From a virus, in IMG/VR virus record IMGVR_UViG_3300025168_000245, positions 1 through 37,262 of that record: 37,262 bases of DNA. One strand, written 5' to 3'. Positions 1 through 37,262 of this stretch are shown piece by piece. Under the pieces are notes generated by a model that saw only the letters and a list, made by a program, of their open reading frames with translations, was not told where the DNA came from and did not search any database. Made by a program: the position numbers and the translations under genes. Every line of letters begins with the position of its first letter. Position 1 is the stretch's first letter.

Positions 1-1
1 A

Positions 2-1921
2 ATAGGTGAACAAGGAAGTGCAAGCGAAACATATACTTATTTATTTCACGATGAGTGTGGTGTAGGGACAACCAATGTAGTTGGTACTTGTGTTAATACA
101 GACTGGAACAATACATCTTTTAATACATCTTTAGAGAACGGTGGTTCTTTGTATGGCTTGGGTACTGGTAATGCAATAGATTGCAGCAGTCCTTTAAACA
201 ATACAGCTTGTAGTGGTTATGATGCTGCTTATTTAACACAACAATGTGGCATAGATTCTTTATACAATCTTTCATGCCCTTACTATTGGGATGCCTATGA
301 CGATCAGCAATGTGGCTTAGACCCACAATACGCACCTTTTTGTCCTGGGTATACACAAGAAGAATCTGTTGCTTATTATGAGGAAGAAGAACAGTTTGAC
401 TATGGCTATACCGATGAAGATATGTGGTATGACGAGGAGTATGACGAATGGTTAGACCCAAACGATCCTTGTTATGAAAATGGCTGTGAGGGTTTTACAG
501 ATGAAGATTGGTATGAGTTGGATGTAGAACAGTTTGGACAAGATCAAGTGGATGAATGGTTTGGTACAGAAGTAGAGTTTGCTAGTGATGGCATGGTGGA
601 GTGGGAAACAACTACGATGGACTCTTATGATGATGTAGATGTGCTAATGGATGAGTACGATATAGAACAAGAACAGCTTAGAGAAGAAGAATATATGCAG
701 TCTGAGTATATGGAAGAAGAAGTCTATGCACTAGAGGAATATGAAACAAGCCTATTAGAATACGAAACCATTGTTTACGACCTACCAGAAGTATCAGATG
801 TTTTAATGGAACATTTTGAACACGAAGAGTTGGTAGAGGTGTTTGAAGAAGAACCAACAGAGTTTTTAGAATTTGAGACAATAGAAGAACTAGAAGAATA
901 TTTTGAAGAGGAAACATTTGAAGATGAATACGAGGAAGAAAATGAGTTATTGGCTGAAGAAACAACTGACGAAGAGTTACATGAGGATAGAGATTTGGAG
1001 GATAGCGAGAGCCTTAGAGAAGAGAGAGAAGATCCAGAAGAAGATTCAGAAATTAACCTCGTAGAGAGTGAGGATAACAAAGACGGCAAAAAAGAAAGAC
1101 AGCTCAATGTTGTTGCCGATACCATTAGATCAGCAAGCAATAGCGTAAGCGGTACAACATCAGGTACATCAGTACAATCTACAGGCAATTCTGTGGCTTC
1201 TGGTGGTGTTTCTAGCACTACGAGTACCGCAGTGGCTAGTTCAGCGTCAGGAGGCGGTATAAGCACCAGTAATTCACCTAGTATTTCTGCTCAAGTAGCG
1301 AGTTCTGCCATACAAACACAACAAGTTTTATCCATGAGTACAACCGATACATCAGGTGGTGGTGCAGTGGGCGTACAAAACACAGCAGTTGGCATCAGTA
1401 GTGATAATACAAGTGGAGACAATAATACCGCAGTAGGTTCAGAAACAGTGGTTGCTTCTACAAGCACCACCGATACAAGTGTTTCCAGCGATACCAGTGG
1501 TTCACAAAACGCCGTAGTAGGAGATACTGGGCAAAATACCATAAGTGTGCAAAATACAGCAGTAGGTTCAATGGACGCAGAAATAGAAACAGCAATGGGT
1601 GAGGTATCGACTTCTGAAGCCGATCAAGTAGCCGATCAGATTGTGGCTCAAAACATACAAGATCAGCAAGAACAGCTAGAAGAACAACAACAAGAAACAG
1701 GCGAATACGCTGATGAAGCACAACTCATTGCTTACATGGGCTATGTGCAAGGCTTTGATGATTATAGACAGGTTGCCCTGGCTGATGCGTCTACTTGGTA
1801 TGAACCAGAAGCAATTTATGCTAATGTATCAATGTCGGATAATAATGCTGCTTTCATTGGATTGTATGGAGACAGCTTAACTGGCATGAGAGATTTAATG
1901 AGAGATCAACCAAGACTATGA
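2..1921 (+). CDS. Large acidic Cys-repeat virion-associated protein, 5' truncated
   Basis: The reading frame is open from the window edge (base 2), so the true start lies upstream; 639 residues are visible. Near the start there are spaced cysteine units of the form QQCGxD...Y...CPxY, for example QQCGIDSLYNLSCPYY followed by QQCGLDPQYAPFCPGY. Next comes a very acidic Glu/Tyr/Asp stretch of roughly 240 residues, then a Ser/Thr/Gly/Val low-complexity stretch with repeated QNTAVG-like units. The C-terminus (AYMGYVQGFDDYRQ to the end) is compact and resembles an end-domain I recall from tail-region proteins of marine phages. Its place upstream of the lysis and tail genes suggests a tail or host-contact structural protein; this is inference. 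The stop overlaps the next ATG (ATGA). Confidence 0.75.
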   Translation: MGEQGSASETYTYLFHDECGVGTTNVVGTCVNTDWNNTSFNTSLENGGSLYGLGTGNAIDCSSPLNNTACSGYDAAYLTQQCGIDSLYNLSCPYYWDAYDDQQCGLDPQYAPFCPGYTQEESVAYYEEEEQFDYGYTDEDMWYDEEYDEWLDPNDPCYENGCEGFTDEDWYELDVEQFGQDQVDEWFGTEVEFASDGMVEWETTTMDSYDDVDVLMDEYDIEQEQLREEEYMQSEYMEEEVYALEEYETSLLEYETIVYDLPEVSDVLMEHFEHEELVEVFEEEPTEFLEFETIEELEEYFEEETFEDEYEEENELLAEETTDEELHEDRDLEDSESLREEREDPEEDSEINLVESEDNKDGKKERQLNVVADTIRSASNSVSGTTSGTSVQSTGNSVASGGVSSTTSTAVASSASGGGISTSNSPSISAQVASSAIQTQQVLSMSTTDTSGGGAVGVQNTAVGISSDNTSGDNNTAVGSETVVASTSTTDTSVSSDTSGSQNAVVGDTGQNTISVQNTAVGSMDAEIETAMGEVSTSEADQVADQIVAQNIQDQQEQLEEQQQETGEYADEAQLIAYMGYVQGFDDYRQVALADASTWYEPEAIYANVSMSDNNAAFIGLYGDSLTGMRDLMRDQPRL

Positions 1922-2079
1922 AAGTAAAAGCACCAAAAGGTTTTCACTGGATGAAACAAAAACGAGGTTTACCCAAGTTGATGAAACACAGTGGAAAATA
2001 TAAAGCTCATAAGGGAGCAAGTCTTTACGCTAGTTTTGCAGTGCAAAAAACACATGGCGGCGAAAAGAAAAAGAGCTAA
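1918..2079 (+). CDS. Small basic conserved phage protein (53 aa)
   Basis: The ATG overlaps the preceding stop (ATGA, 1918-1921), so it is probably translationally coupled. The product starts MKVKAPKGFHWMKQ and has a KYKAHKGAS core and a Lys-rich end. This pattern (KAPKGxHWMK...HKGA...VQK) recurs in small proteins of marine phage metagenomes, from memory. No function is known to me. Composition suggests a nucleic-acid or particle-associated protein. It overlaps the following gene by 26 bp in another frame. Confidence 0.7.
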   Translation: MKVKAPKGFHWMKQKRGLPKLMKHSGKYKAHKGASLYASFAVQKTHGGEKKKS

Positions 2080-2323
2080 AGCTATACGAAGAACCACAGG
2101 TAAGGGTGGTAATTATCGTAAGACTAAATCTGGCGCAGGGATGACCAAGAAAGGTGTGAAAGCCTATCGTAGAAAAAACCCTGGTAGTAAATTAAAGACA
2201 GCAGTAACGGGGAAAGTTAAAAAAGGAAGTAAAGCCGCTAAACGACGTAAGTCTTTTTGTGCAAGATCAAAGAGCTGGAAAGGTAAACGAGGCAAGGCAG
2301 CAAGAAGAAGATGGAAGTGTTAA
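2054..2323 (+). CDS. Very basic DUF6321-like protein (89 aa)
   Basis: The product starts MAAKRKRAKAIRRTTGKGGN and continues with a Lys/Arg/Gly-rich sequence containing TKSGAGMTKKGVKAYRRKNP and KRRKSFCARSKSW, ending RRRWKC. The motif series matches my memory of the DUF6321 family found in many phages. Charge suggests DNA or RNA binding, but function is unknown. I chose the ATG at 2054 because family members start at AKRKR; an upstream in-frame TTG at 1991 would run through the previous gene. It ends one base before the next ATG. Confidence 0.8.
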   Translation: MAAKRKRAKAIRRTTGKGGNYRKTKSGAGMTKKGVKAYRRKNPGSKLKTAVTGKVKKGSKAAKRRKSFCARSKSWKGKRGKAARRRWKC

Positions 2324-2324
2324 T

Positions 2325-2528
2325 ATGAGTTTGTATGAAAACATAAACAAAAGAAAGAAAGCAGGGACAAGTAGAAGCAAAAAGAACTCTACTATATCCA
2401 AAAAAAGCTATGCGAACATGAAAAAAGGGTTTCCAAAGTATCAGAGCGGCGGTCTTGTTAAGGCTGAAATTGCGAGGGGCTGCGGTGCGGTAATGGGTGA
2501 TCGAAGAAAAGTTACTAAACATTATTAG
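2325..2528 (+). CDS. Small basic conserved phage protein (67 aa)
   Basis: Starts MSLYENINKRKKAGTSRSKK, then KNSTISKKSYANMKKGFPK and a short Gly/Ala tail. The N-terminal signature (LYENINKRKKAGTSRSKK..T...AYANM) is one I associate with small proteins beside tail genes in marine phages. The start lies one base after the previous stop. Function unknown; it may be a minor virion or DNA-condensing protein, given its charge and position among late genes. Confidence 0.75.
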   Translation: MSLYENINKRKKAGTSRSKKNSTISKKSYANMKKGFPKYQSGGLVKAEIARGCGAVMGDRRKVTKHY

Positions 2529-2537
2529 GAGAATATT

Positions 2538-2906
2538 ATGGACTGGTTTCAATCAAAAGCAGCACAAGTAATAGGCTTGGTTTCTATTATAGGAACACTA
2601 GCTGGGTTTGGCTACACAGGTGCTACCTATGTCAATAGGATAGAAAACCTAGAAAAGAAGATAGGTAGAATAGAAGGCACAGAAGATGCCCAACAAGCGA
2701 TTGAAGAACGCTTTAGTGCTATAGAAACTTCTGTAACTTATATTAATAAGTCAATAGACGATAGCCTCGTTCCTGAAGTTAAAGAAAACAGCAATATGAT
2801 TAAAGTAATAGACATTGATATCTCTACCGCAACAACACAGATAAATGCAATAGAAAACAGGGTTAAACGAATCGAAGACAAAGACGATAACCCATTGGCG
2901 AACTGA
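2538..2906 (+). CDS. Membrane-anchored coiled-coil protein in the lysis region
   Basis: 122 aa. Residues 11-31 (VIGLVSIIGTLAGFGYTGATY) form one probable membrane segment. The rest is heptad-like and charged (IENLEKKIGRIEG, INAIENRVKRIED), consistent with a coiled coil. A good AGGAGAAT ribosome site precedes the ATG. It sits directly before a two-helix membrane protein and the spanins, so it may belong to the lysis cassette or act as a membrane accessory; no catalytic motif is visible. Confidence 0.7.
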   Translation: MDWFQSKAAQVIGLVSIIGTLAGFGYTGATYVNRIENLEKKIGRIEGTEDAQQAIEERFSAIETSVTYINKSIDDSLVPEVKENSNMIKVIDIDISTATTQINAIENRVKRIEDKDDNPLAN

Positions 2907-2907
2907 T

Positions 2908-3306
2908 ATGGGTGACGAAAGAGACTACCACCCTAGCGGAAGATTCGGAGGCGATATGGACCGCAACGAAGTAGAAATGGACTTAAACAAGTTCATGGCA
3001 ATGATTGAGGAAATCGGTGCTTTAAAAGATAAGATTAGAGGTTTAGAAGATGTTAAGAACAACAACCCTTATCAAAAGGTTATATTTATAGCACAAGCGG
3101 TAGATTCATGGCGAATCTTTCCAAGAGCGTTTCTATCGGTTTATATGTACTTACTATATTACACTACCTTCTGGTTTATGGAGCTACCCGAACCTAGCTT
3201 CGAGCAATCCGCATTAATATCTATCGTAGTGGGTGCAGGAGCAGCATGGTTTGGACTCTATGCGGGTACAAGTGGTTCATCTAAAAGTTTTAAAGGAGAG
3301 AAGTAA
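2908..3306 (+). CDS. Putative holin (two membrane helices)
   Basis: 132 aa. An acidic cytoplasmic-looking N-terminus is followed by two hydrophobic segments, about residues 72-92 (IFPRAFLSVYMYLLYYTTFWF) and 102-121 (ALISIVVGAGAAWFGLYAG), and a short charged tail. Size, two helices and position one base after the preceding gene and just upstream of the spanin pair fit a holin, which makes inner-membrane lesions at lysis. The hydrophobic sequence resembles holin-like proteins in other marine phages by memory. Function is inferred from context. The stop overlaps the next ATG. Confidence 0.6.
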   Translation: MGDERDYHPSGRFGGDMDRNEVEMDLNKFMAMIEEIGALKDKIRGLEDVKNNNPYQKVIFIAQAVDSWRIFPRAFLSVYMYLLYYTTFWFMELPEPSFEQSALISIVVGAGAAWFGLYAGTSGSSKSFKGEK

Positions 3307-3491
3307 TGGCGTTTTATGTAAAGAAAATAGGCTTAACCAGATGGTTTAAAGAAACATTTTTAGGTATTGAAGAAAAAGTAGTTAGAAATCGTACTAAAAA
3401 AGGCACTTATGTTGCAGATGATAAGTCTACTAAGGACATCAACGAGGCTTATAAGACTATTAATATTAAGAAGAAAAAGAAAAAGAAATGA
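3306..3491 (+). CDS. Small basic protein in the lysis cluster (61 aa)
   Basis: The ATG shares one base with the previous stop (TAATG). The product starts MAFYVKKIGLTRWFKETFLG and ends in a poly-Lys run. There is no membrane helix or lipobox. It lies between the holin candidate and the inner spanin and overlaps the latter by 4 bp, so it is cotranslated with lysis genes, but I do not recognise it. Confidence 0.65.
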   Translation: MAFYVKKIGLTRWFKETFLGIEEKVVRNRTKKGTYVADDKSTKDINEAYKTINIKKKKKKK

Positions 3492-3910
3492 AAGTTGCCC
3501 TAGTTATAGGTGGAGCACTCTTTATTTCCATTATGGTTAACATCGTTGCGTTTACTAAATTAGATAAAGCAAAGATTGAACTGCAAACAGCGCTCAACAA
3601 CCAAGCGGTTCTTGAGCGAACAATCCAGGAACAAAACGACCAGATTGTAAAAGCATTGGAATCAGCTAAAAAGACCCAAGTACAAATACAGTCGCTTAAT
3701 ACACAGTACACTCAGAGCCAAGCACAAGTGACTAATCTTAGAAACAAGTTTGCTAAACATAATCTTGAAGGTCTAGCCATGTCTAAACCAGGTTTGCTGG
3801 AAAGCAAGATCAATAAAGCTACAGCAAGAGTAGGCCAAGATTTAACAAACATAACCAATCCAGATCAATTTGATGAAAAAGCTACTAATAATTCCGCTAC
3901 TACTGGTTAA
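3488..3910 (+). CDS. Putative inner-membrane spanin (Rz-like)
   Basis: 140 aa. A single N-terminal membrane anchor (residues 3-21, VALVIGGALFISIMVNIVA) is followed by a long Gln/Lys-rich coiled-coil region. This is the classic architecture of an i-spanin, which fuses inner and outer membranes at the last lysis step together with an o-spanin. The next gene starts inside its 3' end in the +1 frame and encodes a lipoprotein, which strongly supports the call. A Gram-negative host follows from this. Sequence identity to known Rz proteins is not apparent to me. Confidence 0.75.
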   Translation: MKVALVIGGALFISIMVNIVAFTKLDKAKIELQTALNNQAVLERTIQEQNDQIVKALESAKKTQVQIQSLNTQYTQSQAQVTNLRNKFAKHNLEGLAMSKPGLLESKINKATARVGQDLTNITNPDQFDEKATNNSATTG

Positions 3911-4262
3911 CGGTTGTTCGACTTATTCTCTGTTAGGAGATTTAGCGAACAGGGAACCACAAACAAAACCAGTTGAAGTGGTAACCGTTGCAAAACGGAA
4001 CCCTATTTACCATCCACCGCTCCCAGAACCTATAGAGGCCTCTGATGTGGAGTGGAAGATACTGACCCCCGATACTATGAAGGAATATCTAGCCCAAGTA
4101 GAAGCGGGAGAAGAACCCAGGGTTGCTTTTTACGGACTAACTAGCCAAGGTTACGAGAACTTGTCCATGAACATGGGCGAGATAAAACGATACCTTGAGC
4201 AGATACTGCATATTGTGGGATACTACAGGGATATTGATGACGATGAAGAGGAAGGAAAATAA
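3870..4262 (+). CDS. Putative outer-membrane lipoprotein spanin (Rz1-like)
   Basis: 130 aa. The signal sequence MMKKLLIIPLLLVNGCS ends in a lipobox-like LVNGC with lipidated Cys at residue 16. A Pro-rich stretch (PIYHPPLPEP) follows, as is common in o-spanins, then a conserved-looking domain with WKILTPDTMKEYL and ALT-type FYGLTSQGYENLSMNMGEI. It overlaps the inner spanin gene by 41 bp in another frame, the usual overlapping spanin arrangement. At 130 aa it is longer than lambda Rz1. Start ATG at 3870 or 3873 cannot be separated by sequence. Confidence 0.75.
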   Translation: MMKKLLIIPLLLVNGCSTYSLLGDLANREPQTKPVEVVTVAKRNPIYHPPLPEPIEASDVEWKILTPDTMKEYLAQVEAGEEPRVAFYGLTSQGYENLSMNMGEIKRYLEQILHIVGYYRDIDDDEEEGK

Positions 4263-6149
4263 ATGCCTTATCAAAAATACGATTTAAGACCGGGCGTTGA
4301 TAGAGAAGGAACCTCGTTTTCTGCACAGGGGGGCTGGTTTGACAGCAACCTTGTACGGTTTAGAAAAGGGTTCCCTGAAAAAATTGGCGGTTGGGTCAAA
4401 GAACAAGTTGCCACTTACTTGGGCACTGGTCGTGCTTTGCATGCGTGGGTCTCTTTAGCCACAACCAAATACCTAGGGCTTGGCACCACACTCAAATACT
4501 ACATCAAAGAAGGAGATACTTTTGATGACATAACGCCGATCAGAAAAACAAGTACAAACTCTATTACTTTTGCAGCCACTGATGGCTCTTCTACTATAAC
4601 GGCCACTGACAGTAATCATGGTGCTCAAGCAAACGATTTTGTTACTATAAGCGGTGCAGCCACTTTAGGTGGTGTAGTTACCGCTGCTGTCTTAAACCAA
4701 GAATATCAAATTGCTACTGTGCCCACTGCGAACACCTATACCTTCACGGCGAAAGATACTGATGATGCTACGGTCACAGCTAACAGCAGTGACAGTGGTA
4801 ATGGCGGTGCTGGTGTTGATGGGTCTTATCAAATTAATGTAGGTCTTGATGAATATGTGACGGGTTCGGGTTGGGGCGCAGGTTTGTGGGGCGACGGAAC
4901 CTTTGGTTCATCCTCTCCACTTTCAGCCAGTAACCAACTAAGGATTTGGACGCACGATAATTTTGGCGAAGATTTAATTATTAACCCAAGAGGCGGCGGC
5001 ATTTATTATTGGACCGAGAACAGTGGATCAAGTGTTAGAGCCGTTGCTTTAGAAGATTTAACCGGAGCCAACTTACCACCCACACTAGCTTTACAGACAT
5101 TGGTCAGTGACGTTGACCGACACGTTATTTGCCTAGGCGCAGACCCTTTAAATGACGCAGGAACAGCCAGAACAAGTGCCATTGATCCTTTGTTTATCTG
5201 TTGGTGTGACCAAGAAGTAGTTACCCAATGGGAACCTAAAATAACCAACACAGCGGGGTCCTTGCGTCTCTCTGCTGGGTCTAAGATTATCGGTGGGCTT
5301 CGTTCAAGACAAGAAATTTTAATCTGGACAGACGACGCTCTTTACAGCATGCAGTTTATTGGCGCCCCGTATACTTTTGGGGTTAACTTAATTAATTCAG
5401 GGGTCGGGATGATTGCCCCTAAAGCCGCGGTCAACTCTCCTCCGGGAGTTTTTTGGATGGATCGCTCTGGTTTCTATCTCTACAACGGAAGCGTTAGTCG
5501 TGTTCTCTGTAGTGTTCACAGCTATGTGTTTGATAACTTTAACCAAGACCAGATGTATAAAGTTTTTAGTTTCTTAAACCGACAGTTTAACGAAGTGGGT
5601 TGGTATTACCCTTCTGGAAGTTCCACAGAAATTGATCGTTATGTGGTTTATAACTATCAAGCGCAAGTGTGGTATTACGGAGAAATGACACGTTTTGCTT
5701 GGTTGGATGAAGGCGTAGAGTCTTATCCAAGGGCCACGGGCACCGATACTTATAACTATGTCTACCAACATGAAACAGGCAATGACGATGACGGTTCGCC
5801 CATGGACAATGTTTACATAGAATCAGCGGACTTTGCCTTAGATGGCATTGGTAACACCTTTACGCAAATACAGAACGCTATGCCCGATGTTTTATTTACC
5901 GGTGACGGTGGGTCTGACCAAACGGTAAACTTTGTTTTGAAGACAAGAAACTTCCCCAACGAGTCTTTAACCACCAAAAGCACGAGTCAAGTAACAGCGA
6001 GTACAACTAAACTTGATCTAAGGAGCCGGTCACGACAAGCCGTGGTTCGCTTAGAATCAGACGACGATGCGAGTGCAGGAGAAAGATTGGGTGTGGGGTG
6101 GAGAGTTGGCTCTATGCGGCTCAACACCAATCCTAGCGGGAAAAGATAG
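4263..6149 (+). CDS. Large tail structural protein (628 aa), hub/stabilisation-like
   Basis: Residues 10-44 carry a signature I associate with marine phage tail proteins (PGVDREGTSFSAQGGWFD, LVRFRKGFPEKIGGW). A Thr/Ala-rich beta insertion occupies about residues 95-185 (DFVTISGAATLGGVVTAAVL, TANTYTFTAKD). The rest is rich in Trp, Tyr and Gly with repeated beta-strand patterns (ILIWTDDALYSMQFIG, VFWMDRSGFYLYNG), resembling a propeller-like tail hub such as the P22 gp10-type DNA stabilisation proteins. The tail role is well supported by pattern and neighbours; the exact counterpart is inference. It starts directly after the spanin gene and its stop overlaps the next GTG. Confidence 0.75.
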   Translation: MPYQKYDLRPGVDREGTSFSAQGGWFDSNLVRFRKGFPEKIGGWVKEQVATYLGTGRALHAWVSLATTKYLGLGTTLKYYIKEGDTFDDITPIRKTSTNSITFAATDGSSTITATDSNHGAQANDFVTISGAATLGGVVTAAVLNQEYQIATVPTANTYTFTAKDTDDATVTANSSDSGNGGAGVDGSYQINVGLDEYVTGSGWGAGLWGDGTFGSSSPLSASNQLRIWTHDNFGEDLIINPRGGGIYYWTENSGSSVRAVALEDLTGANLPPTLALQTLVSDVDRHVICLGADPLNDAGTARTSAIDPLFICWCDQEVVTQWEPKITNTAGSLRLSAGSKIIGGLRSRQEILIWTDDALYSMQFIGAPYTFGVNLINSGVGMIAPKAAVNSPPGVFWMDRSGFYLYNGSVSRVLCSVHSYVFDNFNQDQMYKVFSFLNRQFNEVGWYYPSGSSTEIDRYVVYNYQAQVWYYGEMTRFAWLDEGVESYPRATGTDTYNYVYQHETGNDDDGSPMDNVYIESADFALDGIGNTFTQIQNAMPDVLFTGDGGSDQTVNFVLKTRNFPNESLTTKSTSQVTASTTKLDLRSRSRQAVVRLESDDDASAGERLGVGWRVGSMRLNTNPSGKR

Positions 6150-6523
6150 TGGCACGATTACTTGTCACCAGGTTACCGCAGGCTCCTATGACGCACGGAC
6201 ATGTCCACCCTGATTTATTTAACCGATTTATAAGGGTTTTGGAACTAAATCTACAAAGTTTTGATCCTACGGCAACTTATCAGTATACTGATACTACCCT
6301 CGATCAACTTTTTTTTAATCAAGGGGACATCATTTGGAACCTGACAGAAGGTAGGTTACAGGTGTATGATGGCGACAGGTGGCAAACATTATACGCGCCC
6401 AGAGAAAAGGGTGTAGGTGCTACCGGACAGCTAGGGTCTGTAACCGTTGCGACCAATGGAAACACGTCAGTAAGTATTGGCGAAGTTGCAACAGGGTACG
6501 GAACAGAACAGTGGTACACATAG
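6149..6523 (+). CDS. Small tail-region protein (124 aa)
   Basis: GTG start overlaps the stop of the tail gene (TAGTG), implying coupling. N-terminus MARLLVTRLPQAPMTHGHVH; the middle has IIWNLTEGRLQVYDGDRWQTLYA and the end is Gly/Thr-rich, ending GYGTEQWYT. The Trp/Tyr pattern around residues 60-80 looks like a compact beta fold typical of tail accessory proteins. I do not recognise a named family. Position between two structural genes supports a virion role. Confidence 0.65.
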   Translation: MARLLVTRLPQAPMTHGHVHPDLFNRFIRVLELNLQSFDPTATYQYTDTTLDQLFFNQGDIIWNLTEGRLQVYDGDRWQTLYAPREKGVGATGQLGSVTVATNGNTSVSIGEVATGYGTEQWYT

Positions 6524-6565
6524 TATAATGCCTATATTTAAAACAACTCAAAGAGGAACCCAGTA

Positions 6566-7300
6566 GTGCCAGGACAACAAGGAAAAGGAGGCGGAATAGC
6601 CAATATTCTTAACAAAGTTAGCGGTATGATTCCTGGGTATCCTGTAAATGTAGGTAATGCGAATATTAAAGTAGGTGGTGTTCCAGGGGCCATGGTAAAC
6701 CAACTATTAAACAAAGAAGGTAACACAAATCCGGCTGCTGCGGAACGTTTTAGAAATGCAGGAACCGGGCCTTCGGCAGCCATGAACATGATGAAAATAG
6801 CTTCTGGGGTTGGCGCATTTCCTGGTGGCAAAAGTGGTGGTAAGGGAGCAGGCGGTGGTCGTGGTCAAATGCAGAGACAGCGGAAAAAAGAAGAGAGACA
6901 AACTAACCGAATAATGAAACAGATAGAGAGTTTAACAAATCCTCAAACGTTTATGGACCAAGGCATGCCTGAAGCCGAGGCCATTAAGATGGCGGAGGAG
7001 AACACGGCTAAATACGGAACACCTGAAGATTTTAGAAAATACCGGTTTGATAATAACTTTGGTATGGGCAGTGTGTATGGCACACAAGAAGAACTTAGGT
7101 CAGCAGGGATCAATGCACTTCCGAGTCTTGCAACGTCTTGGGGACAATACAAGAACTGGGACTCAGAGATAATGCCTTGGTTACAGGCTAATAATATGGA
7201 TTATGCAAACGCCCCTGATCCAAGAATACCGCAAGAAGAACTAGATGATCTTTCTCCACTGGGCATAAGATCGTTGCCACCATGGTACGGAGGAGGATAA
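6566..7300 (+). CDS. Gly-rich virion protein (244 aa)
   Basis: GTG start (6566-6568) preceded by AGAGGAA. A Gly/Asn/Ala-rich N-terminal 95 residues (GGGIANILNKVSGMIPGYPV; GGKSGGKGAGGGRG) is followed by a charged helical segment (QRKKEERQTNRIMKQIESL) and a more globular C-terminus ending LPPWYGGG. No enzymatic motif. It opens a run of Gly-rich proteins leading to the 1826-aa putative ejection protein, so I call it a virion or internal protein by context only. Confidence 0.6.
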   Translation: MPGQQGKGGGIANILNKVSGMIPGYPVNVGNANIKVGGVPGAMVNQLLNKEGNTNPAAAERFRNAGTGPSAAMNMMKIASGVGAFPGGKSGGKGAGGGRGQMQRQRKKEERQTNRIMKQIESLTNPQTFMDQGMPEAEAIKMAEENTAKYGTPEDFRKYRFDNNFGMGSVYGTQEELRSAGINALPSLATSWGQYKNWDSEIMPWLQANNMDYANAPDPRIPQEELDDLSPLGIRSLPPWYGGG

Positions 7301-7301
7301 G

Positions 7302-8423
7302 ATGCCTGATAATTCTTATGGTTTTGACCCCAGTGTTTTTGACGACGCACTAGAAAGAGAAAAGATTAACGCTGCCGCTGAAGGCATGAATGTTCCGGGT
7401 TTCCCTTGGAACCATCCCGCTGTTAAGTTTGCTAAATGGTACATAGATAAGTTTGGACACGGCGGGCCGAAGGGCTCTGAGTCCTGGATTAATCACGGCG
7501 CTGATTATACTGCTGCCAAAGACTACGCTACCGCTGGTACCGACGACAGCGCTGGTACAGACAGTGACGCTGATGTGCTTGCTGGTTACGCAAACAGTAA
7601 CACAGTAACAAACGACACAGTAACAAACGACACAGTAACAAACGACACAGTAACAAACGACACAGTAACAAACGACACAGTAACAAACGACACAGTAACA
7701 AACGACACAGTAATAGATGAAATAACTGTTGTTGCCAAACCCCCTAGCGGAATAGGTCAAGTTGGAGAGTTGGTCAGGTGGGCAGGTATTGTATACATCT
7801 ATGATGCCCTTGGAGGGTGGATACCGAGCCCCGATCCTTTACACAACCCCCCAATGGAAGAAACAACCGTTACAGGTAAGATTCCCGAGAAAGCGGACAT
7901 ATTGGGTGGCCTCGAAAGTCTTCTTGGAATGGGTATAGGCCTTGACGCCCTAAAAGAAATGGTCGCTAACATGTCTAATAGCGGCTCTGGTAATGAAGAC
8001 AACTGGTTTGATAAATTAATTGATTTAGTAGCAGCAAAAAATGCTTATGAAGAAGGGTATAAGTACGAGGTTCCGACTGGGCAAATGGCCTCACAAAGCG
8101 AGATAGGAAAACAATGGGGACTGCCTTCTAAAGAAGACATGGTTATGCAAGGAATGGGTCCCAATTATCTTCAGGACCAACAATACGTATTGTCAAAAGG
8201 GACAACAATGCCCGCAGCCACACACGTTTCTGGCAACCCTTTATTAAAAGAAATTGAAGGAGGCAAACAAGGTGGTATCATGGGACTTAAGAGTCATGGG
8301 GACATTACCCCTGCGTTCCTTGAACCAGGAGAGTTTGTGTTTACCAAAAAAGCAACGGATAATATGGGTGCGAAAAGATTGTATAAACTAATGCAACAAG
8401 CAGAACAAATGGGGATGAACTAA
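7302..8423 (+). CDS. Virion protein with TVTND pentapeptide repeats (373 aa)
   Basis: Residues about 101-135 are seven perfect copies of the pentapeptide TVTND, encoded by a 15-bp tandem repeat (7602-7706). The preceding region is Asp/Ala/Thr-rich. The C-terminus carries GGIMGLKSHGDITPAFLEPG followed by EFVFTKKAT, a motif (PAxLxPGEFVxxKKA) that recurs at the ends of phage tail-region proteins, including some tape measure proteins. It lies one base after the preceding gene, and its stop overlaps the next ATG. The exact role is unknown. Confidence 0.7.
   Translation: MPDNSYGFDPSVFDDALEREKINAAAEGMNVPGFPWNHPAVKFAKWYIDKFGHGGPKGSESWINHGADYTAAKDYATAGTDDSAGTDSDADVLAGYANSNTVTNDTVTNDTVTNDTVTNDTVTNDTVTNDTVTNDTVIDEITVVAKPPSGIGQVGELVRWAGIVYIYDALGGWIPSPDPLHNPPMEETTVTGKIPEKADILGGLESLLGMGIGLDALKEMVANMSNSGSGNEDNWFDKLIDLVAAKNAYEEGYKYEVPTGQMASQSEIGKQWGLPSKEDMVMQGMGPNYLQDQQYVLSKGTTMPAATHVSGNPLLKEIEGGKQGGIMGLKSHGDITPAFLEPGEFVFTKKATDNMGAKRLYKLMQQAEQMGMN
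7602..7706 (+). repeat. Seven perfect 15-bp tandem repeats (ACAGTAACAAACGAC)
   Basis: Seven identical copies of ACAGTAACAAACGAC lie end to end and encode TVTND seven times within the 373-aa virion protein; an eighth, diverged unit follows (TVIDE). A multiple-of-three unit keeps the frame whatever the copy number. Confidence 0.95.
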
Positions 8424-9409
8424 TGCCTATAGAGGATTACATAAAAGGATACGACAACGGAGGAGACGTAGAAAATACTTATTACTCGGGACAATACGGA
8501 CCTAGTTCCACAATAGGTTTTGAAGCACCTTGGGTCGATCAGTACAGACGCGGGTTCTTTGACAATCTAACGAATCTGGTTCGCAACCCCATGCCTACGC
8601 CTCAAAGAGGGGTGGCTTCTTTTGATCCTTTTGAACTCAAGGCACGAAGTTTATCAAGCGGTCTTGGTGGCTTTCAGCCTTATATGCAACAAGCCGGTGG
8701 CGCTTATGGACGAGGGATCGGGGCTCTGGGACAAGGCGTACAAGCAGGCTATGCAGGAGCACAAGGCTACGACCCCAGTATGGGAAGAGCTTTTTATAAC
8801 CCCTATGAAGAGGAAGTGGTACAAAGAAGCCTAGACGATGTTTACAAGAACTTTGCACAGACCGACATGGGCGCGAGAGCAAGCGAAGTGGGGGCAGGAG
8901 CCTATGGAGGGGGTCGAGGAAGACTCATGGCAAACGAACGCTACAACCAGTTGGGCAAAGGCATGGCAGGTACCGCAGGACAACTGCGATCACAGGGCTA
9001 TAACACGGCTCAGGCTCAGGCGCAAGGCGCTTTTGACTCACAACAACAAAGGATGCAGCAAGCGGGAGCACAAGGGATGCAAGGCGCACAAATGTACGGG
9101 AGCCTGGGACAAGGGATCGCGGGTCTGGGAGGCACAGGACAACAGCTTTTACGTAACCAAATGGCTACGCTAGGTGGACTGGGAGCACAAGGACGAGGAA
9201 TCCAAGACGCGATGTATGGATCACAGTTCGATGCCGCAAACAGTCTAGCAAAAGAGCCTTACCAAAGGATGCAGTTCCTAGGAAGCATGCTACAGAGCTT
9301 GCTACCAAAAGGACCGGGTACCGGTATCACTACAACTTATAACCAACAAAGTCCAACTGACGCAAACTTCTTAGACATATTAAAAGAGTTGTTTGGCGGA
9401 GGCGCATAG
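8423..9409 (+). CDS. Gly/Ala/Gln-rich putative internal virion protein (328 aa)
   Basis: The ATG overlaps the preceding stop (TAATG). The sequence is rich in Gly, Ala, Gln and Met, with FYNPYEEEVVQRSLDDVYKN, a segment GARASEVGAGAYGGGRGRLM, and many helix-like AQAQGAFDSQQQRMQQAGAQ stretches. This composition is typical of DNA-ejection and internal-core proteins of podoviruses. The order (two medium proteins, then 824 and 1826 aa) fits an ejection module. Function is inferred from composition and context; the stop overlaps the next GTG. Confidence 0.65.
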   Translation: MPIEDYIKGYDNGGDVENTYYSGQYGPSSTIGFEAPWVDQYRRGFFDNLTNLVRNPMPTPQRGVASFDPFELKARSLSSGLGGFQPYMQQAGGAYGRGIGALGQGVQAGYAGAQGYDPSMGRAFYNPYEEEVVQRSLDDVYKNFAQTDMGARASEVGAGAYGGGRGRLMANERYNQLGKGMAGTAGQLRSQGYNTAQAQAQGAFDSQQQRMQQAGAQGMQGAQMYGSLGQGIAGLGGTGQQLLRNQMATLGGLGAQGRGIQDAMYGSQFDAANSLAKEPYQRMQFLGSMLQSLLPKGPGTGITTTYNQQSPTDANFLDILKELFGGGA

Positions 9410-11883
9410 TGCCGGGCTGGGGTCAAAGACCTTTATTTAGGAACCCTACCAACATGACGCACGGTGGTTCTGTTGGCATGCCCAAAGGCATCGCTGGCTA
9501 TGAAACTGGTGGTATTGCCGATGGCTACCCAAACGAGGCAGCCAGGGCAAGGGGTATGGAAAGAGATGCCACGCAAAGCGCCTATGAAAACGCTATACAG
9601 AGTTCAGCGGCGTCTTTTGCGAAGAGTAGTCCAGGTGGTTTAACGAGAGGGGAGAACAAAGAACTTGACACTTTGGCTATGAACATTAGCTATGGACACA
9701 ACCGGGAGAAGCAAGAGGTGCTTCAAGACTTAATAGCCGCTATCGAACAACAAAGCGCCAACATGCCTCCCGAACAGGGGATCATGGACATGATTCGAGA
9801 AAAGCTGGGCGGCTCAACGGAAAAAGGTATGATGCACGGCGGCATTGTCGGCCTACAAGACGGCGGCATGGCACCAGAATTGTTTGAAGACGAAGGAATT
9901 GTAGACACCAGCTCTATGTTAAATGAAATGGCTGCTCAAGAAAGTGGCGATGGTATTATGTCAATGTCAGCTAGAGGAGCTCCTGAAGCTATGCCAGAGA
10001 GAGGCGTTCCGAACGAACGTGGAATTATTGAACTGGCTATGGAGCCAGAACTGGCGGAAGAAGTGGAAGACGATAATCCTATACTTGCTTTCGCTAAACA
10101 AGAAGCACAAAGCCGACTTGACGAAGAGTTCAACATTCTTAAAAGCACAGCTCAAGCGGAAGCCGCTAGTGGCAACCCGCCTTCTGCTGTTATTAAAAGC
10201 AGCATGGATGACCTAGCTCGTTCAGCGAGGCGTATTGAAACCGAGACTGTAGAAAAATATCCCGAAGTTCCAATGAACGCTAATCTAATTAGTAGTGATG
10301 ATCTTGTGTCTTATAGAGAAGAACTGGTCACTATTTTTGAAACCCCTGAAGTGGGACAAGAAGAACCACTAATGGACATGTCTATTCTTACGGCAAAGAG
10401 AGGCGGACTGATTCCAGGGTATCAAGACGGTGGAGAAGTCCCAGAGGAATGGTCTTGGATTGATGAAGACATAAGACAGAGCGGCGTGTCTTTAAAAGAA
10501 GCTGAATCTATTATGATTAAAAAATACGGCCCTGAAGTAGCCAAGATGAGAAAAATGTATGCAACGGAAACAGATCCAGAAACACTTACCAAAAGAAGAA
10601 TGGAAGAAAGGCTACTGCCTGCCGACGAGCTTATAAAAAGAAGGACAGATCAGAGCCAAGACACTCGAATTGCTGATCTTGTCGAGGCCATGAAAACCGG
10701 AAATTTTATGGGCTCTACTGAACCCAAGAAAATTCCTCTCCCTGGAGGAACAGGGGCAGCAACCATGCCTATGGGAGCGGACACTATACGATCCAATATG
10801 GACCTTTTAAGACAATACGGTAAATCTTTTAATGAAGAAGGTAACCTCAGGCCCATGGTTGAAACATCTACTACAAGCGCTAAAACAACGTACCCAGAGA
10901 ATCTTACTTGGGATTACATTTTGGACCAAGGACAAGGGGCCGGGGACCAAGGTCTTCCTTTCCAAGGAAACGGGCAAGACATAGCCGCCATACTGAAAGC
11001 TACGAAAGAAGCCGGGTATAGTGAGGAAACGGCTCTTGAGCTCATTAAAATGATGCAACAAGGAGACCCGTTAGCCGCTGTAAAAGCACAGGCGGAAACA
11101 CTAAAGGGCACCTACGAAAAAGGCACGGAAGACATAGTGTCCATTTTAGATAAAAGCATCGGACAATACGAAAAAGACGCCAAGAAACAAGACAAAGACA
11201 TGCGAAATATTTTTGACGACATTGAGCGAAGGATTCCAGAACAAGCTAAGTACGCAGCTTTAACTTCTGCCGCTTCTTCAGCGGGGGGTAAGGGCACACA
11301 ATACTGGACCCGGAAATTTAATCGTAAATCCTTTGAAGAAAACCTTTACCAGACCAACAATAAAAACAAAATAGCGTTTGAAAACTTAAGAAAACAAGAG
11401 ACCGAAGCCCGACGTAACCAAGATGTTAAAGCATTGTACGACATAAAACTTAAGCAAATGGACATTCTTTCTGGTATTGATGAGACCATGTTAAAAAGCG
11501 ATGAAGCTGTCGCTCGATTAGAAATTGAAAACCAACTAAAAGTGGATCTTGAAAAACTTAAAGCTGAGTTGGGTACAGCGGACCCGAGCTCTAGTACACC
11601 AGCCGCTATTTGGGCGGACCTTATAAAAAGCGGGGGGAAAGACCTCTCGTCCAGAGAAGACGCAATCAAGTCTATGATGCTAGGGGGAGACCCTAATGCT
11701 CAATATATAATTGACAAAGGCGTTCTCGGCAAAGGCTTACAAGGAACAAAAACCATTAAAGGAAAAGAAAGAACTTTCATTGAGCTCTATAGAAGTTTAA
11801 TAGAAACAACGTTTATAAATAACAAAAACGAAAAAGTGAAACATACGAGTAGGACTATAGTAGAAGCATGGCTCGGGGTGTAA
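9409..11883 (+). CDS. Large putative internal virion/tail protein (824 aa)
   Basis: GTG start overlaps the previous TAG. The N-terminal part has several short Gly units, MTHGGSVGMPKGIAGYETGG, MHGGIVGLQDGG and RGGLIPGYQDGGEVPEEW, separated by acidic helical regions. This recurring GGxxGLxxGG type of motif is familiar from marine phage structural proteins. Residues about 480-760 are charged and probably helical (LDKSIGQYEKDAKKQDKDM, LEIENQLKVDLEKLKAELG). No catalytic motif seen. It probably functions with the downstream 1826-aa protein in the virion interior. Confidence 0.65.
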   Translation: MPGWGQRPLFRNPTNMTHGGSVGMPKGIAGYETGGIADGYPNEAARARGMERDATQSAYENAIQSSAASFAKSSPGGLTRGENKELDTLAMNISYGHNREKQEVLQDLIAAIEQQSANMPPEQGIMDMIREKLGGSTEKGMMHGGIVGLQDGGMAPELFEDEGIVDTSSMLNEMAAQESGDGIMSMSARGAPEAMPERGVPNERGIIELAMEPELAEEVEDDNPILAFAKQEAQSRLDEEFNILKSTAQAEAASGNPPSAVIKSSMDDLARSARRIETETVEKYPEVPMNANLISSDDLVSYREELVTIFETPEVGQEEPLMDMSILTAKRGGLIPGYQDGGEVPEEWSWIDEDIRQSGVSLKEAESIMIKKYGPEVAKMRKMYATETDPETLTKRRMEERLLPADELIKRRTDQSQDTRIADLVEAMKTGNFMGSTEPKKIPLPGGTGAATMPMGADTIRSNMDLLRQYGKSFNEEGNLRPMVETSTTSAKTTYPENLTWDYILDQGQGAGDQGLPFQGNGQDIAAILKATKEAGYSEETALELIKMMQQGDPLAAVKAQAETLKGTYEKGTEDIVSILDKSIGQYEKDAKKQDKDMRNIFDDIERRIPEQAKYAALTSAASSAGGKGTQYWTRKFNRKSFEENLYQTNNKNKIAFENLRKQETEARRNQDVKALYDIKLKQMDILSGIDETMLKSDEAVARLEIENQLKVDLEKLKAELGTADPSSSTPAAIWADLIKSGGKDLSSREDAIKSMMLGGDPNAQYIIDKGVLGKGLQGTKTIKGKERTFIELYRSLIETTFINNKNEKVKHTSRTIVEAWLGV

Positions 11884-11884
11884 C

Positions 11885-14800
11885 GTGTCTTACGACCCTT
11901 TTGCCGCACTAGAAGAACAAGAGTCTGCCTATGACCCTTTTGCCCCACTAGAAGAAGAACAAGAATATGATCCTTTTGCCCCACTAGAAGAAGAACAAGA
12001 ATATGATCCTTTTTCTTCTTTAGAAGAAACAACTGGTCCCGTCTCCGGCGACCCAAGAGACGAGGGCTTTTTTCCTATATTAAGTAGAACCATTGACGAA
12101 CTGCAAGCGAGCAGTTGGGCAGGGGTCCGTGTGCTCGGAGAAGCCTTTGATTCAGAAGCCTTGATTGATGTGGGAAACCGTGGCGTTGAGGTTAATGACA
12201 GACAGATTGCTAAACGCGGTCGTCCTTTAATTGCTGAAGAGGTGGAAGACCTGGGTGATGCCATGACCTTTATCAAACAAGGTATCGCACAAATCCTTCC
12301 ATCAGTTGCCGTTTCTATGCCAACAGCGATCGGTGGTGGTAAAGCAGGGGCCGCTTTGGGGTCCTTTGCAGGACCAGTAGGAACCGCCGTTGGTGCACTT
12401 GTTGGTGCTGGTGTTGGTGCTTTTCTTCCCTCTTTTGTAATGAGTACCGGTGAAATAGACCGTGAGATGAAGGCGCGTGCTGGCGACGATTACGAAGATC
12501 CCGGTGCCGCGATGACTGGCGGAGCCGTGGTCGCCGCACTTGACGTTGCCTCCATCGCCTTTGGACTTAAACCGTTAATGCCGGTCCTTTTAAAGAAGGC
12601 TTCCATCAAACAAGTCACTCAAAAACTAATAGAAGAAGGTGTGGAGAAAGGCGTGGCTAAAGCCGCTGTCGCTCAGGCTCTTAAAGCCTCCTTAATGGAA
12701 GGCGCAACGGAAGCCAGTCAAGAATTTGTTGAAGACTTTACGGCTGAAATGTCCACAGAGATCGCCAGCGAAGAAGGGCAACTGCAAAGTGCCTTGCTCA
12801 ACGCTTTTCTCTTAGGGTCTCTTGGTGGAGGCACTCTTGGTGGTGTGTCCGGGGCCATTAGCCAGTTTGGTGTCAACCAGCGAAAGAAAAGTGAGCGAGA
12901 AGTAGCGGAGCAGATGCAGGTCATTGAAGACGAGGTAAAAGATCAGGTCAATATTGCAGGGGAGACCTGGCAAGACATGGACAGGGATACGCTTGTAGAA
13001 GAAGCTATAAACAGAGGCCTTGTGCCAGGCCAAAAAGGTTTTAGAAAAAACTCTTCCAAGGAAAAAATTATAGAAAAGTTAACCGAATACGAAGTGTTTA
13101 ATCGACGAGCAGAAATGCAATACAACTATTTCCTAGAAAACTTTGGTGCTTTAACGGCTCAAGAGCAGACCGCCAGAAAAGACCGAAGAGAAGAGCTTAC
13201 CGCTTTAGCAAAAGAAGAAAACGGAATCAAGGACTTGATGAAACTTGCTGATGAAAAGGTGCAGGTAACAGAAGAAGGCATGCCCAACATTAAACTAATT
13301 CCCACCCTCAACAGAAAAATGTCCACCAACGAACTGGTAAACAAGATATTAGACGTAGAGCTTTTAGAGCAGAGAGCCCTCACTGGAGGCGCTTCCATTC
13401 TGTATGCTGCGGGGCAAACCTACGCGTTTAAAGCAAAACTAGCGTTGTTGCAAGAGGCAAAGGTAAAAGACCTACGGGCTCAGATGAAGGTTCGAGGAAT
13501 AACAGCGAAGAAAGGAGGCACTAAAAAAGAATTTGCCGAACAAATTATGAACCACGATGCTTTTCTTGTTTTGCACAAAGAAAGAAAGATGCGTCTTTTG
13601 ACGGGCGAAGGCTACAGCAAGTTCAACCAAATGAGGATAAGAAGAAGAGGCGGTCCCGCTGAAGACATTAATTTTTATACCGTTACTGAAAGAGGTTGGA
13701 AAGACTCTCAGCCTGAACAAGAAGGTTTGACAAAGGATCAGAAAAACGAAATGCTTGACCGTGAGTGGGAGGCCTTTGTGCAAAAAAGCCTGAGCCAAGA
13801 AGGAGACGCTGTTGGGGTTCGTTACACAGAAGATGGAGTCAATATGCGTTTTCTGGACGAGACCACCAACATTAGACAAGACGAAAACAAGCCAAACATG
13901 CAGTACGAAATAAGAGATGTTGAAATAGATGAGTCAGGAGAACCCTTCAACATTGCTTCTGGAACGGGTTTGTTCAATAACTATGAAAACTCCGTGACAA
14001 ACGATAGTGTGGTGACCAATGTCAGTGAGATACGGTTTGAGCAAAGCCCAGATATTATTAGGTCTTCTGATTTTTTTGCCGGAATGTTAGGTACCCTTAA
14101 ACACTACTTTGCTCCAAGCGGGCCACTGGGATGGGAAGCGTTTATGCTTTCTCGAAACAGGATAGGGCGGATTCGAGCTATGAATAAGATGGCAGATCAA
14201 ATGGGCACACAAGTTAAAATGGCGATCAGTGCTGCGGTGTTGAACGGAGAGTACCTCACTGAGCAACAAGCGGAAGCGGCGCTTCTTTCTGCACTTAGGC
14301 GTTCTGTTAAACGGTTTGCAAGAACCAAGGACGAAGTTAAAGCCCTTAAAAAAGAAGAGGTGTCCCTTCTAGCTGACATTAAAAAACAAAGGTCATTAGT
14401 AAAAAACATCACCCTTTTCCGAGAAGGGGGACTTAAGTTTGAAGACGCTTCTCCTCTTGTTCAGGAAGACTTAAAAAACTACAACAGTAAACGCAAGCTG
14501 GAGCAGTTGAACTTAGAGCTGGCAATAATGAAAGGCGACCTAGAAGAAGTGGGGCTAATGCTTAACCCAGACGCTCGACTAAAACCCACACAAGCTGCTT
14601 ATACACTAGAGCCTAGTCTGAGAGATTCCTTTATTGAGCTTCGAGGCTTTGTGGATATGATGAGTAAACGGCTTCTTAGAGAGCTTCCCGGAGAATTGTT
14701 GACTAATAAGAAGGGTGGAAAAGAACTAGGTGAGGTTATAGAGGAAAACATTGGGTCTTACATGACGCGCTCATATAGAATCTTTGAGCCGGGCAGCAAC

Positions 14801-17365
14801 TACGACCCTCTTAGTTGGTGGAACAGGACAATGCCTACAAAGTCCGCTGAGATTATGAGAGGAAAAGTTGAGGGTGTAAAAAAACTTCTTGAGTCTAGGG
14901 TGGATAAAAACGGAGAACGGCTTTATACCGACGCTCAGATTAGGCAAGAGATCAGGCTCCTGGCACAAGGGACACAGGCTTCTTTGGCTACCACGGATTT
15001 AGGCGGTATATTAAACCAAACAATAGTGGAGCAAAACCAAGAAGAGGTTGCTATAGATGATGTTGCTAGAAAAATATTAAAAAGAAGAACCCGTATACCA
15101 AAAGAAATTCGTGCTTTGATGGGAGAGGTTACAAGCCCAGGAGAAGCGGCAGCGGTAACAACAGCTCGTTTGTCTTCGCTTTTAGAGAACAACCGTTTCT
15201 GGCAAAATCTGGCTGTGTTAAACGAGCAGCCGGGGCAAAGATTGTTTTCTCCCGTGCCTGTGTCGAAAGGCTCTGTTGAGGGGAAAAACCTTACTTGGTT
15301 TGCTAGAGGTCAGGGGCTATCACATAAAGTTGTTTCTACTGGGAACAATCCTTTCGAGGGAATGTATACAACTAAAGCTGTCGCAGAGGTTCTAGGGGTG
15401 CAGACAAATGAAAATACTGCTCTTAGCAATAACGCCATCTGGAGAAACTTTTTGATTAAGCCAAAATCGTATATCCAGTTAGGTAAAATTGTCTTGAGTC
15501 CACCGGCGCAGATCAGAAACTTTTTAAGTGCGGCATTGTTTGTAGTGGGCAACGGACATTTTACAGGGTACAGGCATCTTTCCGAAGCCATAAAGGTTGT
15601 TGGAAACGAGTTGTTTGAAGGAGGGGTTGACGCACAAGGACGTCCTATTACTGCACGACAAAGGGCACAAGAAACATACAGAGAACTGTTGGCCCTAGGT
15701 GTGTTAAACACAAGTGTTAGTTTGGGAGATGTTCTCAGTGTTTGGAGAATGGCTGGTTCTGGAATGTTTGAAGGACCAGGAGATTTTGCTGCCGTTACCG
15801 GAAACCCTTTCAAGAAGTTCTATAAAGGAGCAGAACGAGCCTACACCGCCGCGGATGATTTTTGGAAAGTAGTGGCCTATGGCTCGGAACTCAAGGCCAT
15901 TGAAGAACAGTTTAAAACAGAAGCGGACTACAACCAACTGCTCGCGCATGCTAAAGACCTTGGGATGTCCTATACGATTGATCGTCAAGACTTTAAAACC
16001 GCTCGAAGAGAACTCGCCGCTTTCAAGGTTAGACAAACTGTTCCTAACTACGACTACGTAGGAAAGTTCGCAGAAGTAGTAAGAACAGGTCCCCTTGCTT
16101 GGTTGGGTAATTTCATTGCTTTCCCGACAGAGATTGTGCGAACCAGTGCAAACATTATGGAAATTGGTTTTAGGGAGCTTGGTTCTAGCAACACAGCGGT
16201 GCAGAGAAGAGGGTTTGCTAGATTGTCTGGCTACGGCGCAGCCTCTTTTGGAATTGCATCTGCGGTCCAGGCTATCGGCCAAGCGCTTCATGATATAGAT
16301 GACGAAGACATTGAAGCAGGGAGACATTTCTTACCGCCTTTTTCAAAAAACAATTTAATTATTCCTATCGAGAAAAAAACCCAGGAAGAAGGCGGAGGGT
16401 TTGATTACATTGATGGCAGTTACATCATGGTCTATGACGACTTAGCTAGAATGGTCCCTACAATTCTACAAACCGTCGGGGAAGCAAAAGAACAGGGGCG
16501 TTCGTCCGCTGACAGCATCGCCTTAGCCATGGGCAAAACAATCGGGACCTTTTTTGAGCCTTTTATGGAGCCTTCCATTTACACGCAAGCCGTTTTAGAC
16601 GTTGCTCAGAACAGAAACAGTAGTACAGGCAGACCTATTTGGAATGAGGCTGAAGGAAGAGGCCTTCCTTTAGACGGCGCAGGCGCAAGAAGTGTGGCGC
16701 TTGCAAATTATTTTTGGGACAAGTCCGCACCAGGGATAATAGCAGCGGGGGAAAAAGTCTACCGTGGTTCTCAAGAAGGCGAGGGAGCCTATGGTCGTTT
16801 TGGTTCTAAGCAAGAACTAGGAGACGCTTGGCTGTCTTTTGTAGGAATTAAGGTTAATAGGCTCAACCCTACTTCGAGTTTAAGTTTTTCTTTAAGTGAT
16901 CTTCTTAATGAGTCCAGAGACGCTGAAAAAATATTTTCAAGAAAAGTGTATAACAGGGGGAAAATTTCTCCTCAAGAACTGGTTGACGCCTATACCGCTA
17001 TGCAGAAATCTAATTACTTTATTAACGAGTCCCTCTTGAGCACATTCAAGGCCGCGGAAAGGCTAAACATTAACGAAGACATTCTTAATAAAGCATTGAA
17101 AGAGCGTTTGAGTAGTAAGCAAAGAAGGATGATTAGGAACGAAGAAAACTTGGCTCTTAAGCCTAGAAAAAGTTTAAGAGGCGATCAGAAAGATTTCGAT
17201 GAGAATACAGAAAAAATAGAGGCCGCTGAAGGATTGCCTTCAGGGAGAGTCTTTCCTTTAGATGATCTCGTGGAGGTGTATAATTATTTTAAAGACCTTC
17301 CTCTTGCTTCGCCTTATCAGGGTTCGGTTGTTCGAGAGGAGGAGTTTCGTTCTTCAGAAGAATAA
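11885..17365 (+). CDS. Giant internal virion/DNA-ejection-type protein (1826 aa)
   Basis: GTG start one base after the previous stop. Residues 1-48 hold four YDPF[AS]xLEE repeats. Residues about 147-190 are a Gly/Ala hydrophobic stretch (AGAALGSFAGPVGTAVGALV) that could insert in a membrane. Two SAP-like segments follow, about 366-401 (DTLVEEAINRGLVPG) and 527-555 (VKDLRAQMKVRGITAKKGG); SAP motifs bind nucleic acid in other proteins. The central region is coiled and charged; the C-terminal half has FLIKPKSYIQLGKIVLSPPA and GGGFDYIDGSYIMVYDDLAR, resembling large internal proteins of marine podoviruses. Size, end-of-late-operon position and lack of enzyme motifs fit ejection or core protein. 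Its last 77 bp overlap the convergent exonuclease gene. Confidence 0.7.
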   Translation: MSYDPFAALEEQESAYDPFAPLEEEQEYDPFAPLEEEQEYDPFSSLEETTGPVSGDPRDEGFFPILSRTIDELQASSWAGVRVLGEAFDSEALIDVGNRGVEVNDRQIAKRGRPLIAEEVEDLGDAMTFIKQGIAQILPSVAVSMPTAIGGGKAGAALGSFAGPVGTAVGALVGAGVGAFLPSFVMSTGEIDREMKARAGDDYEDPGAAMTGGAVVAALDVASIAFGLKPLMPVLLKKASIKQVTQKLIEEGVEKGVAKAAVAQALKASLMEGATEASQEFVEDFTAEMSTEIASEEGQLQSALLNAFLLGSLGGGTLGGVSGAISQFGVNQRKKSEREVAEQMQVIEDEVKDQVNIAGETWQDMDRDTLVEEAINRGLVPGQKGFRKNSSKEKIIEKLTEYEVFNRRAEMQYNYFLENFGALTAQEQTARKDRREELTALAKEENGIKDLMKLADEKVQVTEEGMPNIKLIPTLNRKMSTNELVNKILDVELLEQRALTGGASILYAAGQTYAFKAKLALLQEAKVKDLRAQMKVRGITAKKGGTKKEFAEQIMNHDAFLVLHKERKMRLLTGEGYSKFNQMRIRRRGGPAEDINFYTVTERGWKDSQPEQEGLTKDQKNEMLDREWEAFVQKSLSQEGDAVGVRYTEDGVNMRFLDETTNIRQDENKPNMQYEIRDVEIDESGEPFNIASGTGLFNNYENSVTNDSVVTNVSEIRFEQSPDIIRSSDFFAGMLGTLKHYFAPSGPLGWEAFMLSRNRIGRIRAMNKMADQMGTQVKMAISAAVLNGEYLTEQQAEAALLSALRRSVKRFARTKDEVKALKKEEVSLLADIKKQRSLVKNITLFREGGLKFEDASPLVQEDLKNYNSKRKLEQLNLELAIMKGDLEEVGLMLNPDARLKPTQAAYTLEPSLRDSFIELRGFVDMMSKRLLRELPGELLTNKKGGKELGEVIEENIGSYMTRSYRIFEPGSNYDPLSWWNRTMPTKSAEIMRGKVEGVKKLLESRVDKNGERLYTDAQIRQEIRLLAQGTQASLATTDLGGILNQTIVEQNQEEVAIDDVARKILKRRTRIPKEIRALMGEVTSPGEAAAVTTARLSSLLENNRFWQNLAVLNEQPGQRLFSPVPVSKGSVEGKNLTWFARGQGLSHKVVSTGNNPFEGMYTTKAVAEVLGVQTNENTALSNNAIWRNFLIKPKSYIQLGKIVLSPPAQIRNFLSAALFVVGNGHFTGYRHLSEAIKVVGNELFEGGVDAQGRPITARQRAQETYRELLALGVLNTSVSLGDVLSVWRMAGSGMFEGPGDFAAVTGNPFKKFYKGAERAYTAADDFWKVVAYGSELKAIEEQFKTEADYNQLLAHAKDLGMSYTIDRQDFKTARRELAAFKVRQTVPNYDYVGKFAEVVRTGPLAWLGNFIAFPTEIVRTSANIMEIGFRELGSSNTAVQRRGFARLSGYGAASFGIASAVQAIGQALHDIDDEDIEAGRHFLPPFSKNNLIIPIEKKTQEEGGGFDYIDGSYIMVYDDLARMVPTILQTVGEAKEQGRSSADSIALAMGKTIGTFFEPFMEPSIYTQAVLDVAQNRNSSTGRPIWNEAEGRGLPLDGAGARSVALANYFWDKSAPGIIAAGEKVYRGSQEGEGAYGRFGSKQELGDAWLSFVGIKVNRLNPTSSLSFSLSDLLNESRDAEKIFSRKVYNRGKISPQELVDAYTAMQKSNYFINESLLSTFKAAERLNINEDILNKALKERLSSKQRRMIRNEENLALKPRKSLRGDQKDFDENTEKIEAAEGLPSGRVFPLDDLVEVYNYFKDLPLASPYQGSVVREEEFRSSEE
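11930..12001 (+). repeat. Two tandem 36-bp in-frame copies
   Basis: The 36-bp unit begins TATGACCCTTTTGCCCCAC and ends GAAGAACAAGAA. It occurs twice back to back (11930-11965, 11966-12001) with a C/T difference, flanked by partial copies at 11891 and 12002. It encodes the YDPFAPLEEEQE repeats at the start of the 1826-aa protein. Confidence 0.9.
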
Positions 17366-18041
17366 ACTTTTCTACTCGAGTGTTCCAAGCGTCAGCCGCT
17401 CGTTCAAATTCGCGTCCTTCTAGGACAAACTCTTGATAAAAGCAGTCCACTGAGCACATCATAATAACGCCCTTTCTTATCTCGGTGCCATACACTTCGT
17501 TGTGCGCTAGAGCGTAGGCCGCCAGTTGTTGAAAGTAGTCCCACACATAGCTTCTACGCCGCTTCGGTGTGTTGGTTTGTTTAAAGTCCATGATGGCTTC
17601 TTCACCTAAGTGCTTGCCAATCACATCAGCGGTGCCGGCATACCTTCCAGGGTAGTAGAGAGGAACCTCGCAGCCATATACTTGGTCAATGGAGGGAAAC
17701 CCTTGGTCCATGATCGTACAAGCCATCTTGTAGGCTCTCTTTTGGTCGGCTGTTTCTGGGTAGTAATCCCAAATGCTTCCCTCTACAAGCTGTCGTTCCA
17801 ACAGTTCGTGCATTTCAGTGCCCCGAGCCGCCGCTTCGTTACGAATACGCTCTGCTTCTTCCTCGCCAACACGCTCAATCCATTTCTGTAGGCTGTCGTT
17901 TTCTTGTTTTGTTTTGGAAAGAATGGTTGTTACTGAAGCAAGTCTTTCTTCTCCAGCAATGTAAACCCGTCCTGTCTCAGTTGTTTCTTGAGACAAGTCC
18001 GGGTACTCATAGGGTGAGCTAAAAAGAATTTCGTCCTTCAT
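17289..18041 (-). CDS. PD-(D/E)XK exonuclease, MGME1/RecB-like
   Basis: 250 aa from the ATG at 18041, chosen because it overlaps the upstream stop (ATGA, 18038-18041); a GTG at 18062 would lie inside that gene. The nuclease core shows H78 in GTEMHELLE, D139 in GTADVIG, D152-F-K154 in MDFKQT and the RecB-family QxxxY-type motif in YFQQLAAYALA (169-179). These match PD-(D/E)XK exonucleases annotated in phages as MGME1-like or Cas4-like, which trim DNA ends or flaps in replication and recombination. It is the last gene of the replication operon, and its final 77 bp are antisense to the end of the giant virion gene. Confidence 0.85.
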   Translation of the reverse strand: MKDEILFSSPYEYPDLSQETTETGRVYIAGEERLASVTTILSKTKQENDSLQKWIERVGEEEAERIRNEAAARGTEMHELLERQLVEGSIWDYYPETADQKRAYKMACTIMDQGFPSIDQVYGCEVPLYYPGRYAGTADVIGKHLGEEAIMDFKQTNTPKRRRSYVWDYFQQLAAYALAHNEVYGTEIRKGVIMMCSVDCFYQEFVLEGREFERAADAWNTRVEKFILLKNETPPLEQPNPDKAKQEEGL

Positions 18042-18184
18042 TTTTCTTTTACTTCTTCCCACAGCTTCTTAACCGCAAAGGCAAACACATAACTCTTAGG
18101 TCTTTCTGTTTTCTTTGCAATTTTTTCCGCCAGTTCTACGATGTCGGTGCGTATCGCTACGCTTTTCCATTTAGTGATGTCCAT
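18038..18184 (-). CDS. Tiny ribbon-helix-helix-like DNA-binding protein (48 aa)
   Basis: Preceded by a perfect AAGGAG site. The product starts MDITKWKSVAIRTDIVELAE and has the outline of a minimal ribbon-helix-helix fold: a strand (KSVAIRTDI), helix A (VELAEKIAKKTE), a turn with RPKS, and helix B (SYVFAFAVKKLWEEVKE). Such proteins dimerise and bind operator DNA. It sits between polymerase and exonuclease genes, 68 bp after the polymerase stop, and is coupled to the exonuclease by a 4-bp overlap. It may regulate phage promoters, for example the palindrome at 24780-24804, but nothing in the sequence proves that. Confidence 0.7.
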   Translation of the reverse strand: MDITKWKSVAIRTDIVELAEKIAKKTERPKSYVFAFAVKKLWEEVKEK

Positions 18185-18252
18185 ACTTTACTCCTTGTAT
18201 AATAAAAGCTGTTAGATTATATAAAAATATAAGACCAATAGCAACATTTGCT

Positions 18253-20112
18253 TTAAGACATTGAGTCTCCCCAATTTTTTCCTAGTTCTGCGTCTACTTT
18301 GTTCGGGACATTAAGTTCCACCGCGTTCTCCATAATCTTAACGATCTCCTCCACCTCTTTTTTACTGGAAACAGAGAACACAAGTTCGTCGTGTACCTGT
18401 AGTAAGGGTTTATAGGACGCATTGTAGCAGTCTAATAGCGCTTTCTTGGTCATGTCTGCGGCTGACCCCTGTATCAGCTTGTTCAAGGCCTTATAAACGA
18501 AGGCTCGCTTGATGTCACCGTTGTATTCGTGCATCGCTTCTTTGTATTTCATCGGTCTGCCTGTCCCGTACTGGCGTGGTTCCCACATATCAAAGTGACA
18601 ACGCCGTCCCAACAAAGTTTTAATGTAGCCTCTGGTGGTAGCACTACGCATTACGGTGTCTGCCATCTGCCTAACAAAGGGTGCGTAAGTGTTGAACCGT
18701 ACCAAAATATCACTGGCTTCTTCCACATCGACACCCAACTGGTCTGCTAGTTTTCCTTTGCCCATGCCGTACATGATACCCAAGCCAATGGTCTTAGCTG
18801 TTTTACGATCAATGCCTACTAGGGTTGCTACCTGTTGGTGAAAGTCTGCTTCCCCTGCCATATAGGCTTCAGCAATACTGTCCGCCCCATCGTACTTAGA
18901 CCGATACGCAAAGTGGGTCAGTATCCTGGGCTCTTGTTGAGAAAAGTCAGCCGAGCACCACTTCTGTCCTTCTTCCGGGAGGAACAAAGAACGTATTAAA
19001 GGGCCTATTTCTTTATCTCTAGCTGGGACTTGTTGTAGGTTGGGGTTACTCATGGATAACCTTCCAGTCACCGTGCCTCCTGTCTCTCCTTTAAGCTGTC
19101 GAATGTCGGCATGAATCCTGCCGTTGTGTTCGTGCTTGATGATCGTATCAATAAAGGTGCTGTGGGCTTTGTTGAGTTCTCTGATCTTCATAATCATCTG
19201 TGCCACGGGATGTTTTTGACTGGCTAGAAACCCTTTGGTAAAACTGGGTGCGCCTTTGGCGGTGTGGTTGTAGGGAATTTTGCAGGCATCAAAGACCTGT
19301 GCCACGGAGGTGGCGGCCCAAATCCTGACTTCTTTAATTCCCGATTCTTTTGCCACTTCTTTAATCAGCTTCTGTTCTTTTGCAACCAGTTGCTTCTTTA
19401 GTCCATCCGCTCTTTCCAAGTCAACCCTCACTCCGGTTAGCTTCATGTTAAACAAAGCAGGGAACAGGTCTGTTTCCAGATTAAATATGTTCCAAAGATT
19501 CTGGTCCTCTAGGTGTATTTTAAAGTGGTTCCAAAGTTTCAGAGTCAGTGCGGCGTCTTGTGCGGCATACGTTCCAACATACGCTGAGGGCAGTCGCCAC
19601 ATCTCTGCTTTCGGGTCCACTCCCCACTCTTCCGCTGCCTGTCTTAGTTCTGCCTCTGACTTGCCTTCTTGTAGATACTCTTGTCCTAGAGAATTAAGGG
19701 TGTACCAATACAGGTTCTCATTAATCAAGGGTGCCACGATCATGGTGTCAATGATGCGTCCTTTAACGGTCACGCCTTCTCGGTGCAACCAACCCACATC
19801 GTAGGTAGCGTTGTGGAATATCTTGTCGCAAGGCAGGGCACAGATTTCTTTGATAAAGTCTATGACCCGCTTCTTGGGAAAATTAAACCCGGCTTCATGG
19901 GAAAAAGGAAAGTAGTCAGCATAGCCGTCGCAAGCGATTGATATGCCTACGGTTTCTCCGTCCCCTCTCACATAACCGGGGCCCTTGGACTTTAGGTTAG
20001 GGTCGCGTGTCTCAAGGTCAATGGCTATTTCGTCTGCGTCTTTGAAGATTTCGATTGGAAAGATGTCAGGGGGTGTCCATTCTGATGGTGGTTTAAATAT
20101 TTTATACGCCAT
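18253..20112 (-). CDS. polA: Family A DNA polymerase with 3'-5' exonuclease
   Basis: 619 aa, replicative DNA polymerase. The DnaQ-like exonuclease has Exo I D32/E34 (AIDLETRDP), Exo II D105 (HNATYDVGWL) and Exo III (YAAQD, D186). The polymerase domain has motif A DFSQQEPRIL (D389, E394), motif B RKTAKTIGLGIMYG (R436, K440, Y448) and motif C QVHDELV (H574, D575, E576). At the position of E. coli Phe762 there is Leu444, and at Ile709 there is Gln393. No 5'-nuclease domain and no DnaJ-like CxxCxGxG insertion. It overlaps the upstream helicase by 11 bp. The Leu variant is a class reported as abundant in marine viruses. Confidence 0.95.
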   Translation of the reverse strand: MAYKIFKPPSEWTPPDIFPIEIFKDADEIAIDLETRDPNLKSKGPGYVRGDGETVGISIACDGYADYFPFSHEAGFNFPKKRVIDFIKEICALPCDKIFHNATYDVGWLHREGVTVKGRIIDTMIVAPLINENLYWYTLNSLGQEYLQEGKSEAELRQAAEEWGVDPKAEMWRLPSAYVGTYAAQDAALTLKLWNHFKIHLEDQNLWNIFNLETDLFPALFNMKLTGVRVDLERADGLKKQLVAKEQKLIKEVAKESGIKEVRIWAATSVAQVFDACKIPYNHTAKGAPSFTKGFLASQKHPVAQMIMKIRELNKAHSTFIDTIIKHEHNGRIHADIRQLKGETGGTVTGRLSMSNPNLQQVPARDKEIGPLIRSLFLPEEGQKWCSADFSQQEPRILTHFAYRSKYDGADSIAEAYMAGEADFHQQVATLVGIDRKTAKTIGLGIMYGMGKGKLADQLGVDVEEASDILVRFNTYAPFVRQMADTVMRSATTRGYIKTLLGRRCHFDMWEPRQYGTGRPMKYKEAMHEYNGDIKRAFVYKALNKLIQGSAADMTKKALLDCYNASYKPLLQVHDELVFSVSSKKEVEEIVKIMENAVELNVPNKVDAELGKNWGDSMS

Positions 20113-21658
20113 ATTTTAAGTTCTCGTTTTGTGCATTAATAATAAAAAGGTTTTCTCGCGCTCTAGTCACAGCAACGTAGAACTGTCTGTGCAAGCTGTC
20201 GGCATTAATCATCGCGTTCAGCTTCTGCGCTGGAGATAAGTCTAACAACACTGCCACGTTGTCAGCTTCTCCCCCCTTTGCTTTGTGTATGGTAGACAAT
20301 GCTACCCTTGGTTCGCCCCTTAAGTCTTCTTTGTTATCGGTTGCTTTTTTAATGAACGTTCTCCGTTCCTCGTTAATTCTTCTTGTAAAAACCTCTTGCC
20401 AGGTCTTTCCTAAACACTCTTCGTGCAGACCAAAAAGTTCCACTACTTGTTGTTTGGTTAGCTTTCTTGCTTTTTCCTCGTCCTTTCCTGGGGCACTAAG
20501 GAAGCCTCGTTTGACTTCGTTCTTGGTCAGGAACCGATACACGCTTTCCAGTTCCCCCACTGTGATTTTGGTTTCTTCTGCGAGCAGTTTCTTCCAACCA
20601 TCAATGGCTTCAATCATGGGCAGAGGAATGTAGCGGAAGCTGTTGTGTGAGAAAGGGATGCCACGATCAATCAAGGTTCGTCTTGAACTGTAGCCTTCTC
20701 CGTCGCCGTTTAACATGTAGTCACAAGACGCAAGGATCAACCATTGGCCTTCTTCGAGGGGTAGTACATCAACCGAGTGTAGGTGGGACAATGTTCCCTC
20801 GTGTTCTCGAGGCAGGTATCTTTTTTCTTGTCTGTTTTGTATGCGACGAGCAATTCTTTCGGCTTGTTTGTGTACTTGTCTTGGCACTCGGAACGATTGA
20901 TCAAGGACCACGGTCTCGCCCTGCATGGCGATGAACCGGTCTGGTCTAGCACCGTTCCATTCGTAGATGGCTTGGTCATCGTCGCCCGCGATGTAAGTAA
21001 CGGGGACCACGGACATGAGCTTTTCTATCAAACGCCAATTTAGTTCGGCTAAGTCTTGTGCTTCATCAATGATTAGTACGTCCAAGGGTGGGACTCTTCC
21101 TTTTGTAAGAAACTCAATAATCATATCGGCAAAAGAAAAGATGCCTTGTTCTTCCCGATACTCTCCCCAGGCTTTGGCTAAGGGTTCAAGCAAGGAAGGC
21201 GCCACTCTTTGTCGTGTCTTAACGTTGGTGTTTAGGCGCTCTACTGAAACGCTGCGGCAGTTCGCCTTGGCGTTCTCAATAATTTGGAAGTAGGGGTCTT
21301 CTAGCATGGCTTCCAAAGACTTTCTTGTGTTGCCTGAGTAGTGTTGTGTCAAGGGAAAGCTATAGGTTTCTAAAAACTCTTTAATATCAAGACCTTCCAT
21401 GACACGGGTAATGCCCATGGCTCTTTTACAGAAAGCATGGCTGGTGCAGAAGTAAGTCAGTTCGTCTTTGTCTAAGCCAAAACGGGCTCGGGCTCTGCTC
21501 TTTCCTTCCTCTGCGGCTTTGACCGAGAAAGAAATAAAGGCAATGCGTTCAGGAGAAATTCCTTCGTCTATGTGTTGCTCTATGTGTCGAAGTAGTGTGG
21601 TTGTTTTGCCGGTTCCAGGGGGTCCAAAGTATTTGGTCGAATGGAGTTCCTTATTCAT
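20102..21658 (-). CDS. UvrD/PcrA-like superfamily 1 helicase
   Basis: 518 aa. All major SF1 motifs are visible: Walker A GPPGTGKTT (12-20), Walker B DEAQD (198-202), motif III GDDDQAIYEW (225-234), motif IV SFRVPR (255-260), motif V STIHKAKGGEAD (455-466) and motif VI YVAVTRARENL (494-504). These define an ATP-dependent 3'-5' DNA helicase, probably unwinding DNA for the phage polymerase. It is shorter than cellular UvrD (about 720 aa), mainly through reduced accessory domains. It overlaps the primase gene by 8 bp and the polymerase by 11 bp, so the three are likely made together. Confidence 0.93.
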   Translation of the reverse strand: MNKELHSTKYFGPPGTGKTTTLLRHIEQHIDEGISPERIAFISFSVKAAEEGKSRARARFGLDKDELTYFCTSHAFCKRAMGITRVMEGLDIKEFLETYSFPLTQHYSGNTRKSLEAMLEDPYFQIIENAKANCRSVSVERLNTNVKTRQRVAPSLLEPLAKAWGEYREEQGIFSFADMIIEFLTKGRVPPLDVLIIDEAQDLAELNWRLIEKLMSVVPVTYIAGDDDQAIYEWNGARPDRFIAMQGETVVLDQSFRVPRQVHKQAERIARRIQNRQEKRYLPREHEGTLSHLHSVDVLPLEEGQWLILASCDYMLNGDGEGYSSRRTLIDRGIPFSHNSFRYIPLPMIEAIDGWKKLLAEETKITVGELESVYRFLTKNEVKRGFLSAPGKDEEKARKLTKQQVVELFGLHEECLGKTWQEVFTRRINEERRTFIKKATDNKEDLRGEPRVALSTIHKAKGGEADNVAVLLDLSPAQKLNAMINADSLHRQFYVAVTRARENLFIINAQNENLKYGV

Positions 21659-23252
21659 CTTCCCAATCCTTCGCAGGCGTGTTCAGTTTGAAGTCTTTAG
21701 CGCTGACGTTTAGAGCAGCGGTTTCCGGTGTCTCGAGAACCCAGATGGAAGTAGCGCCGGCCCCTTTGTCTATATATTTCGTCGCCGTGTAAGCCCCCAG
21801 TTCCTTCAACTCGTTAAAAATCTCAGCGTCCCGTATTGCTTTCATGCCTTTAAACTCTTTAATGTACTTTACCAAATCTCTGCCACGAAACCACCATTCG
21901 TGTGGTTTGGTCTCTTCACTTCTATACACAGCGCCTGCCAGTATAGCCACTCGGGCAGAAGACTCTCGGTTCTTACAAAACTCTTCAATGGCGTCTTGTA
22001 GTAGTCCGGCTTTAGTCATGTCGGGGGGCACTTCAATTTCTTGCACACTCCGCAACAGATCGTTGAGCCGCATTATCCAGTCTTTCTTTTTAATGTCAGG
22101 GGGACACTTGTTAAGCACCTCCATACTTCTTTGTTGGTACAAAGAGAAGTTGTGGAGTTCTCGCGTTTCGAGGACCAGGGTCTCTCCTTCAACGTCCAAA
22201 TGCCATAAGGGAGGGTCCGTCAGATACTTTCTGAGTCCGGTCAGATTGACCTCTTGTTCAGAGGGGTCAATGCCGTACCTTCTTGTCACGCACACACCGC
22301 TTTGGCAATGATTCACCAAAGGTGGTGTGGTACACTTATAATGATAGTCAGATTTCTCTAGGCTATTCATTAAAGCGTTCAGTTCAGCATGCGACAGGGG
22401 CTTGTGGCATACTGTTTTGTTCGCTTCCTGAAGTTTGTCGCGCCATTCCTCACTTTCGGGGTGCAGTTTTCTAAACAACACTCCGTAGGAGAAGAGGGCG
22501 TCGTTGCGGGTGCCTTCAGGTATCCCGTTTAGCTTCATGTGTACCAGACATGGTGGTGCGTGGTCCCAGAAAGACCCTTCCGAGCCCTCCCCGTTGTTCG
22601 CTTTTCGACTTTTCTTTATGGGTTTGATTCGATCAAGTTCTTGCTCAGTCACAGCTTTGTCCTTGACCCGTTTAATAAATTCGCTGGGATTGAGGGCTTC
22701 TCCCTGTTCGTCTATGGCGTATCGAGTTGTGTTGCGGCCACCGAAGTAAGGCATGTTAAGCCAGTTCCCTGTTTGTTTGTTTTGTTCCACCTGCTTGGAC
22801 CATTGAAATTGCTTGGGAAAGATTTCGTCTTTGGTTCTCCCCATTGCCGCCGCTATCTCGTCGAGTTTCTTTTTAAAGCGGATAGCAGGCACCGGCTCAT
22901 TGGTGAACAGGAACAAATGCACACCGCCCGATTTGGTCATACAGGGGACCAAGGGCAGTTGCATGTCCTTAATAACTTTTTGTAGGTGGTCGATATCAAC
23001 CGGGTATTCATCAACGTCAATACAACCCCATTGACAGGTTTCATCGTCTTTAAGTGGGATGACTCCGATTGAAGTCTCTCCTTTTAGGTGATTCTGCCAG
23101 TGGACCAGGGTCAAAGGCTCTTGTATTGTACGTCCTCTGCCGTCCTTCTTAGTGCCTTTTGCTGTCTCTTTGGTGCCTTGTATTTGATAAATGCCGTATG
23201 CTCGTTCCAAACCGGAAAAAACCGCCATAAAATCTGTTGCTAGTTTACTCAT
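21651..23252 (-). CDS. Archaeo-eukaryotic-type (TOTE-like) primase
   Basis: 533 aa. The AEP catalytic motifs are CIDVDEY (D79, D81), SGGVH (108-112, H112) and a later NMPYFGGRNTTRYA (166-178, R177). The spacing and the KSGGVHLFLF form resemble the TOTE-type primase domain. The middle has conserved Cys/His positions (CLVHMKLNGIPEGTRND; HCQSGVC) that could bind zinc or be a primase C-terminal domain. No D5-type helicase domain is fused; unwinding must come from the separate helicases. The enzyme would make primers for the neighbouring polymerase. A 13-bp hairpin lies just upstream of its ribosome site. Confidence 0.88.
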   Translation of the reverse strand: MSKLATDFMAVFSGLERAYGIYQIQGTKETAKGTKKDGRGRTIQEPLTLVHWQNHLKGETSIGVIPLKDDETCQWGCIDVDEYPVDIDHLQKVIKDMQLPLVPCMTKSGGVHLFLFTNEPVPAIRFKKKLDEIAAAMGRTKDEIFPKQFQWSKQVEQNKQTGNWLNMPYFGGRNTTRYAIDEQGEALNPSEFIKRVKDKAVTEQELDRIKPIKKSRKANNGEGSEGSFWDHAPPCLVHMKLNGIPEGTRNDALFSYGVLFRKLHPESEEWRDKLQEANKTVCHKPLSHAELNALMNSLEKSDYHYKCTTPPLVNHCQSGVCVTRRYGIDPSEQEVNLTGLRKYLTDPPLWHLDVEGETLVLETRELHNFSLYQQRSMEVLNKCPPDIKKKDWIMRLNDLLRSVQEIEVPPDMTKAGLLQDAIEEFCKNRESSARVAILAGAVYRSEETKPHEWWFRGRDLVKYIKEFKGMKAIRDAEIFNELKELGAYTATKYIDKGAGATSIWVLETPETAALNVSAKDFKLNTPAKDWEDE

Positions 23253-23265
23253 GTTGCCCCTTAAT

Positions 23266-23302
23266 GAAGCCTCACGAATAACTATGCTTTTCGTGAGGCT
23301 TC
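23266..23302 (-). other. 13-bp perfect hairpin between operon genes
   Basis: Arms GAAGCCTCACGAA and TTCGTGAGGCTTC flank an 11-nt loop in the 60-bp gap between the possible ssDNA-binding gene and the primase gene. On the transcribed strand it is followed by ATTAAGGGG rather than a U-run, so it is not a standard terminator. It could stabilise or process the mRNA, or attenuate expression of the primase. Confidence 0.6.
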
Positions 23303-23312
23303 TGTCCGCCGC

Positions 23313-24119
23313 TTATTCCCAGTCCTTATCAGACTCTTTTGTAAGCAGGGGGGCCTTTTCTGTGGGTGGTTTAGCCAACTGCATTTTCATGCCGCCTTCC
23401 GAGCAGAACTCAGCGAACTCTTGGCCTTGCTCAAAGTCAATTTTTTCCTTTAAGAGAGAATCGACTGCGATGTTCCAACCGTACCAAGAGCCTTTATCGT
23501 TGGACTCTTCTTTACTGGTGATCCGGTAAAAGTAAGCGTAAGAAGGGGGACTGAATTTCCCGCTTTTTCCTATCTCATACTGGGAGTGGATCATGTTGTT
23601 CCAAGCCCTCGAGTTTTTTAACTGCGACCCGGACAAGTTAATCACGCAACGGTGAGACATGCCATCAACAACAAGGAAACCGTAGTGGTTGCCTGTGTTT
23701 ACTAGCTGTGTAGTGCGTCCATCTGAGTGCGTTAAAATGTCTCGGTACTGCGAGTCGCGCTCGGCTCTGTAAATGATGTCCGAGTCGGAAGGGTGAACGG
23801 CAACCAGGCCGCCTCCGCTTTCTCTCGTGTTCCATTCAACATAGTTACGATCATACCAACAGGGTTGGAATAAAAATCCTTCGTCCCCGTCTAATGCAGA
23901 ACTGTTTCCTGTGAAAAAGAAATCTCCTGCTCGGGCATCGGGTTGATACTCAGGCTTTGATTTCTTTAGCGCGGGAGACTGTGCTTGTATAATTTGTATG
24001 CGCGGTGTGACTAAATCCTCCGCGGTTATTTCTCCATGTCCCTGACCTGCATGTTTCTCGAACAATGCGGAAAGGGTGTTTTTAGTAGACTTACTACCAT
24101 TCTCTTTTTTTACTGTCAT
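23313..24119 (-). CDS. Conserved replication-associated protein, possible ssDNA-binding protein
   Basis: 268 aa, second gene of the replication operon. No enzyme motif. The N-terminal third has EDLVTPRIQIIQAQSPALKK and ARAGDFFFTG, a pattern I associate with proteins beside phage replication genes. The central part is beta-rich and aromatic (GFLFQPCWYDRNYVEW; PSYAYFYRITSKEES). The end is acidic (KESDKDWE), reminiscent of the acidic tails of phage single-stranded DNA-binding proteins. A ssDNA-binding role is therefore an inference from position, aromatic content and tail; other replication accessory roles are possible. Confidence 0.55.
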   Translation of the reverse strand: MTVKKENGSKSTKNTLSALFEKHAGQGHGEITAEDLVTPRIQIIQAQSPALKKSKPEYQPDARAGDFFFTGNSSALDGDEGFLFQPCWYDRNYVEWNTRESGGGLVAVHPSDSDIIYRAERDSQYRDILTHSDGRTTQLVNTGNHYGFLVVDGMSHRCVINLSGSQLKNSRAWNNMIHSQYEIGKSGKFSPPSYAYFYRITSKEESNDKGSWYGWNIAVDSLLKEKIDFEQGQEFAEFCSEGGMKMQLAKPPTEKAPLLTKESDKDWE

Positions 24120-24145
24120 AACGTTCTTTATCCTCTGTTTTTTTG

Positions 24146-24748
24146 TTATTTAGTTATTTTTGTGCGTTGACCTGTGTATACAGAAAAAAGTTTCTGCACA
24201 CCGCTGTCGAACGCGGCGTCGCCACTTTCAATAAGCCCCTTTACAGCGGCTTTGAGGGTGGATGGGTGGACTGCCTCCTTTTGGTTAGGCATAAATCCCT
24301 GTTTTTCAAGGGTGTCCATTGTTTGTAGCGCAAGGTCGTCTTCGCCTTTACCGAAGGCAACGCTTACTGTGTTTTTTATGAGGTCTCCTAGGTCATTATC
24401 ACGGAGCCATTGGTGCGCTTCCGCTCTGCTTTTCTCTGTGATACGAGCAGAATAAAAAGGGTCCACCAGGATACGAGAACCGTCGTCCATGCGAATGTCG
24501 CTGATGCCCATTTCGCGCATCATGTTAGGAATAACGTCTTCAGAAAGGTCTCTGTATTGTTCTTTAAGTTGTTTTAATTTCTCTTCGGCATTGCCTATGG
24601 TGCCGCCTACGTGTAACATTTCTTCCATCTTTTTACTGAGGGTTTTGAGGCCTTCATCATCAAGTCGGGTGACTTTTTTCTCGACTGCTGTCTCGAATAG
24701 ATCAATAATATCTGTTGTTTTCTCGTCCGTTGTTCTTTTCTTTTTCAA
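24146..24748 (-). CDS. Conserved phage protein of unknown function (200 aa)
   Basis: First gene of the leftward replication operon. I take the TTG at 24748 as start because a perfect AAGGAG lies just upstream with suitable spacing. An N-terminal coiled-coil-like region (EEKLKQLKEQYRDLSEDV) is followed by a compact domain with DDGSRILVDPFYSARIT, AHQWLRDNDLGDLIKN and VHPSTLKAAVKGLIE, ending in VYTGQRTKITK. The VxPFYSA...AHQWLRD...HPSTLKA series recurs in phages, by memory, usually near replication genes. Function unknown. Confidence 0.7.
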   Translation of the reverse strand: MKKKRTTDEKTTDIIDLFETAVEKKVTRLDDEGLKTLSKKMEEMLHVGGTIGNAEEKLKQLKEQYRDLSEDVIPNMMREMGISDIRMDDGSRILVDPFYSARITEKSRAEAHQWLRDNDLGDLIKNTVSVAFGKGEDDLALQTMDTLEKQGFMPNQKEAVHPSTLKAAVKGLIESGDAAFDSGVQKLFSVYTGQRTKITK

Positions 24749-24779
24749 AGCAAACTCCTTATCATTTTCAGGTTGCGGT

Positions 24780-24804
24780 ATAAGTATATACCCGCTATAC
24801 TTAT
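24780..24804. promoter_or_regulatory. 9-7-9 palindrome, operator candidate
   Basis: ATAAGTATA and its exact complement TATACTTAT are separated by 7 bp (TACCCGC). The palindrome covers the -10 and most of the spacer of the replication promoter and lies in the divergent intergenic region before the SNF2 helicase gene. Placement predicts repression of leftward transcription when bound. Confidence 0.6.
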
Positions 24805-24812
24805 CTTGTCAA
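24783..24812 (-). promoter_or_regulatory. Promoter of the replication operon
   Basis: On the minus strand, -35 TTGACA (24807-24812) and -10 TATACT (24783-24788) are 18 bp apart, directed at the TTG-start gene at 24748. A perfect consensus -35 and a one-mismatch -10 make this a good host sigma70-type promoter. Confidence 0.75.
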
Positions 24813-24857
24813 CAATAAAAAACTATAAGTTGAATAATATAAGAAAAAGGACAGAGA

Positions 24858-26300
24858 ATGAAGAACTACGTATACCAAACCGAACCCTATAAGCACCAAG
24901 AAAAAACACTGCGACGATCTGCACACCGTAAGGAATTTGCACTTTTTTTAGAGATGGGACTGGGCAAGTCAAAGGTTTTATTGGACAACGCCGCCATACT
25001 TTACGAAGCGGGGAAGATTGATGCACTATTAATTGTAACACCGAAAGGAAATCTCCGAAATTGGGACAAACTAGAAATACCCAGGCATTTGCCAAGCAGA
25101 ATCCCTACCTCTGTGTTGGTGTGGCAACCGAACCACACACAAACATGGAAGCGGACCTATTGCGAAATGGTTTTAGAAGAACACCCCGAAAGATTGGAGA
25201 TTATGACCATGAATGTTGAATCGTTCAGTACGGAAAAGGGGCAAAAGTTTGCCAAAGCGTTTATCTTGGCGCACGAGACTATGTTGGCGGTCGATGAGAG
25301 TACCCTTATAAAGAACCCCAAAGCCAAACGAACAAAAAACCTACTCGCATTGTCGAGAGATGCAGTTTATAAAAGAATACTGACAGGCTTTCCGGTGACC
25401 AAAACGCCTCTTGATCTGTATTCACAGTGCGCCTTTTTAAACCCTTTACTGTTGGGCTTTAAAAGTTTTTACGCTTTCAAGGCACGGTATGCGATCACCA
25501 AGCAAAGACGTCTCGGCTCGCACAGCTTTGAAGAAGTGGTCGGCTTTCATCGAACGGAAGAACTGCAAGAACTATTAAAGGAGTTCTCGGTCCGCTATAC
25601 CAAGGACAAGTGTCTTGATCTTCCCGAGAAAGTTTACATGAGAAGAGAGGTGGAACTGACTAAGGAACAGAAGAAGGCCTACGAACAGATGAAAAAAGAA
25701 GCGCTGATGGTACTGCGAGACGAGGTGTATACCACCCAAACTGTGCTGACTCAGTTGATGCGCTTGCAACAGGTGGTCGCGGGCAGTCTGCGTTCGCCAA
25801 GCGGAGAGTTGGTACTGCTTCCCAACAACCGCATTAAAGAAACGTTGAGCGTATTAGAGGAGGTCTCGGGTAAGGCGATCATCTTTGCCGTGTTTCAAAC
25901 GGACATAGAAGCGTTGACCAAGGCCATCGCTGAGGTTTATGGGGAAGACAGTGTGGCTTCCTACTATGGAAAGACTCCCAATGGGGAAAGGGAGAGAATC
26001 TTGGAGGATTTTCAGGACAAGAACAGTCCATTGAGGTTTTTTGTTTCCAACCCGCACACAGGAGGGCGTGGTCTGACGCTTACAGAGGCAAGCTACATGA
26101 TTTTTTATTGCAACAGCTATGATCTTGAGTTGCGGATTCAAGCAGAAGACAGGATCCATCGTATTGGCCAGGACAAAAGTTGTACTTATATAGATTTGGT
26201 CTGCCCTGGGACCATAGATGAGAAGATTTTAGAGGCACTTAAGAAAAAGGTTAGTATTTCAAACAAAGTTTTAGGAGAAGTAAAAAAATGGTTCGAGTAA
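24858..26300 (+). CDS. SNF2/DEAD-type superfamily 2 helicase
   Basis: 480 aa. Motifs in order: Walker A EMGLGKSK (32-39), Walker B DEST (146-149), motif III LTGFPVTKTPLDLYSQ (175-190), motif V TGGRGLTLTEA (401-411) and motif VI QAEDRIHRIGQ (428-438), the last typical of SNF2 proteins. These are ATP-driven DNA translocases that remodel protein-DNA complexes or branched DNA; several phages carry a single-domain version for replication or recombination. It is divergent from the replication operon, sharing a 109-bp control region, and overlaps the next gene by 13 bp. Confidence 0.92.
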   Translation: MKNYVYQTEPYKHQEKTLRRSAHRKEFALFLEMGLGKSKVLLDNAAILYEAGKIDALLIVTPKGNLRNWDKLEIPRHLPSRIPTSVLVWQPNHTQTWKRTYCEMVLEEHPERLEIMTMNVESFSTEKGQKFAKAFILAHETMLAVDESTLIKNPKAKRTKNLLALSRDAVYKRILTGFPVTKTPLDLYSQCAFLNPLLLGFKSFYAFKARYAITKQRRLGSHSFEEVVGFHRTEELQELLKEFSVRYTKDKCLDLPEKVYMRREVELTKEQKKAYEQMKKEALMVLRDEVYTTQTVLTQLMRLQQVVAGSLRSPSGELVLLPNNRIKETLSVLEEVSGKAIIFAVFQTDIEALTKAIAEVYGEDSVASYYGKTPNGERERILEDFQDKNSPLRFFVSNPHTGGRGLTLTEASYMIFYCNSYDLELRIQAEDRIHRIGQDKSCTYIDLVCPGTIDEKILEALKKKVSISNKVLGEVKKWFE

Positions 26301-26569
26301 AGAAGAAAGAGAAGAGAACGGCTCAACTTAACATTCGCATGACCGAGGAAGAGAAGAAACGATTGGACGTTTTGTCTCATCACAGTTGGCGTAGTTCAAG
26401 TGAGTATGTCAGAAGACTTATCAACCGTGATTGGAACCGGTTAAAGAAAATTGAGGGCGCGGCCAAGGCGAACGAGTGGTTTGAGTTGTTCTCTCAGCCT
26501 GGTGCCAAGGATGCTTGGGAAGATTTTCTTAAAGACGGCGACGTGGACATGATTAAATTCAAAAAATAG
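26288..26569 (+). CDS. Ribbon-helix-helix (CopG/Arc-type) transcription regulator candidate
   Basis: 93 aa. Residues 11-48 give a clear ribbon-helix-helix pattern: strand TAQLNIRM, helix TEEEKKRLDVLSHHS, turn WRSSSEYV, helix RRLINRDW. The C-terminal half (AKANEWFELFSQPGAKDAW and an acidic end) could be an effector or oligomerisation part. It starts inside the helicase gene by a 13-bp overlap and lies immediately upstream of a promoter that carries the TATGGGA element. This makes it the best candidate in the window for the regulator of those promoters, but this is inference. Confidence 0.8.
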   Translation: MVRVKKKEKRTAQLNIRMTEEEKKRLDVLSHHSWRSSSEYVRRLINRDWNRLKKIEGAAKANEWFELFSQPGAKDAWEDFLKDGDVDMIKFKK

Positions 26570-26597
26570 TTGTTTCTATGGGAGTGTTGTGTATAGT
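26570..26597 (+). promoter_or_regulatory. Promoter with TATGGGA element, small-gene operon
   Basis: TTGTTT (26570-26575), TATGGGA (26577-26583) and TATAGT (26592-26597). The -35 is weak, but the element and its position match the promoter family of the 33-37 kb array, here with 8 rather than 7 bp between element and -10. It would transcribe the genes from 26722 onward. Confidence 0.5.
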
Positions 26598-26611
26598 GTA
26601 TAGACAATAAA

Positions 26612-26686
26612 TGCACAAAGGGCCTGAATGATGCCTATTTGTGCAGGGGGCATCCCCTTCATTGAGAAATGGTAACTGGGGGGTGC
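26612..26686 (+). ncRNA. Structured 5' leader with two hairpins
   Basis: About 125 bases lie between the promoter and the first start. Hairpin 1 pairs TGCACAAA (26612-26619) with TTTGTGCA (26638-26645), with an inner GGC/GCC. Hairpin 2 pairs GCATCCCC (26650-26657) with GGGGGTGC (26679-26686), with a smaller CATT/AATG stem in its loop. Neither is followed by a U-run, so a cis-regulatory leader is more likely than a terminator. It matches no riboswitch I know. Confidence 0.5.
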
Positions 26687-26721
26687 TCTACTAAATTTTA
26701 ATTGCTAAAAGGAGCAAACCA

Positions 26722-27003
26722 ATGGATAAATGCGAAATTGATGAACGAGAACACCACATAAGAATTAAGGTTGGTTGTATGGAGATATATGCGGAAAGCA
26801 ATGATATGCACGACCTTATTACGATTTCCCATGCGGACAACAGTCCTCTTAGATTTGATGAACGGAAGATTGTGGATATTGCTAATGGAAAGTTGTTTTG
26901 TTTAGGTGGGGAAACTGTTAATGAAGAAACAATCGTTGATTTAACGGAAGGAATAGCTGTCCGTAGACGAGTGCAAACTCTTTTGGAGGAAGCCAATGAC
27001 TGA
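26722..27003 (+). CDS. Small unknown protein (93 aa)
   Basis: First gene after the structured leader, with an AAAAGGAG site 8 bp upstream of the ATG. The sequence alternates strands and acidic helices (HHIRIKVGCMEIYAESNDMH; RKIVDIANGKLFCLGGETVN) and ends in a helical acidic segment. No recognised domain. It overlaps the next gene by 8 bp and heads a seven-gene run. Confidence 0.65.
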   Translation: MDKCEIDEREHHIRIKVGCMEIYAESNDMHDLITISHADNSPLRFDERKIVDIANGKLFCLGGETVNEETIVDLTEGIAVRRRVQTLLEEAND

Positions 27004-27250
27004 TATTATATTAAAATCACTGGACCCTCTTGCTGAAGAGGCGTTTTACAGTGAGGCTCACGAGGCCTTTGAACGTTTCTCAAGAAAACTGCATCGGTTA
27101 GAGATGCCAACAAAAGAAGAGTGCGAGGTGTTGACAAAACTAGGTAATACGGAAGGCTCTTACCACGAACGCTACGAGAGGGTGTTGACTGCCCAAGAAG
27201 AATCTTGGTTGAGAGAGTTTGGTGCGGTTTCTCCTCGGGAGGGTGTGTGA
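26996..27250 (+). CDS. Small unknown acidic protein (84 aa)
   Basis: Overlaps the preceding gene by 8 bp; its stop and the next ATG share one base. Mostly helical and acidic (DPLAEEAFYSEAHEAFERFS; TAQEESWLREFGA), with no metal or catalytic motif. Not recognised; an early or middle accessory protein by context. Confidence 0.6.
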   Translation: MTDIILKSLDPLAEEAFYSEAHEAFERFSRKLHRLEMPTKEECEVLTKLGNTEGSYHERYERVLTAQEESWLREFGAVSPREGV

Positions 27251-27465
27251 TGAGTAAAGCACCTAATGGCGCAAGGGTTATCTACAATCAAAACGGTGGC
27301 GGAGTCGTGTATCTTGGTTGGGGAAGAGGAAGGGTTGTTTTCAGTAAGAACGAAGAAACCGGGGAACTGTCTTGGCGTGATCCAAACAACTGCCCCGATC
27401 CCGATGTCCAGGACTTATTAATTAGCAGAGCGAAAGCTGTTTACATGGGAGAAAAAGATGAGTAA
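27250..27465 (+). CDS. Small unknown protein (71 aa)
   Basis: The ATG at 27250 overlaps the previous stop (TGATG) and is preferred over an upstream in-frame GTG at 27205. N-terminus MSKAPNGARVIYNQNGGGVV followed by WGRGRVVFSKNEETGELSW suggests a small beta barrel or sheet. It ends with acidic residues. Function unknown; it overlaps the next gene by 8 bp. Confidence 0.6.
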   Translation: MSKAPNGARVIYNQNGGGVVYLGWGRGRVVFSKNEETGELSWRDPNNCPDPDVQDLLISRAKAVYMGEKDE

Positions 27466-27646
27466 CGATTACTACGATTACGTCATGGAACTGATCTATG
27501 AGGACATTGATCGCGAGGATAAGAAGGGTTTGTTGAATGACGAGATAAATCAGCTTTCGATCGAACACAGTCTTGATGCCGATGACGACCGAGAGGGCAT
27601 CTTAATAAAACTCGCAGAGCAAAGGCTTGAGGAGAGTTTTCAGTGA
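27458..27646 (+). CDS. Small acidic helical protein (62 aa)
   Basis: Starts MSNDYYDYVMELIYEDIDRE and is strongly acidic and helical throughout (DADDDREGILIKLAEQRLEE). Acidic small phage proteins often bind host enzymes or mimic DNA, but no specific feature supports that here. Overlaps neighbours by 8 and 4 bp. Confidence 0.6.
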   Translation: MSNDYYDYVMELIYEDIDREDKKGLLNDEINQLSIEHSLDADDDREGILIKLAEQRLEESFQ

Positions 27647-27747
27647 TTAAAAGGCTATACAAAGCCCTTGTTGAGGCTTCTTTCGCCCTTCTTTCGGTGG
27701 CGCTGTTGTTGTTTTTGATTGGCGCTGGTTTGGTGCAAGGAAAATGA
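27643..27747 (+). CDS. 34-aa single-pass membrane peptide
   Basis: GTG start overlaps the preceding stop (GTGA), and the stop overlaps the next ATG (ATGA). Basic N-terminus MIKRLYKALVE, then a hydrophobic helix about residues 12-32 (ASFALLSVALLLFLIGAGLV). Continuous 4-bp coupling on both sides supports it as a real gene despite its size. Function unknown. Confidence 0.6.
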   Translation: MIKRLYKALVEASFALLSVALLLFLIGAGLVQGK

Positions 27748-28016
27748 TGCACCCAAACGAGCAACGCTTGAAGGAGTGGTCGGAGTACCTAAAGGAATCG
27801 GAAGACTCCGTACTGGTGGCGGACGGCTTTGAAGAGGCCTTCATGGGCGTGGTGTTTGAATGGGGGCCACCTCGAGCGGTTTACAGTTATGAGAAGTGTG
27901 TCGAGGTTCTCAGACGAGACATGAGTTATGAAGAAGCAGTCGAGCACATGGAGTTTAATGTGGTCGGTGCTTATATGGGTGAGCAAACGCCGCTCTTTTT
28001 TCGAGAGAATACTTAG
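27744..28016 (+). CDS. Conserved phage protein (90 aa)
   Basis: Core GFEEAFMGVVFEWGPPRAVY, then SYEKCVEVL...MSYEEAVEHMEFN and VVGAYMGEQTPLF. This series (GFxEAFxG..., AVYxYxKC, MSxEEAVExxEFNVxGAYxGExTPxF) recurs in phage genomes, by memory, with no assigned function. Coupled to both neighbours by start/stop overlaps. Confidence 0.75.
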   Translation: MMHPNEQRLKEWSEYLKESEDSVLVADGFEEAFMGVVFEWGPPRAVYSYEKCVEVLRRDMSYEEAVEHMEFNVVGAYMGEQTPLFFRENT

Positions 28017-28258
28017 TGGTTGATAAAGAAGATATGGTCAACGAGCCACCGCATTATAAGAAAGGTAAGATGCAAGCGATTGATATTATTGAAGCGGGGA
28101 TCGGGGACCAAGGGTTTGTTGGTTACCTGGTCGGGAACATTTTTAAGTATCTTTTGCGGTACAGGTTCAAGGGAAAACCAGTGGAGGATTTGAAAAAGGC
28201 CCGGTTTTACTTGGATAAATTGATTGCTAAAACATTAGATGAAAAAGAGTCCGTCTAA
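28016..28258 (+). CDS. DUF3310 family protein
   Basis: GTG start overlaps the previous TAG. MVNEPPHYKKGKMQAIDIIE, VGYLVGNIFKYLLRYRFKGK and EDLKKARFYLDKLI match the DUF3310 signature (VxxPxHYxxG...EaIdiI...F.GyxxGNxxKYlxR...KgxxeDLkKAxwYLdrLi). The family is widespread in phages and is related to the N-terminal part of T7 gp1.7, a nucleotide kinase; activity cannot be inferred for this short form. Its last codons and stop lie inside the first copy of the 12-mer TCCGTCTAATGT. Confidence 0.9.
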   Translation: MVDKEDMVNEPPHYKKGKMQAIDIIEAGIGDQGFVGYLVGNIFKYLLRYRFKGKPVEDLKKARFYLDKLIAKTLDEKESV

Positions 28259-28552
28259 TGTGTGTCTAAGCTAATATGTAAAACCCTATACACCCCTTTT
28301 TTATCCAAACATTATATCTAATATGGATTCCTAGCTTTTTCAGAGAAAAAAACTATAACGAGAAGCCAACAGATTCCGTCTAATGTGGTCTAATTCTTCT
28401 GTGAAATAAGCCCTATAGGGTTTTCAATGTTATATGGTCCGTCTAATGTTCATCTAACAATCTAAGGAAAAGCGTTGTTTGGAGACAACAAACAGGGTGT
28501 TTCACGCTAAAAGCAAGGTAAAAAAGGTAAGTCAAAACAGTCCGTCTAATGT
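28250..28552 (+). repeat. Four copies of TCCGTCTAATGT before the terminase gene
   Basis: Identical 12-mers at 28250-28261, 28375-28386, 28438-28449 and 28541-28552, all direct. Related fragments (TCTAATATGG near 28317, GTCTAATT near 28389) lie between them. An 11-bp inverted pair AAAACCCTATA (28280-28290) and TATAGGGTTTT (28414-28424) is in the same AT-rich non-coding stretch. Otherwise I see no gene in 28259-28656. Candidates are replication iterons, regulator sites or terminase recognition sites. Confidence 0.85.
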
Positions 28553-28656
28553 TTTGGTCTTTAAAAGTATATATAAAACAAGCACTTACAAAAGGGTAAA
28601 TAAAGGTAAGTTAATTTTTAGTGTGTTTTTGGTGTTTTTAGTGTACTTTTACAACT

Positions 28657-29157
28657 ATGACAAAAGGTGTATCTAACAACCCATCAGGGAAAAAATGGCT
28701 TACCGATAATCAAAAGAGGTTTGCCAGGGAACTCGTTTACAATGATGGAACAAAAACAAAATCCGAGTGTGCTGTTTCAGCGGGCTATGCAAAAGGAAGT
28801 GCGGGAGTAAAAGCGGCTGAACTTACTAACCCAAGAAAATACCCACTTGTTGTCAGGTACATACAAGAACTCGAAAAAGAGGTCCAGTCTAAATATGATG
28901 TGACTTTTGGCAGACACATAAGAAAACTTGCAGAAATAAGAGACCAGGCAATAGAAAAAGGCAACTTGACCGCCGCTGTTTCCGCTGAAGTGCAAAGAGG
29001 GCGTGCGGCTGGAATATATGTGGAACGAAAAGAAATCAGAACTGGGACGCTTGAGGCCCTGTCAGAAAAACAGCTCAGGGAAAAAATAGATGGCTTGCTT
29101 GCTGACTATAAACCCTTGATAGAAGCCGAAGAAGCTGTTTTTGAGGAAACAACATAA
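28657..29157 (+). CDS. terS: Terminase small subunit
   Basis: 166 aa. The N-terminal region KKWLTDNQKRFARELVYNDG, TKTKSECAVSAGYAKGSAGV and KAAELTNPRKYPLVVRYIQELE is the typical helix-turn-helix DNA-recognition domain of small terminases. A central helical part and an acidic C-terminus (ALSEKQLREKIDGLL) follow, fitting oligomerisation and large-subunit contact. It selects viral DNA for packaging. It stands alone: no large subunit follows. No clear ribosome site precedes the ATG. It ends 2 bp from the convergent minus-strand operon, without an evident terminator. Confidence 0.85.
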   Translation: MTKGVSNNPSGKKWLTDNQKRFARELVYNDGTKTKSECAVSAGYAKGSAGVKAAELTNPRKYPLVVRYIQELEKEVQSKYDVTFGRHIRKLAEIRDQAIEKGNLTAAVSAEVQRGRAAGIYVERKEIRTGTLEALSEKQLREKIDGLLADYKPLIEAEEAVFEETT

Positions 29158-29159
29158 AC

Positions 29160-29342
29160 CTATACTTTCCAAGACCATTCCTCTGTATCAGTCTTTTGCC
29201 AACCTCTACTAAGTAGTTCATCAGAAACAGAATAAACCAAGCGCATAGAGACATGATTCTGCGTTTTTAAACTTTCAAAAACCCGCAATAATTCAACATC
29301 AGTTAGTTCTATTGGGGTAAAAAAATCGTTTAGGTGGTTCAC
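29160..29342 (-). CDS. Last gene of the minus-strand small-gene operon (60 aa)
   Basis: GTG start at 29342 overlaps the preceding stop (GTGA). Starts MNHLNDFFTPIELTDVELLR and ends GWQKTDTEEWSWKV. Helical N-terminal half, Trp-rich end. Not recognised. Its end meets the terminase gene tail to tail. Confidence 0.55.
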   Translation of the reverse strand: MNHLNDFFTPIELTDVELLRVFESLKTQNHVSMRLVYSVSDELLSRGWQKTDTEEWSWKV

Positions 29343-29620
29343 TTATCCTGCAAGGCCTTCATGTTTTGTGGTTCTTCAATGTCGTACTCATACCAAGTGA
29401 ACGAAACACCAAGAGAATCCTCTAACTTGTTGGCGATTCTTGGCTGACTGTCTGATGGGCAATCTATACAAAGTCTGTAAGAACCCGAACTCGTTATTTC
29501 TACGGCTGTACCCACCCTTAGAAAAGGAAGAAGGTCGTGCATTTGGTTTTCATTGATGGCTGTTATCAATGTTGTTGCCTGTTTTACATCCAACCATGTT
29601 TTTCTTCTAAGTCTTTTCAT
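29339..29620 (-). CDS. Small unknown protein (93 aa)
   Basis: Basic N-terminus MKRLRRKTWLDVKQATTLIT, then a mixed alpha/beta pattern (VGTAVEITSSGSYRLCIDCP; GVSFTWYEYDIEE). A CxxC-like CIDC is present but alone. Overlaps neighbours by 14 and 4 bp. Function unknown. Confidence 0.6.
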   Translation of the reverse strand: MKRLRRKTWLDVKQATTLITAINENQMHDLLPFLRVGTAVEITSSGSYRLCIDCPSDSQPRIANKLEDSLGVSFTWYEYDIEEPQNMKALQDK

Positions 29621-29948
29621 TTAACCGCTCCTGTTCTTCGTACTTTTCGTATACGAAACCATAGTTTTTTCTAAAATAACGGAAAAGATTTTTGTACGCC
29701 CGTTGCCCGTGTTCTCTCCTTTCTGCACTGTTCGCATCATACAACATTCTTACAAACAACTTAAACTTGTGGTCTTTCAAGACATTAGGTGGACGGAAGT
29801 CTATTATCTTTCCATCCTTTGTTTTAAATGATTTTTCCCACTCGTTCTTTCGCCACACTTTCGTCATTTCTTGTTCCTCCGTTGTAAATGATCGCTCAAA
29901 TAACTCCATTTGTCCACTAACTGCTTGTTTTCGCTCATGTATTGTCAT
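29607..29948 (-). CDS. Charged unknown protein (113 aa)
   Basis: Rich in Lys, Glu and aromatic residues: QMELFERSFTTEEQEMTKVW, KIIDFRPPNVLKDHKFKLFV, QRAYKNLFRYFRKNYGFVYE. Mostly helical, no enzyme motif. Charge balance is more basic than its acidic neighbours, which would suit nucleic-acid binding. Overlaps neighbours by 14 bp each side. Confidence 0.6.
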   Translation of the reverse strand: MTIHERKQAVSGQMELFERSFTTEEQEMTKVWRKNEWEKSFKTKDGKIIDFRPPNVLKDHKFKLFVRMLYDANSAERREHGQRAYKNLFRYFRKNYGFVYEKYEEQERLNEKT

Positions 29949-30084
29949 TTATTTCACTCTCCTCTGGTCTAGTAAGTTCGACTAACTGCCACGCTAATTC
30001 GTGAACGGATACTGGATAATCGGTATTATCCTCAAGCAAATAATTAATAGTTTCTACTACTTCTTTTATCTTTTTATCACTCAT
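29935..30084 (-). CDS. Small acidic protein (49 aa)
   Basis: Starts MSDKKIKEVVETINYLLEDN and continues TDYPVSVHELAWQLVELTRP. It fills the gap between two neighbours exactly, with overlaps of 14 and 8 bp, the same packing as the rest of the operon. Acidic and helical; function unknown. Confidence 0.55.
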   Translation of the reverse strand: MSDKKIKEVVETINYLLEDNTDYPVSVHELAWQLVELTRPEESEINDNT

Positions 30085-30268
30085 CAAGGTTCTCCTTCAT
30101 TTCTTCTGTTAAACATCTTTCTTTTAATTCTTGAAAAGTATCAAAAGCATTATGAAAAAGATCTTGGTCATTTATCCAAGCTATCAATCCTTTTCTTGAA
30201 ACTATTTGAAAACTCTCACAACTTTCATGGTTATAAAAATGTATCGGTTTAAAATCAGCTTTCATCAT
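30077..30268 (-). CDS. Small unknown protein (63 aa)
   Basis: Starts MMKADFKPIHFYNHESCESF; then IVSRKGLIAWINDQDLFHNA and a helical acidic end. ATG at 30268 or 30265, both touching the preceding stop. Not recognised. Confidence 0.55.
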   Translation of the reverse strand: MMKADFKPIHFYNHESCESFQIVSRKGLIAWINDQDLFHNAFDTFQELKERCLTEEMKENLDE

Positions 30269-30444
30269 TCACCCCCTTTGGCTTTATTAATTTTTTCAAG
30301 TAGGTTAGTTGTTTCCTCTATCTCGTCATAATCTTCGTAGTATGGCTCTCTAGCGTTTTCGACAAACTTTCGCAAGGACAAAAGCCTATCCCCAAGCGCA
30401 GTTGTTATAATCTTTTGTTCGTCTTCGTCAAACTCAATACTCAT
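30265..30444 (-). CDS. Small acidic helical protein (59 aa)
   Basis: I start it at ATG 30444, which shares a base with the preceding stop (TGATG), rather than at an upstream in-frame ATG inside the previous gene. Sequence MSIEFDEDEQKIITTALGDR, LSLRKFVENAREPYYEDYDE. Two helices with an acidic tail; function unknown. Confidence 0.6.
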   Translation of the reverse strand: MSIEFDEDEQKIITTALGDRLLSLRKFVENAREPYYEDYDEIEETTNLLEKINKAKGGE

Positions 30445-30812
30445 CACACCACCCCCAATTTTCTGTTTCGTTTGTAAACAACCCTTTCTTGTTTGGTGAG
30501 ACACCCTTCATGCACTTTATATGCACCATCTGAAAAATTGTGGTTTGCTCTGTCATCATTGTCCTCATCATAAACACAACTCGGTGTCAAATCTTCGTCT
30601 ATATAGATCATCACATCACACCTGTCACAGTCGAAACCGCTACAATCTGGACAAGCGTACCCGTCTCGATATTCGCCATCAGCGAAGATGATTTTGCCTT
30701 CGCTGTCTGTTGATTCGTAATCTGCGTCAGCACCTATTCTGTTCACAAATCGTCCACTTCCAAAAGAAGTGTCCTCCCCACAATGAACGCATCTGTTTCC
30801 TATGTCACTCAT
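30444..30812 (-). CDS. Zinc-ribbon-like protein (122 aa)
   Basis: Cysteine pairs CVHC (8-11), CPDC (54-57) and CDRC (62-65), with further Cys/His near the end, look like one or two zinc-binding sites. The N-terminal MSDIGNRCVHCGEDTSFGSG and GRFVNRIG resemble small phage zinc proteins I recall from marine metagenomes. Role unknown; possibly binds nucleic acid or a host protein. Overlaps the next gene by 1 bp and the previous by 8 bp. Confidence 0.65.
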   Translation of the reverse strand: MSDIGNRCVHCGEDTSFGSGRFVNRIGADADYESTDSEGKIIFADGEYRDGYACPDCSGFDCDRCDVMIYIDEDLTPSCVYDEDNDDRANHNFSDGAYKVHEGCLTKQERVVYKRNRKLGVV

Positions 30813-31194
30813 AGTCTGCCTCCCAAACTGTTTTTGTACTCATACGAAGTTCATCAAAACCATCATTTTTTATAACGATTTCCTTGATGTCTATCAAGCC
30901 TATAACAACATAGTTGTAGTCTGTCGGCTCACCCACAAAACCCATGTCGTGACCAATACAAGCGAGAAGAATATCGTCCAATGTTCCTTCGGTTAAATCT
31001 TCGGCACATGAGTGAATGAATCTGTCGTCAACATACTCATAGTATTCGTCCTCTTTGTCTTGTTCAGAGGCTTTTTGTTCTAGTGCCTCAAGATTACTGT
31101 TCGGCATATGTAGGAACATATTTCTGTTCCCCATTCCATACGTTTCAAATTGCGCCCAATAGGATTTTCCTTTTTCCAGTATTGCTTTACTCAT
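30805..31194 (-). CDS. Acidic unknown protein (129 aa)
   Basis: Largest of the middle operon genes. Starts MSKAILEKGKSYWAQFETYG; centre very acidic (ASEQDKEDEYYEYVDDRFIH), then TLDDILLACIGHDMGFVGEP and YNYVVIGLIDIKEIVIKNDG. An alpha/beta domain is likely, but I do not recognise it. Start/stop overlaps (ATGA upstream, 8 bp downstream). Confidence 0.6.
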   Translation of the reverse strand: MSKAILEKGKSYWAQFETYGMGNRNMFLHMPNSNLEALEQKASEQDKEDEYYEYVDDRFIHSCAEDLTEGTLDDILLACIGHDMGFVGEPTDYNYVVIGLIDIKEIVIKNDGFDELRMSTKTVWEADYE

Positions 31195-31355
31195 ATCCTT
31201 TCCCCTTCTTCATCAAACAATCCGTCAGCTTCTATGAAACCATCTTTTGCTTTCTTCAAAATCCAAGCGTACCAATTTTTCTCTATCTCTTTTATATCTT
31301 GCTCGTCAACAATCAGACTACCTAAATCTTGTGTGTATTCTTTTGGTTCACTCAT
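31191..31355 (-). CDS. Small acidic protein (54 aa)
   Basis: Starts MSEPKEYTQDLGSLIVDEQD; then IKEIEKNWYAWILKKAKDGF and an acidic end. Overlaps 4 bp on both sides (ATGA), and it fills the gap between neighbours exactly. Function unknown. Confidence 0.55.
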   Translation of the reverse strand: MSEPKEYTQDLGSLIVDEQDIKEIEKNWYAWILKKAKDGFIEADGLFDEEGERI

Positions 31356-31570
31356 GACTGCACCCCCTTATTGATGATTGAATGTATCAAATCCATAACA
31401 CCCAATCTTATGTCTGCACATTTCATAAAACTAGAATCTTCCACTCCAGTATATTTATCCACAAGACTTTCAATATCTTCTGTTAGACAAGCAAACCCAT
31501 TAGAATTAAGGGTAAGTTTTTCATCAACCTCACCTTCCTCATCTATGTAATTATCAAAGTAAACACTCAT
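31352..31570 (-). CDS. Small acidic protein (72 aa)
   Basis: Starts MSVYFDNYIDEEGEVDEKLT; middle TEDIESLVDKYTGVEDSSFM; end VMDLIHSIINKGVQS. Acidic with two Cys. Overlaps both neighbours by 4 bp. Not recognised. Confidence 0.55.
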   Translation of the reverse strand: MSVYFDNYIDEEGEVDEKLTLNSNGFACLTEDIESLVDKYTGVEDSSFMKCADIRLGVMDLIHSIINKGVQS

Positions 31571-31764
31571 AACTTTCTCCCAAAATTATTTCTTGAAAAT
31601 ACTCCCAGAAGCTCGTCCATTCTCTGTTGAATAAACCACATTCTCGGCTCAAATTGTGTGATCCCTAAATCATCAGCTTGTTTGGTTGCCTGTATTCTGG
31701 CTTGCTCAAACTGAAGGCTTTGCACCTCAAGGATTTGTTTTAGGCTGTCGGTTATTTCACTCAT
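31567..31764 (-). CDS. Small helical protein (65 aa)
   Basis: MSEITDSLKQILEVQSLQFE followed by QARIQATKQADDLGITQFEP and a helix with two Arg/Phe clusters. Probably one or two long helices; less acidic than its neighbours. Overlaps of 4 bp on both sides. Function unknown. Confidence 0.55.
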   Translation of the reverse strand: MSEITDSLKQILEVQSLQFEQARIQATKQADDLGITQFEPRMWFIQQRMDELLGVFSRNNFGRKL

Positions 31765-31940
31765 TCGGACACCCCCTCACCATATTCGAGTTTGTCGATT
31801 TCTTCCCAAACCCTTTGGATTAGATTATGTACCTCTCTGCCTTCTTCTGAATCAAAAATATATTCGGGCAGTCCATAATCAAGGTTGCTCATAGCCACCC
31901 TTAAAGGCGATTTTATTTTTTCTTCTCCACTACTCACCAT
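31761..31940 (-). CDS. Small acidic protein (59 aa)
   Basis: ATG at 31940 or the GTG one codon in (31937) both fit; the AGGAGG site spaces better to the GTG. Contains MSNLDYGLPEYIFDSEEGRE and VHNLIQRVWEEIDKLEYGEG. Overlaps the previous gene by 8-11 bp and the next by 4 bp. Not recognised. Confidence 0.55.
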   Translation of the reverse strand: MVSSGEEKIKSPLRVAMSNLDYGLPEYIFDSEEGREVHNLIQRVWEEIDKLEYGEGVSE

Positions 31941-32154
31941 TCACCTCCTCACAAATACACCCTGATTCAAATTTATCGCAGTTCCAACAACTTGACTCAT
32001 AATAAAAAACAATACTTGGCATTTTATCCCCAAGTTCTTTATCTTTTATTTCTTTAAGTTCCTCCTCAGAAAGAGTATCAGCAAATGCCCAATTAGTATG
32101 TCCATATTGGCTACTGCAAATCTCATCTATCCCTTCAGTTATGTCTCTACTCAT
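31930..32154 (-). CDS. Small Cys-containing protein (74 aa)
   Basis: Starts MSRDITEGIDEICSSQYGHT; a cluster of four Cys near the end (SCWNCDKFESGCICEE) suggests a metal site. Start chosen at ATG 32154, 8 bp into the preceding gene's end, in line with operon packing. Function unknown. Confidence 0.6.
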   Translation of the reverse strand: MSRDITEGIDEICSSQYGHTNWAFADTLSEEELKEIKDKELGDKMPSIVFYYESSCWNCDKFESGCICEEVNGE

Positions 32155-32569
32155 CAGACACCTCCTCAAGAGGAACAACATTTATCGTGTAGCCAAGACT
32201 TCGGATATGTTCTAGGGAAGATCGGCTAAGAGTTTTTTCATTAGCTTGTTTTGCAAACCCCTTCGCTCTTGAACAATGTGGGTAGCAAAGAGCGTCTGCA
32301 CGATTGTTCTTGTAATACACTTCAATATACATTTCCTCATAAGCCGAGCCATTTACAACTCCAAACAAACCTAAAAACCACTCCACTTCGTCAAGCAACT
32401 CATTGAATATGTCTTGTCCTTCTTCGGTGTAGTTAATACAGTTGTGTTCATCTTTGTAAATGCTCTCGGAATACTTTTCCCCCAACTGCCTTTGCATAAT
32501 ATCATCAGCAAATTGGCAAGTGTGTTCTATAAACTCACTTGCATCTATTTTTAGTTTAGGCTCACTCAT
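32147..32569 (-). CDS. 140-aa protein with duplicated C-terminal domain
   Basis: I start at MSEPKLKIDASEFIEHTCQF (ATG 32569, CGGAG upstream). The N-terminal half is helical and acidic. The C-terminal half, MYIEVYYKNNRADALCYPHC, then SRAKGFAKQANEKTLS and EHIRSLGYTINVV, matches the whole of the preceding 63-aa protein in order and spacing. The conserved CYPxCxxAKxFAK part may form a small metal or redox site. Function unknown. Confidence 0.65.
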   Translation of the reverse strand: MSEPKLKIDASEFIEHTCQFADDIMQRQLGEKYSESIYKDEHNCINYTEEGQDIFNELLDEVEWFLGLFGVVNGSAYEEMYIEVYYKNNRADALCYPHCSRAKGFAKQANEKTLSRSSLEHIRSLGYTINVVPLEEVSDE

Positions 32570-32570
32570 A

Positions 32571-32762
32571 TCAATACTCCGTTTTTGAATTAGGGTTGTA
32601 GGCAACAACATCTATTTTGTAGCCGAGACTTTTGATAAGGTCTAGGGAAGGCTGACTAAATGTTTCCCTACGGGTTAGTTTTGCAAACTTCTTTGCTTTC
32701 AAGCATTGGGGATAGCAAAGATCATTCCCATAAACACTTTTGTAATATACTTCTAGTTTCAT
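32571..32762 (-). CDS. 63-aa paralogue of the next gene's C-terminus
   Basis: First gene of the minus-strand operon, with ACAGGAG upstream. MKLEVYYKSVYGNDLCYPQC, LKAKKFAKLTRRETFSQ and DLIKSLGYKIDVV align one to one with the end of the 140-aa protein, so it is a tandem duplication with loss or gain of the N-terminal half. DNA similarity is also visible (GTAGCC-AGACTT, GGTTAGTTTTGCAAAC-like stretches). Function unknown. Confidence 0.65.
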   Translation of the reverse strand: MKLEVYYKSVYGNDLCYPQCLKAKKFAKLTRRETFSQPSLDLIKSLGYKIDVVAYNPNSKTEY

Positions 32763-32807
32763 ACTGTTCTCCTGTATTTTTTGATAAAATAAAAACCTAG
32801 ACTTAAG

Positions 32808-32836
32808 AGTGTATCAAAAATGTATATACAAAGCAA
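32808..32836 (-). promoter_or_regulatory. Promoter of the minus-strand small-gene operon
   Basis: On the minus strand -35 TTGCTT (32831-32836) and -10 TACACT (32808-32813) with a 17-bp spacer, then an AT-rich leader ending AAATACAGGAGAACAGT before the ATG. The leader resembles those of the plus-strand array, but no TATGGGA is present. Confidence 0.6.
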
Positions 32837-32862
32837 ATATATATAACATAAAGGAGATTACC

Positions 32863-33267
32863 TTGCCAAGCCCAGAAACTAACTTTTGGAAAACAGTTAA
32901 GAAGAACCTTGTTGGTTTTAAATGGGTTAGGTTAGAATCTTGGGCTACTAAAGGTGTACCCGATTTAATGGGCTTTACGGAGACAGGAGACATCTTCACA
33001 ATCGAATTGAAGGTAGCAAAAGGTAACAAGGTTTTATTGTCTCCTCACCAGATAGCTTTTCATGTCGAACATCAAAACTCGCCTTGTTTTATCTTGGTCA
33101 AGCGTGCCTTTGACAAAGCACCCCGAAAATCTGAGGTCTACCTCTATACCGCGTCACAAGTGCGTCAGATCAGCGAACAAGGGCTTGCTGTCCTACCCAT
33201 ATACCACTCCTTGTCGCCTATTGATTGGTCTGGTGTCCGTGATGCGTTGCTCGCTACCCTTGCGTGA
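32863..33267 (+). CDS. VRR-NUC-type PD-(D/E)XK nuclease
   Basis: 134 aa from the TTG at 32863, chosen for the AAAGGAG 7 bp upstream. Active-site pattern: KGVPDLMGF (P33, D34), IELK (E48, K50) and LSPHQ (60-64, Q63), then CFILV. This is the VRR-NUC form of the PD-(D/E)XK fold, seen in phage structure-specific nucleases and Holliday junction-type resolvases; it could process replication or recombination intermediates before packaging. Its last codons and stop (CTT GCG TGA) lie in a variant of the 20-bp-period repeat. Confidence 0.82.
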   Translation: MPSPETNFWKTVKKNLVGFKWVRLESWATKGVPDLMGFTETGDIFTIELKVAKGNKVLLSPHQIAFHVEHQNSPCFILVKRAFDKAPRKSEVYLYTASQVRQISEQGLAVLPIYHSLSPIDWSGVRDALLATLA

Positions 33268-33319
33268 TACTGCTCGCGTTCCGTGCCTGTCACCCTTGCA
33301 TGATAGGTTAAGGAGAGAG
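33256..33319 (+). repeat. Repeat block 1 of the TGCATGA array
   Basis: A variant copy CCCTTGCGTGATA overlaps the nuclease stop codon, then a full CCCTTGCATGATA at 33293-33305. The 48 bp from 33272 to 33319 recur at 33944-33991 with one difference. It lies just before the first array promoter. Confidence 0.8.
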
Positions 33320-33338
33320 AATTAGCGAAAAGAAAGGG

Positions 33339-33396
33339 TTGTATTTATGGGAGTCTTAGTATAAGATAGGGGTTCAATCAATAACAGGAGAACGAA
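33339..33396 (+). promoter_or_regulatory. Array promoter with TATGGGA element (unit 1)
   Basis: TTGTAT (33339-33344), TATGGGA (33346-33352), 7 bp, TATAAG (33360-33365), then leader TTCAATCAATAACAGGAG before the GTG start. The -35/-10 spacing of 15 is short. The leader is almost identical to that of the unit at 36676. Confidence 0.6.
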
Positions 33397-33813
33397 GTGT
33401 CTAAAAGACTTACAAATAAAGAAATAAAAACAATCGCATCACGCACCGCTCAGGAGATAAAGACAGCAGTAGAAAAGAAAGCTATGAGCGAAACCGATAC
33501 GCGCACAGCAATGAATGACGCACAAGCAATACAGAAAAAAATAAAACAAGCCGAGAAGAAGACAAGCGACCTTCGTAAAGAGAAAGAAGATCTTGTTAGA
33601 GCGTTCAATGATGCCAATGATAAACTTAAAATGGAGTGGTCTTGGAACAGCGACCATAAGCCATGCATTGAACTGAACCTAGAAAGTCCCACCCATAGGT
33701 ACAATTACGGATTAGCTGACAGGCTTGAGGACGACCTAATTATAGAAATGGTTAAGCATGACCACGACTTAGAGGCGGTGCTAAAAACAATTAAGGACAA
33801 GTACCTTAAGTAA
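33397..33813 (+). CDS. Coiled-coil accessory protein (138 aa)
   Basis: GTG start placed by the conserved AGGAGAACGAA leader. Residues 1-70 are Lys/Ala/Glu/Asp-rich and helical (AQAIQKKIKQAEKKTSDLRK), probably a coiled coil. The C-terminal part has a small domain (WSWNSDHKPCIELNLESPTH; EMVKHDHDLEAVLKTIKDKY). Not recognised. It forms its own transcription unit, ending in the terminator at 33893. Confidence 0.65.
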   Translation: MSKRLTNKEIKTIASRTAQEIKTAVEKKAMSETDTRTAMNDAQAIQKKIKQAEKKTSDLRKEKEDLVRAFNDANDKLKMEWSWNSDHKPCIELNLESPTHRYNYGLADRLEDDLIIEMVKHDHDLEAVLKTIKDKYLK

Positions 33814-33892
33814 GGCTTAGCGTGCTATGTGTGTCTAGTTAGGGCGCGATTAATTGGGGCAATGAAAACACACTACAACCCCAACCACCGAG

Positions 33893-33924
33893 AACCCCCC
33901 ACAGAAATGTCGGGGGTTTTTTTT
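33893..33924 (+). terminator. Intrinsic terminator
   Basis: AACCCCC (33893-33899) pairs with GGGGGTT (33912-33918), followed by a run of eight T (33917-33924). It closes the 138-aa protein's unit. A short ACACACTA-type spacer of about 80 bp precedes it. Confidence 0.85.
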
Positions 33925-33943
33925 CGCCCGCGCTCCGCTGACC

Positions 33944-33991
33944 GCTCGCGTTCCGTGCCTGTCGCCCTTGCATGATAGGTTAAGGAGAGAG
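33944..33991 (+). repeat. Repeat block 2, 48-bp copy
   Basis: 48 bp matching 33272-33319 with a single A/G difference; contains CCCTTGCATGATA (33965-33977) and ends AAGGAGAGAG. It lies between the terminator and the next promoter. Confidence 0.85.
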
Positions 33992-34010
33992 GCAGAGGCT
34001 AAAAATAAAG

Positions 34011-34039
34011 CTGTTATGTGTCCCATAATATGGTATATT
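34011..34039 (+). promoter_or_regulatory. Array promoter, inverted half-site (unit 2)
   Basis: Extended -10 TGG-TATATT (34034-34039); weak -35 CTGTTA (34011-34016). Instead of TATGGGA the reverse complement TCCCATA (34021-34027) lies in the spacer. The leader is AT-rich and ends CAAAGGAGGGC before ATG 34090. Confidence 0.5.
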
Positions 34040-34089
34040 AAGAGAGTGAATATATTATTAAATAACCTAAAACAAAGGAGGGCATTTTT

Positions 34090-34275
34090 ATGTCTAAAAC
34101 AAAAAAACAATTAACAAAACAACAAAAAATTGACCTGTCAAGACTGGGTACTGGTGTCCGTGTTGAGATAGCAAAACTGGAAAAAGAGGGCGCGTTAAAC
34201 GATCCCCTCCGCATGGCTTACTTCTGGTTTTATTTCAACCTCTGTACAACTGATATTCTTAGGAGGGCAAAATGA
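34090..34275 (+). CDS. Small basic protein (61 aa)
   Basis: AAAGGAGG upstream of the ATG. MSKTKKQLTKQQKIDLSRLG, then helix VRVEIAKLEKEGALNDPLRM and a more hydrophobic aromatic end (AYFWFYFNLCTTDILRRAK). Two helices; function unknown. It overlaps the next gene by 4 bp. Confidence 0.6.
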   Translation: MSKTKKQLTKQQKIDLSRLGTGVRVEIAKLEKEGALNDPLRMAYFWFYFNLCTTDILRRAK

Positions 34276-34595
34276 ACCAAGAACACTACAAAAAAGACGA
34301 AATCAAAGAACACTTTGACGACTTCCTAGAAGATCACGACAAAGAATGGATAGAAGAAAACATTGACGATATCCATCACTACGCCTTCAATGAGGATTAT
34401 TACATCATTGGTTATTATCAAGCGCGGGTGTGGTGCGGTGATGAGGTGTTTAATATTATTGAAACCATACGAGAATATGAAGAGTCTAGTTTTGGTGAAG
34501 TTACTACAGATTTTTCAGACGCTGAGAAAGTGGTAAACATGTATACCTACATTGTAGGTGAACAAGTGGTTCATGACTGGCTAGAAACTAGATAA
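34272..34595 (+). CDS. Acidic conserved phage protein (107 aa)
   Basis: Strongly acidic N-terminus (KEHFDDFLEDHDKEWIEENI), then DIHHYAFNEDYYIIGYYQAR, FNIIETIREYEESSFGEVTT and VVNMYTYIVGEQVVHDW. I recall similar proteins (DIHHxxFNxDYxIIG...E..FGEV...VNMyxYIxGE) in other marine phages, without function. Coupled to the previous gene by ATGA overlap and followed by a terminator. Confidence 0.7.
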   Translation: MNQEHYKKDEIKEHFDDFLEDHDKEWIEENIDDIHHYAFNEDYYIIGYYQARVWCGDEVFNIIETIREYEESSFGEVTTDFSDAEKVVNMYTYIVGEQVVHDWLETR

Positions 34596-34611
34596 TTAAT
34601 TTTTCCTGTGG

Positions 34612-34645
34612 TCGCCTCTCTGTAATAGGGGGGGCGATTTTTTTT
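34612..34645 (+). terminator. Intrinsic terminator
   Basis: TCGCC (34612-34616) pairs with GGCGA (34633-34637), with CTC/GGG inner pairs, then a run of eight T. It follows the acidic 107-aa gene by 17 bp. Confidence 0.75.
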
Positions 34646-34671
34646 GTCCGTGTTCCGCTGTCCGCCTGTCG

Positions 34672-34737
34672 CCCTTGCATGATACTTGTCACCCTTGCAT
34701 GATACTTGTCGCCCTGGCATGACACTTGTATGATAGA
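34672..34737 (+). repeat. Repeat block 3, three 20-bp-period units
   Basis: CCCTTGCATGATA at 34672 and 34692 and CCCTGGCATGACA at 34712, each start exactly 20 bp after the last, joined by CTTGTCR; a decayed fourth copy (CTTGTATGATAG) ends the block. Lies between terminator and promoter. Confidence 0.9.
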
Positions 34738-34775
34738 TAAACCCTTGTATATCAATAACTTACAGGCCAAAGAAC

Positions 34776-34837
34776 TTGCAAAAGTATGGGAAATATGCTA
34801 TATTTAACCCACATATTAATTAAACAGGAGAACAAAT
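34776..34837 (+). promoter_or_regulatory. Array promoter with TATGGGA element (unit 3)
   Basis: TTGCAA (34776-34781), TATGGGA (34785-34791), 7 bp with TGC extended -10, TATATT (34799-34804), 17-bp spacing. Leader ATTAATTAAACAGGAGAAC to the ATG at 34838. Confidence 0.7.
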
Positions 34838-35065
34838 ATGTTAATAACAGAAGAAAACATCAACAGAGCAAGACTGCTCACACTACGCACAGCCCTTAAA
34901 CTGGAAGTGCTAGGCCTTAAAAGAGGGGGGCGTTCAGCTTATGTAATATTAAAAGATGAACTTGGCCTTAAAGGCTCAAGGGAAAGCGTACTACAACAAG
35001 TAGAGCGATACCTTGAAATGGTAGAAGAGCAGTCTATGTTGATTGATCAAGGCTTAAGCGAATAA
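34838..35065 (+). CDS. Small conserved phage protein (75 aa)
   Basis: MLITEENINRARLLTLRTAL, KLEVLGLKRGGRSAYVILKD and ELGLKGSRESVLQQVERYLE. The LITxxNINxARLLTLRxALxLExxGLKRxGRSAY pattern is familiar from phage small proteins; no function assigned. Predicted helical, single-gene unit followed by a strong terminator. Confidence 0.7.
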   Translation: MLITEENINRARLLTLRTALKLEVLGLKRGGRSAYVILKDELGLKGSRESVLQQVERYLEMVEEQSMLIDQGLSE

Positions 35066-35080
35066 GCCTCTTCACCCTTT

Positions 35081-35117
35081 CCCCTGACCTACTTGTTGTA
35101 GGTCAGGGGATTTTTTT
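35081..35117 (+). terminator. Strong intrinsic terminator
   Basis: Perfect 12-bp stem CCCCTGACCTAC / GTAGGTCAGGGG with loop TTGTT, then A and seven T. Closes the 75-aa protein's unit. Confidence 0.93.
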
Positions 35118-35125
35118 GCCTGTCG

Positions 35126-35182
35126 CCCTGACATGACGCCCGCCTGTCGCCCTTGCATGATACTTGCTACCCTTGCATGACA
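35126..35182 (+). repeat. Repeat block 4, three units
   Basis: Diverged CCCTGACATGACG at 35126, then CCCTTGCATGATA at 35150 and CCCTTGCATGACA at 35170, the last two 20 bp apart. A TGCAGCTGCA palindrome lies at 35204-35213 after the block. Confidence 0.85.
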
Positions 35183-35226
35183 GGGAAAACCAGTACGATC
35201 CGTTGCAGCTGCACCCGCAGAAATAA

Positions 35227-35290
35227 TCGACACATGGGACATGTCCCATGCTATAATAGGTACTCATTTAATCAAAACAGGAGAATTAAA
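35227..35290 (+). promoter_or_regulatory. Array promoter with perfect 18-bp palindrome (unit 4)
   Basis: TCGACA (35227-35232), palindrome CATGGGACATGTCCCATG (35233-35250), then C and TATAAT (35252-35257) with TGC extended -10. The palindrome fills the spacer (19 bp). Leader ends ACAGGAGAATTAAA before ATG 35291. Confidence 0.75.
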
Positions 35291-35599
35291 ATGACAATAA
35301 AAATAATGGATCTTAACTATAGAATAAGAGTACAAACCTTAGAGGAAGACATGGTTATCTCTATAAGTGAGCTGGATCCAAAGCTCTTCACAGATAGAGA
35401 CTGGCAAGCACTACACAATGCGATCCGTCATTACATTGATAGAGTTGAATGCGATATATGTGGAGGAGACATAGCTCCAGAGCTAACTCCTGAAGGACAG
35501 GTTTACTGGACACAAGGACACGATGCTCACCCTGTTGTTGACGGTCGGTCTTGTGAAACATGTCACACGACGAAAGTTCTTCCAGCCCGTCTCAGCTGA
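35291..35599 (+). CDS. Small zinc-finger-like protein (102 aa)
   Basis: Start set by the conserved AGGAGAATTAAA leader. The N-terminal half is a mixed domain (MTIKIMDLNYRIRVQTLEED; LDPKLFTDRDWQALHNAIRH). The C-terminal half has CDIC and CETCH-type pairs about 30 residues apart with an intervening His, which suggests a zinc ribbon. Not recognised. Single-gene unit with its own terminator. Confidence 0.65.
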   Translation: MTIKIMDLNYRIRVQTLEEDMVISISELDPKLFTDRDWQALHNAIRHYIDRVECDICGGDIAPELTPEGQVYWTQGHDAHPVVDGRSCETCHTTKVLPARLS

Positions 35600-35610
35600 G
35601 AACTAGCCCG

Positions 35611-35646
35611 ATCCCCGATCTACAGCTGTAGGTCGGGGATTTTTTT
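35611..35646 (+). terminator. Strong intrinsic terminator
   Basis: ATCCCCGATCTACAG pairs with CTGTAGGTCGGGGAT (one mismatch), followed by six further T. Lies 11 bp after the zinc-finger-like gene. Confidence 0.92.
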
Positions 35647-35673
35647 CGCCCGCTCGCCCCGATCCGCTCGCCG

Positions 35674-35706
35674 CCCTTGCATGACACTTGCTACCCTTGC
35701 ATGACA
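35674..35706 (+). repeat. Repeat block 5, two units
   Basis: CCCTTGCATGACA at 35674 and 35694, exactly 20 bp apart, joined by CTTGCTA. Followed by GGCAGAGGAGAGAG, which resembles the end of blocks 1 and 2. Confidence 0.9.
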
Positions 35707-35725
35707 GGCAGAGGAGAGAGAGTGA

Positions 35726-35788
35726 TTGACAGTTATGGGATTGTTGGTATATAATGGGCCTTCATTTAATAAATACAGGAGAATGAAA
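35726..35788 (+). promoter_or_regulatory. Array promoter with TATGGGA element (unit 5)
   Basis: Consensus TTGACA (35726-35731), TATGGGA (35734-35740), TGG, then overlapping -10s TATATA/TATAAT (35748-35755). Leader TTCATTTAATAAATACAGG before AGAATGAAA and the start. Confidence 0.8.
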
Positions 35789-35956
35789 ATGAAGAGTCTT
35801 TATTCAGAAGAACTAAGGGACTATGATAATCTACAGCTTATTCATGAAGTGCTGGGAAAACAACGAATAAGAACATTGGAAGGTAAGACAATGACCTTAG
35901 CCGAATGGCGTTTAAAAAACGGTGAACCTAAGAAATTTAAAAGGGGTGGGGCATGA
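35789..35956 (+). CDS. Small unknown protein (55 aa)
   Basis: ATG at 35789 chosen because it aligns with the start after AGGAGAAT-AAA in the sister units; an in-frame ATG at 35783 is possible. MKSLYSEELRDYDNLQLIHE, GKTMTLAEWRLKNGEPKKFK. Basic C-terminus; function unknown. Stop overlaps the next ATG. Confidence 0.6.
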   Translation: MKSLYSEELRDYDNLQLIHEVLGKQRIRTLEGKTMTLAEWRLKNGEPKKFKRGGA

Positions 35957-36123
35957 ACATAGTTAATACTTATATCTTGGTTCTGGCCACTGGCGGCGCG
36001 ATAGGCCTACCTTATGTTGCTTACACTCTATATAGACAGACCGATGTGATAATGATGGTCCTATTGACCGCCCTTCTCGCTGTGCTTTGTATGCTTGTCT
36101 CTATTGTTATATTGTTTGTATGA
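35953..36123 (+). CDS. Small membrane protein, two helices (56 aa)
   Basis: ATGA overlap with the previous gene. Hydrophobic segments about residues 4-26 (VNTYILVLATGGAIGLPYVA) and 33-55 (IMMVLLTALLAVLCMLVSIV) separated by a polar YRQTD turn. Phage-encoded membrane protein of unknown role; coupled at its end to another hydrophobic peptide. Confidence 0.6.
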   Translation: MNIVNTYILVLATGGAIGLPYVAYTLYRQTDVIMMVLLTALLAVLCMLVSIVILFV

Positions 36124-36191
36124 CGCGCCTGATTATCGGGCTTGTTATCTTCACAATCTTCTATCTAATCCCTATACTCGCGAGGGTATAG
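36120..36191 (+). CDS. 23-aa membrane peptide
   Basis: ATG overlaps the previous stop (ATGA). MTRLIIGLVIFTIFYLIPIL, then ARV: one membrane helix with Arg at both ends. Coupling and composition support it, but its size makes it tentative. Function unknown. Confidence 0.45.
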   Translation: MTRLIIGLVIFTIFYLIPILARV

Positions 36192-36194
36192 GGG

Positions 36195-36237
36195 GCGCTT
36201 GTTCCGCGTTCTCCTGTAAATTACAAGGGACAAGCGC
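36195..36237 (+). other. Hairpin ending at the next promoter's -35
   Basis: GCGCTTGTTCC (36195-36205) pairs with GGGACAAGCGC (36227-36237) with one G-T pair. It replaces terminator and repeat block before this unit; there is no T-run. The last base abuts TTGACA. Confidence 0.6.
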
Positions 36238-36300
36238 TTGACACATGTATGGGATCTATGGTATATTGGTGGTTCATTTAATAAATACAGGAGAATTAAA
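36238..36300 (+). promoter_or_regulatory. Array promoter with TATGGGA element (unit 6)
   Basis: TTGACA (36238-36243), TATGGGA (36248-36254), 7 bp with TGG, TATATT (36262-36267); spacer 18. From TTGACA through the ATG, 66 bp, only two bases differ from the unit at 37031. Confidence 0.85.
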
Positions 36301-36549
36301 ATGAACCAATTAGAATTAAACCTAGACCCAACAAGGAAACTACCCTTCGGTTGTAAAGTAATAGACAAAGAACCAAAGGAAGTAGCTAATCCCTATTCAG
36401 GTGAAACAGTCCTACTTGAGCCCGATGCGATAGCAGTCTATGACACAATCAAAGGAGCAGAATTGTTTGAGCAATATGATCTAGTTCGTAAAGGATTGGA
36501 TTGGTTCAAGGAACATGAACCAAAGGCTTACATGGTTTTGTTAGACTAA
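36301..36549 (+). CDS. Small conserved phage protein (82 aa)
   Basis: MNQLELNLDPTRKLPFGCKV, VANPYSGETVLLEPDAIAVY, DTIKGAELFEQYDLVRKGLD and WFKEHEPKAYMVLLD. The NPYSGExxxLEPxAxAVYDxIKGxE...GLxWFxxxxPKAYMVLLD series is one I have seen in marine phages; no function is known to me. Single-gene unit with a strong terminator. Confidence 0.75.
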   Translation: MNQLELNLDPTRKLPFGCKVIDKEPKEVANPYSGETVLLEPDAIAVYDTIKGAELFEQYDLVRKGLDWFKEHEPKAYMVLLD

Positions 36550-36561
36550 CTGACTAGCCCT

Positions 36562-36595
36562 AAGCCCCCACATCTATCAAGGTGTGGGGGCTTTT
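36562..36595 (+). terminator. Strong intrinsic terminator
   Basis: 11-bp perfect stem AAGCCCCCACA / TGTGGGGGCTT with a 10-nt loop, then TT and C. The T-run is short but the stem is strong. Confidence 0.85.
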
Positions 36596-36612
36596 CTTAT
36601 GCCTGCCTGCCG

Positions 36613-36645
36613 CCCCTGCATGACACTTGCTACCCTTGCATTACA
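36613..36645 (+). repeat. Repeat block 6, two units
   Basis: CCCCTGCATGACA at 36613 and CCCTTGCATTACA at 36633, 20 bp apart, joined by CTTGCTA. Lies between terminator and promoter. Confidence 0.85.
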
Positions 36646-36675
36646 TACAGCAAAAAAGGCCCAAAAATCAAGGAT

Positions 36676-36732
36676 TTGACACTTATGGGACACATGGTAT
36701 AATAGGGTTTCAATCAATAACAGGAGAACGAA
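36676..36732 (+). promoter_or_regulatory. Array promoter with TATGGGA element (unit 7)
   Basis: TTGACA (36676-36681), TATGGGA (36684-36690), 7 bp with TGG, consensus TATAAT (36698-36703); spacer 16. Leader TTCAATCAATAACAGGAG as in unit 1. Confidence 0.88.
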
Positions 36733-36912
36733 ATGGAAACGAAAATTCCAGAAATTCCAAACTACAAACTTCGACCATTCAAACAGGCATTTCGCAATGC
36801 TTGGGCCAGGGGTGCTATAGAGGAGGGTGAGTCGTGGATGTATATTTACAGCGACAACGAGTTCGACCACTTCAAGCACAACATCTATCGTTGGACCAAA
36901 GTTCCTTACTGA
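36733..36912 (+). CDS. Small unknown protein (59 aa)
   Basis: Start set by AGGAGAACGAA. METKIPEIPNYKLRPFKQAF, RNAWARGAIEEGESWMYIYS, then DNEFDHFKHNIYRW. Aromatic-rich, mixed charge; function unknown. Single-gene unit followed by a terminator. Confidence 0.65.
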   Translation: METKIPEIPNYKLRPFKQAFRNAWARGAIEEGESWMYIYSDNEFDHFKHNIYRWTKVPY

Positions 36913-36923
36913 CGGGCCTTTCG

Positions 36924-36959
36924 ACCCCCGCACTTTTTCGGAGGTGCGGGGGTTTTTTT
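36924..36959 (+). terminator. Strong intrinsic terminator
   Basis: ACCCCCGCAC (36924-36933) pairs with GTGCGGGGGT (36944-36953) and is followed by six more T. Lies 11 bp after the 59-aa gene. Confidence 0.92.
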
Positions 36960-36987
36960 CGTCTGTTTTTGGCCCTTTCGCTCGCCG

Positions 36988-37000
36988 CCCCTGCATGACA
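36988..37000 (+). repeat. Repeat block 7, single unit
   Basis: CCCCTGCATGACA, one copy. A 7-bp inverted repeat TGCGTCA / TGACGCA follows at 37020-37038, overlapping the next -35. Confidence 0.8.
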
Positions 37001-37030
37001 CGCCATAACACAATAGGACTGCGTCACTAC

Positions 37031-37093
37031 TTGACGCATGTATGGGATCTATGGTATATTGGTGATTCATTTAATAAATACAGGAGAATTAAA
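37031..37093 (+). promoter_or_regulatory. Array promoter with TATGGGA element (unit 8)
   Basis: TTGACG (37031-37036), TATGGGA (37041-37047), 7 bp with TGG, TATATT (37055-37060), then the TTCATTTAATAAATACAGG leader. Nearly identical to unit 6. Confidence 0.82.
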
Positions 37094-37262
37094 ATGAACA
37101 AAACTGAAACAACTATAAAATCATTATTAAGAACGCTTTTAGAAAAGTCTGAGAAGGAAGGACTAAAGTTCAGATTCAATATGCAAATTGTAGAGGATTG
37201 GGGAGGCATACCTGAAAAAAGAGAATGGGGATATGACATAGATCAACTCATTGAAGATTTGC
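37094..37262 (+). CDS. Unknown protein, 3' truncated by window edge
   Basis: ATG placed by the shared AGGAGAATTAAA leader. Visible part starts MNKTETTIKSLLRTLLEKSE and continues KEGLKFRFNMQIVEDWGGIP; helical then mixed. The end is outside the window. Function unknown. Confidence 0.6.
   Translation, partial: MNKTETTIKSLLRTLLEKSEKEGLKFRFNMQIVEDWGGIPEKREWGYDIDQLIEDL

Follow-up and report, generated by a model that had tools for sequence, protein, structure and literature searches.

The small-gene region that ends the 37,262-nucleotide stretch analysed here (the window) is a tandem array of miniature transcription units whose promoters carry a common operator-like site, and comparison with related phages indicates that this array evolves by colinear gain, loss and replacement of genes and not by shuffling. 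A scan of the window found at least eight consecutive units on the plus strand at 33268-37262, each with a sigma70-type promoter and an AGGAG leader (Table 1), confirming that the array is real; because independent IMG/VR contigs show a matching architecture, an assembly artefact is excluded. The conserved borders are the nuclease-like gene at the 5′ end and, in relatives, terL at the 3′ end; in the contig that completes unit 8 (L098), the gene is followed by a terminator, one further unit and then terL. Our preferred reading, to which we assign a probability of about 0.68, is that the array is a bank of early accessory genes driven by the host polymerase and controlled by one regulator, with conserved linkers serving as homology for gene replacement.

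The phage appears to be a lytic-type marine tailed phage and a distant relative of the HTVC023P group. Its TerL and PolA are closest to those of HTVC023P and DSL-LC04 (57-63% and 49-52% identity, respectively). No direct DNA match was found among cultured phages. Among 84,980 bacterial genomes, no TerL relatives were found, and host assignment by this route gave nothing. HTVC023P-type pelagiphages and DSL-LC04 also have a small-gene region before terL; in their cultured members, however, neither the array nor the TTGCATGA repeats nor the TATGGGA-promoter pattern tested for is present.

Table 1. Positions of the array units, their genes and associated features in the window.
Feature	Position	Strand	Description
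Ribbon-helix-helix (RHH) protein	26288-26569	+	93 aa; Pfam NikA-like, PHROG Arc-like repressor
Nuclease-like gene	32839-33267	+	Weak PHROG helicase and Holliday-junction-resolvase matches
CCCTTGCATGA-type (TGCATGA-type) repeats	33257-36998	+	13 copies, up to one mismatch
Unit 1	33339-33918	+	Weak promoter TTGTAT-15-TATAAG; TATGGGA at 33346; terminator 33893-33918
Unit 1 gene	33397-33813	+	GTG start, 138 aa, family F04
Unit 2	34011-34639	+	Promoter CTGTTA-17-TATATT; reversed site TCCCATA at 34021; terminator 34610-34639
Unit 2 genes	34090-34275; 34272-34595	+	61 aa; 107 aa, PHROG 10208, no assigned function
Unit 3	34776-35110	+	Promoter 34776-34804; TATGGGA at 34785; terminator 35080-35110
Unit 3 gene	34838-35065	+	75 aa, PHROG 19182
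Unit 4	35227-35641	+	Promoter TCGACA-19-TATAAT; terminator 35610-35641
Unit 4 spacer palindrome	35234-35249	+	ATGGGACATGTCCCAT, full palindrome of the putative operator
Unit 4 gene	35291-35599	+	102 aa; made of two modules, each a cassette of its own in relatives
Unit 5	35726-36191	+	Consensus promoter 35726-35755; TATGGGA at 35734; no strong terminator
Unit 5 genes	35789-35956; 35953-36123	+	55 aa; 56 aa, membrane-like
Unit 5 third ORF	36120-36191	+	23 aa; ORF only
Unit 6	36238-36593	+	Promoter 36238-36267; TATGGGA at 36248; terminator 36562-36593
Unit 6 gene	36301-36549	+	82 aa; N-terminus MNQLELNL
Unit 7	36676-36954	+	Consensus promoter 36676-36703; TATGGGA at 36684; terminator 36923-36954
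Unit 7 gene	36733-36912	+	59 aa
Unit 8	37031-37262	+	Promoter 37031-37060; TATGGGA at 37041; cut by window end
Unit 8 gene	from 37094	+	Runs beyond window end; rest present in L098

The original prediction of eight promoter-leader-gene units was borne out, with a promoter before the first gene of every unit. On a scale with a maximum of 12, these promoters score 7, 8, 9, 11, 12, 11, 12 and 10 for units 1 to 8, as opposed to mostly 5-8 and a single 11 for the other 40 genes of the window (Mann-Whitney p = 1e-4), and most units have full TTGACA boxes. A strong intrinsic terminator closes six of the seven complete units, in agreement with the six terminators that had been proposed, while in unit 5 the one terminator-like site, at 36124-36144, is weak. 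The weak promoters of units 1 and 2 and the lack of a strong terminator in unit 5 count against our preferred reading. Units had been expected to hold one to three genes of 23-138 aa; the reading frames are all there, but the shortest is an ORF only. An ordinary early operon, whose internal promoters are redundant, whose terminators leak and whose apparent insulation has no functional meaning, would account for the one complete unit without a strong terminator and for the two units with two or three genes. We regard it as highly improbable, because all six terminators lie between units, with folding energies of -14 to -26 kcal/mol, and count among them the five strongest hairpin-plus-T sites found on either strand of the window, and because the architecture recurs in many divergent relatives represented by IMG/VR contigs.

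The linkers between units contain the CCCTTGCATGA-type repeats, often in tandem and 20 nt apart, and none was found elsewhere in the window or on the opposite strand with up to one mismatch. The proposed plan had usually one to three repeats before a promoter and a conserved leader after it: repeats precede seven of the eight promoters, the exception being unit 6, and the leader of unit 2 (AAAGGAGGG) differs from the others. A AACAGGAGAA-type leader recurs in families D4, D5 and D8. Tandem repeats that all face the same way, recur every 20 nt, stay within the array and adjoin terL would also suit a packaging or recombination site, with the array acting mainly at the DNA level and its genes incidental. 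This we consider scarcely probable, given that the repeats alternate with well-formed transcription units, that protein-level conservation of the gene families extends from array to array and that the repeats are missing from more distant relatives whose border genes are the same.

The original prediction held that the units are co-regulated but had missed a feature that supports this claim. A putative operator, TATGGGA/TCCCATA, is present in all eight array promoters and upstream of none of the 40 other genes in the window; it is located in the spacer that separates the -35 and -10 boxes or next to these boxes, and spacer copies can point either way. Of 38 non-redundant leaders, 33 contain an exact ATGGGA/TCCCAT, compared with 3.3% in shuffles, and all 38 do so if near variants are allowed. 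In related phages, TATGGGA-N-TCCCATA inverted repeats surround the -10 box of tiny-gene promoters. These data support common regulation of the cassettes and, because all promoters share the site, one regulator would switch the whole set. When IMG/VR was scanned for the operator promoter, most matches fell in a recurrent coding stretch, which from our own reading of the sequence we take to be T4-like genes and which was set aside; the remaining matches include many HTVC023P-type fragments.

A candidate for this regulator is the Arc-like RHH protein encoded at 26288-26569. It matches the Pfam NikA-like family at 30.3 bits (cut-off 27) and an Arc-like PHROG at E 2e-4, and has an RHH domain with DNA-contacting strand residues, the invariant Q13-N15-R17, which match Q9-N11-R13 of Arc; the AlphaFold monomer model (pLDDT 53) was too low in confidence for a fold search. 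The protein was found in every array contig reaching its locus (the window, L281, L282 and L294), and a homologue search found none in cultured relatives or in those long-contig relatives that have no array. This co-occurrence could also be caused by shared descent. No homologue was detected in the HTVC023P-type fragments with TATGGGA sites, which are mostly short records, or in the 48-kb contig L050, which has at least one such site; a factor other than the RHH protein may therefore bind TATGGGA. If this factor were an activator or a host transcription factor, as at T4 MotA-type middle promoters, the cassettes would be induced and not repressed. Such an arrangement fits the family-wide occurrence of the site, including these records, and the poor -35 boxes of units 1 and 2 and of several relatives. 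Nevertheless, it is the less likely arrangement: the full TTGACA boxes of most units would not need an activator, and the inverted repeat in relatives overlaps the -10 box and start region, a placement typical of repressors.

Searching related contigs, as the original prediction had proposed, revealed the promoter-leader-terminator pattern with different genes in between. In the close relative L024, whose flanks are about 95% identical to the window, one additional unit is present at 7348-7715, the last two units of the window are missing, and another gene stands in place of the first gene of unit 5, swapped precisely from one start codon to another (between 35793 and 35953). Exchange breakpoints lie at start codons and just 3′ of terminators. 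The linker before the unit 7 gene (36601-36735) is 97% identical to L024 7273-7407, where it precedes an unrelated gene, and 91 of 164 alignable pairs among 64 leaders precede non-homologous genes, with the best pair identical at 75 of 75 positions. By contrast, gene order is fixed: in 15 arrays with 29 families, 13 of them singletons, the common families gave 152 concordant and 0 discordant pairs. We therefore reject free shuffling of cassettes. The idea of individually exchangeable cassettes thus stands as far as single cassettes are gained, lost or replaced in close relatives, but not for their order; of the two signs said beforehand to speak against it together, a fixed order is observed, while an absence of shared flanks is not. 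Alternatively, the linkers themselves might be mobile promoter-terminator elements that spread through the region and carry genes along. The leaders of 36301 and 37094, 97% identical, point to linker duplication inside one array, and the unit 7 linker stands at a different position in L024. Yet the perfect colinearity of common families and the confinement of TATGGGA promoters and TGCATGA linker repeats to the array within the window make mobile linkers a possible but rather unlikely explanation.

As for the cargo, PADLOC returned only weak, chance-level matches and the PHROG matches have no assigned function, and known defence and anti-defence families were rejected on these grounds. An N-terminal peptide, MxQLELNL, recurs in at least six cassette families that are unrelated to one another and resembles the clamp-binding hexapeptide of Hda, which suggests a target that can be tested for some of these small proteins. 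We speculate, with considerable doubt, that three modules are combined here: the operator promoter cassette, an exchangeable MxQLELNL peptide that targets the sliding clamp, and unrelated tiny effector domains. A single switch would then control the delivery of many different small proteins to the replication machinery.

In our preferred reading, the accessory-gene island between the nuclease-like gene and terL would consist of tandem, insulated and co-regulated cassettes, each read from its own promoter by the host sigma70 RNA polymerase, probably early in infection. The Arc-like RHH protein of the phage would, most likely as a repressor, switch the whole set together, and the strong terminators would make the cassettes independent of one another and of the downstream late genes. 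The conserved linkers (terminator, repeat, promoter and leader) would offer homology at which recombination could add, remove or replace one cargo gene while its expression is kept. The cargo may serve in host takeover or counter-defence.

Several known systems share parts of this design. Morons of lambdoid phages are genes with their own promoter and terminator that one phage has and a close relative lacks at the corresponding site, and that are expressed from a repressed prophage. Similarly, six of the seven complete units have their own promoter and terminator, and presence or absence at the same site is seen in L024; however, the array strings together many such units, all built on one promoter design, and the phage appears lytic. 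In cluster K mycobacteriophages, many small genes are preceded by a conserved start-associated sequence (SAS), which in the ESAS is adjoined by a 17-bp inverted repeat (PMC3203893). The array likewise has conserved sequences before many small genes, but what it has is a half-site in the -35/-10 spacer instead of an inverted repeat next to the start codon, and a terminator is an additional part of most units. In the archaeal virus SIRV2, anti-defence genes with immediate-early expression share a regulatory sequence and are later shut down by the wHTH repressor Aca8 (PMC11065993). Both systems place many single, tiny, unrelated genes behind a near-identical strong promoter sequence, as the 91 leader pairs illustrate, together with a virus-encoded DNA-binding regulator (here a candidate). 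The array differs in its bacterial sigma70 promoters, individual terminators and an RHH instead of a wHTH candidate, and the early timing and anti-defence role that mark the SIRV2 genes are putative for the array. Finally, PeSLs of T4-type phages, as PMC4503421 summarises them from Arbiol 2010 and Comeau 2014, combine a stem-loop terminator with an early promoter in the linkers that separate small variable genes; across related phages, homologous linkers are found next to different genes, and their homology mediates gene-order shuffling. By that summary, the array is similar in that most of its linkers are composite, with a terminator followed by a promoter, and homologous ones precede different genes. 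It differs in that its phage is not a T4-type myovirus, as judged from PolA and TerL, in its common operator-like site and TGCATGA repeats, and in its fixed order, which is at odds with linker-mediated shuffling. The array adds a sequence-level example in which accessory genes of a non-T4 phage form a bank whose members can be replaced, with constant switches, variable cargo and a fixed order, and the common operator offers a handle for gathering genes of this kind from uncultured phages through their regulatory sequence alone, as was done for archaeal viruses.

The window is a viral fragment of 37,262 bases. Its PolA protein is 49-52% identical to those of the Pelagibacter phages HTVC023P and HTVC027P, phage 023Pt_psg01 and phage DSL-LC04, while TerL of contig L024, a near relative of the window, is 57-63% identical to the TerL proteins of the same four phages. 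The eight array units all lie on the plus strand at the right end of the window, downstream of a nuclease-like gene. A probable terminase small subunit gene lies ~4 kb upstream of the array, and in the IMG/VR contigs L024 and L023/L098 the array extends up to terL, which places it between the two terminase genes. Next to the array, a block of small minus-strand genes forms a second variable region that is rearranged between the window and L024, with two segments in swapped order.

Coordinates of features in the window and in related phage loci (L-numbers)
Feature	Location	Remark
Ribbon-helix-helix (RHH) protein	window 26288-26569	Pfam NikA-like above cut-off; PHROG Arc-like repressor
Probable terminase small subunit	window 28657-29157	
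Minus-strand block	window 29900-32600; L024 2424-4845	
Swapped segments of this block	window 30435-30812 and 30119-30261	
Nuclease-like gene	window 32839-33267	directly precedes array
TGCATGA[CT] repeats	window 33257-36998; L030, L032, L037, L039, L040, L244, L262, L265, L281	
Unit 4 palindrome	window 35234-35249	
Unit 4 fusion protein	window 35291-35599	
Separate counterparts of unit 4 modules	L032 4415-4621 and 6243-6509	
Linker shared with L024	window 36601-36735; L024 7273-7407	just after terminator to start codon
MxQLE[LF]N[LF] proteins	window 36301; L030 2467, 3595; L032 6243; L037 5641, 6426; L041 358; L244	
Further MxQLE[LF]N[LF] loci	L234, L240, L243, L238, L247, L268	
Inverted-repeat promoters	L114, L156, L165, L176, L218, L222, L229, L243, L260	
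Repeated DSL-LC04 leaders	L109 4391, 4620, 5206, 6107	

The original prediction of eight units built on one promoter-leader-terminator-repeat plan is borne out. Every unit has a promoter 20-50 nt upstream of an AGGAG-type leader and start codon, with scores of 7, 8, 9, 11, 12, 11, 12 and 10 (out of 12) for units 1-8, compared to mostly 5-8 for 40 non-array genes of the window (p = 1e-4). Strong terminators (-14 to -26 kcal/mol) end six of the seven complete units, and the five strongest hairpin-plus-T sites of the window, both strands considered, are among them. Unit 5 contains just a weak terminator-like site, and unit 8 is truncated by the window end. Between most terminators and the following promoter lie TGCATGA-type repeats, with 13 copies in the array and none elsewhere in the window or in reversed orientation. 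In array-bearing phages, these repeats are concentrated in linkers, often in tandem with a 20 nt period.

The same architecture is present in IMG/VR contigs whose TerL has at least ~88% identity to the L024 protein (L024, L030-L032, L037-L041, L098 and others), contigs near 80% identity have zero to a few units, and the array is absent from the cultured relatives DSL-LC04, HTVC023P, HTVC027P and 023Pt_psg01. In DSL-LC04, the leader CATACAGGAGAAA is repeated before several small genes upstream of terL, without a TATGGGA site. Upstream of terL in the array-less relatives L057, L059 and L062 are terminator-like hairpins made of repeated GCTTGCTTGTCTTT; in L059, sequence of this kind is located directly 5' of TATGGGA promoters.

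As for the proposed co-regulation, a putative operator, TATGGGA or its reverse complement, lies in or beside the -35/-10 spacer of all eight array promoters, but upstream of none of the 40 other window genes. In unit 4, it forms the palindrome ATGGGACATGTCCCAT. The exact six-base core occurs in 33 of 38 non-redundant leaders of the group, where shuffles predict 3.3%, and the core or a near variant in all 38. In HTVC023P-type phage fragments, an inverted-repeat form (e.g. TATGGGATATTATGATATAATATCCCATA) flanks the -10 box at tiny-gene promoters, a placement typical for repressor operators. Such promoters, arranged TTGACA-TATGGGA-TATAAT-TCCCATA, are found near terL and apparently constitute a family-wide regulon of these phages.

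The candidate regulator of the array is the RHH protein. Its Q13, N15 and R17 are kept in seven homologues and match the pattern of Q9, N11 and R13, through which P22 Arc contacts DNA. AlphaFold gave a monomer model of too low quality for use. Wherever the RHH gene is followed by enough sequence, the array is present (the window, L281, L282 and L294), and no RHH copy was detectable in long array-less relatives or the four cultured phages, an association inside one lineage rather than proof. L050, a long relative, has a TATGGGA promoter but no detected RHH homologue, and another protein may therefore bind the site.

Both sides of the array start are ~95% identical between the window and L024. 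Relative to the window, L024 has one additional unit, placed between units 3 and 4, and lacks the last two. In the first gene of unit 5, homology ends at the second base of codon 2 (35793) and restarts where the following gene begins, at its start codon (35953); the sequence in between is that of an unrelated gene. One window linker is 97% identical to an L024 linker that precedes an unrelated gene at a different position, and the unit 8 leader recurs in L098 before a further different gene. Comparing the 64 leaders of 66 units with each other gave 164 pairs alignable over at least 50 nt, and 91 of these precede genes without detectable homology, the best such pair being identical at 75/75 positions. 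Thus, linkers are constant while cargo is variable. Across 15 arrays (82 genes, 29 families, 13 singletons), the order of families common to two arrays was identical in 152/152 comparisons, ruling out free shuffling. Individual exchangeability therefore holds for gain, loss and replacement of single units, but not for their order: as the array evolves, units are inserted, lost or replaced in place.

The cassette proteins (23-138 aa) include a few matches to PHROGs of unknown function and no convincing match to defence models. In the unit 4 protein, two modules are fused that L032, L039 and L040 encode as individual cassettes. An N-terminal MxQLELNL or close variant is present on 16 of 66 unit proteins from at least six families, and in 17 of 1,654 background ORFs, nearly all in loci retrieved via that pattern. 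Its codons differ (CAA TTA GAA TTA AAC CTA; CAA CTA GAG CTA AAC CTA; CAA TTA GAA CTA CCC CTG), arguing that the peptide is conserved, and in families F07, F08 and F09 the same protein body occurs with and without it. Written more generally as MxQLE[LF]N[LF], this peptide recurs on unrelated tiny, often CxxC-rich proteins. It resembles the N-terminal clamp-binding hexapeptides of Hda (QLSLPL) and HdaA (QFKLPL) (PMC3836487). We hypothesize that its carriers could bind the clamp.

In our best reading, the array consists of insulated cassettes that would be read by the host polymerase, probably early, and all be controlled by a single regulator, with the conserved linkers providing the homology for cassette replacement. 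It would work similarly to PeSL, the cassettes of T4-type phages cited in PMC4503421. However, the array phage is not T4-type and the array is not shuffled, which places it outside that class. The array would also operate similarly to the SIRV2 early genes, which have one regulatory sequence in common and which Aca8 probably switches off (PMC11065993). On this evidence, the array belongs to neither system, although it resembles both.
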